Shown here piece by piece: positions 1 through 64,000 of a DNA stretch of 64,000 nucleotides. The number at the start of each line of letters is the position of its first letter. Within the stretch, counting starts at the first letter, position 1. A model generated the notes under the pieces. That model had not been told where the DNA came from and did no database searches. It worked only from the letters and a program-made list of their open reading frames with translations. Source of the stretch: an uncultured bacterium (GTDB lineage: Bacteria; Cyanobacteriota; Vampirovibrionia; Gastranaerophilales; Gastranaerophilaceae); assembly GCA_946622415.1 (NCBI GenBank), contig CAMOPX010000002.1, positions 124,001-188,000 on the forward strand, read 5' to 3'. Position numbers and translations under genes: made by a program.

Positions 1-126
1 GATAAAGACCCCGTTATTTCAAAAACAATTGAACTTATAAGAGTTATTCCGACAAAAGTTCAAAGACAAACTGCTCAAAATTTCCTCGAAGCCCTAAAAG
101 CAAGCGGGATAAGTTTAGAAGATTAA
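1..126 (+). CDS. C-terminal fragment of an unidentified protein
   Basis: An open frame enters from the left edge and ends at TAA 124-126, giving the last 41 residues (ending ASGISLED). The tail is probably helical and has no motif I recognise. Its stop codon overlaps the stop of the minus-strand gene at 123, so the two genes converge with four shared bases and no terminator between them. Confidence 0.6.
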   Translation, partial: DKDPVISKTIELIRVIPTKVQRQTAQNFLEALKASGISLED

Positions 127-320
127 TTTAGCGCAGATTCAATTTTATTTTTAGTTTTTTGAACCGATAGTGTAATCGTAGTGTATTTGTTTACCAAATT
201 ATTTCTATAATTATTCAACACTTTGCAATTCAGCATGATTGATTCAAGCGTTATCAATTTGTAAGGATTGATTTCGTTGTCGTATTTTTCCGAAATTGTT
301 TCATTTAGATTATCTAGCAT
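123..320 (-). CDS. Small hypothetical protein downstream of an ECF sigma factor
   Basis: A 65-residue, Asn/Lys-rich soluble protein with no signal peptide or membrane segment. It begins four bases after the stop of the sigma-factor gene at 325, so the two are almost certainly co-transcribed. I recognise no family. The position would suit a small regulator or cofactor of the sigma factor, but that is inference from context only. It lacks the membrane segment and zinc motif usual in anti-sigma factors. Confidence 0.6.
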   Translation of the reverse strand: MLDNLNETISEKYDNEINPYKLITLESIMLNCKVLNNYRNNLVNKYTTITLSVQKTKNKIESALN

Positions 321-324
321 ATTT

Positions 325-897
325 TTAACTTTTTTGATATTTTTCTATTTCGATTTGTACAATATCTCTTGCTCTTGCGATTCTTGATTTTACTGTGCCT
401 ATTGATGTTTTTGTTATATCGGATATATCTTTATAACTTAAACCTTGTATTTCTCTTAATGTTAGAGGCATTTTATAATGCATCGGTAAATTGTTTATTG
501 AATATTTTATTACTCTATCCATTTCATTCATTAATATTTTATCTTCAAGGTCTTGTTTTGTATCCGCTATGTCGAAAATGTTCTTATCATCTTCGTTTCT
601 CACTGAAAATCTGTTATATTCTTTTTTGGATTTTATTTTTCTTAAATAGTCATAGTAAGTATTAAGAATTATATGATTTAACCATGTTTTATACGATAAA
701 GGATTTTTTAATTTTGTAATATTAGAATATAGTTTAATTAAGATATTTTGAGCAATATCGTTAATATCTTCAGAATCTTTTTTCAAATACAATAACATTG
801 AATAAATATTTGTTTGTTCGGATTTAATCAGTTTGTTTATAGAATCTTCGTCGCCTTTTATTGCGGAATTTATTATATCAAATTTACTCTTATCCAT
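325..897 (-). CDS. RNA polymerase ECF-type sigma-70 factor
   Basis: A 190-residue protein with the two-domain layout of extracytoplasmic-function sigma factors. Region 2 lies about residues 12-90 (DINDIAQNILIKLY, then TWLNHIILNTYYDYLRK). Region 4 lies about residues 130-180, with the helix-turn-helix LSYKDISDITKTSIGTVKSR. The start is ATG at 897, and no Shine-Dalgarno sequence is visible upstream. A small protein of unknown role follows four bases downstream. No anti-sigma gene is recognisable beside it, so the inducing signal cannot be read from the locus. The family call is strong; the regulon is unknown. Confidence 0.9.
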   Translation of the reverse strand: MDKSKFDIINSAIKGDEDSINKLIKSEQTNIYSMLLYLKKDSEDINDIAQNILIKLYSNITKLKNPLSYKTWLNHIILNTYYDYLRKIKSKKEYNRFSVRNEDDKNIFDIADTKQDLEDKILMNEMDRVIKYSINNLPMHYKMPLTLREIQGLSYKDISDITKTSIGTVKSRIARARDIVQIEIEKYQKS

Positions 898-967
898 AAA
901 TTAAGACTATTAAAATTGATAGTATTTAGCTATAATCAGATATATATAGTTAAAGCGGTAATATTTT

Positions 968-1402
968 ATGCACGGCAATCTGAATATAAAGCATGTTATT
1001 TTATCAAAAGTAAAAAATATAAAATATTATTATATTGATAAAGATGAATCAATCAATCAACAAACGGATAAAATTGCAGCCATAATAAACAATAATTGTG
1101 ACATGTTGATTCTAAACGGTCAAAATGCCACATCAGATAAATTTTTAAATATTGCTAAACAAGCAAGACAATTGTGTTCGATTTTTAACGTTGTATTAAT
1201 AATTGATGAAAGATGTGATATTGCAAAAATTGTTGATTCTGATGGTATTGTTTTATCAAACTGTTCATATTCTACTAATGATGCTAAAAAAATAGTAGAT
1301 TGTGATAAATTATTTGGAATTTACGGAAATATAAATAATGAATCAATTGAGGATATCGACTTCACACTGTTTAAAGATAAGATTATAATAAGGAAGTTAT
1401 GA
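968..1402 (+). CDS. Truncated thiamine-phosphate-synthase/TenI-like protein
   Basis: At 144 residues this is well short of ThiE or TenI (about 200). Residues 40-105 match the middle of the TMP-TENI barrel: CDMLILNGQNAT, a helix, then VVLIIDERCDIAKIVDSDGI, where ThiE has its IIND-R-x-x-x-A and ADG-VHLGQ stretch. The HLGQ residues are replaced by VLSN, and the C-terminal phosphate-binding half is missing. Catalysis as a thiamine phosphate synthase is therefore doubtful; a degenerate or regulatory half-barrel is more likely. Its TGA overlaps the ATG of the NUDIX gene (ATGA), so the two are translationally coupled. The ATG at 968 has no clear ribosome-binding site. Confidence 0.7.
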   Translation: MHGNLNIKHVILSKVKNIKYYYIDKDESINQQTDKIAAIINNNCDMLILNGQNATSDKFLNIAKQARQLCSIFNVVLIIDERCDIAKIVDSDGIVLSNCSYSTNDAKKIVDCDKLFGIYGNINNESIEDIDFTLFKDKIIIRKL

Positions 1403-1965
1403 TAATTAATAAAACAAAATATTTGGAATTTAAATGCGGAAAATCGCCGACAGGAAGCGATTGGCACTATGTTAGAAGAACTAATGACTCAAAATCACAT
1501 GACAGTGCAGTATGCATTACAACAATTGTTAAAAAAGACAATAAATATAATTTTCTTCTGTTAAAAACCAGACGTCCGCCAATATATTCGGAAGCCAAAG
1601 CGGAATTTTGCATTGAATCTCCCGCAGGATTAATAGGGGATGAAATTACGGACGAAACGCTGTTAGAATGCGCTAAAAAGGAGTTACTTGAAGAAGCAGG
1701 AATTAAAGCCGATAAAATTTTTATAGAACTATACAATTCCTCTACTTCAGCAGGATTGAGTTCAGAAACCCTAACTTATGTCACATCAATTTCGGACGAT
1801 TATAAAACTGTTAATCAGCCTGTGACAGACGGAGGAATAATTGTTGAAAGATTTTTAGTTCCTGTTGATGAAATTCATCAATATTTGCAAAATATTGACC
1901 ATAAAAAATATTCAATAGCTTCTGCTACCGTTTGCGGAATATTTTTTGCGTTAATGAGAATATAA
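1399..1965 (+). CDS. NUDIX hydrolase, ADP-ribose pyrophosphatase-like
   Basis: A 188-residue NUDIX enzyme. The NUDIX box is at about residues 79-101 and reads G-x5-E-x7-KELLEEAGI, so the consensus Arg of REUXEE is Lys while the metal-binding glutamates are kept. The segment SPAGLIGDE just before the box, together with the length, fits the ADP-ribose/nucleoside-diphosphate-sugar branch rather than MutT. It overlaps the upstream TenI-like gene by four bases, which recalls the NUDIX-ThiE/TenI fusions of other bacteria. Substrate is not certain. Confidence 0.85.
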   Translation: MIINKTKYLEFKCGKSPTGSDWHYVRRTNDSKSHDSAVCITTIVKKDNKYNFLLLKTRRPPIYSEAKAEFCIESPAGLIGDEITDETLLECAKKELLEEAGIKADKIFIELYNSSTSAGLSSETLTYVTSISDDYKTVNQPVTDGGIIVERFLVPVDEIHQYLQNIDHKKYSIASATVCGIFFALMRI

Positions 1966-1966
1966 A

Positions 1967-3769
1967 TTATTCTTCATTCAAGGACAAAACCGCCATAAAT
2001 GCTTCTTGCGGAATTTCGACACGCCCAACGGATTTCATACGTTTTTTGCCGCGTTTTTGTTTTTCTAAAAGTTTTCTTTTTCTTGAAATGTCACCGCCAT
2101 AACATTTATCAAGAACGGATTTTCTCAGTGCTTTAATATTTGTTCTTGCAATAATTCTTCCGCCGATAGCGGCTTGTATTGCAACTTCAAAGAGTTGCCT
2201 CGGGATAATTTCTTTTAATTTGTTTGTTAGCTTTTGTCCGATATTATATGCACTATCTTTATGACAAATTACAGACAATGCATCAACTACTTCTCCCGCT
2301 AAAAGTATATCCATTTTAACAAGCTCTGATTTTTTATAATCCGAAAATTCATAGTCCATAGAAGCATAACCCTTTGAGCGCGATTTTAACTGATCATAAA
2401 AGTCGGTTATAACTTCAGATAGGGGTATTTGGTATTCAAGATTAACTCTTATATCGTCAATATATTGCATATTAACAAAAATACCGCGTTTGTCTTGACA
2501 TAATTCCATTAACGTTCCGACAAAATCGTTAGGTGTGAATATATTAACTTTGACATAAGGTTCTTCAATATATTCTCTATATTGCGCCTGTGGAAGCTCT
2601 GCGGGATTGTCAATTTCAACCATAGAGCCATCTGTTTTATAGACTCTATATATAACAGACGGTGCTGTTGTAATCAAAGATAAATTATATTCTCTTTCGA
2701 GTCTTTCTTGAGCAATTTCCATATGGAGCATACCCAAAAAACCGCATCTGAATCCAAAACCTAACGCATTTGATGTTTCGGGTACATATGTTATGGAGCT
2801 ATCAGAAAGTTTTAATTTTTCTAAAGATTCTTTTAATTCCTGATAATCTTCGTTATTAACTGGATATAATCCTGAAAATACCATCGGTTTTGCTTCTTTA
2901 TATCCTTCTAAAGGTTCATGTGCGGGATTTTCAACGTGGGTAATTGTATCTCCGACAAATCTTGTTATTTCTTTAATTGAACCTGCAAAATATCCTACTT
3001 CACCGGTTTTCAATTCGGGAACCTGATTTCTGTTCGGATTTAAGAAACCAAGTTCAATAACTTCAAATTCCCTTCCTGTCGCCATGAATTTAATTTTATC
3101 GCCAAGTTTAATGGAACCATCTACAACTTTGAAAAAGCATATAGTACCCAAATACGCATCATAAGCAGAGTCAAATACCAAAGCTCTTAAAGGTTTATCC
3201 GATGTATCGAGGGGCGCCGGAATATATTCAATAATTGCTTCTAATACTTTATCTATACCTTCGCCTGTTTTTGCACTCACAGGGATTGCGATTGATGCAT
3301 CTATTCCTAAAACATCTTCGATTTCTTGTCTTACTTTTTCAACATCTGCCGAAGGCAAATCAATTTTATTAATAACAGGTATTATTTCTAAATTCTGTTC
3401 CATAGCAAGATAAACATTGGCAAGAGTTTGAGCTTCTACACCCTGCGTAGCATCGACTATCAACAATGCACCTTCACAAGCAGCCAGAGAACGAGAAACT
3501 TCATAAGAAAAATCAACGTGACCGGGAGTATCAATAAGGTTTAAAATATATTCTTTACCGTCATGTGCTTTGTAGTTCATTTTAGCAGCATTCAGTTTTA
3601 TTGTAATACCGCGTTCGCGTTCAATATCCATTGTGTCTAGCAGCTGATCCTGCATATCACGTTTTGATATTGTATTTGTTGCTTCGAGCAATCTATCTGC
3701 AAGTGTTGATTTACCATGGTCAATATGCGCAATGATACTAAAATTTCTTATGTGTTCAAGTTTTTTCAT
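1967..3769 (-). CDS. lepA: Elongation factor 4 (LepA), ribosome back-translocase GTPase
   Basis: A 600-residue translational GTPase. It has the G1 motif AHIDHGKS near residue 11, then DTPGHVDF and NKIDLP, followed by the elongation-factor domains and the LepA-specific basic C-terminus ([17 protein letters not shown]). An upstream TTG would extend it by 11 residues, but the ATG at 3769 matches the family's usual N-terminus. A TATAAT ends six bases before this ATG and there is no Shine-Dalgarno sequence, suggesting a leaderless transcript. It converges with the NUDIX gene one base away. Confidence 0.97.
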
Positions 3770-3775
3770 ATAAAA

Positions 3776-3781
3776 ATTATA
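3776..3781 (-). promoter_or_regulatory. -10 element of lepA, probable leaderless start
   Basis: On the minus strand TATAAT is followed by TTTTAT and then the lepA ATG. A transcription start at the usual distance would fall on the A of the ATG. The -35 is weak (TTGTCT or TTTGTC, 15-16 bases upstream). Confidence 0.5.
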
Positions 3782-3850
3782 CAATAAAAAAATATCAGAC
3801 AAACTTAAATAAAAACTGATTAAAATATATAAACTATTTTTTAATCACAC

Positions 3851-3883
3851 TTGAAATTTTTTTTTCAACAAATAAAATATAAT
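3851..3883 (+). promoter_or_regulatory. Probable rpmE promoter
   Basis: TTGAAA at 3851 is followed 16 bases later by TAAAAT (3873), which runs into a second hexamer TATAAT (3878-3883). Either can serve as the -10. The leader to the rpmE ATG is short and carries an AAAGGA ribosome-binding site. Confidence 0.5.
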
Positions 3884-3912
3884 TAAGATATCATCACTAA
3901 AAGGAAAAAACA

Positions 3913-4113
3913 ATGAAAAAAGATATTCATCCCGATTACAAAAAAACTACAATAAAATGTGTTTGCGGTAACGAAATTGAAACCGGTTCTGTTGAAGAAA
4001 ACATTACGGTTGAAATTTGCAACGCTTGCCACCCATTTTATACAGGTAATCAAAAGATTCTTGACTCCGAAGGTAGAGTTGAAAGATTCAAAAAACGTTA
4101 CGAAAAGAAATAG
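3913..4113 (+). CDS. rpmE: 50S ribosomal protein L31, zinc-binding form
   Basis: A 66-residue ribosomal protein L31 of the Cys-containing type. CxC (KCVCGN) and CxxC ([11 protein letters not shown]) supply four zinc ligands. HPFYTG and the basic end RFKKRYEKK are characteristic. AAAGGA lies about seven bases before the ATG. A strong hairpin terminator follows at 4122. Keeping the Cys form suggests L31 can act as a zinc reserve, as in other bacteria; no Cys-less copy is seen here. Confidence 0.97.
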
Positions 4114-4121
4114 TTTTACAG

Positions 4122-4155
4122 TTTTAGGCTGGTATAATCTACCAGCCTAAAATTT
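4122..4155 (+). terminator. Rho-independent terminator after rpmE
   Basis: A perfect 12-bp stem (TTTTAGGCTGGT / ACCAGCCTAAAA) with a 7-nt loop, followed by TTTATTT. It separates rpmE from thyX. Confidence 0.85.
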
Positions 4156-4172
4156 ATTTGGGAGAATTTGAA

Positions 4173-4865
4173 TTGGAAAAAGAACTAGAAGTTGAATTAA
4201 TTTCAATTCCCGACAATCTGCTTGATGTAATATATACAGCTTGCAGAACTTGTTATAGTGCCGACGGTGCGGTTGAAATATTTAATAAAATAACAGACGA
4301 TAACGAAAAGAAACTTAATTTAATCAGACGCGTTATTTCTTCGGGGCATTATTCGACTATTGAACATATTCAATTGTCTTTTGCAATAAACAATATTTCT
4401 CGTGCCGCAACGCACCAGCTTGTGCGCCACAGGCACATGAGTTTCTCTCAAAAATCACAAAGATATGTCAAAGAAAAAGGGGATTTTGACTATATTATTC
4501 CTGCGTCAATAAAGAATAATACAGAATTATTAAAAAAGTTTACCGAACATATGAATAACGTTGCCTCGCTATATGAATATTTTGTACAAAACGATATTAA
4601 AGCGGAAGATGCAAGAGCTATTCTCCCAAATGCTGCAGCAAGTTCACTTGTCGCAAGTTTAAATTTGAGAGAATTAATTCATCTTGCTAATTTAAGATTA
4701 TGTACAAGAGCACAATTGGAAATCAGACAGTTGACCAAAAAAATGTGTGAACTTGTTGTGGAACGTGAGCCTTGGTTAAAAGAACATCTTGTTCCGAAAT
4801 GCGAACGTTTAGGCTACTGTGACGAAGATAAATCTTGCGGAAGGATGAAAACTAAAAATGGATAA
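4173..4865 (+). CDS. thyX: Flavin-dependent thymidylate synthase ThyX
   Basis: Makes dTMP from dUMP using FAD, methylene-tetrahydrofolate and NADPH. The ThyX signature RHRxxSxxxxSxR is present ([13 protein letters not shown], about residue 86), and [13 protein letters not shown] carries conserved FAD/dUMP-contact residues. I place the start at TTG 4173 because GGAG (4161-4164) sits eight bases before it. The more upstream TTG at 4158 would put that GGAG inside the gene. The protein is 230 residues, normal for ThyX, with a Cys-rich tail. It overlaps prfA by eight bases. Confidence 0.95.
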
Positions 4866-5949
4866 TTCAATGTTTGAAAAAGTAGAACGTATTGAAAAAC
4901 GTTACCAAGAACTCGGACAAATTATTCAAAAGCCCGAAGTAATTCAAGACTATGAAAAATTCCGTGATTTATCCAAACAACGCAAAACCATGGAAGAAAC
5001 GGTTGATATTTATTACAAATATAAATCAGCAAAAGAAGCCATTGACGAAGCTCGTCAAATGCTGCATTCCGAAAAAGATTCTTCAATGCGCGAATTTTTA
5101 AATGGCGAAATTACGGATAACGAAGCAAAAATCGAACAATATGAGCAAAGATTAAAGGTACTGCTTTTACCTCGTGACCCTATGGATGATAAGGATATCA
5201 TGCTTGAAATCAGAGGTTCTGCCGGCGGTGACGAAGCAAATATTTTTGCCGGCGATTTGATGAGAATGTATCTCAGATATGCTCAAACAAAAGGTTGGGA
5301 AACAAAAATTTTATCAATAAACGAATGTGAAGCAGGCGGTGTATCTGAAGTTGTAATTTCTATCAAAGGTGATGCCGTGTATTCACAATTAAAATATGAA
5401 TCAGGCGTACACAGAGTACAAAGAGTACCACAAACAGAATCGCAGGGCAGAGTCCATACATCCACAGCAACGGTTGCCGTTATGCCTGAAGTTGACGATG
5501 TCGAAATTGAATTAAATATGAACGATATAGAAATAACCACTGCTCGTTCAGGCGGTGCAGGCGGACAAAACGTTAACAAAGTTGAAACCGCAGCAAGAGT
5601 ATTTCACAAGCCGACAGGTATTATGATATTCTGCACAGAAGAACGTTCGCAACTTCAAAACAAAGAAAGAGCTTTGCAAATCTTAAAAGCAAAATTGTAT
5701 GATATGGAAGTTCAAAAGCAAATGCAAGAAGTGACCGATTTAAGACGTTCGCAAGTCGGTACCGGCGACAGGTCAGAAAGAATCAGAACATATAACTTCC
5801 CGCAAGGCAGATTAACTGACCACAGAATCGGTCAAAATTTGGATGTAAGAGAAGTTATTGAAGGAAATCTGGATAAATTAATCACAATGTTAATTGAATA
5901 CGACCAAAAATTAAAACTTGAAAAACTTGCTCAATCAGATGAAAAATAA
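4858..5949 (+). CDS. prfA: Peptide chain release factor 1
   Basis: A 363-residue class I release factor reading UAA/UAG. The catalytic GGQ lies in [15 protein letters not shown] near residue 235. The codon-recognition region carries PQT ([14 protein letters not shown]), the PxT type of RF1 rather than the SPF of RF2. It overlaps the 3' end of thyX by eight bases. No PrmC methyltransferase gene follows it here, unlike many genomes. A bidirectional terminator ends the operon. Confidence 0.97.
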
Positions 5950-5964
5950 AATAAAAATATAAAT

Positions 5965-5995
5965 AAAAATGACGGTTCTTAAACCGTCATTTTTA
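5965..5995. terminator. Bidirectional terminator between prfA and the BI-1 family gene
   Basis: Stem ATGACGGTT / AACCGTCAT flanked by an A-run on one side and a T-run on the other, so it can stop transcription from both converging genes. Confidence 0.85.
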
Positions 5996-6011
5996 TGTTT
6001 AACTTATATAA

Positions 6012-6749
6012 TTATTTCCTGCTATTCAATTGTGCAAGTAGTCTTAAAACTTCTAAATATAACCAAATCAAAGTTACAAGTAATGAAAAACCGAAATACC
6101 ATTCAAAATATTTTGGCGCACCGTAACTTGCAAAATTATCAATTGAATCAAAGTCCGTGATGAAATTTAAAGCTGCAATAACGCATATAAACAAAGATAT
6201 GCCTATTCCCATTAAACCACCGTTAAATATCATTAAAGGATGACCAAATAAAGATAATACAATAGAAATCAAGTAAAAAACAGCTATGCCTAGTGTTGCA
6301 GTAAAAACAACTCTTTTAAATTTCTCTGTTGCTACAATTAAACCGGTTTTATATAAAAATAACATTGCAAAAAGTGTTACAAATGTAATACCGACTGCGT
6401 TTTGAACAATGCCATCAAACATAGAACCATAAGAAAACGATATTGCACCAACTGCCAATCCTTCACAAATAGCATAAACAGGCGAAGTTATAGGCGAATA
6501 CTTAGGATTAATAACCGTAAATATGCATAAAATAAAGCCTGCAACAAAACCGACTATCATAAGCAAATATGCTTTATCGCTGAATCCTCTTGCCAATAAA
6601 TCCCATACGCCGTACGCAGAAAGCACGGTTATAAGCAAAAGCAGAGATGTTTTATTAACTACTCCTGATTTTGTCATCGGTTCAATTGATGTCATATCCT
6701 CATCGAAAGCAAAATCCCTATTAATCATGGGATTTGATGTTTTTTGCAT
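6012..6749 (-). CDS. Bax inhibitor-1/YccA-like integral membrane protein
   Basis: A 245-residue protein with a short cytoplasmic start (NPMINRDFAFDED, then GVVNKTSLLLL) and about seven membrane segments. The layout of NP..NRDF, NKT near the first helix, and NPKYSP..SPVYAICEGLAVGAIS fits the bacterial BaxI_1 branch of the BI-1 superfamily. A late acidic motif (FITDFDSID) matches the Asp-rich segment proposed to control ion leak in BI-1 proteins. GGAG lies seven bases upstream of the ATG. Function in bacteria is poorly defined; a calcium/proton leak role is inferred from the family. Confidence 0.9.
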   Translation of the reverse strand: MQKTSNPMINRDFAFDEDMTSIEPMTKSGVVNKTSLLLLITVLSAYGVWDLLARGFSDKAYLLMIVGFVAGFILCIFTVINPKYSPITSPVYAICEGLAVGAISFSYGSMFDGIVQNAVGITFVTLFAMLFLYKTGLIVATEKFKRVVFTATLGIAVFYLISIVLSLFGHPLMIFNGGLMGIGISLFICVIAALNFITDFDSIDNFASYGAPKYFEWYFGFSLLVTLIWLYLEVLRLLAQLNSRK

Positions 6750-6778
6750 TTAACTAACTCCTTTTTATTTTTTTACAA

Positions 6779-6808
6779 TTGAATTATACAATATTTTATT
6801 GTTAAAAT
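6779..6808 (+). promoter_or_regulatory. coaE promoter, probable leaderless start
   Basis: TTGAAT (6779-6784), an 18-bp spacer, TAAAAT (6803-6808), then AAAGCT and the coaE ATG at 6815. The expected transcription start coincides with the ATG, and no Shine-Dalgarno sequence is present. Confidence 0.6.
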
Positions 6809-6814
6809 AAAGCT

Positions 6815-7357
6815 ATGCTAAAAATCGGTCTTACAGGTAATATTGCATCAGGAAAGTCGGAAGTTGAAAAAATATTATCCGATATGGGCTATATTGTCTA
6901 TGATTTGGATATAATAACCCACAAACTGTACAACGAAGAAAATATTAAAAAACAAATAATAAACGAATTTAAAACTTTAGATAGATCTGAAATTGCAAAA
7001 ATTGTTTTTTCTGACAAAAATAAGCTAAAACTTCTTGAAAACATTATTTATCCGGAATTAAAAAAATTTATTTCAAATTTAAAATTCGATGAAATTGTAT
7101 TTATTTCCGGCGCATTGATATATGAAGCGGGTTTTGATTATTTATTTGATAAAATCATTTTTGTTGATTCTTCATATGAAACCAGATTTTTAAGACTTAA
7201 AAAAAGAAACAATTTATCTGATGAAGAGGCAAAAAACAGAATGGATATTCAAAATTCTGATAACAAATCAAAAGCAGATTTTATAATAGAAAATAATTCC
7301 ACTATCAATAACCTTAAAAAACAAGTAATAGAAACGTTAGAAAAAATCACAAATTAA
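6815..7357 (+). CDS. coaE: Dephospho-CoA kinase
   Basis: Last step of coenzyme A synthesis: ATP-dependent phosphorylation of the 3'-OH of dephospho-CoA. The Walker A motif is GNIASGKS at residues 8-15, followed by the CoaE-typical YDLDIITHKLY segment. RFLRLKKRN..SDEEAKNRM is the lid and adenine region. At 180 residues it is slightly short for the family (about 200), trimmed near the C-terminus. Probable leaderless mRNA. der follows 24 bases later. Confidence 0.95.
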   Translation: MLKIGLTGNIASGKSEVEKILSDMGYIVYDLDIITHKLYNEENIKKQIINEFKTLDRSEIAKIVFSDKNKLKLLENIIYPELKKFISNLKFDEIVFISGALIYEAGFDYLFDKIIFVDSSYETRFLRLKKRNNLSDEEAKNRMDIQNSDNKSKADFIIENNSTINNLKKQVIETLEKITN

Positions 7358-7368
7358 TTTTTTTATAT

Positions 7369-7374
7369 TATAAT
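7369..7374 (+). promoter_or_regulatory. -10 element directly before der
   Basis: TATAAT followed by six T residues and then the der ATG at 7381. There is no Shine-Dalgarno sequence and the -35 is poor, so der may be transcribed both from here as a leaderless message and from the coaE promoter. Confidence 0.45.
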
Positions 7375-7380
7375 TTTTTT

Positions 7381-8703
7381 ATGAAGGAAAAAGTTATTGC
7401 AGTAGTCGGAAGACCTAATGTCGGAAAATCCACTCTCGTAAACAGAATAGCAGGAAAAAGACTTTCTATAGTTGATGATAAACCCAATATCACAAGAGAT
7501 AGAATCTATATTGATGCGGAATGGCAAGGTAAAAAATTTATCCTCATTGACACGGGAGGTATTGTTGAGGGCAATAATGATGAATTTACGGATAATATCA
7601 ATGCTCAAGTTGATATTGCAATAAATGAAGCTGATTTAATTTTATTTTTAACTGATGCAAAATCAGGATTAAATCCATATGATTACGATATTGCGAATAA
7701 ATTAAGACAGATTAAAAAGAGAGTTCTTCTTGTTGTAAATAAAGTCGATTCTATTCATCAAAAAGATAATACGGCAGAATTTTGGGAACTGGGTTTTGAT
7801 AATATGTATTTATTATCCGCGCTCCATGGTGATGGCGGTGTAGGTGATTTATTGGATGAAATAACATCAGACATAAAAATCCAAGATGTATCCGAATCTA
7901 ACGAAGAAGATAACGCAATCAAAATCGCTATTGTCGGAAAACCAAATGCCGGTAAAAGTTCAATTTTAAATAACTTATTAAAAAAACAAAGAGCAATAGT
8001 AAGCGATGTTTCCGGTACTACACGAGATTCTATTGATGAAGAAATTATATTTGAAGATAAAGTATTCAGACTTATCGATACTGCAGGAATAAGAAAAAAA
8101 TCAAAAGTCGATTACGGTGTTGAAATGTTTGCCGTAGATAGAGCAATTAGAGCAATCAGAGAATGTGATGTTGCTTTGCTTGTAATAGATTCCACGGAAG
8201 GTTTGTCGGATCAGGATAAAAAAATTGCATCAATAGCAGAAGAAGCAGGTTGCGGCTTGATTTTAGCTTTTAACAAATGGGATTTAATTAAAAATGTCCA
8301 AACACATATATTTGAAAAAGAAATCGAATCACAGGCTCCGTTTTTAAATTATGCGGAAAAAATTTATATCTCAGCAAAAACAGGCCAAAGACTTGATAAT
8401 ATATTTAAAAAAGCAATTGATGTTCAAGAACAAAGAGGAAAAAGGATTTCAACAGGATTATTAAATAAAATTGTAAATGAAGCATATTGTCTTAATCCTC
8501 CGACATCAATTAAAGGCAAAAGCCTTAAAATATACTATACAACTCAAGCTAAAGCAAATCCGCCGACATTTGTTATATTTATTAATAATAAAGACCTGGT
8601 TCAGGATAATTATAAAAGATACATCAACAAAAAGTTCAGAGAAAATTTTGGTTTTAAAGGAACGCCAATCGTTATATCATACAGACCAAAGGGAGAAAAA
8701 TAG
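7381..8703 (+). CDS. der: Ribosome-assembly GTPase Der (EngA)
   Basis: Tandem GTPase acting in 50S subunit maturation. The first G domain has GRPNVGKS (residue 9) with DTGG and NKVD. The second has GKPNAGKS (about residue 183) with DTAG and NKWD. A C-terminal KH-like domain starts near residue 350 and ends FKGTPIVISYRPKGE, as usual. 440 residues, full length. Followed six bases later by plsY, whose GAGG ribosome-binding site overlaps the der stop region. Confidence 0.98.
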   Translation: MKEKVIAVVGRPNVGKSTLVNRIAGKRLSIVDDKPNITRDRIYIDAEWQGKKFILIDTGGIVEGNNDEFTDNINAQVDIAINEADLILFLTDAKSGLNPYDYDIANKLRQIKKRVLLVVNKVDSIHQKDNTAEFWELGFDNMYLLSALHGDGGVGDLLDEITSDIKIQDVSESNEEDNAIKIAIVGKPNAGKSSILNNLLKKQRAIVSDVSGTTRDSIDEEIIFEDKVFRLIDTAGIRKKSKVDYGVEMFAVDRAIRAIRECDVALLVIDSTEGLSDQDKKIASIAEEAGCGLILAFNKWDLIKNVQTHIFEKEIESQAPFLNYAEKIYISAKTGQRLDNIFKKAIDVQEQRGKRISTGLLNKIVNEAYCLNPPTSIKGKSLKIYYTTQAKANPPTFVIFINNKDLVQDNYKRYINKKFRENFGFKGTPIVISYRPKGEK

Positions 8704-8709
8704 AGGTTT

Positions 8710-9333
8710 ATGACATCAATTTTTATTTTAAAAATAACGTTAATTTCATTATTTACCGCACTTGCCGCATATTTAATCGGTTCTATCCCGACAGGATATA
8801 TAATCGTAAAAGCAAAAACAGGTCAAGATATAAGAAACATTGGTTCAGGTTCTACCGGTGCCACAAACGTAAAAAGAGTTTTGGGCAAAAAATGGTTCTT
8901 TATCGTTATGCTTTTAGACGCTCTTAAAGGTGCAACACCTGTTTTGATTGCTAAGTATTTAACCTTGGATTATGATTCAATCGGACTGTTTGCCGTAATT
9001 GCATCTATCTTTGTTATAGTAGGACATTCTAAACCCGTATTTTTACAATTCAAGGGCGGAAAATCAGTTGCATCAGGTGTGGGCACAATTTTAGCTTTAA
9101 ATATATTTGCAGGCTTATCTATAGCGGTTATTTGGGGTGTAATAACATATATTTCAAAATACGTTTCACTGGGTTCAATAATCGCATTATCACTTTCACC
9201 CGTTTTAATGTATTATTTTAAAAGTCCCATCTGTTACATCGCATATTGCATAATCGCTGCATTGTACATAATCTATCTTCACAGAGAAAACATTAAAAGA
9301 CTGATTAATGGTACGGAAAATAAGGTCAGATAA
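8710..9333 (+). CDS. plsY: Acyl-phosphate:glycerol-3-phosphate acyltransferase PlsY
   Basis: Membrane enzyme that acylates glycerol-3-phosphate at sn-1, the first step of phospholipid synthesis. The three conserved loops are visible: SIPTGYIIVKAKTGQDIRN with GSGSTGATN (about residues 24-52), then GHSKPVFLQFKGGKSVASG (about residues 98-116), and HRENIKRLINGTE at the end. 207 residues with about five to six membrane segments. It sits in an operon with der. Confidence 0.97.
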   Translation: MTSIFILKITLISLFTALAAYLIGSIPTGYIIVKAKTGQDIRNIGSGSTGATNVKRVLGKKWFFIVMLLDALKGATPVLIAKYLTLDYDSIGLFAVIASIFVIVGHSKPVFLQFKGGKSVASGVGTILALNIFAGLSIAVIWGVITYISKYVSLGSIIALSLSPVLMYYFKSPICYIAYCIIAALYIIYLHRENIKRLINGTENKVR

Positions 9334-9335
9334 AT

Positions 9336-10331
9336 TTATTTTAAAAATTCTTTCTCAATCTCGGTGTCTTGAAGTTTTTTACCCGATTTTCTTTTCAGGG
9401 GTTCAATACCATAATCCTTTAATTTTTCTGACAGTTCAAAGATTTTACTATCTGATATAAATTTGTTAAATTCTTTATCAAATTTATTTGAAAATTCCGA
9501 AACCTGTTTTTTAATTTCAGAAAGATTTCTTGAATGAAGAGCAATTATATCATAGATTTGCTGCGACAAATTGATTATATTATCGACATTTTTGTTTTGA
9601 ACTTGATTTGCCCAAATATCTTTAATCAAACGGATTGATGTTATTATTCCTGAATTTCCGACAATAATTATATTTTTATCATAGGCGTTTTTAATTGTCG
9701 ATACAAAATCAGAATCTGTATAAATCAAAGATACTAATGGTTCTAAGGGAATATACATAAATACAAAATCGACAGTATCAAGATTAACGGCAGTTTCATA
9801 TTTTTTATTGGACAAATTATTTATTGTTGAATTTATGTCTGTGATTAATTCTTTCTTTTTAAGTGATTCCATATCGGAATTTATGTTTTTGTTGTACTCG
9901 ATATATTTATCCAAATTCAATTTACAATCTATCAATACAGATTTATTATTCGGCAAATTGATTAAAAAATCAGGCTTGATTTGTTTATTGTCGGAATTTT
10001 TTGTTATATATTGTTTAAAATAATCGACATTATTGTTAGGAAGACAAGTTTTTATAATATTTTCAAGGCATTCTTCTCCGAATCTTCCTTTTAAATTTTG
10101 ATTAGTTGTTAAAATTTTTGCTAATTTCGACGTATTTTCGAGTGCAGATTTTATTTCTGAGGAATTTATTTGGTTTTGCTGCTTAAAATCATCTATAGAA
10201 TTTTTAAAATCTATAAGAAATGCTTCAAGAAAAGTACTTTTTCTTCTGTTTAAAATAAAGTATGTAAAAACAGAGCCTATAAAAACACCAAATAAAAATG
10301 TTAAAGGCAATAAATAATAAAATTTATCCAT
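9336..10331 (-). CDS. rmuC: DNA recombination protein RmuC homologue
   Basis: A 331-residue protein with an N-terminal membrane anchor (about residues 3-26), a coiled-coil stretch, and the RmuC domain. LKGRFGEECLENII and then PDFLINLPNNKSVLIDCKLN supply the PD-(D/E)xK-like nuclease residues. RmuC limits sequence inversions between short repeats. I prefer ATG 10331 over the upstream TTG because AGGAG lies four bases before it. It converges with plsY. Confidence 0.9.
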   Translation of the reverse strand: MDKFYYLLPLTFLFGVFIGSVFTYFILNRRKSTFLEAFLIDFKNSIDDFKQQNQINSSEIKSALENTSKLAKILTTNQNLKGRFGEECLENIIKTCLPNNNVDYFKQYITKNSDNKQIKPDFLINLPNNKSVLIDCKLNLDKYIEYNKNINSDMESLKKKELITDINSTINNLSNKKYETAVNLDTVDFVFMYIPLEPLVSLIYTDSDFVSTIKNAYDKNIIIVGNSGIITSIRLIKDIWANQVQNKNVDNIINLSQQIYDIIALHSRNLSEIKKQVSEFSNKFDKEFNKFISDSKIFELSEKLKDYGIEPLKRKSGKKLQDTEIEKEFLK

Positions 10332-10425
10332 ATATCTCCTCAAGTCAGATGAATTATAACTTAATATTGTTCTATTTGCAATAAATTTAAATTAAAATGG
10401 GAATTATATATATGGAGTTAAGATT

Positions 10426-10833
10426 GTGAAAAGATTATTTATACTGTTAACAATAATTTTAATAAATACTACGACCACAAATGCAATAAATTGGCAGCCT
10501 GTATATTTAAACGGTAAAATTTGCAGTTATGTGGATGTTGATAGCATTACAAAAAACGACAGATATTTTTTCTATAATGCATTAGTAACAGCAAATAACG
10601 GCTCAAAAATTATTGTCACAATACAATCATCAAATAATCTTCGACTATCAGCCAGAATAAATCACTACCAAATATCCGAATATACGGAATTAGATGGTGA
10701 TTATAAACACATTTTTGATAAACAAACTACAAAACTGGAACCGGTTTTATTCGGGTCAGTTGTCAATGCTATTAATAAATATGTAAAAACACTTGAAATG
10801 TTGAATACTAATTCAATTACAATAAATCCGTAA
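10426..10833 (+). CDS. Small secreted protein of unknown function
   Basis: Starts at GTG 10426 with GGAG eight bases upstream. Residues 1-20 are a clear Sec signal peptide (KRLFILLTIILINTTTTNA), leaving a mature domain of about 115 residues beginning WQPVYLNGKICSYVDVDSI. The W..V, YVD and DSI pattern resembles the small beta-rich surface-adhesin E-like domain, but the match is weak and no function should be assigned. It stands alone between rmuC and the zinc-ribbon protein. Confidence 0.75.
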   Translation: MKRLFILLTIILINTTTTNAINWQPVYLNGKICSYVDVDSITKNDRYFFYNALVTANNGSKIIVTIQSSNNLRLSARINHYQISEYTELDGDYKHIFDKQTTKLEPVLFGSVVNAINKYVKTLEMLNTNSITINP

Positions 10834-10890
10834 TTAATAGCTTAATTGATGACATAACCAATAACAATAATTAATATTTTATATTATAAG

Positions 10891-10942
10891 TTGTAACAAA
10901 AAGTTTCTTACAATATAATTATTTTTGTCTGAATGGTATAAT
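10891..10942 (+). promoter_or_regulatory. Two tandem promoters before the zinc-ribbon protein gene
   Basis: TTGTAA (10891) with a 17-bp spacer and TATAAT (10914-10919) forms a near-consensus promoter. Eighteen bases further is an extended -10 element, TGG-TATAAT (10934-10942). The transcript would have a leader of about 55-80 nt ahead of the ATG at 11006. Confidence 0.65.
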
Positions 10943-11005
10943 CATAACAGATAGAGTTATAATTTATTAAAATAATTAACCGATAAGGTCACAGGTAAGG
11001 AAAAT

Positions 11006-12952
11006 ATGGCTAATAAATGTTCTAATTGCGGCTTTGAATATGGCGAATTTGATATATATTGTTCACGCTGCGGACATAAAATTGACAATAATGCTGATAT
11101 AAATTCAACTGCACAGCAGGTTTATGAAAATTATATCAATGAAAACGAGATACAAGAATTAAAAAATCAACAAAATTTTGAATTCTTCTCTAAGAAAAAA
11201 CTCTATGAAAGCAATATTTTTGATGCTTTTGCGGTTATGTTTACACTGACTATTATTTTGACTGTTCTTGTATATTTAATTTCATATAAACAAGCAAACA
11301 CGAAAGCATATTTAAAATATAAAAATTACATTTCAAAACCGACACAAATTCCGATATTAAAAACACCTGAAACAATTGAAGATTTTGCACAAAATTTATA
11401 CGAAACAGAAGATTTTATGAAATTATATCTGAAATATTCTAAAGACGATAACGAAAAGAAAGAACAAATTTTTGCAAAATATTTAAATGAAATACTTAAA
11501 ACAGTTGATATAACAAACGAAAACGTACTCTCATCAAAACATCCTGAGTGCGAATCAATCAAAGAGGGCAAAGTTTTAAATAAATGCAGAACATATTATA
11601 ACAATCTGCTTAAAAATAAAGGCGTAAAAGTATATCCTTATGCAAATGTACTCTATTTTTACCCGAACAAAAAATTTGCATACAAGAATTTTTCAAAGTT
11701 TGTTACTCCAAACATGCATAATTTCTTAAAACTGGAATCAAAATTCCCTTATCCTGTATCAGAAAACGGCATTTTATATAAGAACCCGAAATATGCCCTA
11801 AATAAAATTTCAAAGTACGAAAAACTATATAATTCTGAAACCGATCAACAAATAAAAAATATATTGGAACAAGAATTGTATGACGATGTAACAAATGTAA
11901 TTTTTGCAAGAAATATTTACGCTACAACGACTCATGAAATGCAGCCGATATTTAAAAAAGCATTCACAAAACATATAGCAAACAATCGCCAATCAGCTCT
12001 TAATCCTTTGTTTATGAGTTATATGGATAAACAAAAATTGTATACTGAGGAAAATTTTACAAAAGATTACCCTTACAAAATATGTGACGATACTTTTTAT
12101 GACAATGTTGAAAATTCAACATTTAAAGATATCTTTGCACAATTAAGAAAGAATTTATCCATAAATTCAGAAAATGTTAATTTTGCTTTTGTGTATAGTC
12201 TTACGGACGGAAAATGGCACAGATACAGAACAGGAATGGAATTAAATAAAAGTAATTATATAATTTCCTACCCTGATGAAGACAATAATGTATTTTTCTA
12301 TGATTTTGCGTATTCTCCGATTCAAGAAATGAATATACAAGATAATACAAATCTTTTTATAAATTCAGGACAAATCTATATATATAATTATGATAAGCTC
12401 GCAATTTCCAAAATAACCTTCAACGGCAAAGTATTTAATACAAAAAATCTTAATTTCACTGATATTACATCAATGTTCCCCGGTGTTAACATAATAAACA
12501 TCGATTCTACAAACGGATACAATATCTACATTGAAAAAGCAAACAAAAACGCTAATTTTATTATGTTATCAAGATACGCTCAAGGTTTAAAAGATTATGA
12601 GCTTGCTGCCATAAAAGGCGAAATTAAAAAAATGACTTTATCAAATATGTTCTCTGTAAATACAAACGAAGAAGTCATTGTATCCTTCCACAGCAAGTCA
12701 TTAAGCAATGAAGAAACCTCTGAACAACTTCCTACGTATAAAATTCATATAACTACAATCGGACATCAAAAATCGCAGTTTGAAGAAGAAACAGAAGTTA
12801 TTCAAGATGAACAAAAAGTTGAAACTACGGAAGATGAAGATATAGAAAAACATACACCCACAATTAAACCTAAAATAGATACAAACGAAAGGGATGCTCT
12901 TGTTCTTCCGCCGGCTAAAACGCTGGAACCGATAAATGATGACGAAGATTAA
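11006..12952 (+). CDS. Zinc-ribbon membrane protein with a large extracytoplasmic domain
   Basis: A 648-residue orphan. Residues 5-24 form a zinc ribbon (CSNCGFEYGEFDIYCSRCG). A linker follows, then one membrane segment at about residues 72-92 and a domain of roughly 500 residues that should lie outside the membrane. Residues 590-648 are acidic and low-complexity (EEETEVIQDEQ, TTEDEDIE). This topology, a cytoplasmic zinc ribbon plus one helix plus a long outer domain, recurs in Gram-positive and candidate-phylum envelope proteins, usually without known function. Tandem promoters lie upstream. I do not recognise the outer domain. Confidence 0.85.
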   Translation: MANKCSNCGFEYGEFDIYCSRCGHKIDNNADINSTAQQVYENYINENEIQELKNQQNFEFFSKKKLYESNIFDAFAVMFTLTIILTVLVYLISYKQANTKAYLKYKNYISKPTQIPILKTPETIEDFAQNLYETEDFMKLYLKYSKDDNEKKEQIFAKYLNEILKTVDITNENVLSSKHPECESIKEGKVLNKCRTYYNNLLKNKGVKVYPYANVLYFYPNKKFAYKNFSKFVTPNMHNFLKLESKFPYPVSENGILYKNPKYALNKISKYEKLYNSETDQQIKNILEQELYDDVTNVIFARNIYATTTHEMQPIFKKAFTKHIANNRQSALNPLFMSYMDKQKLYTEENFTKDYPYKICDDTFYDNVENSTFKDIFAQLRKNLSINSENVNFAFVYSLTDGKWHRYRTGMELNKSNYIISYPDEDNNVFFYDFAYSPIQEMNIQDNTNLFINSGQIYIYNYDKLAISKITFNGKVFNTKNLNFTDITSMFPGVNIINIDSTNGYNIYIEKANKNANFIMLSRYAQGLKDYELAAIKGEIKKMTLSNMFSVNTNEEVIVSFHSKSLSNEETSEQLPTYKIHITTIGHQKSQFEEETEVIQDEQKVETTEDEDIEKHTPTIKPKIDTNERDALVLPPAKTLEPINDDED

Positions 12953-13062
12953 ATAGAAAATTAATTAATTTTAAGATTTGTAAAAATATATACTTAAATA
13001 ACAAATTTTTATCTTTAGCATTTTTAAACATATACAACATAATTTAATAAGGGGGATATAAA

Positions 13063-13449
13063 TTGAATATTTCAAGTGTTAACTGCAATACATTTTGTGG
13101 TCGTGTATTTGTACCAAGAAGATATATTAATGGTATTTATGAATATTGTGAATGCAATCAAAAAAGTATAGTCGATTCCGGTTTAATAACAGAAGACGGA
13201 AGTGATAAATATGAGGATTATTATATATTTAATGCAGGAGATAATTCCGAATACGCAGGCTTTGACCCCCGCTATGCAGAAGGAGAATTTCGCGAATTTA
13301 GGGATGATATTGGTTTTAAGTATTCAATTCTCCCGACTAAAAAACATGGTATACATGATGCAACATTTACAGTAGATCAAGAGAATTTAAAGAAAATTCA
13401 AGATGGGTTTAATACCGCATACGGAAAAGATTTGGACGTATATGTATAA
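13063..13449 (+). CDS. Hypothetical 128-residue protein
   Basis: Starts at TTG 13063, placed by GGGGG (13051-13055) eight bases upstream. There is no signal peptide or membrane segment. The N-terminus (NISSVNCNTFCGRVFVP) is Asn- and Cys-rich, followed by an acidic Tyr/Asp-rich region (DKYEDYYIFNAGDNSEYAGF) and a helical C-terminus. The compact size, good ribosome-binding site and base composition support a real gene. No family recognised. Confidence 0.7.
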   Translation: MNISSVNCNTFCGRVFVPRRYINGIYEYCECNQKSIVDSGLITEDGSDKYEDYYIFNAGDNSEYAGFDPRYAEGEFREFRDDIGFKYSILPTKKHGIHDATFTVDQENLKKIQDGFNTAYGKDLDVYV

Positions 13450-13467
13450 AAGGTATTAATTTTTAAT

Positions 13468-15357
13468 TTAAGAATTTCTTCTTTCTTTTACCTTTTCGAT
13501 TAATTCATCAAATTCAGCAGCATCTACAGTTTCATGGTCTAATAAGGCATTTGCTAATTCATCAAGAATGTCTCTATTTTCATTTAATATAGTCTTAGCA
13601 AGCTGATATTTTTCGTCAATAATTTTCTTAATTTCAACATCAAGTTCATAAGCAACTTGCTCTGAATAATCCTTTGTATGTCCAAAATCACGTCCCATAA
13701 ACACATGTTCTTGTTGCTCGCCATAGGTCATTGAGCCCATTTTTTCGCTCATTCCCCATTGTGTTACCATGTTTCTTGCGAGTTTTGTTGCTCTTTGCAT
13801 ATCATTAGAAGCACCTGTTGAAACATTTTCACCGTAGATAATTTCTTCAGCTACTCTGCCTCCAAGAAGATCTGTAATATGCGCAAGAAGTTTTCTTTTG
13901 GTTTGATGTTTAGAATCATCTTTTGGAGTGTACCAAGTGAGTCCCAAAGCTCTACCGCGCGGAATAATTGAAACTTTTTGAACTTCTTCACAGTCCTCAA
14001 GCATCTTTAATATAACTGCATGTCCTGCTTCGTGGTAACTTGTTCTTTCTTTATCCTCTTGTGTCAAAACGGTAGATTTCTTTTCTATACCAGCAATTAC
14101 TCTATCAATCGATTTATCAATATCCAGCATAGAAATTGCTTCTTCATTATTTCTGGCAGCCAACAATGCTGCTTCATTTAATAAATTCTTCAAATCCGCA
14201 CCTGTGAACCCCGGAACTCTTTTTGCAAGGGCTTTCAGGTCAACATCGGGCGCTAATTTTTTATTCTTTGCATGGACTTGCAAAATTTCTTCTCTGCCTT
14301 TAACATCAGGCTCGTTAACGAAAATTTGTCTGTCAAACCTTCCGGGTCGTAAAAGGGCGCTATCCAAAATATCAGGCCTGTTTGTTGCTGCTATTACTAT
14401 AATATTCGTATTTTCATCAAACCCGTCCATTTCAACTAACAATTGGTTCAAGGTTTGTTCACGCTCGTCATGTCCCCCGCCAAGACCGGCACCACGTTGA
14501 CGACCAACGGCATCAATTTCATCAATAAAAATCATACAAGGTTGATGCTTTTTAGCCTGTTCAAAAAGGTCGCGTACACGAGAGGCACCGACACCAACAA
14601 ACATTTCTACAAAATCAGAACCCGAAATTGAGAAAAACGGAACTCCGGCTTCTCCTGCAACAGCTTTTGCCATTAAGGTTTTACCTGTACCCGGAGCGCC
14701 AACCAAAAGAACTCCTTTTGGAATTTTTGCGCCGAGTTTAGTATATTTTTCGCTATTTTTCAAGAAATCTACTATTTCTTCGAGTTCTTGTCTTTCTTCG
14801 TCAATACCTGCTACATCTTTAAATGTGATTTTGATTTTATCATCCTGCAATAATTTTGCCTTTGATTTTCCAAAATTTAAAGCAGATGAACCTGTTTGTT
14901 GTATTCCTTTGATAATAAATATTACCATTATAATAAAGAATAATGGCAACAATATACTGCCTAACATGCTGGACCAAGAAGCATTTTGCGGTTTTTGAAT
15001 GTTTATTTCAACGTTATTGCTTTTTAACAATTCGTATAATTCTGAATCATTAGTGGGAATTTGTACTTTATATTGTTTTTTAGGAGCAGTTTGCATTGTT
15101 TGCAAAGCAAATGGGTTTGCAACGGGATTAGTCGCAGGTTTTTGAACATTTTGAGTTTTATCCTCTTTTGGATACGCATTCAAAGTATCTTGACTAATAT
15201 ACACGCTTTCAATTGCGCCTAATTTAACTTTATTTAGAAACTGAGTATATGAAATATCGGTTGTAGTTGTTACAGGACCGCTAAGAGCAACTGCAATAAT
15301 TATCACCAAAATTAGCCCTGTCAGAATAATGATTCCTGTTGATTGGTTTTTGTTCAT
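13468..15357 (-). CDS. ftsH: ATP-dependent zinc metalloprotease FtsH
   Basis: A 629-residue membrane AAA+ protease that degrades unstable membrane and soluble proteins. Membrane segments lie at about residues 8-27 and 131-150, bracketing a periplasmic domain with a Pro/Gln-rich insert. Next come the AAA module (GAPGTGKT, the DEID Walker B and the second region of homology RPGRFDRQ) and the zinc site HEAGH with the third ligand Asp further on. GAGGAG precedes the ATG. One copy is seen here; cyanobacteria usually carry several. Confidence 0.98.
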
Positions 15358-15445
15358 AGTCTCCTCATTACATTAGATTATCATTATTGATATTATAACA
15401 AAAGAATAATAAAATGTTAAATATACAAAATAGGTTACGAAGTGT

Positions 15446-15955
15446 ATGAATCGCGCATTTTTATCTTTAGGCTCAAATATCGGTGACAGATTATTAAATA
15501 TACAACATGCAGTCAGTATGCTTGCTATATCAGATAAAATTTCCGTAATCAAATGTTCATCATTTTATGAAACCGAACCATGGGGTGTGAAAAATCAAAA
15601 TTGGTTTTTAAATGCTGCAATAGCAATAGATACCGTTTTTTCACCTATTGAACTATTAAATACAACACAATCAATTGAGCATCAAATGGGCCGCAACAGA
15701 AACAATGAACAAAGATGGCACGAAAGGATTATTGATATAGATATTTTAATGTTCAATGATGATATTATATCAATCGCAGATAAATTAGTTATTCCTCACC
15801 CGTATATGCACAAGCGTGCTTTTGTTTTGGTACCAATGCTTGAAGTAAAGCCCGATTTAATTCACCCCTTGTACAAAAAAACGATAACAGAATTATATGA
15901 CGAACTGGAAAATCCGGAGGATGTCTTTTTATATGGAACAGTCTTGCCAAAATAA
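15446..15955 (+). CDS. folK: 2-amino-4-hydroxy-6-hydroxymethyldihydropteridine pyrophosphokinase
   Basis: Folate pathway enzyme that transfers pyrophosphate from ATP to hydroxymethyl-dihydropterin. Signatures: LSLGSNIGDR at residues 6-15, FYETEPWG, and the HPPK pattern QRWHERIIDIDILMF with the metal-binding DID. HPYMHKRAFVLVPMLEV completes the active site. 169 residues, normal length. Its 3' end overlaps the following flavoprotein gene by 23 bases, so the two are probably co-translated. Confidence 0.97.
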   Translation: MNRAFLSLGSNIGDRLLNIQHAVSMLAISDKISVIKCSSFYETEPWGVKNQNWFLNAAIAIDTVFSPIELLNTTQSIEHQMGRNRNNEQRWHERIIDIDILMFNDDIISIADKLVIPHPYMHKRAFVLVPMLEVKPDLIHPLYKKTITELYDELENPEDVFLYGTVLPK

Positions 15956-17045
15956 AATAGCGATAGTAGGCGGCGGTCCTGCGGGAATATATTGCGCTTT
16001 AAATATTTTAAAAAAATTCAAAGACAAAGATTTTAATAATTTTTGTATCCATGTTTTTGATAAATCGAAAATTTTAAATACAATCCTTCCGACGGGCGGA
16101 ACACGTTGCAATATAACGAACGGAATTGAAGATATAAAAGAATTTGCAAGCAATTATCCGAGGGGAGAAAAATTTCTCTATTCCGTATTTTCAAAACACT
16201 TTAGTTTTGATACTTTGGATTTTTTTAATTCATTGGGAATAAAAACCTATAAAGATGAAAATAACAGATTCTATCCAATTTCAAATTCTTCTAAAGAAGT
16301 TAGGGATAAAATGTTATCGGAGCTTGCAAAATATAAAAATATCAAAATTATAAATAAAGAAATACTATCCAAAAATGACATCAAAAATTATAACTACGTA
16401 ATTATTTCAGCAGGAAGCAGAAATACGGAAAAACTTATAAAATCATTCAATCATACTTTACATCCCTTTAAAAAAGCTCTGGTTGCCCTTAGAATCGATA
16501 ATATGTTTTATCCCGAAGGTGTAACGGTGAAAAGTTTAGACGGAGATTTTATATTCACAAAAAACGGAATCTCGGGTCCTCTTACATTCAAAATTTCATC
16601 CGACAACGTAAATAAACAATTTCCGTATGAAATAAAAGTGAAATTGTTTAATATCAATGAACTGTTTAATCTAATCAAAGAAAATCCCAAAAAATCTATC
16701 GGAACAATTGTTTCAATGCTTCTTCCAAAATCATTTACCAAAACATTAATCAAAGATTTTGATAAAAAAGCGTCAGAAATCTCTAAAAAAGATTTAGAAG
16801 AACTTTCGACATTAAAATTAACCGTTATTGGAACAGAAAATAAAGGAGAAATTGTTAATTCAGGCGGTGTTGATTTGTCTGAACTGACAAACAACTGTAA
16901 ATCAAAAATTAAAAATAATCTTTGGTTTTGTGGAGAAATTTTAGATATTGACGGATATTGCGGGGGTTTTAATCTGCAAAACTGCTGGTCAACGGGCTAT
17001 GTGGTTGCAAATGACGTTGTTAAAACCATTCTGAATAACCCATAA
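15933..17045 (+). CDS. HI0933/YhiN-family FAD-dependent oxidoreductase
   Basis: A 370-residue flavoprotein with the dinucleotide-binding motif GGGPAGIYCAL close to the N-terminus. The HI0933 hallmarks are TGGTRCNITNG, FFNSLGIKTYKDENNRFYP and the closing LWFCGEILDIDGYCGGFNLQNCWSTG. Of several in-frame starts I chose ATG 15933, which lies 12 bases after GGAGG and just before the conserved core. The reaction of this family is not firmly known. It overlaps folK and converges with the MerR gene. Confidence 0.9.
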   Translation: MEQSCQNKIAIVGGGPAGIYCALNILKKFKDKDFNNFCIHVFDKSKILNTILPTGGTRCNITNGIEDIKEFASNYPRGEKFLYSVFSKHFSFDTLDFFNSLGIKTYKDENNRFYPISNSSKEVRDKMLSELAKYKNIKIINKEILSKNDIKNYNYVIISAGSRNTEKLIKSFNHTLHPFKKALVALRIDNMFYPEGVTVKSLDGDFIFTKNGISGPLTFKISSDNVNKQFPYEIKVKLFNINELFNLIKENPKKSIGTIVSMLLPKSFTKTLIKDFDKKASEISKKDLEELSTLKLTVIGTENKGEIVNSGGVDLSELTNNCKSKIKNNLWFCGEILDIDGYCGGFNLQNCWSTGYVVANDVVKTILNNP

Positions 17046-17046
17046 T

Positions 17047-17433
17047 TTATGATTCTACATCTTTCTTTCTGCCTTTTCTTGAGGTTTTTTGGATGTTGTT
17101 TTCTTGTATCTGTTCTGATATATCGGCGTCATGAGCAAGCTTTTTTAAAAAATCAAAATAATTATCAACACCAATATTATTTTTTTCCATTAATGCAAGA
17201 ATAATCTTAACACCGGACAAATTAAGTGCCAAATTTCTGGTTAAAAATAGTATGGCTCTAGCTTTTTCAAGGTCATTCAGACTGTAATATCTTCTGTTTT
17301 TATCAGTTCTTGAAGGAGATAAAATTCCTGCTTTATCCCAAATCCTGAGTGTTCTTTGATGAACATTCAATGACTGAGCAATAGCACCTATAGGTAATAT
17401 TGGTATATTTGTATCTATTAATTTCTTACTCAT
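17047..17433 (-). CDS. MerR-family (HspR-like) transcriptional regulator
   Basis: A 128-residue regulator with a winged helix-turn-helix at about residues 15-80 (IGAIAQSLNVHQRTLRIWDKAGIL, then NRRYYSLNDLEKARAI). QRTLRIWDKAGILSPSRT and the downstream NLALNLSGVKIIL resemble HspR, the repressor of heat-shock genes. There are no metal-binding cysteines, so it is not a MerR-type metal sensor. It is last in an operon behind rimO. The target is unknown; no dnaK or clpB lies nearby. Confidence 0.88.
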   Translation of the reverse strand: MSKKLIDTNIPILPIGAIAQSLNVHQRTLRIWDKAGILSPSRTDKNRRYYSLNDLEKARAILFLTRNLALNLSGVKIILALMEKNNIGVDNYFDFLKKLAHDADISEQIQENNIQKTSRKGRKKDVES

Positions 17434-17467
17434 CTTAATTCCTAAAATAATATCAATTATATTTATA

Positions 17468-18772
17468 TTATATCACACCATACATATCATAGCTTGTTAC
17501 TTTATTTATTTTAACATCCAAAATATCGCCGGGGTTAATATATTCTTTTGTTTTTATATAAACTAATCCATCCACTTCAGGTGCATCTTTAAAACTTCTT
17601 GCAATAATCGTACCGTCGGAGCCAATCTGTTCTATTATACAAGGAACGGATTTTCCGACATATTTTTTATTGTTTTCTAGAGAAATCTGCTTTTGAAGCT
17701 TCATTAATTGGTTTCTTCTTTTTATTTTGATATTTTTACGAATTTGAGGTTTTAAATCGTATGCATAGGTATTTTTTTCACGAGAATATGCAAAAACACC
17801 TACTCTATCGAATTTCATATCACGAACAAAATTATATAAATCTTGATATTCTTCTTCGGTTTCTCCGGGATAACCTGTAATAAATGTTGTCCTGATTGAA
17901 ACATTCTTTATTTTTTTTCTTAATTTTGAAATAAATTTTCTATAATCAATCGCAGGACGTTTCATTCTCTTTAACACTTCAATATTGGAATGCTGAAGCG
18001 GAATATCGACATATTTAACAACTTTATCAAGTGAATTTATCGCGTCCATTAATTCATCATCAAAGTTAGTCGGATAAGCATACATTACGCGAATCCATCC
18101 CAAATTTTCAATTTTATTTAATTCTTTTAAAAGATTAGCAAGCATGGGTTTTTTATATAAATCCAAACCGTAGCTTGTAGTATCTTGAGCAATAAGAATA
18201 ATTTCGGATACTCCCTTATTTGCAAGATTTTTTGCTTCTTCAACAATATTTTCTATTTTTCGCGATTTATAGCTCCCGCGAAGCTTGGGGATAACACAGT
18301 AGCCGCAATTATAAAAGCATCCTTCCGCAATTTTTATGTAACTTGAAGAACCGACAGTTATTTGTTCACGATTAATATCTTCTCTGTAACAATATTCAGG
18401 GGTTTCCGAAATATTAATATAATCCTTGTTTTCAAGAGCATCTATAATTTTATCGTATTCGCATACACCAATATAATTTTTTATTTCAGGAAGAAGTTTC
18501 GGCAAATCTTCTTTATGTTTTTGTACAAGACATCCTGTTAATATGACGCGTTTTTTTCTTGCAATTAACTCCATAATTGCCTTAACGCTTTCTGCTTCCG
18601 CATCATATATAAAAGAACAAGTATTAACAATGAATGTATTAATTGAATCATCTTCGATATCAAGCGAATATTTGTAACCGTTTTTAACAAGAAGTCCAAG
18701 CATAAGCTCCATATCCACAAGATTTTTTGCGCAGCCAAATTGTAAAATTCCAATTGTTTCTTTATTTTTCAT
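17468..18772 (-). CDS. rimO: Ribosomal protein uS12 methylthiotransferase RimO
   Basis: Radical SAM enzyme that adds a methylthio group to an Asp of ribosomal protein S12. The N-terminal UPF0004 domain opens with QFGCAKNLVDME, the RimO rather than MiaB form, and holds three cluster cysteines. The radical SAM motif CxxxCxxC is CFYNCGYC near residue 152. A TRAM domain occupies the last 60 or so residues. 434 residues. Its start overlaps the preceding membrane-protein gene by 11 bases. Confidence 0.95.
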   Translation of the reverse strand: MKNKETIGILQFGCAKNLVDMELMLGLLVKNGYKYSLDIEDDSINTFIVNTCSFIYDAEAESVKAIMELIARKKRVILTGCLVQKHKEDLPKLLPEIKNYIGVCEYDKIIDALENKDYINISETPEYCYREDINREQITVGSSSYIKIAEGCFYNCGYCVIPKLRGSYKSRKIENIVEEAKNLANKGVSEIILIAQDTTSYGLDLYKKPMLANLLKELNKIENLGWIRVMYAYPTNFDDELMDAINSLDKVVKYVDIPLQHSNIEVLKRMKRPAIDYRKFISKLRKKIKNVSIRTTFITGYPGETEEEYQDLYNFVRDMKFDRVGVFAYSREKNTYAYDLKPQIRKNIKIKRRNQLMKLQKQISLENNKKYVGKSVPCIIEQIGSDGTIIARSFKDAPEVDGLVYIKTKEYINPGDILDVKINKVTSYDMYGVI

Positions 18773-20348
18773 AATTTATTTTGTAAATTTCTATATTAAA
18801 TTCTTTCAAATCGTCGATTCTTCTGTAATTATCCCTGATATATCGACAAAAATCAACAGCATAATCCTTACATATATTTTTATATCCGTAATCGCGAGTA
18901 TCTCTGGGATAAAAGACAATATAATCGGTTTTGTTATTTTTGAGTTGAGAAATAAAAAATTCATCCCCAAAAGTCTGAAAATCCAGAGGAGTAAATGTAG
19001 AATTATAAAAATCCCAAGTTTTTTTGTTTAAAATGTTAAATATCTGGCCTTCTGGTAGCACAATAAGATTTTCATTCTCTTTTAGGTTGTTTTTTATATA
19101 TTTATCCAAATTGACAAATGAATTATAATCGTTGTTTTTGATATAAATAAAATTGTTTTCGATTTTATACAAGGTTTTAGAATCAAAATAGAGATTTTTT
19201 AGATTCATAAATGATAACAAAATAAAAAATATCAAAAAATGCTTATTTAAATAACTTTTATCCATAAATTTATTTAAAAGTAGATAAATATTAAAAATCA
19301 CAAGAATAAATGAAAAATTGCCATAGCTCCAAATATTCAACGCAAAAATCGATTTTAAAGAAAGAACCAAAGAAAATAAAAATAAAACATAATCAAAATA
19401 AGTTGCTTTCTTTTTTATAAGCGAAATTAAAAATAAAACAATTAATATAAATACAGCTAAATTCAATACAAAAATAACATCACAAAATAGCATCAATATA
19501 AAAAATAATGCAAATGAAAAATATATATTTATTTTTTTATAAATAAAATAAGTTGATAAAAATATTAAAGAATACAAAAACAAATTTTTAATATTATAAA
19601 TAAAATATTCATAATTAAAAAATACACCCATCCCCTTGTATAAATAACTTAAAGATGGTGCTATAAGCATTTTTTTAATAAAAGAAAAATTGTATAAAAT
19701 ATCGCTATATGAAATTTTATTTAATAAAATGTAGCCCAGAAAAATTATCGGAAATAAAAATATAAATAAAAAATTTAAGCCGACTTTTTGTTTTTTTATG
19801 ATTAAATACACAACGGAAATTAAAAACAAAGGCAAAAACAGTTCGATTCTTGTTACGGATAAAAGACTGAGCGATATAAAAATCAAACAATTTTTTTCAT
19901 ACAAAATCGAAAATAAGAGTAAATATGCAGAAAAATACGCCCATAAAACAGAATAAGAATAGGGAATAACAAATGAAAATGTTGCGCAAGAAAAAACCGA
20001 ACAAAATATAAAAGCGAGCGAAAACAATAATGCGCAAGTGTTTGTTGAATATTTTTTAAAAATAAAATAAAGTATTATAACATTCAATAGTGATAAAACA
20101 TTACTTAATATCAACATATTCAATATATTAGGGTAAATTTTAAGCAATAAAAAATTAACAAAATATCCCCAAAAACCATATATTAAAAATATATCTTTAA
20201 ATAAAGATTTTCCGTCAAGCATTTGAAAAGGAACAGCAATTTCTCGTGAAAAATCAATCAAAATATTAGAGCTTTGACCAAAAAAAACAACACCTAACAA
20301 AATAAAAAGAACAGTAATAATAAATATATTATTCTTTAATGAGTTCAT
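18762..20348 (-). CDS. GT-C-like polytopic membrane protein (paralogue 1 of 3)
   Basis: A 528-residue protein with ten or more membrane segments. After the first helix it has ILIDFSREIAVPFQMLDGKSLFKDIF, a first outer loop with an acidic residue placed as in GT-C glycosyltransferases of the ArnT/PMT type. The soluble C-terminus carries VLPEGQ, DYIVFYPRDTRDYG and CKDYAVDFC, shared with the proteins at 28320 and 30050. Lipid-linked sugar transfer to an envelope glycan is a family-level inference. It overlaps rimO, an unusual partner. Confidence 0.75.
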   Translation of the reverse strand: MNSLKNNIFIITVLFILLGVVFFGQSSNILIDFSREIAVPFQMLDGKSLFKDIFLIYGFWGYFVNFLLLKIYPNILNMLILSNVLSLLNVIILYFIFKKYSTNTCALLFSLAFIFCSVFSCATFSFVIPYSYSVLWAYFSAYLLLFSILYEKNCLIFISLSLLSVTRIELFLPLFLISVVYLIIKKQKVGLNFLFIFLFPIIFLGYILLNKISYSDILYNFSFIKKMLIAPSLSYLYKGMGVFFNYEYFIYNIKNLFLYSLIFLSTYFIYKKINIYFSFALFFILMLFCDVIFVLNLAVFILIVLFLISLIKKKATYFDYVLFLFSLVLSLKSIFALNIWSYGNFSFILVIFNIYLLLNKFMDKSYLNKHFLIFFILLSFMNLKNLYFDSKTLYKIENNFIYIKNNDYNSFVNLDKYIKNNLKENENLIVLPEGQIFNILNKKTWDFYNSTFTPLDFQTFGDEFFISQLKNNKTDYIVFYPRDTRDYGYKNICKDYAVDFCRYIRDNYRRIDDLKEFNIEIYKINYEK

Positions 20349-20412
20349 ACTTATTTATAACAAATTTTTAACATGCGGGCAATTTTTTAACAAAAGAAAA
20401 CTTTATTAATAT

Positions 20413-20757
20413 ATGTTAGGGAATACTGATAAAGTTAATTATTCTATTGCAGATACCTGTGGACGCAGGGTACTCGGTATGAATGGTTCTTTAACAAGCT
20501 ATATCAACACAGGAAAAGCATATAAATATAAAAATGACAGCTTTACAAAAACACAAAAACCTGAAACAAAATCAAAAAATAAAAATGAAGTTTTAAAAAA
20601 TGCAGCTATGGTAGGTTTAGGTGCGCTGGGCATTCTTCTGGCTTACAAAGGCAGAGCTAAAGCATTAAATGTTGTTAAAGATAAAGCAACTGCATTAATA
20701 TCGAAACTACCTAAAATTGATGTTATAGGCGGTATCAAAAAAATATTTAAAAAATAA
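20413..20757 (+). CDS. Hypothetical small membrane-associated protein
   Basis: A 114-residue protein with a hydrophilic N-terminal half rich in Thr/Lys, one hydrophobic segment at about residues 62-78 (AAMVGLGALGILLAYKG), and a basic C-terminus ending KKIFKK. No ribosome-binding site is evident before the ATG. The basic tail after a single helix suggests N-out or peripheral membrane attachment. No homologue recognised; it may be lineage-specific. Confidence 0.55.
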   Translation: MLGNTDKVNYSIADTCGRRVLGMNGSLTSYINTGKAYKYKNDSFTKTQKPETKSKNKNEVLKNAAMVGLGALGILLAYKGRAKALNVVKDKATALISKLPKIDVIGGIKKIFKK

Positions 20758-20763
20758 TTAAAA

Positions 20764-21225
20764 TCAATTTTGAGGAATATTTGCTCTTTTTTCAGCAAAT
20801 TCTTTTTTGATTTTTTCAAATTCGGCTTTTTGTTCTTTATCCAGTATTGATTCAAATGCTTTTCTGCGTTCTTCTTTAATATGTCTGATATTTTGTTTTA
20901 GCATAACAAGTTGAGCTTTCTTTGTTGCAGTTTTAAAATCAGCCTGATATTTAGGAATGCCTGTCATATAAACATTTCTTATTTCATCATGCACAGATTG
21001 CATTTGTTTAACTGTTGCTTCCATTTCTTTTCTATACATTTGACGATTTTGTTTAATAAATGCTTTTTGGTCACGCGTAAAATGTAATCTTGTATCCAGA
21101 TATTCATCAATTTTGCTTTCACGTTTAATGGATTCTTTTGACGGTAAATCAAAATTATGAACAGCAAATACAACATTTGCGGAAATTAATAGCATTATTA
21201 AATATATTGTTAATTTAGATTTCAT
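20764..21225 (-). CDS. Spy/CpxP-family periplasmic protein
   Basis: A 153-residue protein with a signal peptide (residues 1-21, KLTIYLIMLLISANVVFA) and an all-helical mature part containing the family's LTxxQ-type motifs: FTRDQKAF near residue 53 and LDKEQKAEFEKI near residue 130. Proteins of this fold include the chaperone Spy, the Cpx inhibitor CpxP and the metal sensor CnrX. It is the third gene of a module with a small membrane protein and an ECF sigma factor, so a sensor or chaperone role in that circuit is likely. Confidence 0.82.
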   Translation of the reverse strand: MKSKLTIYLIMLLISANVVFAVHNFDLPSKESIKRESKIDEYLDTRLHFTRDQKAFIKQNRQMYRKEMEATVKQMQSVHDEIRNVYMTGIPKYQADFKTATKKAQLVMLKQNIRHIKEERRKAFESILDKEQKAEFEKIKKEFAEKRANIPQN

Positions 21226-21229
21226 TTAC

Positions 21230-21724
21230 CTAACCCTCGATTAAAAAACTAAGTTTTTCAGACAGAATTTTTCTTGCAGAATTAATTCTGGATTTAACGG
21301 TACCGACAGGAATATTAAGTTTTTTTGCAATTGCTTCATAAGTATAATCTTCAAATTCAAATAAAATTATAATTTCCTTATATTTTTTTGGCAGTGAATA
21401 AACGGCTTTTAAAACCAGCTTTTGCCTTTCTTTTTGCGAATAGACCATTTCAGGAGTTTTTGAATATTTAATATTGTCCAAAACTTCTTCATCATGCAAA
21501 CTATTGGATGAATGCTTAAAAGATGCACTTTTTAGATAGTCACGGCACAAATTTGCAGTAATCGTTAAAATCCATTTTGAAAACTTATTTTCTTCCTTGT
21601 AATTTGGAAGATTTTTATAAGTTCTCAAATAAACTTCTTGTTCAATATCTTCGTTTGCCTCACCAAGAAAACTTCTGATAAGCGCTTTTATTTTAGAACT
21701 GTTTTCCTTGATGATTTTTTTCAA
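21230..21724 (-). CDS. ECF-type sigma factor in a three-gene module
   Basis: A 164-residue sigma-70 factor. Region 2 contains NEDIEQEVYLRTYKNLPNYK and KWILTITANLCRDYLKS. Region 4 is at about residues 108-155 with YTYEAIAKKLNIPVGTVKSR. The start is TTG 21724, directly after the TAA of the preceding gene, with GGAG eight bases upstream inside that gene, so translation is coupled. The gene order (small membrane protein, sigma, Spy/CpxP-like protein) suggests envelope-stress or metal sensing. An ECF-like promoter lies upstream of the module. Confidence 0.93.
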   Translation of the reverse strand: MKKIIKENSSKIKALIRSFLGEANEDIEQEVYLRTYKNLPNYKEENKFSKWILTITANLCRDYLKSASFKHSSNSLHDEEVLDNIKYSKTPEMVYSQKERQKLVLKAVYSLPKKYKEIIILFEFEDYTYEAIAKKLNIPVGTVKSRINSARKILSEKLSFLIEG

Positions 21725-21952
21725 TTATTTTACTCCGATAAGAACAAAATCATCCTCTAGTATTTCTTGTGCCAAAGTTCCGTTGTTTAAAGAAACATAA
21801 ATATCGTTTCCCATGTTACAAACACTGAACGCAAACATAAATAAAGACATTGGAACAAAAACGCAAACCATCATTTTCATAATGGCAACGTTACGTTTAC
21901 GGGCACGGTATAGAGGTTTTGCTTCTGTTAATAATTCAGATAATTTGTCCAT
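21725..21952 (-). CDS. Small single-span membrane protein, candidate anti-sigma factor
   Basis: A 75-residue protein: a cytoplasmic N-terminal segment of about 22 residues (DKLSELLTEAKPLYRARKRN), one membrane helix at about residues 23-48, and a short outer tail. The AAGGAG ribosome-binding site is strong. It is immediately upstream of, and coupled to, the sigma-factor gene. Size and topology match CnrY-type anti-sigma factors, in which a short N-terminal helix grips the sigma factor. The sequence itself does not prove that role. Confidence 0.7.
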   Translation of the reverse strand: MDKLSELLTEAKPLYRARKRNVAIMKMMVCVFVPMSLFMFAFSVCNMGNDIYVSLNNGTLAQEILEDDFVLIGVK

Positions 21953-21976
21953 TAGTCTGCTCCTTTATATATTATA

Positions 21977-22000
21977 ACGAAAAATATCATTAAATGTTCA
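21977..22000 (-). promoter_or_regulatory. Candidate ECF-type promoter of the sigma-factor module
   Basis: On the minus strand TGAAC is followed by exactly 16 bases and CGTTATA, the -35/-10 arrangement used by many ECF sigma factors (AAC near -35, CGT near -10). A housekeeping reading of the same stretch (TTGAAC, 19 bp, TATAAT) has a long spacer. This supports autoregulation by the module's own sigma factor. Confidence 0.5.
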
Positions 22001-22169
22001 ATTTTCTGATGTATTAAATTATTATGCTTAACATTTCTTAACAATAAAATCGAGCTATTATTGACTTTCAGCCATTTGTAAAGATTTGTTAATAAAATAT
22101 ATACAATATACGCAATTTTTATATATAAAAATACTTTATTATAATGTAGTAAGTTAGAAAGAAATCATT

Positions 22170-22427
22170 ATGGCAGCTCAACAAACTTTATCATTTGAAA
22201 TCGATACACATAATCCCTTTGAACAATCATTAAACGCATCTAAAATAATGAATAATCTTGAAGAATTAGATAACGCTTCTATCACAAGAAAATTTAAAAC
22301 AACACAAGATCCTATTAAATATGCATTTGAAGCAATCGACGATGTATCACTTCCCGAATTAGCTGTTGATTTTGTAAAAGAAACTGTTGCAGATGTATTT
22401 GAATTCGTTTCAAGAATTTGCAAATAA
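22170..22427 (+). CDS. Hypothetical 85-residue protein
   Basis: A small acidic soluble protein (FEIDTHNPFEQSL, ASKIMNNLEELDN) with an amphipathic C-terminal helix ending FEFVSRICK. A TATAAT at 22140-22145 gives a leader of about 20 nt, and a textbook terminator follows at 22471, so it looks like a self-contained single-gene transcript. It is divergent from the ECF module. No family recognised. Confidence 0.65.
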   Translation: MAAQQTLSFEIDTHNPFEQSLNASKIMNNLEELDNASITRKFKTTQDPIKYAFEAIDDVSLPELAVDFVKETVADVFEFVSRICK

Positions 22428-22470
22428 AAAATAATTACTTATGTGAAATGAGGGTAAATAGGTAAGGTTT

Positions 22471-22500
22471 AAAAGTGCAAACACAGTTTGCACTTTTTTA
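22471..22500 (+). terminator. Rho-independent terminator
   Basis: A 12-bp stem AAAAGTGCAAAC / GTTTGCACTTTT with a 3-nt loop and a T-rich tail. It closes the 85-residue gene ahead of tRNA-Ser. Confidence 0.9.
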
Positions 22501-22559
22501 TTTTAAATAAATTCTTCTTGCTAAACAAATCTGATTTTGATAAAATTATTATATTGAAA

Positions 22560-22648
22560 GGAAAAATGGCCGAGTGGCTGAAGGCGGCACCCTGCTAAGG
22601 TGTTAGGTGGAGTAATCTGCCTCGAGGGTTCGAATCCCTCTTTTTCCG
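22560..22648 (+). tRNA. tRNA-Ser (anticodon GCU)
   Basis: An 89-nt class II tRNA. The acceptor stem is GGAAAAA / TTTTTCC with discriminator G (22648). The anticodon loop is CTGCTAA on stem GCACC/GGTGT, so the anticodon is GCU (codons AGC/AGU). A long variable arm, typical of tRNA-Ser, precedes the T arm GAGGGTTCGAATCCCTC. CCA is not encoded. The last 12 bases recur 180 and about 360 bp downstream. Confidence 0.97.
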
Positions 22649-22816
22649 ATTTTTTTTGCCAATTTTGGATTTATACAATGGATGAGAACCCGAGAGGCTT
22701 GCCGAAGAGGGTTATGAATCCTACAACAAATCCAAAATCTTTGATTTTGTGATTTGATGGATGCAGCGAACGTAAATTTCTCGGCGAAAAATGAGCCGTA
22801 GAAATTAGTGAGAGTG
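22637..22816 (+). repeat. 180-bp tandem repeat, unit 1, starting within the tRNA-Ser 3' end
   Basis: The unit begins with CCTCTTTTTCCG, the end of the tRNA gene, and continues with 168 bp of hairpin-rich sequence: AACCC...GGGTT, AATCCAAAATC...GATTTTG, and AAATTTCTCGGC...GCCGTAGAAATT. A tiny frame, MRTREACRRGL, is present at 22682-22717 without a ribosome-binding site. The next unit repeats it with about four differences. Confidence 0.9.
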
Positions 22817-22996
22817 CCTCTTTTTCCGATTTTTTTTGCCAATTTTGGATTTATACAAGGGATGAGAACCCGAGAGGCTTGCCGAAGAGGGTTATGAATC
22901 CTACAACAAATCCAAAATCTTTGATTTTGTGATTTGATGGATGCAGCGAACGTAAATTTCTCGGCGAAGAATGAGCCATAGAAATTAGTGAGAGTG
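22817..22996 (+). repeat. 180-bp tandem repeat, unit 2
   Basis: Exactly 180 bp after unit 1, and nearly identical to it (differences include T to G at 22859, A to G in GCGAAGAATG, and GCCG to GCCA). It again opens with an intact copy of the tRNA-Ser 3' end, CCTCTTTTTCCG. The arginine-rich mini frame is preserved at 22862-22897. Confidence 0.9.
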
Positions 22997-23034
22997 TCTC
23001 TTTTTCTGATTTTTTTGCCAATTTTGGAATTTAT
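22997..23034 (+). repeat. Partial third repeat unit
   Basis: TCTCTTTTTCTG followed by a shortened T-run and GCCAATTTTGGA restarts the same repeat with substitutions and then diverges. It gives a total of about 2.2 units. The T-runs following each hairpin-rich unit could act as processing or termination sites. The stretch 23035-23094 holds nothing recognisable apart from GGAAA before the next gene. Confidence 0.8.
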
Positions 23035-23094
23035 AATTTATATTAGCAATTTTTTACTATAAATATTTTTTATTAATTTATAGGAAAAATTTCG

Positions 23095-23964
23095 ATGGAT
23101 ATCAATACGCAATTTAATTTTGCAAATTTTGTATCAAATAACATTTCAGATAATTCAAAAAACGTGTCTGAAATAAATTCCGATGCTTCAATATTTTCGG
23201 AAAAATCAGACAATTATACAAGAATAATTGCCCATAGAGGAGATTCGGACGACGCACCCGAAAATACTTTAGAAGCATATAAAACAGCGGTTGAAAACGG
23301 ATATGAAGTTGCAGAATGCGATGTGCGTTGGACAAGCGACGGAGAAGCGGTATTGCTTCATGATAAATCAATAAATCGTACTGCAAGAAAAGGAAAGGGT
23401 TGCTTTTTAATTTTTCCGAAGTTATGTAAAAAAATGACATTAGATGAATTAAGTCAATACGATTTCAGTTATAAATATCCTGAATATTTGAATAAATCAA
23501 AAATAACAACGCTTGAAGATTTACTCAAATTTTCAAAAGAAAACAATCTCAATTTATATATAGATTTAAAAGAAAAAGCCGGCTTTGACTATGACAAAGC
23601 AAAAAAAATAACAGAAACGGTAAAAAATTTAGGAATGGAAGATAATGTAACCTGGATTAGCACAAGTTGCGATTATTTAAAATCCGTTCAAAAATATATG
23701 CCAAAAGCAAGATTGGGCTATCTTTACAGAAAGAAAATTTCGGATAAAGCAATAGAAGAACTGGATAGTCTGAATAACGGCAAAAGTGAAGTATTTTTGG
23801 ATATAAAAAACTCTAAAGTAACACAAAAAGGTGTTGATAAATTGCATAATGCCGGGTATGATTTTGAAGTTTGGACGGTTAACAATAAAAAAGAAGCTGA
23901 AAAATTAATCAAAATGGGCTGTAAAGGCATCACGACAGATAAATTAAATAAAAATGAAATATAA
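23095..23964 (+). CDS. Glycerophosphodiester phosphodiesterase
   Basis: Hydrolyses glycerophosphodiesters to glycerol-3-phosphate and an alcohol. The GDPD core starts near residue 42: IIAHRGDSDDAPENTLEAY, then AECDVRWTSDGEAVLLHD with the catalytic His pair and metal-binding Glu/Asp, and VWTVNNKKEAEKLIKMGCKGITTD at the end. The first 40 residues are an Asn/Ser-rich tail that is not a signal peptide, unusual for this family. 289 residues. A bidirectional terminator follows. Confidence 0.92.
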   Translation: MDINTQFNFANFVSNNISDNSKNVSEINSDASIFSEKSDNYTRIIAHRGDSDDAPENTLEAYKTAVENGYEVAECDVRWTSDGEAVLLHDKSINRTARKGKGCFLIFPKLCKKMTLDELSQYDFSYKYPEYLNKSKITTLEDLLKFSKENNLNLYIDLKEKAGFDYDKAKKITETVKNLGMEDNVTWISTSCDYLKSVQKYMPKARLGYLYRKKISDKAIEELDSLNNGKSEVFLDIKNSKVTQKGVDKLHNAGYDFEVWTVNNKKEAEKLIKMGCKGITTDKLNKNEI

Positions 23965-23966
23965 AA

Positions 23967-23990
23967 AGCACCTCTTACAAAAGAGGTGCT
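23967..23990. terminator. Bidirectional terminator between the GDPD gene and ppdK
   Basis: A 10-bp stem AGCACCTCTT / AAGAGGTGCT with loop ACAA, flanked by A-rich sequence. It lies between two converging genes. Confidence 0.75.
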
Positions 23991-24010
23991 AAATATAAAT
24001 TATTAATGAA

Positions 24011-26665
24011 TTATTTTCCTTCGATTACAGCTTGAGCAGCAGCAAGTCTGGCTTGTGGAACTCTATAAGGAGAACAAGAAACATAATTTAGACCGATTCT
24101 ATGTGCATATTTAACAGAATCCGGGTCGCCGCCGTGTTCACCACAGATACCACCGACTAAATTCTTATTTACTTCTCTTCCTTCGTCAATTGACATTTCA
24201 ATTAAGCGTCCAACACCGTTGAAATCAAGCGTAACAAAAGGATTGTAAGGAAGAATCTTTTGTTCAACATAATTCTTTAAGAATTTTCCTTCGGCGTCGT
24301 CTCTTGAATAACCAAATGTCATTTGAGTTAAATCATTTGTACCGTATGAGAAGAATTCTGCAATCGGTGCAATTTCTTTAGCTGTTAAAGCTGCACGAGG
24401 AATTTCAATCATAGTACCAAATTTATATTCTAATTGAACACCTTTTTCAGCCATAACTTCTTTTGCAACTTTTACTAATGTTGTTTCAGCTGTCTTAAGC
24501 TCATTTACGTGTCCGATTAGAGGAATCATAACCCAAGGTTTAACATTTATACCTTCTTTTTTAACGTCACACGCAGCTTCAAAAATTGCTCTAACTTGCA
24601 TTTCGTTGATTTCCGGATAAGTTAAACCTAATCTGCAGCCACGAAGTCCCATCATAGGATTTGATTCGGAAAGGTTTTCTACAATTTCAAGCATTTTTTC
24701 ATCTTCAGCACAATCTTGTTTTAAAGCTTTTTTAGTCGCAACTCTTTCAACAAGTTCGATTTTTGAAGGTAAAAATTCATGCAATGGCGGGTCTAACAAT
24801 CTTATTGTCATAGGAAGTTCGCCAATTCCTTTAAACATTGCATAGAAATCTGAATATTGCATAGGAAGAAGTTTGTCTAGAGCTTCTTTTCTAGCTTCCG
24901 TAGTACCTGCAATAATCATTTTTTGAACCCAAGGAAGTCTGTCAGGATCCATAAACATATGTTCAGTCCTACACAAACCAACACCTTCAGCGCCGAATTT
25001 TATAGCATTTTCGATATCTTTTGGAGTATCAGCATTTGCTTCAACTTTTAAAGTTTTAATTTCATTTACCCAGCTAAAGAAAGTTTCAAAATCCGAGTCA
25101 ATTCCCGCTTCAACGAGTTCTATTGCACCTTCCATAACTTCACCCGTTCCGCCATCGAGAGAAATTACGTCGTTTTTGTGGAATACGGTACCATCTGAAC
25201 AAGTAATTGTTTCGTTTGCAAGATCGATTTTAAGATCTTCACAACCAGATACACAGGGTTTACCCATACCTTTTGCAACAACTGCAGCGTGAGAAGTTGC
25301 GCCGCCTCTGAGTGTTAATACACCTTGAGAAACAGCCATACCATGGATATCATCAGGACAAGTTTCAATTCTGACTAATATTACTTTTTCGCCTGCTTCG
25401 CCGCGTTGAGCCGCTTCTTCGGTATCAAATACAATTTTACCTACAGCAGCACCCGGAGATGCGTTAACACCTTTTGATACTTTGTGAGAATGTTTTACTT
25501 TATCAGGATTAAAACAAGGCAATAATACTTGATATACAGCATATGGATCAACTTGCATTATTGCTTGTTCTTTTGTAATTATGCCTTCTTTGAACATATC
25601 TACTGCAATTTTAATTGCGGCTTTCGCTGTTCTTTTGCCGTTTCTTGTTTGCAGAATCCACAATTTACCTTTTTCAATCGTAAATTCCATATCTTGAACA
25701 TCGTGATAACCGCGTTCGAGTTGTTTTGCAATATTAACGTATTGTTTATAAATATCAGGCATATCTGATTCTAATTCTGCAATTTGTTTTGGTGTTCTGA
25801 TACCTGCAACAACGTCTTCACCTTGCGCATTAACTAAGTATTCTCCATAAAATTTATTTTCGCCAGTTGCAGGGTTTCTTGTAAATGAAACACCTGTTGC
25901 GCAATCATTTCCCATATTACCGAACACCATTGTTTGAACGTTAACAGCAGTACCGTAGTTATGGTCAATTTTATTCATTGTTCTGTATGCAACCGCACGA
26001 GGAATATTCCAAGAACGGAATACAGCTTCGATTGCTTCTTGTAATTGAACGTATGGGTCTTGCGGAAATTCGCGACCGGTAACATCTTTAATTACCTTTT
26101 TATAAACAGGGATTAATGATTTCCAACCTTCAGCAGAAATCTGTGTATCTTCTTTTACGCCTTCGCGTTCTTTAAGTTTTTCAACTTCGGATTCAAAGTA
26201 TTTTTGTCTATCCATATCCCAAGCAACAGAACCGAACATTGTTAAAAATCTTCTGTAACTGTCATAGCAGAATCTGGGATTATTTGTTAATTTAATCATT
26301 GCTTCTACTGTTTCATCGTTTAAACCCAGATTTAAGATTGTTTCCATCATACCCGGCATAGAAACTCTGGCACCTGAACGAACTGAAACCAAAAGAGGAT
26401 TGGTTGTATCGCCGAATTTTTTACCTGCTTGATTTTCTACAGTTTTTAAAGCTTCTCTAACTTCATCCATCAAGCCTTCAGGCATTTTGTTACCTGCATT
26501 TATATATTCCATACAAACTTCTGTAGTAATTGTAAGACCGGGAGGAACAGGTAAATCCAAATTTGTCATTTCTGCCAAATTTGCGCCTTTTCCGCCAAGT
26601 AAATTTCTCATGTTTGCATTGCCTTCTTTAAAAAGCCATACACGTTTTTGTGCTGTTGCTTGCAT
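24011..26665 (-). CDS. ppdK: Pyruvate, phosphate dikinase
   Basis: Interconverts pyruvate + ATP + Pi and PEP + AMP + PPi. An 884-residue full-length enzyme. The N-terminal nucleotide-binding domain starts LLGGKGANLAEM. The swivelling domain carries the phosphohistidine in LTLRGGATSHAAVVAKGMGKPCV near residue 455. The C-terminal PEP/pyruvate barrel ends GGICGEHGGDPDSV. GGAGG sits seven bases before the ATG, implying strong expression. A PPi-dependent glycolysis/gluconeogenesis switch is common in anaerobic fermenters. Confidence 0.98.
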   Translation of the reverse strand: MQATAQKRVWLFKEGNANMRNLLGGKGANLAEMTNLDLPVPPGLTITTEVCMEYINAGNKMPEGLMDEVREALKTVENQAGKKFGDTTNPLLVSVRSGARVSMPGMMETILNLGLNDETVEAMIKLTNNPRFCYDSYRRFLTMFGSVAWDMDRQKYFESEVEKLKEREGVKEDTQISAEGWKSLIPVYKKVIKDVTGREFPQDPYVQLQEAIEAVFRSWNIPRAVAYRTMNKIDHNYGTAVNVQTMVFGNMGNDCATGVSFTRNPATGENKFYGEYLVNAQGEDVVAGIRTPKQIAELESDMPDIYKQYVNIAKQLERGYHDVQDMEFTIEKGKLWILQTRNGKRTAKAAIKIAVDMFKEGIITKEQAIMQVDPYAVYQVLLPCFNPDKVKHSHKVSKGVNASPGAAVGKIVFDTEEAAQRGEAGEKVILVRIETCPDDIHGMAVSQGVLTLRGGATSHAAVVAKGMGKPCVSGCEDLKIDLANETITCSDGTVFHKNDVISLDGGTGEVMEGAIELVEAGIDSDFETFFSWVNEIKTLKVEANADTPKDIENAIKFGAEGVGLCRTEHMFMDPDRLPWVQKMIIAGTTEARKEALDKLLPMQYSDFYAMFKGIGELPMTIRLLDPPLHEFLPSKIELVERVATKKALKQDCAEDEKMLEIVENLSESNPMMGLRGCRLGLTYPEINEMQVRAIFEAACDVKKEGINVKPWVMIPLIGHVNELKTAETTLVKVAKEVMAEKGVQLEYKFGTMIEIPRAALTAKEIAPIAEFFSYGTNDLTQMTFGYSRDDAEGKFLKNYVEQKILPYNPFVTLDFNGVGRLIEMSIDEGREVNKNLVGGICGEHGGDPDSVKYAHRIGLNYVSCSPYRVPQARLAAAQAVIEGK

Positions 26666-26749
26666 TAATTTACCTCCAAATTTAATTTATTGTCACTAAT
26701 TTTAGAAAAATTTTAACAAAAACATATATCAAATACAAATAAAAAATAA

Positions 26750-26768
26750 AGCGAGCTCGTTGCTCGCT
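26750..26768 (-). terminator. Terminator after the aldolase gene
   Basis: Stem AGCGAGC / GCTCGCT with a 5-nt loop. On the minus strand it is followed by TTTATTTTTTATTTG. It separates the aldolase gene from ppdK. Confidence 0.75.
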
Positions 26769-26779
26769 ATGACCTAAAA

Positions 26780-27373
26780 TTATCTTAACTGAGAAATTGT
26801 ATTTTTTATAACATCTATCATTTCAGATGAATTTTCTATTTTATAAAACTCTCTTCCGACTCCGACAGCAACCGCACCAACATCTAAATATTCCTGAATT
26901 TCATTCAATTTAACAAAACCGCAAGGCAATACATTTAAAAAAGGCATTGGTTTAATAAGTTCTTTAACATATCTTACTCCGCCCATAACGGCAGCGGGAT
27001 ATATCTTAACAATCAAACTTCTTGATTTCCAAGCATTATATGCTTCATTCGGTGTTGTAACCGAAGGAAGGAAATATGTACTGTGACAAGAAGCAAAATG
27101 AACAAGGTTTTGATTAAAAATCGGACTTGATATGATATGTGCACCCGCATTTAATGCATCGTGCGCTTGAGAAGACGTGATTATTCCACCTTGTGAAATT
27201 AATACATTAAAATTTCTTGAAATTTCTTTTGTAACATCGAGCGGGCAGTTTAATTCAATAATTTTTAATCCGCCTTGAATATATGATTGAGCAATATCAA
27301 TTGCTTTTGATATATTGTCTTCTCTTACTATTCCGTATACTTTTTCTTGTTTTAAAAATTCTAAAAGGTTCAT
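26780..27373 (-). CDS. eda: KDPG/KHG-type aldolase
   Basis: A class I aldolase of the 2-keto-3-deoxy-6-phosphogluconate/4-hydroxy-2-oxoglutarate family. IIELNCPLD supplies the catalytic Glu (IE(I/V)T in relatives), SPIFNQNLV follows, and VKIYPAAVMGGVRYVKEL contains the Schiff-base Lys. GAVAVGVGREF is the phosphate loop. 197 residues. No Edd or glucose-6-phosphate genes are nearby, so the physiological substrate is not fixed by context. Its ATG overlaps the stop of the upstream 101-residue gene (TAATG). Confidence 0.85.
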   Translation of the reverse strand: MNLLEFLKQEKVYGIVREDNISKAIDIAQSYIQGGLKIIELNCPLDVTKEISRNFNVLISQGGIITSSQAHDALNAGAHIISSPIFNQNLVHFASCHSTYFLPSVTTPNEAYNAWKSRSLIVKIYPAAVMGGVRYVKELIKPMPFLNVLPCGFVKLNEIQEYLDVGAVAVGVGREFYKIENSSEMIDVIKNTISQLR

Positions 27374-27678
27374 TATGCTATTTCCTTCATTTTGACTTTA
27401 TCTAAAAATTGGCACTTTGTATTTTTTAAACATAGTATAGATATCGCTTTTTTGATTTCTAAATCATTAACAAGCCAGCAAATATTTTTTTCAAACTCGT
27501 TTAAAAAACAATATGTAGAGGTTAAAATAGCAACTTTTACGGCTTTAATTAAATTTAAAGAAGTAATATCAAGATAGATGTTTATTTTATCTTCAAAGGT
27601 TTTTAAATTTAATGAGGAATCTTCAAAATTAATTGTAAATTTATTATTAAAATGCTTAATGTTCTTAATTGTTTTCAT
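27373..27678 (-). CDS. Hypothetical 101-residue protein coupled to the aldolase
   Basis: I place the start at ATG 27678 rather than the distal TTG. The sequence is a short beta-rich N-terminus (IKHFNNKFTINFED), then alternating hydrophobic strands and helices (IYLDITSLNLIKAVKVAIL; ICWLVNDLEIKKAISILCL). This resembles the alternation of STAS-type domains, but the similarity is only by pattern. No ribosome-binding site is clear. Stop and start of the next gene share one base, so the two are co-translated. Confidence 0.65.
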   Translation of the reverse strand: MKTIKNIKHFNNKFTINFEDSSLNLKTFEDKINIYLDITSLNLIKAVKVAILTSTYCFLNEFEKNICWLVNDLEIKKAISILCLKNTKCQFLDKVKMKEIA

Positions 27679-27790
27679 GGGGTACTTCTTATTAACTACA
27701 TGAAATTTATCGACAAACAAAAAAATAATTTTAATAATTTTAGAAATTTATAGTACATTTAATGTATAATGGAACAAAAAGAGGACTAAT

Positions 27791-28318
27791 ATGACAAACA
27801 TAAATGAAATTGCAAAAAATATTAAAATGGTAGCATTTGACGTAGACGGAGTAATGACGGACGGCTCGTTAACCTTTACCGAGGATGGAAAAGAAATTAA
27901 GACATACAATGCAAAAGACGGTCTGGGAGTTGTTATGTTAAGAAAAGCAGGAATTATAACAACAATAATCACTGCTCGTGACAATGGAACCGTTGCGCAT
28001 AGAGCAAAAATTCTTGATATACAAGAACTCTATATGGGACAAAAAAACAAACTTCTTGCATTAAACGAATTAATAGAAAAATACAACTTAAAAAAATCAG
28101 AAATTGCATATATGGGAGATGACTTGCCGGATATGTGTGTATTAAAAGAAGTAGGATTGAGTTCATGCCCGAAAGACGCAGTTGATAGAGTAAAGGATAT
28201 ATGTAACTTTATATGTACAAAAAATGGCGGGAAAGGTGCAGTCAGAGAATTATGCGATTTTATACTGAATTCTAAAGGTATCACCTATGAAATGATATCT
28301 AAACCTACCGGACAATAA
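27791..28318 (+). CDS. kdsC: KDO-8-phosphate phosphatase KdsC (HAD family)
   Basis: Dephosphorylates 3-deoxy-D-manno-octulosonate 8-phosphate in the path to the lipopolysaccharide inner core. HAD motifs: FDVDGVMTDG (nucleophile Asp), IITARDNGTVAHRAK, and the KdsC-specific GDDLPDMCVLKEVGLSSCP. GGKGAVRELCDFIL ends the protein. 175 residues, no cap domain. TATAAT at 27765 and GAGG at 27781 define an ordinary leadered transcript. Its presence supports a Gram-negative outer membrane. kdsA, kdsB and kdsD are not in the window. Confidence 0.93.
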   Translation: MTNINEIAKNIKMVAFDVDGVMTDGSLTFTEDGKEIKTYNAKDGLGVVMLRKAGIITTIITARDNGTVAHRAKILDIQELYMGQKNKLLALNELIEKYNLKKSEIAYMGDDLPDMCVLKEVGLSSCPKDAVDRVKDICNFICTKNGGKGAVRELCDFILNSKGITYEMISKPTGQ

Positions 28319-28319
28319 A

Positions 28320-29981
28320 TTATTTGGATTTTTTTAATTTAAAGACTTTATAAATAATATAATTGTCACCTTTAATATAATCTTTGTGCTGATTCAGAGG
28401 AATTTCCTTGTAATTTTGATTTATAAATTCACAAATTTTAAAACCGTAATCTACACACATATATTTAAGGTTATAATAACTTGACGAATCGTAGTTTGAC
28501 CATACAAAATAGTCAGGATGATACTCCTTAATTTTTTCAAGAACAAAATCCTCTCCATAATTAGTCAGAAAATCAGGAGTAAAGTAATTAAAATAACCCG
28601 AGGTTTCTCTGTCTGATAAATAATTAATCATATGACCCAAAGGAATAACGACGATTTTATCAGTTTTTTTTGTATTTGTATTTATAAAATTAATCAATTT
28701 ATTTGTATTTAACGCCGAATATTTCCCTGTATATATTAAACCTTTTTTGGAATACACAGGACTAACGTATGCAGAAGCTAAAATAAAATTGTAATTAATT
28801 ATAAAGATTGAAAACAAAATCAATAATATTGAATATGATTTTTTAAACAATGGATTTGAAAATCTTGAAAAAATTATTGTCAAAGGAAGAAGTCCAAGCG
28901 GGATAAAGTAATTCCCGTACCCGTTAATAAAAAGAATCCAAAAATTCTTTATCAATATAGAAAGAAAAGAAATAATTATAATTCTTTCTTTTGTAGGGAA
29001 TTTTCTGTAATTAAATACAAATAAAACCGCAGTCAAAATTGAAATATAGCAAAATAATTTATAAATTTTAATTACATTAAAATACACTGCCAACAAGATA
29101 GCAGCAGAAATTAAAAATAAAGCTATTTTAGAAAATATATTTTTAAGTTTCAAAAAATAAAATACAAGAAAAAATAAAACGGAAGAAAATAGAAAATAGG
29201 ATAATGACAAAAACAATGATTTAAATGTAAATATAACTCCGCAATTTATGTATAACATGTGTGAATATCGGTTGTGAAGCATATTAAATATAAATTTTAA
29301 TTGAAAAATCAAATCGTAAAATTCCGCACCCTTAAAAAATAAAATCAAATAACTTAAAATTAAAGGTAAAGGTAAAATCAGAAACGAAAAATACTTTTTG
29401 TTTTTAATAGCAACAAATAAAGTAATAAGTCCGTATAAAATAAATTCATATTTAAATGCAATAGCTATTCCTGCAAGCAGAATCGACAAATAAAAATAAA
29501 CATTTTTTTTATTTTCATAAAATTTAATCAAAAAGAACAACGACAATAAAAATGTGTTAATGCCGTATGTCAAAGCCCAAGAATAAGGCAGATGAAAATT
29601 CATTATGGATGATGTTGCAATTGAAGTTGATATTATTGCTATACATAAAGAAAAACTTGAAAATCCGGAACAAAATTTTCTTGCAATAAAATATGAAATA
29701 TTGACAAAGAATAAACTATTTATAAATCCCAATAAATAAAACGTATTAAGACTATCAGAAAATATCTTAATAAAAAATGCATTTACATAATACGACAAAG
29801 GAAAGAATAAAGACGTAATATCTTTTAAAAACACCTGACCTTTAGAAATAGCTGAACTGAAATACAAATCTCTTCCTATATCAACCAACAAAAATGACGT
29901 GTGCCTGATAAAAATTATCAACAAAATACTACAAATAATATTTAAGAAGAAATTATAATAATCAACTTTCTTTAAATGCAT
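28320..29981 (-). CDS. GT-C-like polytopic membrane protein (paralogue 2 of 3)
   Basis: A 553-residue protein with about eleven membrane helices. The first outer loop reads LLVDIGRDLYFSSAISKGQVFLKDI, and the C-terminus holds VVIPLGHMINYLSDRETSGYFNYFTP, DYFVWSNYDSSSYY and CVDYGFKICEFINQNY. These motifs are shared with the protein at 30050 and, more distantly, at 18762. The acidic D-x-GR(D/E) loop suggests a GT-C sugar transferase using a lipid-linked donor. It is the last gene of the operon starting at 34439, 68 bases after its paralogue. Confidence 0.75.
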   Translation of the reverse strand: MHLKKVDYYNFFLNIICSILLIIFIRHTSFLLVDIGRDLYFSSAISKGQVFLKDITSLFFPLSYYVNAFFIKIFSDSLNTFYLLGFINSLFFVNISYFIARKFCSGFSSFSLCIAIISTSIATSSIMNFHLPYSWALTYGINTFLLSLFFLIKFYENKKNVYFYLSILLAGIAIAFKYEFILYGLITLFVAIKNKKYFSFLILPLPLILSYLILFFKGAEFYDLIFQLKFIFNMLHNRYSHMLYINCGVIFTFKSLFLSLSYFLFSSVLFFLVFYFLKLKNIFSKIALFLISAAILLAVYFNVIKIYKLFCYISILTAVLFVFNYRKFPTKERIIIISFLSILIKNFWILFINGYGNYFIPLGLLPLTIIFSRFSNPLFKKSYSILLILFSIFIINYNFILASAYVSPVYSKKGLIYTGKYSALNTNKLINFINTNTKKTDKIVVIPLGHMINYLSDRETSGYFNYFTPDFLTNYGEDFVLEKIKEYHPDYFVWSNYDSSSYYNLKYMCVDYGFKICEFINQNYKEIPLNQHKDYIKGDNYIIYKVFKLKKSK

Positions 29982-30049
29982 ATCTAAAATATTATTTAAA
30001 TTTTTAATATTTGCAAAAATGTTAATTAATTTAACACAAATAGACCTAA

Positions 30050-31741
30050 TTAATTATCATTTATTTTGTAAATTTTATAATACAAACCTTCGTCACTATC
30101 GTTAATAGTTTGTTCAAGAGGAATTTGGTAATAATTTTTAAATATAAAATCGCACAACATAATCCCATAATCCTTGCATATATGTCCTGCGCCGTGAGAA
30201 GATGAATCTTGATTGGTAATTACTATATAAGGAGGTTTTATTTTTTTAAACTGTTCTATAACGGCATCTTCACTAAAACAATCCAAATATTCGGGAGAAA
30301 AATAATTAAAATAATCAAATGTATTTCTGCCGGTTAAAAAATTAATTGTATGACCGATAGGAAGGATAACTATTGTATCGCTTTGATGGGTATTTTTTAA
30401 AATAAAATCATTAAGAATATTTGTATTATCAGCAGTTATTTTATCAGTATATATTTTCCCTTTTGAAGAAAAAATCGGATATTTGATATTTGAAAAATCT
30501 TTTAGATTGTATTGAGCAACAAACAAAGAAAGAAAAATAATTAAAATTGCCAATTTATTTTGAAAATTTTTGTCGTATATTTCTGAAAACAAAATAGCTA
30601 TAGAAAGTATAGCAAAAGGCGCAAAATAATTTCCGTATCCGCCTAAAAAAACGCACCAAATATTTTTTAATAAAAAAGTAATAAATAAAAAAAGTACGAT
30701 TTTTAATGAATTAGAAAGTAATTTAAATTTCAAGACATACATAAAAATCAAAAACAACGAGCAAAAAGAAAAAATTAATATAGTGTATCCCTTGTTCAAA
30801 TAGACAAAACAAAAAAGACAAATTAAAAATAAAAAAGAAAAATATTTTAAAAATGAATTCTTAATTTTAAATGCTTTGAAATACAAAAAACCCAAAAATA
30901 AAACTTTAATAAATGATGAAATTGAAAAATATAATGACCTATAGCTAAATTTAATACCGCAAAATTTATAAAAGATATTTGCATGGGTACTTACAAACAT
31001 ACTTTTAACAAATTCAATTTGATGAATAAAATCATCAAACCTGACGCCTTGAATTAATAATATCAAATAACTCAAAAATAAGGGAGAAACGATTAAAAAT
31101 ACGCTGTTATATTTTTTTCTTTTTATTGCGAAAAACAACAAAAATAATCCCGGCAAAATAAGTTCATATTTAAATGCGCAAGCTAATCCTGCAAAAAAAG
31201 CACAAATATAGAAATATTTTGATTTATCTGTTTTTAAATATGAAATTAAATAGTAAACTGAATACAAAAAAGCAATAATTCCGTATACAAATGCCCACGA
31301 ATAAGGTAAATGCATATTCATTATTTTATAAGTCGTTATACTGATTACAAGGGCAGAAAAAGAAACCGTAAAACTAAGCAGTTTCGTACAGAATTTATTT
31401 GAGATTTTATATAAAATATTTATAAATAAGAGCGAAGATACAATGCCGGCAAAATAAAACCCGTATATAGTTTTGTTAAAAATTAAAAACAAAATAGTAT
31501 TTATAAAATATGACATGGGAAAAAATAAGGATGATAAATCCTTTATAAAAACAGAACCCGAAAGTATTCTTTGAGGATAATAAAATTCACGTCCGATATC
31601 AATCAAGGGTGTATATGTGTGCCCGACAAAAAATATTAGAGCAACAAGACAAAAAACATTAAGAAATATAGAAAAAAAATCAATTTTCATTGTGTTTATT
31701 TTTTTGAATTTATTTATCACCGTGAGGATGAGAGTTTTCAT
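30050..31741 (-). CDS. GT-C-like polytopic membrane protein (paralogue 3 of 3)
   Basis: A 563-residue close relative of the 28320 protein: PLIDIGREFYYPQRILSGSVFIKDL in the first outer loop, and IVILPIGHTINFLTGRN, YIVITNQDSSSHG and CKDYGIMLCDFIFKNYYQIP in the C-terminal outer domain. ATG 31741 is chosen because AAGGAAG lies just before it, although it overlaps the 3' end of xerC by 32 bases. A later ATG (31690) has no ribosome-binding site. Probably arose by tandem duplication with the next gene. Confidence 0.75.
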   Translation of the reverse strand: MKTLILTVINKFKKINTMKIDFFSIFLNVFCLVALIFFVGHTYTPLIDIGREFYYPQRILSGSVFIKDLSSLFFPMSYFINTILFLIFNKTIYGFYFAGIVSSLLFINILYKISNKFCTKLLSFTVSFSALVISITTYKIMNMHLPYSWAFVYGIIAFLYSVYYLISYLKTDKSKYFYICAFFAGLACAFKYELILPGLFLLFFAIKRKKYNSVFLIVSPLFLSYLILLIQGVRFDDFIHQIEFVKSMFVSTHANIFYKFCGIKFSYRSLYFSISSFIKVLFLGFLYFKAFKIKNSFLKYFSFLFLICLFCFVYLNKGYTILIFSFCSLFLIFMYVLKFKLLSNSLKIVLFLFITFLLKNIWCVFLGGYGNYFAPFAILSIAILFSEIYDKNFQNKLAILIIFLSLFVAQYNLKDFSNIKYPIFSSKGKIYTDKITADNTNILNDFILKNTHQSDTIVILPIGHTINFLTGRNTFDYFNYFSPEYLDCFSEDAVIEQFKKIKPPYIVITNQDSSSHGAGHICKDYGIMLCDFIFKNYYQIPLEQTINDSDEGLYYKIYKINDN

Positions 31742-32621
31742 ATACTTCCTTTAACCTTTGAATAGAAACATGGGTATAAATTTGCGTATTTTTAATACTG
31801 GCATGGCCTAACAATTCTTGAACTATTCTTAAATCAGCGCCATGCTCAAGTAATTTTGTTGCAAAGCTGTGCCTGAATACGTGAGGAGTAACATGTTTTG
31901 TAAAATGAATTTTATCAAGGCAATTTTTTAATGCCTTCCTGATGCTTTGATTTTGAAGCCTATAACCGTTGTAGTTTATAAACAAAGGACAAGAAGGAGT
32001 TATCTCGATTTCAGAATTAATTAAATTAAATACATTTTTAATATAGTTAACAAGTCCGTCTTTTGTCTTATCGGGGATTAAAACAATTCTCTCTTTTGCA
32101 CCTTTACCAAAAACCTTTATCTCATTTTGTTCAAGATTCAAATTTTCAAAATTTAATCCGGAAAGTTCTGAAATTCTCATTCCGGAAACCCATAACAATT
32201 CAAGAATAATTCTGTTTCTGTATCCTGCGGGCGTGTCTATTTTTATGCCTCTTAAAATATTTTCAACTTCTTCTTCTGATAAAAAATTAGGCAAAGTTTT
32301 ATCCTGTTTTGGTATGGAAATATTATCCGCAGGATTGTAATTAATTAATTCCTCCTGAAACAAAAAATTATAAAAAGCTCTGATTGAAGCGATTTTTCTG
32401 GCAATAGTTGTTTTTGTATAATTTATTTGCTTAATAAAATAAAGATATTCTCCAAATTTATCAGGATTTATTTCAAGAGGATTATCGTTATCAAGCCAAA
32501 GCAAAAATGTATATACATCAGCACAATAGGCTCTTATCGTGTGCTCTGAAAAATTCTTTTCGCTTTTTAAATATATCTTAAAATCGTCGATTAAATCATT
32601 TCTGTTTAAGGTTTCTGCCAT
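31710..32621 (-). CDS. xerC: Tyrosine recombinase XerC/XerD
   Basis: A 303-residue site-specific recombinase for chromosome-dimer resolution. The N-terminal SAM-like core-binding domain occupies about residues 8-95. The catalytic set is Arg in SGMRISELSG, His-x-x-Arg in HVFRHSFATKLLEHGADLR, the GHAS box and Tyr in TQIYTHVS. Xer proteins of this length could be XerC or XerD; no integrase-type extra domains or att sites are nearby, so a housekeeping role is favoured. It sits in an operon with a pentapeptide-repeat protein and GT-C-like genes. Confidence 0.9.
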   Translation of the reverse strand: MAETLNRNDLIDDFKIYLKSEKNFSEHTIRAYCADVYTFLLWLDNDNPLEINPDKFGEYLYFIKQINYTKTTIARKIASIRAFYNFLFQEELINYNPADNISIPKQDKTLPNFLSEEEVENILRGIKIDTPAGYRNRIILELLWVSGMRISELSGLNFENLNLEQNEIKVFGKGAKERIVLIPDKTKDGLVNYIKNVFNLINSEIEITPSCPLFINYNGYRLQNQSIRKALKNCLDKIHFTKHVTPHVFRHSFATKLLEHGADLRIVQELLGHASIKNTQIYTHVSIQRLKEVYENSHPHGDK

Positions 32622-32624
32622 ATC

Positions 32625-33146
32625 CTAATATGTTTCGGTTACCGTATCTTCTTCATCCTGAAGTGATGATAAATCAGAATTATAAGTGCAATCAAAATCC
32701 TCGGGTAATTTATCATCAGAGGGCCAAACAGTTGAATCATCAAATCTGACTGAATCTAAATTATCGCAGGTGGATAAATCACTGTTGCTCAAGTCACATT
32801 CGGCAAAATTTACTCCTGCCATATCCGCATCATTAAAATCACAATAATTAACGGTCGCATAGCTAAAATTAGCACCGTTCAATACGGAGCCCGAAAAATT
32901 GCATTCAACAACGTTTGCTCTTGAAAAATCAACTGTTGATAAATCACAATCCGTAAAATTCACGTTTACAAGATTTGCTTCAGTAAATGAAGTTCCCGAA
33001 AAATCGATGTTTGAAAAATCAACCGAATCCAATTCGCTATGCGAAAAATCTGCTTCCGAGAGTTCTAAATCGGGGTTCTCTTTATGATATTCAACAAATG
33101 AATCATAGTCATTTAGTATTAAATTTACAATATTTTCTTGTGCCAT
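32625..33146 (-). CDS. Pentapeptide-repeat protein
   Basis: A 173-residue protein. About residues 30-140 are consecutive A(D/N)LxX-type pentapeptides (ADFSH, VDFSN, IDFSG, TSFTE, ANLVN, VNFTD, CDLST), with Phe or Leu at each centre. They fold as a right-handed quadrilateral beta-helix. The C-terminal 30 residues are acidic. Such proteins can mimic DNA and shield gyrase, but most have no known function. Location next to a recombinase is suggestive only. AGGAAA precedes the ATG. Confidence 0.92.
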   Translation of the reverse strand: MAQENIVNLILNDYDSFVEYHKENPDLELSEADFSHSELDSVDFSNIDFSGTSFTEANLVNVNFTDCDLSTVDFSRANVVECNFSGSVLNGANFSYATVNYCDFNDADMAGVNFAECDLSNSDLSTCDNLDSVRFDDSTVWPSDDKLPEDFDCTYNSDLSSLQDEEDTVTETY

Positions 33147-33155
33147 ATTAATTTC

Positions 33156-33776
33156 CTATATTATTTCAGTCTGTTGTGCAAGTAAAACAGCTTGCACTCT
33201 GTTATCTACGTTTAATTTTTTATAAATACTGTTTAAATGTGTTTTAACTGTAACTTCTCTGACGAACAGTTTTTCCGCTATTTGAGAATTTGAATTACCC
33301 TTTGCAACAAGAGAAAGTATTTCTTTTTCTCGTGTTGTTAAAGAAGAAACAATTTCGCCTTTAACAAACGGCAGAGGTTTTATATCTTTTGTATCTTTAT
33401 TCCACGAAGAACGTCTTAATAACGCTTCAATTCTCGCAAGCAAATTCGGCAAAATAAAAGGTTTTACAATATAATCATCAGCACCAAACTTTAATCCCGT
33501 AACCTGCTTTGACATGTCATCGACGGATGTCAACATAATAACAGGTATTTTTGATATATCGGGATTGTTTCTGATTGCTTTTAGTGTTTCCCAACCGTCG
33601 AGATTTGGCATTACAACATCCAGTACAATTAAATCGAAGTTTTTATCTTCATCTAACAATTTTAAACCCAACAAACCGTCACCGGCGACTTTAACATCAT
33701 AACCATACATAGGCAAAGTATCGGCAATTAGTTTTGCATTGTCATCTATGATAAGAATTTTTGGTAATTGACTCAT
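33156..33776 (-). CDS. Response regulator, REC plus LuxR-type HTH (second of a pair)
   Basis: A 206-residue regulator. The receiver domain (residues 5-120) has the acidic pair IDDN, phosphoacceptor Asp in DLIVLDVVMPNLDGW, Thr in MLTSVDD and Lys in IVKPF. The LuxR/GerE helix-turn-helix is at about residues 140-200 (LTTREKEILSLVAKGNSNSQIAEKLFVREVTVKTH). Length and layout resemble the LuxR-type regulators kept in cyanobacteria and some plastids (Ycf29 type), a tentative parallel. Directly abuts the preceding regulator gene, with no histidine kinase nearby. Confidence 0.92.
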   Translation of the reverse strand: MSQLPKILIIDDNAKLIADTLPMYGYDVKVAGDGLLGLKLLDEDKNFDLIVLDVVMPNLDGWETLKAIRNNPDISKIPVIMLTSVDDMSKQVTGLKFGADDYIVKPFILPNLLARIEALLRRSSWNKDTKDIKPLPFVKGEIVSSLTTREKEILSLVAKGNSNSQIAEKLFVREVTVKTHLNSIYKKLNVDNRVQAVLLAQQTEII

Positions 33777-34439
33777 TTATTGAATTAAACCTTCTCTTAT
33801 GGCCTTAATCGCTGCTTGGGTTCTATCTTCAACCTTCATTTTTTGAAGAATCGAACAAACATGAACCTTAGTTGTATTAATTGATATCATAAGTTCGCGA
33901 GCAATTTGTTGATTGCTGAATCCAGATGATAACAATATTAACACTCTTTTTTCTTGTTGAGTCAAATTGTAACAATCTTTAACATGGATATTATTAAATT
34001 TTCCGTCACTATCACCTGATGTAGATTGCATAACATACTTTGAAACAGCTGAATCAAAATACATCGAACCTTTTAAAACATCTTTGACAACTTCGATTAA
34101 TTTATCAGGTTTAATATCTTTTGTACAATACGCATTTATTCCTGCCTTGAGGCACTCTTGTACTTCGTCTTGTTCTGTATGAGATGTTAGAATAATAATT
34201 TTTACATCCTTGTTCAATTTTCGGATTTCTTTTGTGGCATCAACACCGTTTACATCGCCCAAACCCAAATCCATTAATATTAAATCGATTTTATTTTCAT
34301 TTAAAATATCATAAGCCAACAACGCGTTATCCGCTTCAAAAATATCTTCAACAAAATCACAGGAAGAAAGCGAAGTTTTGAGAGCAAACAATGTTAAAGC
34401 ATGATCTTCAACAATCAAAATATTAATCTTCTTATCCAT
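33777..34439 (-). CDS. NarL/FixJ-type response regulator (first of a pair)
   Basis: A 220-residue regulator. The receiver domain has EDH, phosphoacceptor Asp in DLILMDLGLGDVNG, LTSHTE, and CTKDIKPDKL around the conserved Lys. The LuxR helix-turn-helix is LTQQEKRVLILLSSGFSNQQIARELMISINTTKVH near the C-terminus. I chose ATG 34439 over a distal TTG. TATAAT ends nine bases upstream with TTGCAA 18 bp further and no ribosome-binding site, suggesting a leaderless mRNA. First gene of a six-gene operon. Confidence 0.92.
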   Translation of the reverse strand: MDKKINILIVEDHALTLFALKTSLSSCDFVEDIFEADNALLAYDILNENKIDLILMDLGLGDVNGVDATKEIRKLNKDVKIIILTSHTEQDEVQECLKAGINAYCTKDIKPDKLIEVVKDVLKGSMYFDSAVSKYVMQSTSGDSDGKFNNIHVKDCYNLTQQEKRVLILLSSGFSNQQIARELMISINTTKVHVCSILQKMKVEDRTQAAIKAIREGLIQ

Positions 34440-34448
34440 ACTGAAATT

Positions 34449-34478
34449 ATTATAATTTAATTTAACAAAAAATTGCAA
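34449..34478 (-). promoter_or_regulatory. Promoter of the response-regulator operon
   Basis: On the minus strand TTGCAA, 18 bases, TATAAT, then nine bases to the ATG at 34439. The predicted transcription start is within two or three bases of the ATG. Confidence 0.6.
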
Positions 34479-34519
34479 CCTAAAGTTTTTTTTGTTAGAT
34501 TATTTTTAAGAGGTAAATT

Positions 34520-34801
34520 ATGATAACAAAAAAAGATGTTGAACACGTGGCAAAACTGGCCAGACTTGAATTAACGGAAGAAGAAAAAGAAAAATTTACA
34601 CATCAACTCGGCGACGTTTTGGCACATGTTGAAAAAATGAACGAAGTTGATACATCAAATGTAGAACCGATGAATCATCCGATTGACTTTGTTAATGTAA
34701 CAAGAGAAGATGTAAAGATTTATGACAGTACAAGAGAAGAATTAATGAGCAACGCTCCTGACGTAGAGGGCGATTTTTTTAAGGTTCCTAAAATTAATTA
34801 A
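34520..34801 (+). CDS. gatC: Asp/Glu-tRNA amidotransferase subunit C
   Basis: A 93-residue GatC, which holds GatA and GatB together in the enzyme that makes Gln-tRNA(Gln) or Asn-tRNA(Asn) from misacylated tRNA. Typical features are the N-terminal [20 protein letters not shown], the central [15 protein letters not shown] and the C-terminal [19 protein letters not shown] precedes the ATG. gatA and gatB are not here; pyrG follows after 14 bases. Confidence 0.95.
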
Positions 34802-34815
34802 CAAAAAGAGGAAAA

Positions 34816-36429
34816 ATGACAAAATATATTTTTATAACAGGCGGTGTAGTTAGTTCCTTGGGAAAAGGAATAGTAGCCGCCTCTTTAGGTAGGTTATTGG
34901 TTTCAAGAGGATACAAAGTATCCATACAAAAATTTGACCCTTACATTAATGTTGATCCGGGTACAATGAGTCCGTTTCAACACGGTGAAGTTTTCGTGAC
35001 GGATGACGGTGCCGAAACAGATTTGGATTTAGGGCATTATGAAAGATTTATCGATACAAATTTATCAAAAATCAATAACGTTACATCAGGAAAAGTATAT
35101 CAAACAGTAATTGAAAAAGAAAGAAAAGGCGAATATTTAGGTGCAACCGTACAAATGATTCCGCACATAACAGGAGAAATTAAATCAAGGATTTTATCTG
35201 CATCTAAAATTAATAATCCGGATATATTAATAGTAGAAACAGGCGGTACAATTGGGGATATTGAAAGTTTACCTTTTATTGAAGCAATCAGACAATTCCG
35301 CTCAGAAATCGGTGAACACAATTCAATGTCTATCCATGTTACACTTTTACCATATTTACCGACATCGGGTGAATTAAAAACAAAACCATCTCAACATAGC
35401 GTTAATGTATTGAGAAGTTATGGTATTCAACCTGAAATGCTTGTTTTGCGTACACAAATCCCTGTTTCAAAAAACGAAAAAGATAAACTTGCACTATTTT
35501 GCTCGGTAAATAAAGATTCCGTTATTGAATGTAAAGATTTAAAATCGATTTACGAAGTTCCTCTTTATTTGGAAGAGCAAAATATAACAAAACAGGTTTT
35601 AAAAACCTTAAATTTAGAAGACAGACCCGCTAATTTAGATGATTGGAAAGTTTTAGTCGATAACATAAAAAATCCAAAAACCGAAATAAATATAGCATTA
35701 GCAGGAAAATATACAGAATTAAATGACGCATATATATCCGTTGTTGAAAGTTTAAAACATGCAGGATTCAAATACGGCGCAAAAATTAATCTGAAATGGA
35801 TAGCATCAGAAGACATAATTACACTTGATGATGCTAAAAACAGCCTGAAAGATATAGATGGCGTAGTAGTACCTGGCGGCTTCGGCGTCAGAGGAATTGA
35901 AGGAAAATTAAAAGTTATTCAATATTCAAGAGAAAATAACATTCCGTTTTTAGGTTTATGTTTAGGCATGCAATGCTCGGTTATTGAATATTCAAGAAAT
36001 GTTGCCAAATTAAATAAAGCAAACTCAACCGAATTTGATAAAACAACCGAATACAAAGTTGTTGATTTAATGGAGGAACAAAAAAATATCGCAGGATATG
36101 GCGCAACAATGCGACTTGGAAGTTATCCATGCAAGCTTCTTAAAGGTTCATTAGCGGAAAAGCTCTACGGATGTGAAATAATAAACGAAAGACATCGTCA
36201 CAGATACGAATTTAACAATGAATACAAAAAAATTCTTGAAGATAACGGATTAGTAATTTCAGGAACAAGCCCTGACGGTCTTTTGGCTGAAATTATTGAA
36301 ATTCCAAAAAATGACTTTTTTATAGCATGCCAATTTCATCCGGAATTTAAATCAAGACCGCAAAAACCGCACCCTCTATTTAGAGGTTTAATTGAGGCAA
36401 TAATCAATAAAATCGGCAAAGATATCTAG
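34816..36429 (+). CDS. pyrG: CTP synthase
   Basis: Makes CTP from UTP with Gln-derived ammonia. The amidoligase domain opens [14 protein letters not shown], followed by [21 protein letters not shown]. The class I glutamine amidotransferase domain has the oxyanion PGGFGVRG, nucleophile Cys in FLGLCLGMQ (about residue 380), and the His-Glu pair in [10 protein letters not shown]. 537 residues, full length. GAGGAAAA precedes the ATG. Its TAG overlaps the stop of the minus-strand protease by four bases. Confidence 0.98.
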
Positions 36430-37115
36430 TTTTTAGCGATTTTTTTGCTTGCTTTGTTGATAAATTCAACGGCAAAATTAGAAGGAAGCGCAAAACCTAT
36501 TCCGATATTTGAACGGTTATTATCAGGATTGTATATTGATTGATTTATTCCTATAATTTCACCTTTCAAATTTAACAAAGGACCGCCCGAACAGCCGGGG
36601 TTAATTGCAGCATCTGTTTGAATTTTATTTCTTTCTTTATCAATTCTTGAAATTATACCTGTTGTAAGTGTATCTTTAAAACCAAAAGGGCAGCCGATTG
36701 TAAGAACCCTCTGGCCTACTTTTATATCATCCGAATCAGCAAATTTTGATAATGGTAAATCTTCTTTGATATTTATTTTTAATAATGCCAAGTCACATTT
36801 ATTTCTGTGAACGGCGAGCACCGAGGCAGGGTATTTTTTTCCTGAATACGTTGTGACAGTTATTGATTTTGCATGTTCAATAACATGCGAACTTGTTAAG
36901 ATAACACCGTTTTTAGATATAACACAACCGGTACCGCCCGATACGCCTCTATCCAATTCACCTTCAACAGATACAATAGAAGGCAAAATAGTTTCATAAA
37001 CTTCAATATAGTTTTTTTCTTCAGCGGACGAAACGGTATAAGAGTAACCTGTATTGAAAATAAACATTAAAATTACGAAAAAAATAATTATTTTGTGTTT
37101 TATATAATTAAACAT
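36426..37115 (-). CDS. Membrane-anchored trypsin-like serine protease (HtrA-like, no PDZ)
   Basis: A 229-residue protein. ATG 37115 is favoured because AAGGA lies seven bases before it; the frame is open further upstream but without a ribosome-binding site. Residues 8-27 form a signal anchor ([18 protein letters not shown]). The S1C catalytic triad is visible: His in LTSSHVIEH, Asp in [10 protein letters not shown], Ser in [12 protein letters not shown]. It lacks the PDZ domains of DegP/DegS, so it is a bare protease domain, probably facing the periplasm. Confidence 0.9.
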
Positions 37116-37169
37116 TGTTTTATCCTTAATAATCATTAAAATACTAACATACCAAATGTATGAGTTTAA

Positions 37170-37198
37170 TTGCACATAATATCTAATTGTGATAAAAT
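37170..37198 (+). promoter_or_regulatory. Promoter of the ycf23-like gene
   Basis: TTGCAC (37170-37175), a 17-bp spacer, TAAAAT (37193-37198), then about 30 nt with AAGGA to the ATG at 37228. It overlaps the region upstream of the divergent protease gene. Confidence 0.65.
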
Positions 37199-37227
37199 TC
37201 AACTGTACTAGAAAAAAGGAATTTAAA

Positions 37228-38010
37228 ATGGGAATTGAAGTTTTTAGAAAACATTTAAGAGAAAAAAGAGCCGTTAAAATTATCGCAGGCATAAATAACT
37301 ACGATATTGAAAATGTAGCAAAAATTTGCAGAGCTGCACAAAAAGCTAAAGCTAGCGCAGTTGACATTGCATGTAAGAGAGAAATTTATAATGTTGCAAG
37401 AAAAAATACAAAATTACCGATTTTCGTTTCTTCAGTACATCCGTTTGAATTGTTACAAGCTGTTCAATGGGGTGCAGACGCAATTGAAATCGGAAATTTT
37501 GACGCACTATACAGAGAAGGTCAAACTTTTACAGCCGACGAAGTATACAATATTGTATTAGAAACAATGAGCTTAATCAGCAAATATGACGTATTTGTTT
37601 GTGCTACAGTACCTGGTTGCATCTCTGTTGAAGAACAAATAGAATTAGCTAAAAAATTAGAAATTTTAGGCGTAGATTTAATTCAAACAGAAGGCGTAAA
37701 AAGAGTTTCATCATCAGATAATGCTTCTTTACAATTAATTAATCATGCTGAAGCTACTATCGCAAACACAATGGAATTATTCAAAAATACAGCACTTCCT
37801 ATTATGACAGCTTCGGGAATCACGGCTCAAACCGCACCTTTGGCATTTGCTGCAGGCGCAAACGCAGTTGGGGTTGGTTCCGCTGTTAATAAATTAAATA
37901 CAGAAATCGAAATGTGTGCTACGATAATGTCAATTGTTGGCACAGTTGCTTCAAGAAATTCTATCAACAGAGAAATATCATATGCTAACTATGAATTAGC
38001 TAATATCTAG
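37228..38010 (+). CDS. ycf23: Ycf23/DUF561 TIM-barrel protein
   Basis: A 260-residue protein matching the cyanobacterial and plastid Ycf23 family from end to end: KIIAGINNYDIENVAKICRAA, LPIFVSSVHP, WGADAIEIGNFDALY, TVPGCISVEEQIELA, GVDLIQTEG, and the phosphate-loop-like ending AAGANAVGVGSAVNKL. The function of Ycf23 is not established; the fold suggests a TIM-barrel enzyme or phosphate-ligand binder. ATG 37228 follows AAAAAAGGA. Its presence in a non-photosynthetic genome is informative for both lineage and function. Confidence 0.88.
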   Translation: MGIEVFRKHLREKRAVKIIAGINNYDIENVAKICRAAQKAKASAVDIACKREIYNVARKNTKLPIFVSSVHPFELLQAVQWGADAIEIGNFDALYREGQTFTADEVYNIVLETMSLISKYDVFVCATVPGCISVEEQIELAKKLEILGVDLIQTEGVKRVSSSDNASLQLINHAEATIANTMELFKNTALPIMTASGITAQTAPLAFAAGANAVGVGSAVNKLNTEIEMCATIMSIVGTVASRNSINREISYANYELANI

Positions 38011-38031
38011 TTAACTAATCAATATATTATA

Positions 38032-38071
38032 AATTAAGAACCTCGGATATAATCATTCGAGGTTCTTAATT
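38032..38071. terminator. Bidirectional terminator
   Basis: A 14-bp stem AATTAAGAACCTCG / CGAGGTTCTTAATT with a 12-nt loop, lying between the converging ycf23-like and nucleotidyltransferase genes. Confidence 0.75.
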
Positions 38072-38098
38072 ATTATTATAATATCAAACACTATAGAA

Positions 38099-40162
38099 TT
38101 AATCTACGTCATTCGGTCTTGAAATTTCACCGCTTTGGAATCTGACTGTTACGGGAATATCTTTAATTTCAGCAGCATTAACACGTTTTGCTTGAGGAAC
38201 AACCATTACTTGACCTTCAATATCATATTTAGATTCGATTTTTTCTTTTAATTCGGGAGTTGTTGCAACAAGACCTGTTTGAGTGTTAACACATTTGAAT
38301 GCGTTTGCTCTTTCAAACGGTTCAAGTTTAAAATCGCCATTTACAATTTGCATTACAGTATGATACATTGCATTTAATGTACCGCAATCAGCCCAAGGTT
38401 CTGATGTAGGTACAGCATAAACCTTTTTGTCGCCGAGTAAATCTTTTGACACTTTAATTGCAGAATTGATACTTAGAGGCATGTCGTCTACATTAGTTTT
38501 GAAAATTAAAGACAGATTATCTTTTATTTCATTAACGTCATTTGACTCGGTTAAAGCTTTTATAAGAGGTATATATTGCTTTGACCAATCTCTTGTTTCT
38601 TTTTCTTTTACATCTTGAGGAAAATACGGCTCAAACATTTCCAAAACATCAAAAACTTCATCTGAAACTGCAAATTGGAATGTATTAGTCAGACAATTTC
38701 CGTTTCTAATCCACTCATCAGCAATTGTTTTTGGTTTTTCTGCAAAATCTACAATTTGATTATCATCATTTAAACGCATTATTCCGAATGCGCCGATACA
38801 ATCTTTTGCAGGAATTTCTTTTGCGACGATTGCAATTGCAGCCTTTCCTGATTCCATGAGATTATTTGCTTCAACAACTGCATTTGTCATTCTGCTCATA
38901 GCGTCATTCGGGAAAATCATAACGCTTTTTGCGCTTCCGTTTTTCATTGTGTTGAACAAATCTAATGAATATCCGCCATTTCCTTTATTAACTTTAGATT
39001 TATTCAAATAGAATTTGATATTGGCATCATCACCAACACATGATAATTTACCCTTTGAACAATCCAAAAGTCCCGCATTATGCAATGTAACAAAAGTGGT
39101 TTCCATAGGTGTTAATCCGGTCGGAGTTCTGAATACACCTTTAGTTGAATCCGTACCATTGAGCTTATCATGGAAAATCTTAGAACATGATGCATTTGTA
39201 TATTCTGCACGAGAACCGAAACCGCCGGCTAACATAACTAACTGAGTGTCTTTAGCATTAGGATTTGCAACAAACGGTTTTAATACGATTTCTCCGTTAT
39301 TTACTTTATCAACAAAAGTACGAATAGAGTCTTTTATTTCATTAACAAATCTTCCTGATTGCATACCGATAATAATTTCAGTACCCTCTCCAACAGACGG
39401 TTTTGATTCATATTGTACATCTTCAACAAGTGAAGCAGGAGTAAACGGTTTAAATTTATTGTTTTCTGTAACTGCATCGATATTTAATGTACCATCAGAA
39501 GCATCTTTTTTTGTGATTCTTCCGGCATTTGTTAATAAAACTGCTTTTCCGTCTTCAACAACGGCCATAAGGTTTTGTTTGGTTTTTAAAATATATGCTT
39601 GTTCGGGAGTACCTTTTCCGAAATTATTTATCGGGGATAAACAAACTCTGATATCCTGACAAAATTTATCATTTCTGTTAGATATAACGGGCTCTTTTCT
39701 TGAATGTTTTCTTGAAACCATCTCTAACATGAAATCATTAATACCGGATATCGGACCTTCGCCTTTATTTTTGATTTGAGTTCTTACATAGCGCGGATCA
39801 TCCTTGTTTGGCAATAGAAAAGTTGTTTTTACTGCATCATCGGGATGTTTTAAATCTGATTGAGATTCAAAAACCATTTGATTGACGGGATATTTTGATC
39901 CAACGTTTTCACCTTCATCATCTGTCGTTTTACAAGTATACAAATCTGATTTTAATTCATCGCAAAGAACACTCAGAGCTCCTTCAAACGCCAAGGTTTT
40001 TGACAAAGGAAGTACGTTTACTTTTAAACAATCAGAAGCAGCTTTTGAAAATTGAAAATTTTGATTTTTAAACTCGGGAGTTGTAACCGAATTTCTTGAA
40101 ACGTTGTTAATCATTAAATTTGGTCGATTAATGAGTGCACGACTAATAGCACTAATTTGCAT
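38099..40162 (-). CDS. Sugar-nucleotidyltransferase-like protein with a long N-terminal extension
   Basis: 687 residues from ATG 40162, which has AAAGGCAGG upstream. Residues 1-310 are not recognised. From about residue 315 there is a nucleotidyltransferase domain: VMLAGGFGSR, IFPNDAMSRMTNA, AFGIMRLNDDNQIVDFAEKPK, then a Trp/Glu-rich C-terminus with EPWADCGTLNAM. This resembles glucose-1-phosphate adenylyl- or thymidylyltransferases, but GGFGSR is followed by a long non-standard insert before the uridylyl/adenylyl lysine. It is far longer than relatives (about 300-450). The sugar and nucleotide are unknown. Confidence 0.8.
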   Translation of the reverse strand: MQISAISRALINRPNLMINNVSRNSVTTPEFKNQNFQFSKAASDCLKVNVLPLSKTLAFEGALSVLCDELKSDLYTCKTTDDEGENVGSKYPVNQMVFESQSDLKHPDDAVKTTFLLPNKDDPRYVRTQIKNKGEGPISGINDFMLEMVSRKHSRKEPVISNRNDKFCQDIRVCLSPINNFGKGTPEQAYILKTKQNLMAVVEDGKAVLLTNAGRITKKDASDGTLNIDAVTENNKFKPFTPASLVEDVQYESKPSVGEGTEIIIGMQSGRFVNEIKDSIRTFVDKVNNGEIVLKPFVANPNAKDTQLVMLAGGFGSRAEYTNASCSKIFHDKLNGTDSTKGVFRTPTGLTPMETTFVTLHNAGLLDCSKGKLSCVGDDANIKFYLNKSKVNKGNGGYSLDLFNTMKNGSAKSVMIFPNDAMSRMTNAVVEANNLMESGKAAIAIVAKEIPAKDCIGAFGIMRLNDDNQIVDFAEKPKTIADEWIRNGNCLTNTFQFAVSDEVFDVLEMFEPYFPQDVKEKETRDWSKQYIPLIKALTESNDVNEIKDNLSLIFKTNVDDMPLSINSAIKVSKDLLGDKKVYAVPTSEPWADCGTLNAMYHTVMQIVNGDFKLEPFERANAFKCVNTQTGLVATTPELKEKIESKYDIEGQVMVVPQAKRVNAAEIKDIPVTVRFQSGEISRPNDVD

Positions 40163-40252
40163 AATATTTACCTGCCTTTCACAACACATATCTAGTTTGC
40201 ACATTTAATAATACCACAAACAAAAAAATAGCAAGTGTTTTTTTAAAATATG

Positions 40253-40280
40253 TTGAAATAAAATATTTATGTTATATTAA
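40253..40280 (+). promoter_or_regulatory. Possible promoter of the dapB-asd-dapA-rfbB operon
   Basis: TTGAAA (40253-40258), a 16-bp spacer and TATTAA (40275-40280), with AAAGGAGG about 25 bases later. The 110-base region before dapB is too short for a lysine riboswitch. Confidence 0.4.
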
Positions 40281-40314
40281 TAATACATTATTTTGAAATT
40301 ATAAAGGAGGCATA

Positions 40315-41097
40315 TTGATTAGAGTCGGTGTTGTCGGCGCAAACGGCAAAATGGGAAAAGAGGTTGTTAATCTTGTCTTGAACAGCAAGGAGCTTGAATT
40401 AACACTTGCGGTAGATAAATTCGGTGCGGGAGAAATAATCGGCAACACAATAATCCAACCGGAACTTGAATCTGCAATTAAGCATACAAATGCAGATATC
40501 GTGGTTGATTTTACACAACCTTCGACAATATTTGAAAATATTAAAATTTACCAAAAATATAAAATTAAATCCGTAATCGGAACTACAGGCTTAACAAACG
40601 AAGAAATAACAGAGATTGAAAAAATTTCCAAAGAAAACAATACAGGAATAATTATTGCACCCAATTTTTCCATTGGTGCAATATTAATGATGCAATTTTC
40701 AAAAATGGCTGCAAAATATTTTTCTAATGCCGAAATAATTGAATTCCACCACAACCAAAAGAAAGATGCCCCATCCGGAACATCAATCAAAACCGCAAAA
40801 TTGATGATGGAAGCAAATGATAATTTCAAACTCGGAAATTGTCAGGAAACAGAAACAATCAAAGGTGCAAGAGGCGGCGATTATTCCGAAAACGGCAAAG
40901 GAAATATTCAAATTCACAGTGTCAGAATGCCGGGATTTGTTGCTTCGCAAGAAGTAATTTTCGGTTCAGACGGACAAACCTTAAAAATTCATCATGATAC
41001 AATAAACAGAAGTTGTTATATGCAAGGAGTTGAACTTGCGATAAAATATTTGTACAAAAATAATAAATTTATATATGGACTGGAGAATATACTATGA
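40315..41097 (+). CDS. dapB: 4-hydroxy-tetrahydrodipicolinate reductase
   Basis: NAD(P)H-dependent step of the diaminopimelate/lysine pathway. The start is TTG 40315, set by an excellent AAAGGAGG. N-terminal Rossmann motif VGVVGANGKMGKEV, then GTTGL, ANFSIGA and the DapB signature EFHHNQKKDAPSGTSIKTA containing the catalytic His and substrate-binding Lys. GARGGDYSENG follows. 260 residues. Its TGA overlaps the asd ATG by four bases. Confidence 0.97.
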   Translation: MIRVGVVGANGKMGKEVVNLVLNSKELELTLAVDKFGAGEIIGNTIIQPELESAIKHTNADIVVDFTQPSTIFENIKIYQKYKIKSVIGTTGLTNEEITEIEKISKENNTGIIIAPNFSIGAILMMQFSKMAAKYFSNAEIIEFHHNQKKDAPSGTSIKTAKLMMEANDNFKLGNCQETETIKGARGGDYSENGKGNIQIHSVRMPGFVASQEVIFGSDGQTLKIHHDTINRSCYMQGVELAIKYLYKNNKFIYGLENIL

Positions 41098-42116
41098 CAA
41101 AAGCATTACCGAATTTAGCAGTTTTAGGCGCTACAGGTGTAGTTGGACGAGAAATCTTAACCATCTTAGATGAAAACAATGTTAAATACAACTCAATAAA
41201 ATTTTTAGCTTCTAAAAGAAGTGCAGGTTCAACAATAGAATTTAAAGGTGAAAAACATACTGTAATTGAAGCTACAGACGACGTATTTGATAATGTAGAT
41301 ATATGTTTAGCATCAGCAGGCGGAGAGACAAGCAAAAGATTTGCGCCCGTTGCCGCAAAAAAAGGTTGTGTATTTATAGATAACTCATCAGCCTTCAGAA
41401 TGGATAAAGATGTGCCTCTTGTTATCGCAGGGGTAAATGATGAAGATTTGAGAAAACATAAAGGTATCATTTCAAATCCTAATTGTTCAACATCGCAATT
41501 AATGCTTCCCCTAAAAGCGCTTGATGAAAAATTTAAAGTTAAAAGATTAATTGTTTCAACATATCAAGCTGTTTCAGGCGCAGGTTTAAAGGCAATAAAC
41601 GAATTAACAGACAATACAAAAACCAATCTTGTCGGAATGCCTTTTGAACCTTCAGCATTCAAATACGAAATAGCATTTAATGTAATTCCGCAAATAGATG
41701 TATTCTGTGAAAACGGTTACACAAAAGAAGAAATGAAAGTTACAAACGAAACAAGAAAAATTCTTCATTTCTCCGATGATATCAAAATTTCTTGTACTGC
41801 CGTAAGGGTTCCTGTATATATAGGTCACTCTGAAGCAGTTACTGTTGAATTTGAAAACAAAGTTGATGCAAAATCCGCAACCGAAGTGTTGAAAAACGCC
41901 TGGGGAGTAGAAGTTGTTGATGATACAGCAAATTATGTTTATCCGACACCAAAAGATGCAGCAGGAAAGAATCCTGTTTATGTCGGCAGAATTAGAAATT
42001 CAATTGCATTTGATAACGGTTTGGATTTCTTCTGTGTTGCAGACAATTTAAGAATTGGCGCAGCTTTAAATACTGTTAGAATTGCACAAAAAGTTATTGA
42101 AATGGAACTTTACTAA
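41094..42116 (+). CDS. asd: Aspartate-semialdehyde dehydrogenase
   Basis: Converts aspartyl phosphate to aspartate semialdehyde with NADPH. LGATGVVGREIL is the nucleotide site. The catalytic Cys is in SNPNCSTSQLMLPL (about residue 130). VSTYQAVSGAGLKAI, RVPVYIGHSEAV and the late Asn/Arg cluster complete the active site. 340 residues. Second gene of the dap operon, which lacks the upstream aspartokinase gene here. Confidence 0.97.
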   Translation: MTKALPNLAVLGATGVVGREILTILDENNVKYNSIKFLASKRSAGSTIEFKGEKHTVIEATDDVFDNVDICLASAGGETSKRFAPVAAKKGCVFIDNSSAFRMDKDVPLVIAGVNDEDLRKHKGIISNPNCSTSQLMLPLKALDEKFKVKRLIVSTYQAVSGAGLKAINELTDNTKTNLVGMPFEPSAFKYEIAFNVIPQIDVFCENGYTKEEMKVTNETRKILHFSDDIKISCTAVRVPVYIGHSEAVTVEFENKVDAKSATEVLKNAWGVEVVDDTANYVYPTPKDAAGKNPVYVGRIRNSIAFDNGLDFFCVADNLRIGAALNTVRIAQKVIEMELY

Positions 42117-42139
42117 GTTTCTCAAAAAAAGGAGATAAT

Positions 42140-43042
42140 ATGGCACTAAGATATAATGCGGGTGAATTAATAACGGCAATGGTTACGCCGATGGACAAAG
42201 ATTATTCCGTTGACTATGCATCGTTAGAAAATATGGTTAAATATTTAATCGAAGAACAAGCAAATGATGCAATTGTTGTCGCAGGTACGACAGGCGAATG
42301 TCCGACATTAACCCATGAAGAAGAACAAGAAATATTATATTGCGTAAAATCAGCTAATTCAGGCAGAGCAAAAATAATTATGGGCGCAGGTTCTAACAGT
42401 ACCGATACTGCGGTTAAATCATCCATAAAAGCTCAAGAGTTGGGTGCAGACGCAATTTTATCGGTTGTGCCGTATTATAACAAACCTAATCAAAAGGGTA
42501 TTATTGAACATTTTAGCGCTGTTGCAAAAAGCGTTGATATTCCGATTATCTTATACAATATTCAAGGCAGATGCGGCGTGGATATGACGCCTGAAACAAT
42601 TGCATTTTTGGCAAAAGAATTTGACAATATCGTAGCCGTTAAGCAGTCAAATTCAAACCTTGATTTGATTTCAGAAATCAGAATGTTATCTCCTGACAAT
42701 TTTGCTATATATTCCGGTGATGACAGTTTGACACTTCCTATGATGTCAATTGGCGCATGTGGGGTTATTTCTGTCGCATCTCACGTAGCAGGTAATGAAA
42801 TCAAATCCATGATTCATAATTTTAAAGCAGGACAAGTAGTTGCCGCATCAAATATGCACAAAATACTATACCCGTTATTCAAAAAAGTATTTATGGCTCC
42901 GAACCCGATTCCGATAAAAGCACTTTTATCAAAATTAGGTTTAATACAAAATGTTGTAAGAAGACCCCTTGTAGAATTGGGTGAACAAGAAAGACTCGAA
43001 CTTCTTGAGTGCTTAGAAAAGGTAAAAAAAGCAACTAAATAG
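42140..43042 (+). CDS. dapA: 4-hydroxy-tetrahydrodipicolinate synthase
   Basis: Condenses pyruvate with aspartate semialdehyde. TTGECPTLTHEE contains the paired Thr residues, and VAVKQSNSNLD the Schiff-base Lys. The Tyr loop reads YNIQGRCGVD instead of the usual YN(V/I)P(S/G)RTG, so a Pro is replaced by Gln. 300 residues. AAAGGAGA precedes the ATG. With dapB and asd it forms the three-gene core of lysine/meso-DAP synthesis. Confidence 0.96.
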   Translation: MALRYNAGELITAMVTPMDKDYSVDYASLENMVKYLIEEQANDAIVVAGTTGECPTLTHEEEQEILYCVKSANSGRAKIIMGAGSNSTDTAVKSSIKAQELGADAILSVVPYYNKPNQKGIIEHFSAVAKSVDIPIILYNIQGRCGVDMTPETIAFLAKEFDNIVAVKQSNSNLDLISEIRMLSPDNFAIYSGDDSLTLPMMSIGACGVISVASHVAGNEIKSMIHNFKAGQVVAASNMHKILYPLFKKVFMAPNPIPIKALLSKLGLIQNVVRRPLVELGEQERLELLECLEKVKKATK

Positions 43043-43050
43043 GGATTGAT

Positions 43051-43995
43051 TTGAAAATTCTTATTACAGGCGGATATGGCTTTATCGGAAGTCATTTTAT
43101 AAAATACATATTATCTAAATATTCGGATTATAAAATCATAAACTTAGATAATATATCATACTGTGCAAATTTTAAAAACCTAAAATGTATTGAAAACAAC
43201 AAAAATTATACATTTATAAAAGGTGATATTACAGATACTCAAACTGTTGAAAATGCCGCAAAAGATGTTGATTGGATAGTAAATTTTGCAGCAGAAAGTC
43301 ATGTTGATAATTCAATAAATAATCCAAAAATTTTCGCTAAAACAAACATAGAAGGTACTATAAATTTATTAAACGCAGCAAATAAATTTGATATCAAAAA
43401 ATTTCTTCAAATCTCAACAGATGAAGTTTATGGAGCAAATGCAGAAGGTTATTTTGATGAAACTCAACCTTTAAGACCAAATAATGCCTATTCGATTTCT
43501 AAAGCCTCTGCTGATATGTATGTAATTAATTATTTTAAAACATACGGAACACCGGTTTTAATTACAAGAAGTTCAAACAATTACGGCGAAAATCAATACC
43601 CCGAAAAACTTATACCGTTTTTTATAAAAAAATTACTTAATAACGAAAAAGTTACAATATATGGAAACGGTTTACAAAAAAGGGATTGGCTCTATGTAAA
43701 AGATAATTGCGAAGCAATTGATATTGTTTTACATAAAGGGCAAATCGGCGAAATTTATAACGTAAGTTCACACACGGAAAAAACAAATCTCGAAGTTACG
43801 AAGCACATACTAAAATACTTAAATAAACCTGAAGATATGATTGAACACATTAAAGACAGACCTCAACATGATACAAGATACGGAATTTCAAACGATAAAA
43901 TCAAAAAACTCGGATGGAAAAACCGATACGATTTTGAAGAAAGCTTAAACAAAACAATCGAATGGAATATTAATAACGCAGATTATTTTAATTAA
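43051..43995 (+). CDS. rfbB: dTDP-glucose 4,6-dehydratase (RmlB-like)
   Basis: A short-chain dehydrogenase/reductase of the sugar-nucleotide branch. ITGGYGFIGSHF binds NAD, STDEVYGAN holds Thr-Asp-Glu of the RmlB active site, and YSISKASAD is the YxxxK. SSNNYGENQYPEKLIPFF and DRPQHDTRYGIS are diagnostic for RmlB. The start is TTG 43051 with AGGGA upstream. 314 residues, slightly short (about 330-350). It follows dapA by eight bases; rmlA, rmlC and rmlD are not adjacent. Confidence 0.92.
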   Translation: MKILITGGYGFIGSHFIKYILSKYSDYKIINLDNISYCANFKNLKCIENNKNYTFIKGDITDTQTVENAAKDVDWIVNFAAESHVDNSINNPKIFAKTNIEGTINLLNAANKFDIKKFLQISTDEVYGANAEGYFDETQPLRPNNAYSISKASADMYVINYFKTYGTPVLITRSSNNYGENQYPEKLIPFFIKKLLNNEKVTIYGNGLQKRDWLYVKDNCEAIDIVLHKGQIGEIYNVSSHTEKTNLEVTKHILKYLNKPEDMIEHIKDRPQHDTRYGISNDKIKKLGWKNRYDFEESLNKTIEWNINNADYFN

Positions 43996-44009
43996 ACCAA
44001 AAAAAATGT

Positions 44010-45269
44010 TTGCCAAATTCTGAACAAATTAAATCCGTAAACAATCAAGGTGCATTCGATAGTAATAATCCGAATATTTATTATCAAAACAAACCTGCTT
44101 ACGAATACGACTATATTCATCATCAAATAACAGGTGAAAATATTAAATTAGAATTAAATCCTGAACTTGAAAAAAGAAAAGATGAAATTGTTAAACCGAT
44201 AAACATATCAAAAACAAAAATCAATTTTAAATCCGGAAAAAAAGTTGATGTTCAAAATGCAATAAAGCAAAAAATGTTTGCATATAAAAACGGAAAACCT
44301 GTACCAATTCAAGCGATAAATAAAAACACAAATGTAAATGCAATAATTAATGCCAGTACAGTCGAAGAATCTATTAAAGAACTACTGAATAACGCAGATA
44401 AAGATTTTGTCGCTTCTATACTTTTAAATTCAAAAGAAATATTTGAAAACTCAGAATATATATTTTCAAATGAGGATGCAAAGAAAAGCAGGACAGATGA
44501 TAATAAACAAAAAATACACAGGTATGCAAATGTAATTAACTATGAAAATGAAAACTACATTGTTATATCGACATTAAAAGATAATAGTAAAAATAAAAAT
44601 AAACCGAAAAATCAACCTGAAATAAAAATATATCACATAACTGGATATAAAAATAGCGGTATTAAAATGAGAAATCAAAATACTTCAAACTTTAATACCA
44701 CTAATATTAGTATATCAGATTTAATTAACTTTGTGAAGTCTAGGGTAGTTGAAAACTATAATAATGATTACAAAAGTTCACAAAATAAAACCTTATTCCA
44801 ATCTGCGCAGAATTTTGATATAAATTCCGGTATTGAAAATAATTTTGGTGATAGTGTTGAAAATATTACAGAGGGTATAAGAGCAGATATTCAAAATATT
44901 CTTGATGAAAATAATATTTCTGCTGATGAATTTAAAATTAATGATATAAGAATTTATGGTTCTTATGCAACCGAACAAAACAAAAATACATCCGATATAG
45001 ATTTTCTTGTGGAATATTCGGGAACAATGCGAGAAGATGATGCGTTCAATATATTTTCGGATGCAGAACTTAAACTCACGGATATTAACGGAAAAGAAGT
45101 TAATGTAGATATCAATCCGATAAGAAAAGATAAATCCCGAACGATTGATGAATTTCTTGAAAGAAATAAAGATTATAGAAAGAATTATATTAGAACTTTC
45201 TTCCAATCTGCTTACCATGGCACTCTCCACAGGTTTGACAAATTTACTTCTGAAGTTAGGCGGATTTAG
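44010..45269 (+). pseudogene. Fragment of a modular polyvalent (phage/mobile-element type) protein
   Basis: 419 codons that look like a cut-out piece of a larger modular protein. It opens (TTG, no ribosome-binding site) in IKSVNNQGAFDSNNPNIYYQN, a linker that normally follows an upstream toxin-like domain in large polyvalent proteins. Residues 60-215 hold an LPD3/BECR-nuclease-like region (KIHRYANVINYENENYIV, EIKIYHITGYK). Residues 300-385 are a MNT-type nucleotidyltransferase (IYGSYATEQNKNTSDIDFLV, VNVDINPI). It ends FFQSAYHGTLHRFDKF, the first residues of another known module, then goes out of frame. LFQSA and FFQSA mark module joints. Confidence 0.6.
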
Positions 45270-45342
45270 GCAGTTTCAGTTCCAAGTATAAATTACAAAG
45301 ATTTACCGATAAATATTGTATTTACAGTAATATCAGCAAAAA

Positions 45343-45369
45343 AAATGTTTGACTCATAGTCAAACATTT
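45343..45369 (-). terminator. Hairpin with minus-strand U-run
   Basis: A 12-bp stem AAATGTTTGACT / AGTCAAACATTT with a 3-nt loop. On the minus strand it is followed by eight T residues. It could also trap plus-strand transcription of the preceding fragment. Confidence 0.65.
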
Positions 45370-45556
45370 ATAAACACGAGGATATCAAGAGAGAGTAAAA
45401 TAATTCTTTTTTAAGTCCTCAACATATTTATGAAATTATTTTTTATATCATCCTTACTCTTTAATAAAGTATTTTTTTTATAGATATTTGCTTTTGCATA
45501 TTTAAGCAATATATACCAAATTAACAATTATTTACAAAATAAATAAATATACGAAA

Positions 45557-45586
45557 AAGCCAAGGAATCACGAGGTTCCAAGGCTT
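45557..45586 (-). terminator. Terminator after the coiled-coil gene
   Basis: On the minus strand the stem AAGCC-(2 mismatches)-GGAA / TTCC-(2 mismatches)-GGCTT is followed by TTTTTCG, 25 bases after the stop of the gene at 45611. Confidence 0.65.
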
Positions 45587-45610
45587 ATTAAAGATAAAAT
45601 TTATATTAAA

Positions 45611-46288
45611 CTATTTTTTTAGTTTACGACATTCTTCCAATTGAGCTTCTTGCAAATTAAGCAATTTATGCGCATTAAAAGAAACGTCGAGTAAATATTT
45701 ACATTTTTCTTGGATTGAAGCAAGGTTAACATTTTTTGAATTTTTTAAGTTCATAAATTCTTTTGTTGCCGCTTCTAAATCTTTATCAATATATTCAACA
45801 TCTTCTTTAATAATTTCTAAATTATTTTTTTCATAATCAACATTTAAATCAACAATTCTTGCTTCATATTCTGAAATGCAATCGGATAGATTTTTATTAT
45901 CATCTAATTTCAATGATTTTTTCAAACCATACAATATTGATAAAATTTCTTCGTTGATTCTTTTTAGTTTTGAAACATCTGACAGTGCTCTTTTTTCTTT
46001 TTGAGATGCATCATCAAATTTTGCTTCTGCTTCTTTAGTTTTAGATGAAACAAAATCACATCTTGAACTTGATGAAATTTTACGCAATTCCATACATTTA
46101 TCAAGAGCCTTGGAATAGCTTTCCCAATATTTATTCAAAAATTCAGGAATTTCTGAAATAACAGAAGGGAGTTTTATTACTGTTTTATTGATTAAATTAA
46201 ACAGTCCGCCTTCTTTAGAGGCTTGCTTAATTTCGGCAGTTGCGCCCGAAAGAATAGTTTTTTGTTCTTCTTTTACTTTTTTTAACAT
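45611..46288 (-). CDS. Hypothetical helical/coiled-coil protein
   Basis: A 225-residue protein without a signal peptide. Almost the whole chain is predicted helical, with heptad-like stretches at about residues 75-125 (KTKEAEAKFDDASQKEKRAL) and 130-200 (YEARIVDLNVDYEKNNLEII). A short less charged segment at residues 28-50 (LFNLINKTVIKLPSVISEI) could bind membrane. GGAGTG precedes the ATG. Family not recognised; it may be lineage-specific. Confidence 0.7.
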   Translation of the reverse strand: MLKKVKEEQKTILSGATAEIKQASKEGGLFNLINKTVIKLPSVISEIPEFLNKYWESYSKALDKCMELRKISSSSRCDFVSSKTKEAEAKFDDASQKEKRALSDVSKLKRINEEILSILYGLKKSLKLDDNKNLSDCISEYEARIVDLNVDYEKNNLEIIKEDVEYIDKDLEAATKEFMNLKNSKNVNLASIQEKCKYLLDVSFNAHKLLNLQEAQLEECRKLKK

Positions 46289-46424
46289 AACTACACTCCA
46301 TATATTTATAAATTTACTATTTTAAATCGGCAACAATTAAAGAAAACTTTAGTAATTTAAATAATGATTTAAAAAAAATTTACAAAATTTAATTTTTTAG
46401 GACTAAAATAAATAAGGAGGTATT

Positions 46425-47087
46425 ATGAAAAGTATTTTTGTTACAGGATGCGATACAGATATCGGAAAAACATTTATATCAATCGGTTTATGTTTAAAAT
46501 TTGAAGCGGAAGGATATAAAACAGGATATTTTAAACCGTTTCAAAGCGGTGCATACGTTAAAAATAATGAACTTGTTGCACCGGATTTATACGAATTGAA
46601 AAAATATTCCAATATCCCCGCAAAATATTCGTATCTCTTTAAAGGCGAGGTTTCGCCTCATTTGGCAAGCATTATAGATAATGTGGAAGTTGATATAGAA
46701 AAAGTTAAAAACGATTTAAAAGAATTTCAAAAAAATCTTGATTTTACGGTGATAGAAGGCGCAGGTGGATTATATTGCCCCGCATACAAAGGAAAATTGT
46801 TTTCTGATGTTATTAAAGAACTAAATCAAGAAGCTGTTATAGTATCAACTGTAGATTTAGGAAAATTGAATCATTTATTAATGACGCTTGAATGTGCAAA
46901 ATTAAACAATATCAAGGTTAAAGGAATAATATTAAATAAATTTCCGCACAACCCGACACTATCTGAAAATAACTTTATCAAAGAATTAAAATTATTCACA
47001 GATACCAAAATACTGGGAATTATACCTAAAACTGAAAATCCGACAAAAGAAAACATAATTAAAGCTTTTAAAGATATTAATCTATAA
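46425..47087 (+). CDS. bioD: Dethiobiotin synthetase
   Basis: ATP-dependent closure of the ureido ring in biotin synthesis. The P-loop is TGCDTDIGKTFIS at residues 7-19, with GYFKPFQSG carrying the substrate-binding Lys. VIEGAGGLYCP supplies the second conserved loop. 220 residues. AAGGAGG lies five bases before the ATG. Its 3' end overlaps the convergent bioC gene by 11 bases, placing it in the biotin cluster but on the opposite strand. Confidence 0.95.
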   Translation: MKSIFVTGCDTDIGKTFISIGLCLKFEAEGYKTGYFKPFQSGAYVKNNELVAPDLYELKKYSNIPAKYSYLFKGEVSPHLASIIDNVEVDIEKVKNDLKEFQKNLDFTVIEGAGGLYCPAYKGKLFSDVIKELNQEAVIVSTVDLGKLNHLLMTLECAKLNNIKVKGIILNKFPHNPTLSENNFIKELKLFTDTKILGIIPKTENPTKENIIKAFKDINL

Positions 47088-47775
47088 CGTAAATCGGATT
47101 ATAAGTTAAAGTATTATTGTATTTTTTTTCAAGCAGGGATAAGTTTTGTTTTAATTCTTTATAAGAATATTTTTTGTTTGTGACGGAATTTACGCCCGTC
47201 GCTTTTAAATGTTTTAAAATTGATATTGAATCTTTAAATTTAATTTTTTTGATTTCAGAATAAATATTTGCACTCGTAATTTTTTCAATTTCTTCAACTG
47301 AGTGATATTTTAATCCGACATTAAATATTTCTTTTATTTCAAGCAAATTATCATGCCCAAATAATGATATTGCAATATGTCCTGAAGAAGTTAACAATGA
47401 TTTTAATTTTTTATACACAAATTCAAAATCCTCTGCCCATTGAATAGATGCATTTGAAATTATTAAATCAAATTTATCGGAAGTTTCAAATTTTTCAATA
47501 TCTGACTGAATAAAGGATATTTTTGGGCTCAAATTTTTAATAAAATCAAAACTATTTACAACATCAAGTGCCAAATAAGAATCAAAATCAAATTTTCTAA
47601 CGGCTAATTTAGTCAATTTTCCGGTATATGAACCGATTTCAAGAATTTTATTATATTTTTGTTTTTGAATTTTTGAACATAAAAATTCAGCCATCTGTTC
47701 TTGTACGATTGCATTTTCATCGTAAGTCAAAATGCTTTTTTGAAAATTATTTTTTATTAAATCCTTATTTAACAT
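47077..47775 (-). CDS. bioC: Malonyl-ACP O-methyltransferase BioC
   Basis: Methylates malonyl-ACP so that it can enter fatty-acid synthesis and become pimeloyl-ACP methyl ester. The N-terminal NNFQKSILTYDENAIVQEQMAEFL is the BioC signature. The SAM site is ILEIGSYTGKLTKL and LIISNASIQWAEDFE. 232 residues. The start overlaps the end of bioG by seven bases. Confidence 0.93.
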   Translation of the reverse strand: MLNKDLIKNNFQKSILTYDENAIVQEQMAEFLCSKIQKQKYNKILEIGSYTGKLTKLAVRKFDFDSYLALDVVNSFDFIKNLSPKISFIQSDIEKFETSDKFDLIISNASIQWAEDFEFVYKKLKSLLTSSGHIAISLFGHDNLLEIKEIFNVGLKYHSVEEIEKITSANIYSEIKKIKFKDSISILKHLKATGVNSVTNKKYSYKELKQNLSLLEKKYNNTLTYNPIYVID

Positions 47776-48407
47776 AATAAATCAGCCCAATTGTTAAATT
47801 CTAAAAAAGGACAGTGAGTAGATTGCAATTTTACAATTTCTGCTTTTCCACTCCAAAAATTAATTTGGTTTTTTGGCGGAATAATTTTATCCTCTAAAGA
47901 CACATACACCTTATCAAAAGTAATAAAATCAGAAATTTTCAGGTTTTTTATACTTATTAATTCATTTTTTAAATCATCAGTTGAATTTTCGATTTTTAAA
48001 TTCTGAATTTTGTTTTTTTCATTGAACATATTACCGATAAACTTTTTAACACCAATATCGGATAAATTTTTAACCGTCAAATTAAATATTCTATCGGGTA
48101 TTCCAAAATTATCATCGATAATTTTGCAAGTGCCATTTATTGCAATTTTTTTTGTAAATGAATCAAAAATATTTTTAAATAAAGAAACAGTATAAACACC
48201 CATAGACCAACAAACAAGATACTGTTCTTTGTATTCTTGAAAAATAAATTGTGAAAAATTAAAATTAAAATCACGATAATCGTTTATCATTAAAATATCA
48301 AAATCATCGTAACTTAAATTTTGTATTGCTGATTCATTCATTGCCCAACCGTTAAAAAATACAATCAGTTTAGAATTATTTATTCTGTTTAACCACTTAT
48401 ATTTCAT
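47769..48407 (-). CDS. bioG: Pimeloyl-ACP methyl ester esterase BioG
   Basis: A 212-residue alpha/beta hydrolase of the BioG (DUF452) type, which removes the methyl group from pimeloyl-ACP methyl ester. LIVFFNGWAMNES is the oxyanion region, CWSMGVYTV the nucleophile elbow (Ser), YVSLEDKIIPP the acid and STHCPFLEF the catalytic His. BioG plays the part of BioH in this pathway. Its ATG overlaps the bioF stop by one base. Confidence 0.92.
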   Translation of the reverse strand: MKYKWLNRINNSKLIVFFNGWAMNESAIQNLSYDDFDILMINDYRDFNFNFSQFIFQEYKEQYLVCWSMGVYTVSLFKNIFDSFTKKIAINGTCKIIDDNFGIPDRIFNLTVKNLSDIGVKKFIGNMFNEKNKIQNLKIENSTDDLKNELISIKNLKISDFITFDKVYVSLEDKIIPPKNQINFWSGKAEIVKLQSTHCPFLEFNNWADLLC

Positions 48408-49534
48408 TATCTAAAAACCTCTTTTATTTCATCAAATTCAACATCCGCAGTTAAAGAAATTCTTAATCTGCTGGTACCTTTAGGTACTGTCGGAGGGTTA
48501 ATAGGCAGGACGTAATACCCTTTGTTTTGTAATTCAATTGCTTTATCTTTGGTTTTTTCAGAATCTCCGATTATATATGGAATAATATGAGAATTGCTGT
48601 TTGAAGGGTATATTGAATGAACATTTTTATACAAAGAAGTTAATTTTTCTTTTTGGTTTTTTAAATAATCAAATTTATCATTTAATAAAAAATTGCTCCA
48701 CAAAACATTAACAGGCGGAATTGCAGTCGAAAAGATAAAGGTTGAAGCATAGTTTATTAAATAATTTATAATAGTATTCGATGAAACGCATACAGCTCCC
48801 ATAGAACCTAATGATTTACCCAAGGTAACAGTAAAAATATCAACATCACACGATAAATTTTTATCTTGCGCAACACCTGCAAGATTATCCCCAAAAACCC
48901 CAAACGCATGCGCTTCATCAAGCATTAGCAAGCAATTATATTTTTTCTTTAATTCAATTAGTTTTTTAATATCCGCAATATCGCCATCCATTGAAAATAC
49001 GGATTCTGAGATTATTATTGAGTTGTTATAGTTATTCCTTTTTGTTTTTAATAAAAATTCCAAATTATCATAATCGAGATGTTTGTACCGAAAATGTTCG
49101 GCAGGGGATAATTTAAGACCTGATACAATACTTGCATGGTTTAATTTATCGGAAAATATAACATCGCCCTTTGAAAATAAAGAAGATACAATACCTTGAT
49201 TGCATTGATAGCCTGTATTAAAAATCAAAGCCGATTCTTTATTAAATAAAGCGGAAATCTTTTGTTCAAGGTTATTGTAACAAGTTGAAGTCCCTGTCAA
49301 TAATCTTGCTGATGCTGATGAAAAAATAAATTCCGGTGAAGTTTTATATTTTTCAATAAATTCAGATTTTAAATCCGTGTTTGTCGAAATATTCAAATAG
49401 TCATTTGAAGATAAGTTCAGCATTTTTTTGTTATCGACAAAAATATATTTTCCGACTTTATTTTGAATATTTTTTATTGATCTATAACAAGAATTATTTT
49501 TTAGATTTTCAAGTTCAGTTTCATAGTTAACCAT
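48407..49534 (-). CDS. bioF: 8-amino-7-oxononanoate synthase
   Basis: PLP-dependent condensation of pimeloyl-ACP with alanine. NLSSNDYLNIS opens the substrate site. FNTGYQCNQGIVSSL, ESVFSMDGDIADI and LMLDEAHAFGVFG hold the PLP-contacting residues. TVTLGKSLGSMG carries the Schiff-base Lys. 375 residues. First gene of the bioF-bioG-bioC operon. An extended -10 element ends six bases before the ATG and no ribosome-binding site is present. Confidence 0.96.
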   Translation of the reverse strand: MVNYETELENLKNNSCYRSIKNIQNKVGKYIFVDNKKMLNLSSNDYLNISTNTDLKSEFIEKYKTSPEFIFSSASARLLTGTSTCYNNLEQKISALFNKESALIFNTGYQCNQGIVSSLFSKGDVIFSDKLNHASIVSGLKLSPAEHFRYKHLDYDNLEFLLKTKRNNYNNSIIISESVFSMDGDIADIKKLIELKKKYNCLLMLDEAHAFGVFGDNLAGVAQDKNLSCDVDIFTVTLGKSLGSMGAVCVSSNTIINYLINYASTFIFSTAIPPVNVLWSNFLLNDKFDYLKNQKEKLTSLYKNVHSIYPSNSNSHIIPYIIGDSEKTKDKAIELQNKGYYVLPINPPTVPKGTSRLRISLTADVEFDEIKEVFR

Positions 49535-49540
49535 AATTCA

Positions 49541-49549
49541 ATTTTATCA
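49541..49549 (-). promoter_or_regulatory. Extended -10 element of the biotin operon
   Basis: On the minus strand TGA-TAAAAT is followed by TGAATT and the bioF ATG. The transcription start should coincide with the ATG. No BirA-type operator palindrome is obvious around it. Confidence 0.5.
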
Positions 49550-49555
49550 TAAGAA

Positions 49556-49584
49556 AAAATCCCGAAATATTCTTTCGGGATTTT
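49556..49584 (-). terminator. Terminator after the Gly/Ala-rich protein gene
   Basis: A 12-bp stem AAAATCCCGAAA / TTTCGGGATTTT with a 5-nt loop and, on the minus strand, a T-run. It ends the 49604 gene just upstream of the bioF promoter. Confidence 0.85.
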
Positions 49585-49603
49585 ACTTATATTAGTTATT
49601 AAT

Positions 49604-50779
49604 TTATATCGAACTGTCAGTTGAACTTTCGCCTGCAAGAACTTTTAAAACTTGTCCTACGGTCTCATATCCGAATTGATGGATTACCGATTCTTCAGGT
49701 ATTGATTTATCCATAATTGCTTTTGCTGCCTGAGTGCCTTTTGAGCCGAGAGATTTAGATACATTAGGAATATCGACAGATTTTACTTTACTTCTTGCGG
49801 ATTTTAATCCTTCAAGTATATTGAATTTAGAACCTTGTGAGTTATTCAAATATGCATCATATTGACTAAAATCAAAGGATTCTGCATCATTTAAATAGGT
49901 ATCATAATTGCTAAAATCGTAGGTTTCTTGTTTTGGAGAAAATTTCTCTTTTGCTTTACTTGCAATACTTTTAATATTATCCAGTATTCCGGTTTTTGGT
50001 TTTGCTTCAGTTGCGGCAGTTTCAGAAGCAGAACTCGATTCAGGTTTAGCTTTTAGATTTTTTATAGCACTTGTCAGATTTGCACCATTATTTTTAGATG
50101 ACGCTATACAATCCTTAGCTAACGCCTTACCTGTTTCAATAATACCATTTTGCTTTAATGTACCCATAAAGCCGTTGCCTTCTAATTGCGATATTGCAGA
50201 TTCAGCACCACCTGCGCTCGCCTGAACTGCATTATAACTTGCTTTTGCACCGGTAATAGATAATCCTGTCGTCACGGCGCCATTACCGACATTTTCCCAA
50301 GCAGTTTTTGCTTCTGCATCAGTTTCAGCAGTCATTGCTTTTGCAACATTAGAGCCTATTTTAACCGCACCTGTTGCCGCACCGATTCCGCATGCTACAA
50401 GACCAACGGCGGGGAATGCAATACATACACCTACAGTTGCTGCGGTTGCAGCTATTTTAAGCGGAGAGATTTTACCTTCACTATCAAAAATTGCACCTTT
50501 AATCATATTTGGAATAGTTCTGACAGCACCCTGTGCAACATTTGCAACAACACCGCCTATACCGATTTTACCGTCATCTTTACCGTCGGTACAAGTGTTA
50601 CCGGAACCAACGTCGCCGGTAATACTGCTTACAAATGTATCACCTTGCTGTTCTTTCATTTTTAGTCCCGTATCGTTTTTATCAACAGGATTTGTTGCAC
50701 CGTAGCTTGTACGATAGCCGCTACTGTACTTACCGAGAATCATTGCATCGCCTGCTGCGTAATCCACCCCTAAATTCAT
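49604..50779 (-). CDS. Gly/Ala-rich hypothetical protein with a YDxYLN repeat
   Basis: A 391-residue protein, start supported by GGAGG. Residues 75-145 are small-residue rich with a hydrophobic Gly/Ala stretch (KIAATAATVGVCIAFPAVGLVACGIGAATG), like a glycine-zipper membrane hairpin. Around residues 285-310 the unit (Y/F)DFSxYDxYLN occurs twice (YDFSNYDTYLN, FDFSQYDAYLN). There is no signal peptide. The layout recalls proteins that insert into or coat membranes, but no family is recognised. Confidence 0.75.
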   Translation of the reverse strand: MNLGVDYAAGDAMILGKYSSGYRTSYGATNPVDKNDTGLKMKEQQGDTFVSSITGDVGSGNTCTDGKDDGKIGIGGVVANVAQGAVRTIPNMIKGAIFDSEGKISPLKIAATAATVGVCIAFPAVGLVACGIGAATGAVKIGSNVAKAMTAETDAEAKTAWENVGNGAVTTGLSITGAKASYNAVQASAGGAESAISQLEGNGFMGTLKQNGIIETGKALAKDCIASSKNNGANLTSAIKNLKAKPESSSASETAATEAKPKTGILDNIKSIASKAKEKFSPKQETYDFSNYDTYLNDAESFDFSQYDAYLNNSQGSKFNILEGLKSARSKVKSVDIPNVSKSLGSKGTQAAKAIMDKSIPEESVIHQFGYETVGQVLKVLAGESSTDSSI

Positions 50780-50902
50780 AAGAAATCAACCTCCATTAAT
50801 TAACCTTATATATAGAAAGTATTTTTATGAATAAAAATTTACAAAAAATACAGAATTATTAACTAACGTAAAAATCGTATATATAAGGTAAATAAGAGAT
50901 AT

Positions 50903-51769
50903 TTATTCTTCGTAAAAATTGTTGGTAATCAAATTAATATATTCTACCATATGGGCAAAATAATCAAGATTGCATTCACCGTTTATTATTATGTCACACT
51001 TTTCTTTATTCGGAATTAAATATTTTTTTCCTGCTTCCATAATATAATCCCAGTGTTTAAGAGCATTTGCTTCATCTTGGTTTCTTTGTGCGGCACGATT
51101 CAAAAAGCGTCTTTTTCTTTCTTCGTTATCAATATCGACATAAACCTTGATATCAAAGATATCTTGAACCTTGTCATATATTGAACACATACCTTCTACA
51201 ATGATAACCTTTTTTGATTTGACAAAAATAGAGTTTGGCTTTGAACAACCGGTACCATTGACAAGATATTCGGGTGAATAAATGTCATCACCTTTTTGAA
51301 GCTTTAATATATCACTTCTCAATAAATCAAGATAAAAATTATCGGGAGAATCAACATCATACCCCGCATCACGCAACAAGTCAAAATTTCCGTATTTTTT
51401 AATTAATTCTGAAATATCGTTGAAATAATTATCAGCAGTTAAAATTGTAACGGGAAGATTTAATTGATTAACGCATTTTGTAATAACTTTGCAAATTGTT
51501 GATTTACCGCTTGCACTTTGGCCGCTTAATGCAATCAAGATTCTATCCGAGGGTCTATCAATCAAGCGATTTGTAAAATCATCGAGAAAATCTTTTCTAT
51601 AGTCTAAAATAAGATGTTTTTCCGCTTTTTTATCGTGGTTAATAATTTGTTTAAATTTTGTTTGCAAATAAAAAGCAAGCAAAGACCTGCCTGTTCTGGT
51701 TTGACAGTTCGGCTTTTGAATTTTTTCTTTTGTTTGATTTTCTAATAAATTTTTGACTAAAGAATCCAT
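50903..51769 (-). CDS. Uridine kinase/phosphoribulokinase-family P-loop kinase
   Basis: A 288-residue kinase. After an N-terminal segment of about 70 residues comes Walker A (ALSGQSASGKSTICKV), then TADNYFNDISEL, DSPDNFYLDLL and VIIVEGMCSIYDKV, the order seen in uridine kinases. RRFLNRAAQRNQDEANAL is the lid region. The extra N-terminal segment and the long loop after the Tyr are not typical of Udk, so the substrate is uncertain. It lies downstream of rpmH-rnpA, where yidD/yidC would be expected. Confidence 0.8.
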   Translation of the reverse strand: MDSLVKNLLENQTKEKIQKPNCQTRTGRSLLAFYLQTKFKQIINHDKKAEKHLILDYRKDFLDDFTNRLIDRPSDRILIALSGQSASGKSTICKVITKCVNQLNLPVTILTADNYFNDISELIKKYGNFDLLRDAGYDVDSPDNFYLDLLRSDILKLQKGDDIYSPEYLVNGTGCSKPNSIFVKSKKVIIVEGMCSIYDKVQDIFDIKVYVDIDNEERKRRFLNRAAQRNQDEANALKHWDYIMEAGKKYLIPNKEKCDIIINGECNLDYFAHMVEYINLITNNFYEE

Positions 51770-51787
51770 TGTGTTAATATAAACCGC

Positions 51788-52153
51788 CTAAATATTTTTA
51801 TTTGCTAATTTTAATAAATTTGTTTCAACTGACTGCTTTATTTGATTAAAATCTTTATCGAGAGCTTCTTGTTTTGCGTAAAAAATTAAACTTTGATATT
51901 TATTTAATATTTCGGAATTCAAAAGGAATAATAACCTTACATTTTCACGCATTAATCTTTTTATTCTGTTTCTTTTGACTGCACGCTTGTGAACTTTTTT
52001 AGATACAACAAAACCTACCCTGGTGGGGCAGTTTTGATCTGTTTTTTGTTTTCCTGCATATAGTATGATTAAATCGTCACTTACAACATTTTTATTTCTG
52101 TACGTAGCGTCAAATGCGCTTTTGTGATTTAATCTGTTTTCTTTTTTAAGCAC
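51788..52153 (-). CDS. rnpA: Ribonuclease P protein component
   Basis: A 121-residue basic protein that binds the RNase P RNA and the tRNA 5' leader. It opens [20 protein letters not shown]. The RNR motif is in [18 protein letters not shown], preceded by [13 protein letters not shown]. The start is GTG 52153, eight bases inside the end of rpmH, so the two are coupled. Confidence 0.95.
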
Positions 52154-52298
52154 GATTTTTTGCAGTTATAGATACTGAAGCACGACCTTTTGAACGTCTT
52201 GCATTAATAACACGTCTGCCGTTTTTAGTAGCCATTCTTGCTCTAAAACCGCTTACGTTCTGTCTTTTTCTCTTTGTACCTTCTAAAGTACGACGCAT
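52146..52298 (-). CDS. rpmH: 50S ribosomal protein L34
   Basis: A 50-residue protein, short enough to be overlooked. It starts [20 protein letters not shown] and continues [19 protein letters not shown], the invariant L34 core, with a short extra tail ([11 protein letters not shown]). AAGGAG lies eight bases before ATG 52298. The stop overlaps the GTG of rnpA by eight bases. rpmH-rnpA often lies near dnaA and the origin, but I see neither here. Confidence 0.96.
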
Positions 52299-52331
52299 AG
52301 TTTATTCTCCTTGTGAAATTAATTTTTAAAC

Positions 52332-52360
52332 TTGACATTAAAGCTATGTCGGTATTTACT
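52332..52360 (+). promoter_or_regulatory. Possible proC promoter
   Basis: TTGACA (52332-52337), a 17-bp spacer and TTTACT (52355-52360), a perfect -35 with a mediocre -10. It lies in the short divergent region between rpmH and proC. Confidence 0.45.
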
Positions 52361-52394
52361 ATACTATATTAGACAAAATGAGGTGTCAAGAAAT

Positions 52395-53210
52395 ATGGAT
52401 TCAATTGTAAATAAAGAAACAAAATTAGGAGTAATAGGCTGCGGAAAAATGGCAGGCGCAATACTGGGGGGAATTGCGAAAAATAATTTTATTGAAAGCA
52501 AAAATATATTTATATTTGATATTAAACCCGAAATGTCAAAATCATTATCCGATAAATACGGATTTAATGCTCTATCTTCAATAAAAGAGGTGTTAGAAAA
52601 AACAAACACTCTTCTTTTTGCCGTAAAGCCTTTTGTTATCAATGATGTACTTGAAGAAGTTAAAAAGTATTATTCAAATCAACTCGTACTATCAATTATT
52701 GCAGGCGCAAAAATAAAAAAATATAAAGATACAATTAACAATATTAGAATAATAAGAATAATGCCCAATACTCCCGCCCTTGTTAATCAGGGAATGAGTG
52801 CAATTTGTCCCGACGAAAATACATCCGAAAAAGATACAGAATTTGCACTTAAATTTATGAGTAACTGTGGAAAAGCAATTAAAACAACAGAAGATAAAAT
52901 TGATATAATAACCGCACTATCCGGATCAGGCCCCGCATTTTACTACAGAATAATAGATTTAATGGCAAAATCCGCAGTAAAACTCGGCTTTGATTATAAT
53001 GAAGCAATATTATTATCAACTCAAACTGCCTTAGGAAGTGCCAAAATGATTCTTGAAAACAATTTTGATATTGAACAATTAATTAAAAATGTAACCACGC
53101 CTGGAGGTTGTACAGAAGTCGGAAACAAAGTTATTGATGAATCCGAAATTGATAAAATTCTGGATAAAACAATTAAAGACACAAAAGATAAAGCCGTAGC
53201 ACTCGGTTAA
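52395..53210 (+). CDS. proC: Pyrroline-5-carboxylate reductase
   Basis: Last step of proline synthesis. The NAD(P) site is LGVIGCGKMAGAILGG. IMPNTPALVNQGMSAI and ALSGSGPAFYYRIIDLM with VTTPGGCTEVG form the ProC dimerisation and substrate region. ATG 52395 is chosen because GAGGTG lies nine bases upstream, giving 271 residues, the usual length. A strong terminator follows. Confidence 0.97.
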   Translation: MDSIVNKETKLGVIGCGKMAGAILGGIAKNNFIESKNIFIFDIKPEMSKSLSDKYGFNALSSIKEVLEKTNTLLFAVKPFVINDVLEEVKKYYSNQLVLSIIAGAKIKKYKDTINNIRIIRIMPNTPALVNQGMSAICPDENTSEKDTEFALKFMSNCGKAIKTTEDKIDIITALSGSGPAFYYRIIDLMAKSAVKLGFDYNEAILLSTQTALGSAKMILENNFDIEQLIKNVTTPGGCTEVGNKVIDESEIDKILDKTIKDTKDKAVALG

Positions 53211-53234
53211 ATATTAAAAAAATTAAATAAATCG

Positions 53235-53263
53235 CAAAAACCGTAATATATTTACGGTTTTTG
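53235..53263 (+). terminator. Rho-independent terminator after proC
   Basis: A 12-bp stem CAAAAACCGTAA / TTACGGTTTTTG with a 5-nt loop. Its distal arm is followed within four bases by the -10 of the next gene. Confidence 0.85.
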
Positions 53264-53266
53264 TTG

Positions 53267-53272
53267 TATAAT
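53267..53272 (+). promoter_or_regulatory. -10 element before the CoA-activase-like gene
   Basis: TATAAT ending nine bases before ATG 53282 with no Shine-Dalgarno sequence. The terminator arm occupies the space where a -35 would lie, so termination and initiation are packed together. Confidence 0.45.
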
Positions 53273-53281
53273 AATAAAGCC

Positions 53282-54436
53282 ATGAAAAATAAAGAAAATA
53301 AAAAATTAAGAGTCGCTTTTCCTCATATGGGTACAATATATGTAGCTTGGGAAAAAGCACTTAATGCAATAGGTGTTGAAGCATATGTTCCACCGTATAC
53401 CAGTAAAAAAACTCTTTCATTAGGTACAAAAAATTCACCGGAAGCAATTTGTCTTCCTTATAAATTAATTTTAGGAAATTTTATAGAAGCAATTGAAGGC
53501 GGAGCAGATTATGTATCTATGATAGCTTCTCCCGGTATTTGCAGACTCGGCGAATACGGAAGAAATATTGCGGAAGTTCTTGTTGAAATGGGTTATAAAA
53601 CAAATTATATCGAATTAAACCTCTATGACGGCTTCAAAGGAATGTTTGATTATCTTAAAAGAATCAGCGGCTGCAAAAATTATTTTACAATTATGAATGC
53701 GATTTATCTTGCAGTCAGAACAGTGTTTGCCATTGACGAATTACAAAGCTTCTTATCTTATCACAGAGCAAGAGAAATCCACAAAGGAGATTCAGAAAAA
53801 GCCTTTAATAAAGCACTTCAAAATTTAAGAAAAGCAAAAAATGCAAAAGAACTTTCAAAAGAACTCAAAAAAGGTTTAAAGGAAATTTCCAATGTCGAAA
53901 TCGATAAAAATAAAGACGTACTGTACGTTGATTTAACGGGCGAAATTTATATTGTAAACGATGAATTCTCAAACCAAAATATGGAAAGAGAATTGGGCGC
54001 TATGGGAGTGCAAGTCAGAAGGTCGTTAACGGTTTCATCGTTTTTAAAAGACGCAATTATTCCAAAAATATTTAAAAAAGGCGAGACACATTTAGAACGT
54101 GCATATAGGCTCGCAAAACCTTATCTTATGAGAGATATAGGCGGTGATAGTTTGGAATGTATTTCAGATGTTTTATATGCTAAAGAAAGAAATATTGACG
54201 GATTAATCCATGTCAGCCCTTTTACTTGTATGCCCGAAATTATGACACAAAATATTTTTCCTAAAATGAGAGAAGATACAAACCTTCCGATTTTAACATT
54301 AATTATGGATGAACAAACAGGCAGAGCAGGTTACATTACACGTCTTGAAGCTTTTGTTGACTTAATGAGAAGAAAGAAAATGAAAACAAAAATTTCAAAA
54401 ACAAAAGAACAAGAAAAATCACTCCAAAAAGTCTAA
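53282..54436 (+). CDS. CoA-protein-activase/HgdB-like protein (DUF2229)
   Basis: A 384-residue protein of the 2-hydroxyacyl-CoA dehydratase-activator group: AFPHMGTIYVAWEKAL, then EAICLPYKLILGNFIEAIEGGADYVSM, ASPGICRLGEYGRN, HVSPFTCMPEIM and LIMDEQTGRAGYITRLEAFVD. Conserved cysteines could hold an iron-sulfur cluster. Only the DUF2229-type half is present; the ASKHA ATPase activator that is often fused or adjacent is absent. The role may be in an unknown radical or reductive dehydration system. Confidence 0.82.
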   Translation: MKNKENKKLRVAFPHMGTIYVAWEKALNAIGVEAYVPPYTSKKTLSLGTKNSPEAICLPYKLILGNFIEAIEGGADYVSMIASPGICRLGEYGRNIAEVLVEMGYKTNYIELNLYDGFKGMFDYLKRISGCKNYFTIMNAIYLAVRTVFAIDELQSFLSYHRAREIHKGDSEKAFNKALQNLRKAKNAKELSKELKKGLKEISNVEIDKNKDVLYVDLTGEIYIVNDEFSNQNMERELGAMGVQVRRSLTVSSFLKDAIIPKIFKKGETHLERAYRLAKPYLMRDIGGDSLECISDVLYAKERNIDGLIHVSPFTCMPEIMTQNIFPKMREDTNLPILTLIMDEQTGRAGYITRLEAFVDLMRRKKMKTKISKTKEQEKSLQKV

Positions 54437-54492
54437 TGAATCCGAAAAAATATTATGATATAATCCTTTTAAATAATTAGAAGGATTATATT

Positions 54493-55446
54493 TTGCAAAA
54501 TAATATTTTAGAAGTAAAAGATTTGAGCGTAGGTTTTAATATAGAAATCAACAACAAAGACCAATTTTTTTACGCATTAAACGGTATTTCACTTGAATTT
54601 GAAAAAGGAAAGATGCATGCGCTTGCAGGAGAATCAGGCTGCGGAAAATCGGTCTTTATTAATACAATATTAAAACTCCTACCCAAAAACGCAAAAATTA
54701 CATCAGGAGAAATTTTATTTGAGAATAACAACTTGCTTGATATAAAAGAAGAAGATTTTAGAAATATAAGGGGTAAAAAAATTTCTCTTATACCGCAAGA
54801 TCCTTTTATGTCATTGAATCCTTTGTATACAATAGAAAATCAGCTCTTGGAAATACTGAACAAAAACGATGATAAAGAAATAATTAAAACAGCATTAGAA
54901 AAAGTAAAAATCAAAAATATAAATACAGTTTTAAAATCATACCCGCACGAACTTTCAGGTGGAATGAAACAAAGAGTAATTATTGCGATGAGTATAGTAT
55001 CCGACAGTGATTTAATATTGGCGGATGAACCCACAACAGCGTTGGATGTGAGTGTATCAAATTCTATTCTTGAATTATTAAGCGAATTAATAAATTCAGG
55101 AAAAACAATTATTTTAATAACCCATGATTTATCAATTGTGTCTAATTACTGTGATAGAGCAAATATTATGTATTTAGGAAATATTGTTGAAAATTCAACA
55201 TCCGACAAATTGTTTAAAACACCTCTACACCCATATACAAACGCTCTTTTAAAAGCACTTCCCGATAAAAAAGGGGTAAAATTACAAAACATAAAAGGAC
55301 AAATCTCGCCTATTACAGAAATTATTCAAGGCTGCAAATTTCACCCAAGATGTGAAAAAGCAACGGAAATTTGCAAAACCATAATTCCAAAAAAGATTAA
55401 TATGGATGAAACTTGTGTTATGTGTCACCTGTATGACAAAAATTAA
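54493..55446 (+). CDS. Oligopeptide/dipeptide ABC transporter ATP-binding protein
   Basis: A 317-residue ATPase of the OppD/DppD group. Walker A is GESGCGKSVF, Q-loop IPQDPFMSLNP, signature LSGGMKQR, Walker B LILADEPTTALD, H-loop ITHDLS. The C-terminal oligopeptide motif FHPRCEKATEIC carries the cysteines typical of this branch. The start is TTG 54493 with AAGGA upstream. No OppB, OppC, OppF or binding protein is adjacent, so it is an orphan subunit here. Confidence 0.92.
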   Translation: MQNNILEVKDLSVGFNIEINNKDQFFYALNGISLEFEKGKMHALAGESGCGKSVFINTILKLLPKNAKITSGEILFENNNLLDIKEEDFRNIRGKKISLIPQDPFMSLNPLYTIENQLLEILNKNDDKEIIKTALEKVKIKNINTVLKSYPHELSGGMKQRVIIAMSIVSDSDLILADEPTTALDVSVSNSILELLSELINSGKTIILITHDLSIVSNYCDRANIMYLGNIVENSTSDKLFKTPLHPYTNALLKALPDKKGVKLQNIKGQISPITEIIQGCKFHPRCEKATEICKTIIPKKINMDETCVMCHLYDKN

Positions 55447-55697
55447 TAATTTTTATCGACGAATACTCTTGAATATTCTATTCTATTAAACAAAAATGCA
55501 AATAAAAATTTTAATATCATATTTTATCACCTTAAATTAAACACACTAGAAAGATACTTTTATAAAGTAAAGTATTAAATAAAAATTGCCATAATTTTAA
55601 GAAAAATTAAGGTGTAAATATTTTGTTTATAAGGTATTAACAAGGCAATCAAATTAATTTCTTATCTTGATTTAATCATTGATAATGAATAAGGATT

Positions 55698-55835
55698 CCA
55701 CGCATTAACGAAGTGAAAAATTTGTTATGCAACGAAAATTTCGTTAAGAAATCGTGTTGTTTGAGAACCGCAGGTTCGAGTTCACGATTTTAGAAATTAA
55801 GTTGCAATAACAAAATGAACGAAGTTGAAGCGTGG
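55698..55835. repeat. 138-bp imperfect inverted-repeat element
   Basis: Outer arms CCACGC / GCGTGG continue inward with related sequence (TTTGTTATGCAAC on the left, GTTGCAATAACAAAA on the right). Inside are a perfect palindrome AACGAAAATTTCGTT (55731-55745) and a two-level hairpin AAATCGTG...CACGATTT (55749-55790) enclosing GAACC-GCA-GGTTC. No coding capacity. It looks like a small palindromic mobile unit or a structured RNA. Confidence 0.6.
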
Positions 55836-55847
55836 GAGTTTCTTTCC

Positions 55848-55879
55848 ATCTGCTTTCTTTGCGGTCAAAGAAAGCAGAT
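55848..55879. repeat. Perfect 14-bp hairpin beside the inverted-repeat element
   Basis: ATCTGCTTTCTTTG / CAAAGAAAGCAGAT with loop CGGT. No T-run follows on either strand, so it is not an ordinary terminator. Confidence 0.75.
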
Positions 55880-55974
55880 AATACACAAATTAAACCTTTT
55901 CTATGTATTTAAAGATAAGAGGCAAACAAACAGTATGCTAAATTAGAACCTTTAATCAAAAATTGTAGTTTAAT

Positions 55975-56670
55975 CTAGTACATTTTTATAATTTTGTTTA
56001 TAGCATTTTTTGCAACGTTAAATATCTCATCCATCTGCTCTTTTTCAAAAGGCAATCCCTCAGCAGTTGTTTGAAATTCAATGATTTTTCCGGATGATGT
56101 TAAAACAATATTTGAATCAACTCTGGCATTAGAATCTTCTTTATAACACAAATCGACCATAACTTCATCATCAACAATCCCCGCAGAAATTGCACCAATA
56201 GGTTCTATTATTGGATTTTCAAATAAAACCCCTTGAGCCAATAATTTTTCAACCATAATTTTTAGCGCTACATAAGCACCGCAAATTGAGGCTGTTCTAG
56301 TGCCTCCATCTGCCTGAATAACATCTGCGTCAATTATAAAAGTCTTGCCTTTGATTTTATTTAAATCAACACAAGCTCTTAAAGAACGGCCAATCAACCT
56401 TTGTATTTCTTGTGTTCTTCCGGAAAGCTTTGTTCTTTCACGTTGACATCTTGTTTCGGTGCTTGAAGGCAAAAGCGAATATTCTGCAGTAACCCAGCCG
56501 ATTTCAGAATCTTTATCCATCCACTTTGGGATAGCATCTTCAAAATTAGCACACACAATAACCTTAGTATCGCCAAATTCTGCCAAAACTGAACCGCAAG
56601 CATTTTTTATATAATCTCTTGTAAATTTTATGTTCCTTAATTCGTCGTTTTTTCTTCCGTCTGTTCTCAT
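55975..56670 (-). CDS. rph: Ribonuclease PH
   Basis: Phosphorolytic 3'-5' exoribonuclease that trims tRNA 3' ends. 231 residues from ATG 56670, which has GGAG six bases upstream; a more distal TTG is rejected. Diagnostic stretches are MRTDGRKNDELR, SVLAEFGDTKVIVCA, RERTKLSGRTQEIQRLIGRSLRA and DADVIQADGGTRTASICGAYVAL with the phosphate-binding GGTRTA. Slightly short of the usual 235-245 residues. No rdgB-type gene is fused or adjacent. Confidence 0.96.
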   Translation of the reverse strand: MRTDGRKNDELRNIKFTRDYIKNACGSVLAEFGDTKVIVCANFEDAIPKWMDKDSEIGWVTAEYSLLPSSTETRCQRERTKLSGRTQEIQRLIGRSLRACVDLNKIKGKTFIIDADVIQADGGTRTASICGAYVALKIMVEKLLAQGVLFENPIIEPIGAISAGIVDDEVMVDLCYKEDSNARVDSNIVLTSSGKIIEFQTTAEGLPFEKEQMDEIFNVAKNAINKIIKMY

Positions 56671-56792
56671 ATTTTTCTCCAAAAAATAGTCTTAATATCT
56701 CATAATCTAATAGCAAAATATTTAATTTAACTTTGATTCAAAAGTATTATTATTTAAAGCGTTAATCCTCAACTCTTCTGATTGCTGTTTTT

Positions 56793-56817
56793 GCCCCGTT
56801 TTTTGGGGCTTTTTTTA
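56793..56817 (+). terminator. Plus-strand terminator without an obvious gene
   Basis: GCCCC-GTTTTTT-GGGGC followed by seven T residues on the plus strand. Both flanking genes run on the minus strand, so this hairpin must end an unseen plus-strand transcript. Confidence 0.8.
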
Positions 56818-57861
56818 TTTTTGAAATTCATCAAGATTGCCTATTCTTAATGCAAGATATGGATCATCCTTGCCTGAATCAACCAAAAACATAACAAATG
56901 TTTTATCAAAATTAAATTCTCTTGCTTCTTTGGGTTCTTCAAATGCAGTATTTTCTAACATTATTATAGCTTCAGATTTAACTTTTCCGCCTTTTTCGGT
57001 CAGTTCGAGTTTAATTGTTTCAAGTGCTGCAGAAATTTGAAAATCTGAACCTTCTATCGACTTATTGCACAGTTCTTTATAATCACGTTTTGTGTCTATT
57101 TTGATATACGGAATTTTCAATGAATCATTTTCGCTAAAACTATACGAACCTTCATATTTTCTGTTGTCGCTTTGCATTTTTAAATAAAGAGTTTTAAAAT
57201 CGCTGTTGTCATCAGTTCTATATAAATAAACTTTATCATTATTTTTTGTGTTTAGCCTGATTGCATAATTATCTTTATTGTTGTAGAAAAGAACTCTAAC
57301 GTTTGATGAAAGATTTTTATCATCATGTTTTTTGATACCGAAATATTTATATTGTTTTTCTGAATTGTTGAAAGCGGAATTATTAAGAACATCAAAAACC
57401 TTCAAAAATTCAAATTCTTTTTTCAGCATTGCATAAGCATAATAATTTCCCGGTGCTTTTGTCCAATCAAAAGAATCTATAATATCCGATGTTTCATTGA
57501 ATTTAGCTTTTATATCTGCTTTAATTTTATTCTTTGCTTCAGGTGATGTTTCACCTGTTGATGTGTAATAGGATTCTTCATTCAGCATGGATGAATTAAA
57601 TTCTTCTGAATTTAGCCCCCTAAGATCATCTGTCATCGCTTCATTTGCAAATTTTATATCATGCTTAATTATTTCATTTTTTAAATTATTAAATACAAGC
57701 TGAAAAGTCCCAATCCAGATTTTATTCAGAGATGTTGATTTAGAAGACATTAAAGTCAAAATTTCAACAGGTGTACTATCATAATTAACTGTTACACTCC
57801 CGCTTTTTGAACAACCTGTCAAAAGAAAAACACATATTAATGCTAAAATAAAGTTCTTCAT
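56815..57861 (-). CDS. Lipoprotein of unknown function with a serpin-like C-terminus
   Basis: 348 residues from ATG 57861, set by GGAGG five bases upstream. Residues 1-18 are a lipoprotein signal (ILALICVFLLTGC, lipobox LTGC), so it should be anchored at a membrane surface. The mature part starts with SLNKIWIGTFQLVFNN. The last 70 residues (EKGGKVKSEAIIMLEN, then FNFDKTFVMFLVDS and LALRIGNLDEF) follow the order of a serpin hinge, reactive loop and final strands. That match is weak and by pattern only. Confidence 0.75.
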   Translation of the reverse strand: MKNFILALICVFLLTGCSKSGSVTVNYDSTPVEILTLMSSKSTSLNKIWIGTFQLVFNNLKNEIIKHDIKFANEAMTDDLRGLNSEEFNSSMLNEESYYTSTGETSPEAKNKIKADIKAKFNETSDIIDSFDWTKAPGNYYAYAMLKKEFEFLKVFDVLNNSAFNNSEKQYKYFGIKKHDDKNLSSNVRVLFYNNKDNYAIRLNTKNNDKVYLYRTDDNSDFKTLYLKMQSDNRKYEGSYSFSENDSLKIPYIKIDTKRDYKELCNKSIEGSDFQISAALETIKLELTEKGGKVKSEAIIMLENTAFEEPKEAREFNFDKTFVMFLVDSGKDDPYLALRIGNLDEFQK

Positions 57862-57903
57862 TAAAACCTCCATATTGACAATTATTATATCAAATAATTT
57901 TTA

Positions 57904-57912
57904 TGATACAAT
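57904..57912 (+). promoter_or_regulatory. Extended -10 of the U32 gene, probable leaderless start
   Basis: TGA-TACAAT ends six bases before ATG 57919 and no Shine-Dalgarno sequence is present. Confidence 0.5.
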
Positions 57913-57918
57913 TTCTGT

Positions 57919-59157
57919 ATGAATTTTGTCAAAAATGAACTTTTAATGCCTGCGGGCAGTATTGAAAAAATGAAATACGCATACGCATATGGTGCGGATG
58001 CCGTGTATTTAGGGTTAGTTGATTTTTCTTTGAGAGCATTAAGAAAAGGTGAATTAATAGACGAAACAAACCTGAAAACTGCAGTAGATATAGCAAACAA
58101 ATTAAACAAAAAATTGTATTGCACACTTAATATTTTTGCCTACGATAAAGATATCAAAAAACTCTATGAAACACTTGATATAATTAAAGATGCAAAACCC
58201 CATGCACTTATTATCAGCGATTTTGGAATTTATAATGTTATAAAAAACAATTTAAAAGATATCGATATTCATATATCCACTCAAACAAATACACTTAATT
58301 CAGAAGCCGTTAAATTCTGGCGAGATATGGGCGCAAGCAGAGTTATACTTGCAAGAGAATTATCATATAATCAAATCGCTCAAATCAGAAAAAATGTTCC
58401 GGATATAGAATTGGAAATTTTTATCCATGGCGCTCAATGTATGGGCTATTCAGGCAGATGCCTTTTATCTGACTATATGACAAAAGGCGAAAGACAAGCA
58501 AACCAAGGCAACTGCGCACAAGCTTGCAGATGGAGTTATAAATTACTGGAAGAAACAAGACCTAATGAATATTTTGAAATCATTCAAGATGACAAGGGTT
58601 CGCACATTATGTCAACAAAAGACTTGTGTCTTGTAAATCATATTAAAAAACTCTGTGACCTCGGTATAGATTCATTTAAAGTTGAAGGCAGGACAAAAAG
58701 CCTTTATTACGTTTCCGCTGCCGCAAAAGCATACAGAATGCTCATAGACGGCAAAATTGATTCAAATACCGCATTTGAAGAATTGAAAAAAGTAGGTAAT
58801 AGAGGCTATACAGAAGGCTTCTTTATGGAAAATAATAATTCAACAAGTTACTCTTATGACATTTCAAAAGGGCTTGCCGGTGCTGATTTTTTGGGCATTG
58901 TTCAAAAAAGAATCAATGATAATGAATACGAAGTTTTAATTAAAAATAAAATTTTACTAAATGACGAAATACAAATAATAACGCCAAATTATTCTACTAT
59001 TGCAAGGGTTATTAAAATTACACACAATAAAAAAGGTGAAACCGATACAGCTAATACAAACGATATTATTAATTTAAAATTTGAATGCGACAACAACACT
59101 TGGGAAAAAGAATTTGATTTTGCATTATTGAGAACAACGGGAATGAAAGAATTTTAA
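57919..59157 (+). CDS. trhP: U32-family protein, TrhP/YegQ-like tRNA hydroxylation factor
   Basis: A 412-residue member of the peptidase U32 family. LLMPAGSIEKMKYAYAYGADAVYLG opens the barrel. The U32 signature is LEIFIHGAQCMGYSGRCLLSDYM, followed by GNCAQACRWSY with cluster-type cysteines. This arrangement fits TrhP (YegQ), needed for 5-hydroxyuridine formation at tRNA position 34, better than the collagenase-type PrtC, though orthology is inferred. It is followed one base later by a HAD phosphatase gene. Confidence 0.88.
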   Translation: MNFVKNELLMPAGSIEKMKYAYAYGADAVYLGLVDFSLRALRKGELIDETNLKTAVDIANKLNKKLYCTLNIFAYDKDIKKLYETLDIIKDAKPHALIISDFGIYNVIKNNLKDIDIHISTQTNTLNSEAVKFWRDMGASRVILARELSYNQIAQIRKNVPDIELEIFIHGAQCMGYSGRCLLSDYMTKGERQANQGNCAQACRWSYKLLEETRPNEYFEIIQDDKGSHIMSTKDLCLVNHIKKLCDLGIDSFKVEGRTKSLYYVSAAAKAYRMLIDGKIDSNTAFEELKKVGNRGYTEGFFMENNNSTSYSYDISKGLAGADFLGIVQKRINDNEYEVLIKNKILLNDEIQIITPNYSTIARVIKITHNKKGETDTANTNDIINLKFECDNNTWEKEFDFALLRTTGMKEF

Positions 59158-59158
59158 T

Positions 59159-59641
59159 ATGTTATTGAAACCAAACTATAATATAGAATCAATTTATGAT
59201 ATAGATATCGAAGAATTAAAAACCACAGGGATAAAGGCGCTGTTTTTTGATTTAGATTCCACATTAATGAAGTCTAAAAGCGGAAAATTTTCATTTAAAA
59301 CCATTCAGTATTTGAACGATTTAAAATCAAATTTTAAACTTGCAATTATAACCAACAATAAAAGACAAGAATATATTGATAAAGTTAAATCGCAAACTGA
59401 TATACCGGTTTATTCGGATGCCAAAAAACCGGGAACAAAAATTTTATTAAAAGCATGCAAAGAAATAAATGTAAGTCCGACAAATACGGCAATGATTGGC
59501 GACAGGCCCTTGAGTGATATTTTAGGGGGTATAAATGCAAAAATGACAACAATTCTTGTTGATTCTATTTCAAAAAACGAAGAAAGCGTATTAGTCAGAT
59601 TTGTAAGGTTTTTAGAGCGATTGACAATAGAAAAATACTGA
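59159..59641 (+). CDS. YqeG-family HAD phosphatase
   Basis: A 160-residue HAD subfamily IIIA phosphatase. The nucleophile motif is LFFDLDSTLM at about residue 30, with ITNN as motif II and KPGTK plus MIGDRPLSDILGGINAKMTTILV as motifs III and IV. Members act on phosphatidylglycerophosphate in some plants and cyanobacteria or are uncharacterised YqeG. The ATG follows the U32 stop by one base, so the two are co-translated. Confidence 0.9.
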   Translation: MLLKPNYNIESIYDIDIEELKTTGIKALFFDLDSTLMKSKSGKFSFKTIQYLNDLKSNFKLAIITNNKRQEYIDKVKSQTDIPVYSDAKKPGTKILLKACKEINVSPTNTAMIGDRPLSDILGGINAKMTTILVDSISKNEESVLVRFVRFLERLTIEKY

Positions 59642-59722
59642 TTTTTTTCTTTATATAATCTTAATTTGCAAAATAAAAGGTACATAATAAAATAATAAAG
59701 AAGCAATAAATTTGGAGTAAAT

Positions 59723-61567
59723 ATGTGTGGAATCATAGGATATATTGGAGATAAAAAAGCAAGCGAAGTCTTAATTACAGGGTTATCAAGACTGGAATAC
59801 AGAGGTTATGATTCAGCAGGAATCGCCTTAATGAAAAACAAAGATATTTTCATATATAAAGCTGAAGGTAAACTGAATAATCTTGTTGAAGTTTTAAAAG
59901 ACAAAAAAAATATATGCGATTCATCTCACATCGGAATAGGTCATATCCGCTGGGCAACACACGGACTTCCGACAACAGTTAATGCTCATCCTCACACATG
60001 TAATTGCAAAAGTTTAACTCTTGTACACAACGGTATAATCGAAAATTACCAAGAATTAAAAGAAGAATTGGAAAAATATGGCTGTAAATTTGTATCTCAA
60101 ACAGATACTGAAGTTGCAGCACATTTAATTGCCCATGAATATGGTAAATATAAAAACCTCTTAAAAGCTATGCAAGCTGCAGTTAAAAAAATTCAGGGCG
60201 CATTTGCATTTTGTGCAATACACAAAAATGAGCCGGATAAAATTGTAGTAGCAAAAAGAAATGCACCGCTTGTAATAGGATTAGGCGAAAACGAAAACTT
60301 TATCGCATCGGATATTCCCGCAATCATTGAATATACAAAAAAGGCAATTTATCTGAACGATTATCAAGTCGGTGTTGTAGAAAAAAATTCAATTGAAATA
60401 TATGATGATGACGGACATCTGATTCAAAATAAAATCGAGCATTTACCGTTTGAAGCTATGTCGATTTCTAAAATGGGATACAAGCACTTTATGCTCAAAG
60501 AAATCCATGAACAGGGAGATGTTGTAAGGAACATTATTTCGGGAAAATTTGTCGGTTCTGATAAAATTCAACTGGAAAACTTTAAACTAACAAATAACGA
60601 AATTAATAATATTTCAAGAATACAAATTATTGCCTGCGGAACAAGTCTTCACGCGGGTATGGTCGGAAAATATATTATAGAAAAATATGCAAAAATCCCT
60701 GTTGATGTAGAAGCATCAAGTGAATATATCTATAGAGATACGATAGCAGACAAAAATACTTTAGTTATAGGTATATCACAATCCGGCGAAACAGCAGACA
60801 CAATAACCGCCATTAAGCAAGTAAAAGCTAAAGGCTCACATATTGTAATAATCACAAACAGAGCAGATTCCACAATGGCCAGACTCGCAGACAGTCTATT
60901 GCCTGTCAACGCAGGGATAGAAGTTTCTGTTGCAGCAACAAAATCATATATGGCACAAGTGATAAGCTTATATTTGCTGGCAATTTATTTATCGGAAGAA
61001 AAAGATTTAAAAGAATATAAAGATGAAATCAAAAAACTAAAAAAAGAACTGGTTGAACTTCCGAATAAAATTGAACAACTTTTGGAAAATTCAAAAAACA
61101 TTAAAGAAATTGCAAAAAAATATTCATCATATAAGAATTTCATCTTTATTGCAAGAGGAATAAACTATCCTTCGGCTCTTGAGGGCGCACTTAAATTAAA
61201 AGAAATAAGCTATATCAATGCAACGGGATACGGTGCGGGAGAATTAAAACATGGGCCTATTGCAATGCTTGATGAAAATATGCCCGTACTCGCTATTTTA
61301 AATACTGGTGTAGTATATGATAAAGTACTGTCAAACTGCGAAGAAGCCAAGGCAAGACAAGCAAAACTAATTGGTGTTACAAATTATTTAGCAAACAAAG
61401 ACAAGGCTTTGTTTGATGATTTAATTATGATACCTACTGTTTCCGATATATTGAGCCCTGCATTAAACATAATTGCTCTACAATTATTGGCATATTACAT
61501 AGCGGAATACTTAGGAAAAGATGTAGATCAACCGAGAAATCTTGCAAAATCCGTAACAGTAGAATAG
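59723..61567 (+). CDS. glmS: Glutamine-fructose-6-phosphate aminotransferase
   Basis: Makes glucosamine-6-phosphate for peptidoglycan and LPS. After Met removal the catalytic Cys is first (CGIIGYIG). LEYRGYDSAGIAL, IGHIRWATHG and NGIIENY belong to the glutaminase half. The two SIS domains have IACGTSLHAG, SQSGETADT, EVSVAATKSY and a final DQPRNLAKSVTVE. 614 residues. GGAG precedes the ATG. The 81-base upstream gap is too short for a glmS ribozyme and shows none. Confidence 0.98.
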   Translation: MCGIIGYIGDKKASEVLITGLSRLEYRGYDSAGIALMKNKDIFIYKAEGKLNNLVEVLKDKKNICDSSHIGIGHIRWATHGLPTTVNAHPHTCNCKSLTLVHNGIIENYQELKEELEKYGCKFVSQTDTEVAAHLIAHEYGKYKNLLKAMQAAVKKIQGAFAFCAIHKNEPDKIVVAKRNAPLVIGLGENENFIASDIPAIIEYTKKAIYLNDYQVGVVEKNSIEIYDDDGHLIQNKIEHLPFEAMSISKMGYKHFMLKEIHEQGDVVRNIISGKFVGSDKIQLENFKLTNNEINNISRIQIIACGTSLHAGMVGKYIIEKYAKIPVDVEASSEYIYRDTIADKNTLVIGISQSGETADTITAIKQVKAKGSHIVIITNRADSTMARLADSLLPVNAGIEVSVAATKSYMAQVISLYLLAIYLSEEKDLKEYKDEIKKLKKELVELPNKIEQLLENSKNIKEIAKKYSSYKNFIFIARGINYPSALEGALKLKEISYINATGYGAGELKHGPIAMLDENMPVLAILNTGVVYDKVLSNCEEAKARQAKLIGVTNYLANKDKALFDDLIMIPTVSDILSPALNIIALQLLAYYIAEYLGKDVDQPRNLAKSVTVE

Positions 61568-61580
61568 TAATTTATAGGAA

Positions 61581-62459
61581 TCAACCTTTTACGGCACCGT
61601 CTTGGGAACCTTGTATAAAGTATTTTTGGAGCGCAATAAAAAATATTAAAATTGGTACAATTGATATTATTGAACCGGCAGCAACAAGCCTGTAATCGGC
61701 AGAAAATGCTCCCGATAAATTATTTATTCCGACAGGTAACGTAAATAAATTGTCATTTGTAAGTACAATACTGGGCCACAAAAATTCACCCCATGAACCT
61801 ATAAATGTAAATATAGCAAGAAGTGCAATAGTGGGTTTTACCATCGGCAGCAATATCAAAGAAAAAATTTGAAAACTGTTGCAACCGTCTACAACGGCAC
61901 TTTCTTCAACTTCTCTTGAAATTGTCATAAAAGCTTGACGCATTAAAAATATTCCGAATGCATTAACAGCAAAAGGCAATATTAACCCCAGATATCCCAT
62001 TGTATCGGAATACGAATCCACAAGATGAAGTTTAAGAGTAATTATGTAGACAGGCAACATTATTGTTTGGAAAGGTACCATAATAGTCGAAAGTATTGCA
62101 AAAAACGCTATCTTTTTACCTTTAAAATTCATTCTTGCCAAAGGATATGCAGCTAAAGCCGATAAAACTACATTTAACACAACAGTAAAAAATGCAACAA
62201 TAAAACTGTTTATAACATATTTTATAATCGGCACCAGTTTTAAAACTTCTTTAAAATTATCTAGTGTGAAATCTTGCGGCAGAAACACCGGAGGATAAGC
62301 AAAAATATTTTCACTTCTTCCTTTTAGAGCAGTCGACAACAACCACAAAAGAGGAATAATTGATAATAAACACATGAAAATAAGAAAAATATGTATAAAA
62401 ATATTTTTGGGTGAAAAATGAAAATATTTAAAAAGTTTTTTAAAAATTTTATTTATCAT
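61581..62459 (-). CDS. Sugar ABC transporter permease (MalG/UgpE type)
   Basis: A 292-residue inner-membrane permease with six membrane segments. The EAA loop is EVEESAVVDGCNSFQIFSLILLPMVKP (E-E-A-A-x3-G equivalent). The N-terminal NIFAYPPVFLPQDFTLDNFKEVL is the periplasmic region typical of MalG/UgpE. It overlaps its partner permease by four bases (ATGA). No binding protein or ATPase gene is present in the window, so the sugar cannot be named. Confidence 0.93.
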   Translation of the reverse strand: MINKIFKKLFKYFHFSPKNIFIHIFLIFMCLLSIIPLLWLLSTALKGRSENIFAYPPVFLPQDFTLDNFKEVLKLVPIIKYVINSFIVAFFTVVLNVVLSALAAYPLARMNFKGKKIAFFAILSTIMVPFQTIMLPVYIITLKLHLVDSYSDTMGYLGLILPFAVNAFGIFLMRQAFMTISREVEESAVVDGCNSFQIFSLILLPMVKPTIALLAIFTFIGSWGEFLWPSIVLTNDNLFTLPVGINNLSGAFSADYRLVAAGSIISIVPILIFFIALQKYFIQGSQDGAVKG

Positions 62460-63325
62460 ACCTTATATTTATCCTTCTCAAACACAAAAATATTCAATAT
62501 TGAAAATATCATGACAATGAATAAAAGTATAACCGCACCTGCTGAAGCTATTCCTAAATCCAAATTTTCAAATGCTTTTTCGTAAATATAATAAACAATT
62601 GTTTTCGTAGAATCTAAAGGGCCGCCTTTTGTCATAACATAAATTTCAACAAAAACCTTTAAAGCAGAAATTGAACTTATTGTACTGACAAGAGCAATAA
62701 CGGGCATGATATGCGGTATTGAAACCAGCATATGTTTTTTAAAAAACGACGCACCATCTATATCCGCCGCTTCATATAATTCATTAGGAACAGACATTAA
62801 GGCGGATAAATAAATCATCATATAATATCCGACACCTTTATATATTGTCACGAGCGCAACGGATATCATTGAGTATCTTGTATCAGAGAGCCAACCTATC
62901 GAATCAATATTTAATAACTCTAAAAAATAATTTAAAAGACCATTTGGCGCATATAACCATTTAAATGCTATTGCAACAACAACAATAGAAATAACAACCG
63001 GAATATAAATTAATAACTTATACAATGTCTTGCAAACTATTTTTTGATTTATCAATATTGCCAAAAACAATGGAAAAATAACCAAAAATGGAACACACAA
63101 AATCAAAAAATAAAATGTATTTAATATTGTTTTTAAAAACAAAGGTGAGGAAATTAAATCTATATAGTTTTTTAAAAACACAAAATTAGGATGATAAATA
63201 TCACTTGAGTAATCAAAAAAACTCAAAAAAATTGTATGGAAAAACGGAATAAAAAAGAAAACAAGAAGAATAATTCCTGCAGGCAATAAAAATAAATAAG
63301 CTCCTAATTCATTCCTTTTATCCAT
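62456..63325 (-). CDS. Sugar ABC transporter permease (MalF/UgpA type)
   Basis: A 289-residue inner-membrane permease with six membrane segments. The EAA loop is ELYEAADIDGASFFKKHMLVSIPHIMP. NGLLNYFLELLNIDSIGWLSD is the periplasmic loop usual in UgpA-like permeases. It starts at ATG 63325, 45 bases below a strong minus-strand terminator, hinting at an attenuated leader or an independent upstream RNA. First of the two-permease operon. Confidence 0.93.
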   Translation of the reverse strand: MDKRNELGAYLFLLPAGIILLVFFFIPFFHTIFLSFFDYSSDIYHPNFVFLKNYIDLISSPLFLKTILNTFYFLILCVPFLVIFPLFLAILINQKIVCKTLYKLLIYIPVVISIVVVAIAFKWLYAPNGLLNYFLELLNIDSIGWLSDTRYSMISVALVTIYKGVGYYMMIYLSALMSVPNELYEAADIDGASFFKKHMLVSIPHIMPVIALVSTISSISALKVFVEIYVMTKGGPLDSTKTIVYYIYEKAFENLDLGIASAGAVILLFIVMIFSILNIFVFEKDKYKV

Positions 63326-63370
63326 AAATAAATCGTACTAAAACCCCGTTAAATTGTAAAGCATAAAAAA

Positions 63371-63400
63371 AACGGCTAATTTGTGAACAAATTAAGCCGT
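63371..63400 (-). terminator. Minus-strand terminator upstream of the permease operon
   Basis: On the minus strand ACGGCTTAATTTG / CAAATTAGCCGT is followed by eight T residues. The next minus-strand gene starts 45 bases later, so it acts either as a leader attenuator of the permease operon or as the end of a short RNA. Confidence 0.75.
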
Positions 63401-63442
63401 GATGGATAGAATTAGTATTACGGAGTTTATAGAGGAGTTTAC

Positions 63443-63466
63443 ATGCTATTTAATGAAGCTCAATAA
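63443..63466 (+). CDS. Possible 7-residue leader peptide (MLFNEAQ)
   Basis: ATG 63443 with AGAGGAG five bases upstream and a TAA after seven codons. A TAGAAT hexamer at 63407-63412 could be its -10. The ribosome-binding site is better than for many real genes here, which is the only reason to list it. Confidence 0.35.
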   Translation: MLFNEAQ

Positions 63467-63605
63467 AAAATTTTGCTAGTTATGAATATATAATTTACAA
63501 AACTTTACAATTAAATTGTATTTTAACAGATACTGAATAACACCGGATAAAACACAATATTTTGAATTAAAAATAATATTAACCAACTGACAAATTTAAA
63601 ATTTT

Positions 63606-63645
63606 GGTTCTCAAGAACTATAAATGAATTGTTCTTTTTTTCTTT
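63606..63645 (+). terminator. Attenuator-like terminator before the right-end gene
   Basis: AAGAAC (63613-63618) pairs with GTTCTT (63631-63636), followed by a T-rich run. The upstream GGTTC (63606-63610) can instead pair with GAACT (63615-63619), so two exclusive hairpins are possible. Confidence 0.5.
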
Positions 63646-63685
63646 ATTGAATTGTCAATAAACAACACTACAGGAGAGAATAAAA

Positions 63686-64000
63686 ATGAACGTCACTATG
63701 AGCTACAGCTATAATCCGATTAATAGCGCAAATAAGCAAAACAGTAAATCAAAAAACACGATTAATGAAAAACTTTATGAAATAGAAATTAAAAATCCGT
63801 CAGAAGATTTAATTATGATTGGTTTAGAAAACGGAAAGGCTAATATATTAAATCTTCCGGATGAAGATAATGAAGAATATTTTACAAACCCAAATAATTT
63901 TGACGGAGAATTAACCAAAAAAATAAAGAATGAAGATGGCACATACAACTTCTACATACAAAAATTACGATGGTACATATACAAAAGTAACCGGCAAAAA
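63686..64000 (+). CDS. N-terminal part of an unidentified protein, cut by the window edge
   Basis: 105 codons open to the right edge. CAGGAGAG lies eight bases before ATG 63686. The start, NVTMSYSYNPINSANKQNSKSK, is Asn/Ser-rich without a signal peptide. It is followed by LIMIGLENGKANILNLPDED and EDGTYNFY. From about 63940 the next frame reads TYKNYDGTYTKVTG, echoing DGTY, so a frameshift (natural or sequencing) may lie there. No family recognised. Confidence 0.65.
   Translation, partial: MNVTMSYSYNPINSANKQNSKSKNTINEKLYEIEIKNPSEDLIMIGLENGKANILNLPDEDNEEYFTNPNNFDGELTKKIKNEDGTYNFYIQKLRWYIYKSNRQK

Follow-up and report, generated by a model that had tools for sequence, protein, structure and literature searches.

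A tRNA-linked tandem repeat array in Gastranaerophilales and its likeness in plan to the RtT repeats of Escherichia coli

RtT, the repeat that follows tRNA genes in Escherichia coli (Rfam RF00391), was named as an RNA, has been annotated largely as a product of tyrT, and is poorly understood; the experimental papers on it are reportedly those of Boesl and Kersten. In the E. coli tyrV locus, the last 19 nt of tRNA-Tyr close the RtT repeats at 178, 356, and 534 bp; within the units we found GGGGAAGGATGAGAAGCTTCGA, an inverted copy of the T-arm with a TTCGAA to TGAGAA change (score 29; 0 of 500 shuffles as high). Partial tRNA copies and short palindromes are also known from other settings: prophages and integrative elements leave partial tRNA copies (attR) at tRNA genes (PMC9897764), REP/REPIN palindromes are mobilised by RAYT transposases (PMC2817692, PMC3116915), and strand-switch, or quasi-palindrome, rearrangements have been described (PMC8604942). 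Here, we describe a tandem array behind a tRNA-Ser(GCU) gene in a 64,000-nucleotide stretch of DNA (the window) from an uncultured member of the Gastranaerophilaceae, together with related units elsewhere in its genome, its genus, and its family.

The array behind tRNA-Ser(GCU)

A period-180 array occupies positions 22637-23035 of the window, with 2.2 copies at 96% matches (TRF), and resolves into two units, identical at 175 of 180 positions, and a 28-bp stub. Its features are as follows:

22560..22648, + strand: tRNA-Ser(GCU) gene, head of the array (ARAGORN; Rfam RF00005, 58.4 bits)
22624..22640, + strand: T-arm hairpin and then T-runs, terminator-like (consensus match only)
22637..22648, + strand: last 12 nt of the tRNA, the recurring sequence CCTCTTTTTCCG
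22649..22828, + strand: unit 1, 180 bp (repeat comparison, TRF)
22649..22679, + strand: T-rich flank segment, ~28 nt, repeated together with the tRNA end
22680..22698, - strand: inverted T-arm copy of the unit's own tRNA in unit 1, GGATGAGAACCCGAGAGGC versus GGATTCGAACCCTCGAGGC
22760..22816, + strand: class-1 hairpin module GATGCAGCGAACG...TTAGTGAGAGTG, directly adjoining the tail copy (pairs covary, 11 relatives)
22817..22828, + strand: tRNA 3' end copy 1, exact
22829..23008, + strand: unit 2, 5/180 differences from unit 1
22858..22878, - strand: inverted T-arm copy in unit 2, AGGGATGAGAACCCGAGAGGC (shuffle test)
22997..23008, + strand: tRNA 3' end copy 2, decayed, TCTCTTTTTCTG, two mismatches
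23009..~23036, + strand: start of a third unit, 28 bp, flank segment only

An earlier sequence-only reading had reported that the last 12 bases of the tRNA recur 180 bp downstream and, decayed, another 180 bp on, and that two nearly identical units both keep the arginine-rich frame MRTREACRRGL; all of this was confirmed, down to the exact copy at 22817-22828, the two mismatches at 22997-23008, the five differing positions of 180, and the presence of the frame in both units. That reading overlooked a second tRNA-derived part of the units, the inverted T-arm copy, as well as the like units at the tmRNA and at several further tRNAs of this genome. At 22680-22698, GGATGAGAACCCGAGAGGC was compared with GGATTCGAACCCTCGAGGC, the reverse complement of the tRNA-Ser(GCU) end, giving a score of 18 that 2.8% of shuffles reach; the match in unit 2 is longer and scores 22, a value reached by 0.15% of 2000 shuffles. 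The arginine-rich frame starts at the ATG of this inverted arm. A coding reading of the frame was rejected, with related frames of 11, 11, 12, 18, and 6 codons and only MRT/MRS conserved, and, judged from these sequences, MRTREACRRGL is not a conserved protein frame.

The Rfam scan of the window found no family other than tRNA. The named relatives of the window core are RUG14156, RUG14173, and a MAG labelled "Candidatus Gastranaerophilales bacterium"; no viral relatives were found for the adjacent window protein (23095-23964, glycerophosphodiester phosphodiesterase-like by eye). An origin of the array in assembly, which the sequence-only reading had allowed for, or in binning is extremely improbable: the window genome is assembled in 50 contigs at ~92% completeness, but the five differences between the unit copies, the other tRNAs of the same genome, and the complete genomes of E. 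coli in which the arrangement is present all argue against simple duplication, and independently made assemblies show the arrangement again at many tRNAs.

Units at both ends of tRNA genes and their hairpin modules

The window's own genome was scanned for recurrences of the last 12-13 nt of each tRNA or tmRNA gene within 600 bp downstream, at no more than two mismatches. The last 13 nt recur downstream of 9 of the ~37 genes, at distances of 98-541 bp, and no tails were found upstream of these ~37 genes at the same level. The positive genes are those for Lys, Val, Phe, Leu, tmRNA, two Arg, and two Ser; recurrences number three at Lys(CUU) and two each at Val, Leu(CAA), and Phe, with others at Ser(CGA) and tmRNA, and every unit terminates in the 3' end of its own tRNA. 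The unit behind the tmRNA gene (L077, C4:17000-18300), which is of class 1 by its hairpin module, ends with the tmRNA 3' end CCCACCATCTCCA and also carries an inverted tmRNA T-arm. Separately, contigs C28 (L010) and C8 (L011) of this genome both begin, at positions 1-180, with the same repeat with a TACGGCTCATTCTTCG hairpin, so that a dispersed repeat breaks the assembly there.

In four same-genus genomes (112 tRNA/tmRNA genes; 12 nt, one mismatch), the tail recurs downstream of 17 genes and the head upstream of 23, and recurrences on the wrong side number zero both for heads downstream and for tails upstream. Tails thus occur only downstream and heads only upstream, so both tRNA ends are used, mirror-wise. 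One genome from another family of the same order gave no head or tail recurrence at any of 28 tRNAs. The prospect, raised by the sequence-only reading, that the unit occurs only here is countered by the same plan at many tRNAs of the window's own genome and genus. The proposal of an element that targets tRNA 3' ends was right as to the 3' ends and is too narrow, because units also lie at tRNA 5' ends (23 genes) and behind tmRNA.

The inverted arm is specific to the tRNA beside which it lies. When units were placed in a common orientation and aligned to the reversed end of their own and of all other tRNAs, the match to the own tRNA exceeded that to the others (39 loci; Fisher combined p ~4e-20, with tandem copies removed and with orthologous loci, e.g., tRNA-Phe in several species, not fully independent). 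The arm depends on the side, being the T-arm in 3' units and the D-arm in 5' units, as in CTCAGCAGGTAGAGCAC (17/17, tRNA-Lys(UUU), genome G009) and TGCTGGATTTGAACC (15/15, tRNA-Met, genome G005). The distance from the tRNA to the start of the inverted copy falls within 19-43 nt for 39 of 49 units, compared with 13 of 49 when a random tRNA is taken, and the direct repeat, consisting of the tRNA end and its flank, mostly halts right before the inverted arm and not beyond it. At 5' units the flank is an AT-rich promoter-side segment; at 3' units it is often a terminator hairpin. The plan of a locus is A-B-S-[inverted A]-[hairpin module]-B-S, where A is a tRNA arm, B the acceptor end of ~12 nt, and S the flank of ~20-43 nt on the terminator or promoter side.

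Decayed tandem duplication of tRNA genes offers another route to tRNA-like sequence beside a tRNA. The 98-bp unit behind tRNA-Arg(CCU) (L082, own genome C3) is a degenerate whole-tRNA copy, which indicates that plain tRNA duplication and decay also occur in this genome; in the other units, however, the tRNA-like part by the flank is an inverted arm rather than a 5' half, the modules are common to different tRNAs, and the conserved cores are present in no tRNA. This explanation was already disfavoured on these grounds, and we regard it as very improbable.

The hairpin module lies in the stretch that separates the inverted arm from the tail copy. A class-1 module is carried by the window, Ser, tmRNA, Gln, and Asn units, and its sequence has changed while its structure was preserved: among 11 relatives, 8 of 11 predicted pairs are changed on both sides with pairing kept. 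Among 27 same-genus genomes, 9 contained copies found by a class-1 covariance model, 14 in all, with a tRNA-Ser, -Gln, -Asn, -His, or tmRNA gene in nearly all loci (one locus, L297, begins with a cut-off tRNA). A class-2 module, CCCTCTC-hairpin-TCGGCAGAGT, is present in 26 of the 146 genomes of the family, in which the reversed control pattern had no matches, and its hairpin sequence is different in nearly every copy; the one match to the class-2 pattern in IMG/VR, in apparent coding sequence without a tRNA, was taken as chance. Class-2 modules are found at both the 3' and the 5' ends of tRNAs and, in some genera, also within dispersed palindromes that lie apart from any tRNA. These palindromes, GTCATTCTGAG...CTCAGAATGAC (L265-L275; genomes G167 and G204), hold the module on one strand and number about ten copies in one genome, so that the answer to the earlier question of whether copies always abut tRNA genes is no. 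In genome G009 (L070, C1:101000-104400), two tRNA-Asn-type unit remnants ~1.8 kb apart bracket a 316-aa gene, the start of which (MIWNEQDHPRDEEGKF) is repeated behind the second remnant.

Unit turnover and the level at which the units act

The presence and copy number of the units vary among relatives. At tRNA-Ser(GCU), the unit is missing from most same-genus genomes, where the matches at 96-105 bp come from the tRNA gene that follows. Among complete genomes of E. coli, serX is followed by no unit in GZEC065, one in PapRG-06-3, and three in MG1655, and proK by none in Ecol_AZ147, one in MG1655, and two in RIVM_C037134. The serX empty site equals the occupied site minus whole 181-bp units, and the B+S direct repeat at serX ends at the start of the inverted T-arm. 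The empty E. coli sites could either have arisen by deletion or represent the state before insertion.

We place at about 0.55 the probability that the array is one of a set of lineage-wide non-coding foldback repeats at tRNA gene ends, the copy number of which changes by direct-repeat recombination. This reading would comprise several steps: (i) the unit would act at the DNA level, neither as a protein nor as an obligate co-product of the tRNA; (ii) given the B-S duplication, homologous recombination or slippage between the direct repeats would add or remove units; (iii) such gain or loss would leave the tRNA intact, because every junction recreates B together with the promoter or terminator segment; (iv) the inverted arm would be formed, or kept matched to the tRNA, via strand switching at the arm's own palindrome; and (v) the shared hairpin modules would be mobile, since they occur at different tRNAs and sometimes in other dispersed palindromes. 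Weighing against it, direct repeats of one tRNA alone cannot carry a module to another tRNA, and a conserved hairpin structure could also be that of a functional RNA or of single-stranded DNA.

The units could instead be RNAs of the RtT type, co-transcribed with the tRNA and freed as structured small RNAs by processing at the tail copies. The tyrV RtT of E. coli, annotated as an ncRNA, shares the plan, the hairpin of the unit covaries, only a T-arm hairpin with T-runs separates the window tRNA from its unit, and the plus strand folds somewhat better than shuffles (z ~-2.1), but the minus strand folds equally well (z -2.18). Many units, moreover, lie beyond a clear terminator hairpin (Val, Asn, and Met here; proK, serX, and lysV in E. 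coli) or upstream of the tRNA, the unit is missing at tRNA-Ser(GCU) in most sister species, and A-C is as common as G-T among class-2 mismatches, whereas selection on a plus-strand RNA should favour G-T (small numbers). An RNA role cannot explain the 5' units and those beyond terminators, and the co-processed RNA suggested by the sequence-only reading is weakly supported on account of them; for units without a preceding terminator, those of the window included, their sequences leave room for such a role. On the whole, we hold this explanation to be unlikely.

Mobility raises two further possibilities. The first, which we put forward tentatively and consider unlikely on balance, is a dedicated mobile system that would insert tiny hairpin elements at either tRNA end: the folded single strand, copying the target's own arm and acceptor end, would mimic the tRNA gene for a trans-acting recombinase, the spare promoter or terminator would keep the tRNA functional, and the RtT of enterobacteria would be of the same kind. 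The second, rather unlikely in our estimate, is that of site-specific mini-elements, in the form of non-autonomous circles or single strands of 100-180 bp put at tRNA ends by a recombinase acting in trans, in which the hairpin of inverted arm and tail would mimic the tRNA target in the manner of integron attC or folded phage attachment sites. Consistent with such elements are the tRNA-end copies on both sides of each unit, the related modules at different tRNAs, the precise abutment of module and tail copy, the differences in presence between species, and the tyrosine recombinases in every genome tested. The genus, however, also holds integrase islands of 9-10 kb in tRNA-Met genes (L163, G007:C2:41700-61000; L181, G009:C8:58271-70000), one with a 180-aa integrase and phage-like genes and the other with a 363-aa integrase, and their ~40-nt direct (att) repeats reach the anticodon arm, as against the 12-22 nt copies of the units; in addition, the duplicated segment is of variable length, 5' ends are occupied too, and no recombinase is linked to the units. 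For the preferred reading, too, no recombinase or transposase was found tied to the units.

Comparison with known systems

Remnants of prophages and integrative elements share with the units one whole and one partial tRNA copy bounding inserted DNA. The units differ from them in that ~100 bp of gene-free DNA is inserted, the copy is 12-22 nt long, an inverted arm is present, and both tRNA ends are used; between the repeats we found no integrase and no long (~40 nt) att repeat. Partial tRNA ends need not indicate prophage or island boundaries. REP/REPIN sequences are likewise short, non-coding, palindromic repeats, and in some genera the class-2 module also lies in dispersed palindromes, but the units are tied both to the ends of tRNAs and to the sequence of the particular tRNA, and three same-genus genomes (G000, G004, and G009) held no RAYT-type Y1 transposase (PF01797). 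A strand switch would produce an inverted copy of a local palindrome with a direct repeat after it, the order seen in B-S-[A inverted]-B-S, but fails to account for hairpin modules common to different tRNAs. To integron attC the resemblance is in hairpin plan only.

The closest likeness in plan is to E. coli RtT, in which tandem 156-181 bp units directly behind tRNA genes carry the inverted T-arm of their own tRNA. The E. coli sample comprised 32 tRNAs in 11 selected regions, with tyrV deliberately included, so that the five tRNA types found positive do not give an unbiased frequency. Units of this plan, with the inverted T-arm, lie behind tyrV, proK, serX, and lysV, tail copies are present in the argQ-V cluster, and the Rfam RtT model matches the proK, serX, and lysV units. 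In E. coli IH5 (L311), a serX-like RtT unit lies beside a tyrosine integrase gene in a stretch without an annotated tRNA gene, an arrangement suggesting that an island inserted at the tRNA end and parted the tRNA from its unit.

The sequence-only reading had compared the array with the tandem units of tyrT, a comparison that was apt and goes deeper than was stated. Both kinds of unit stand in tandem directly 3' of a tRNA, end with that tRNA's 3' end, and hold its T-arm inverted, a trait outside the Rfam definition; tyrV, proK, and serX also share the TTCGAA to TGAGAA change, the E. coli Tyr, Pro, and Ser units having the GGATGAGAA loop change in common with the window unit. The two differ in the tail copy (the last 18-19 nt in E. 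coli, mostly 12 nt in Gastranaerophilales), in their hairpin modules, and in that Gastranaerophilales units occur also at tRNA 5' ends and behind tmRNA; the 32 E. coli tRNAs sampled showed none on the 5' side. The RF00391 covariance model, with a membership cut-off of at least 45 bits, gave no RtT match in the window, where Rfam recognised the tRNA only, no match at E up to 1 in six lineage loci, whereas the units of E. coli reach 133-138 bits, and nothing above the cut-off in 60 genomes of the class. The class-1 model (R1), run over 121 kb of E. coli tRNA loci, gave nothing at E up to 10. Because the models fail to match either way, we have not filed the array as RF00391; it resembles RtT in architecture, and to judge from the sequences a separate origin is possible.

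These data show RtT-like repeats to be an architecture, an inverted own arm with a direct end copy, rather than one RNA. This architecture occurs beside many tRNAs of different kinds in two distantly related phyla, one of which also has it at tRNA 5' ends and tmRNA. For a repeat that has long gone unexplained, it offers testable predictions (a DNA-level origin, the B-S direct repeat, and own-arm specificity), and the variation of zero, one, two, or three copies between E. coli strains makes the mechanism accessible in laboratory strains. Real and spread across the lineage, these tRNA-linked repeats are best described as a variant within the RtT kind, with a shared architecture that had gone unrecognised.
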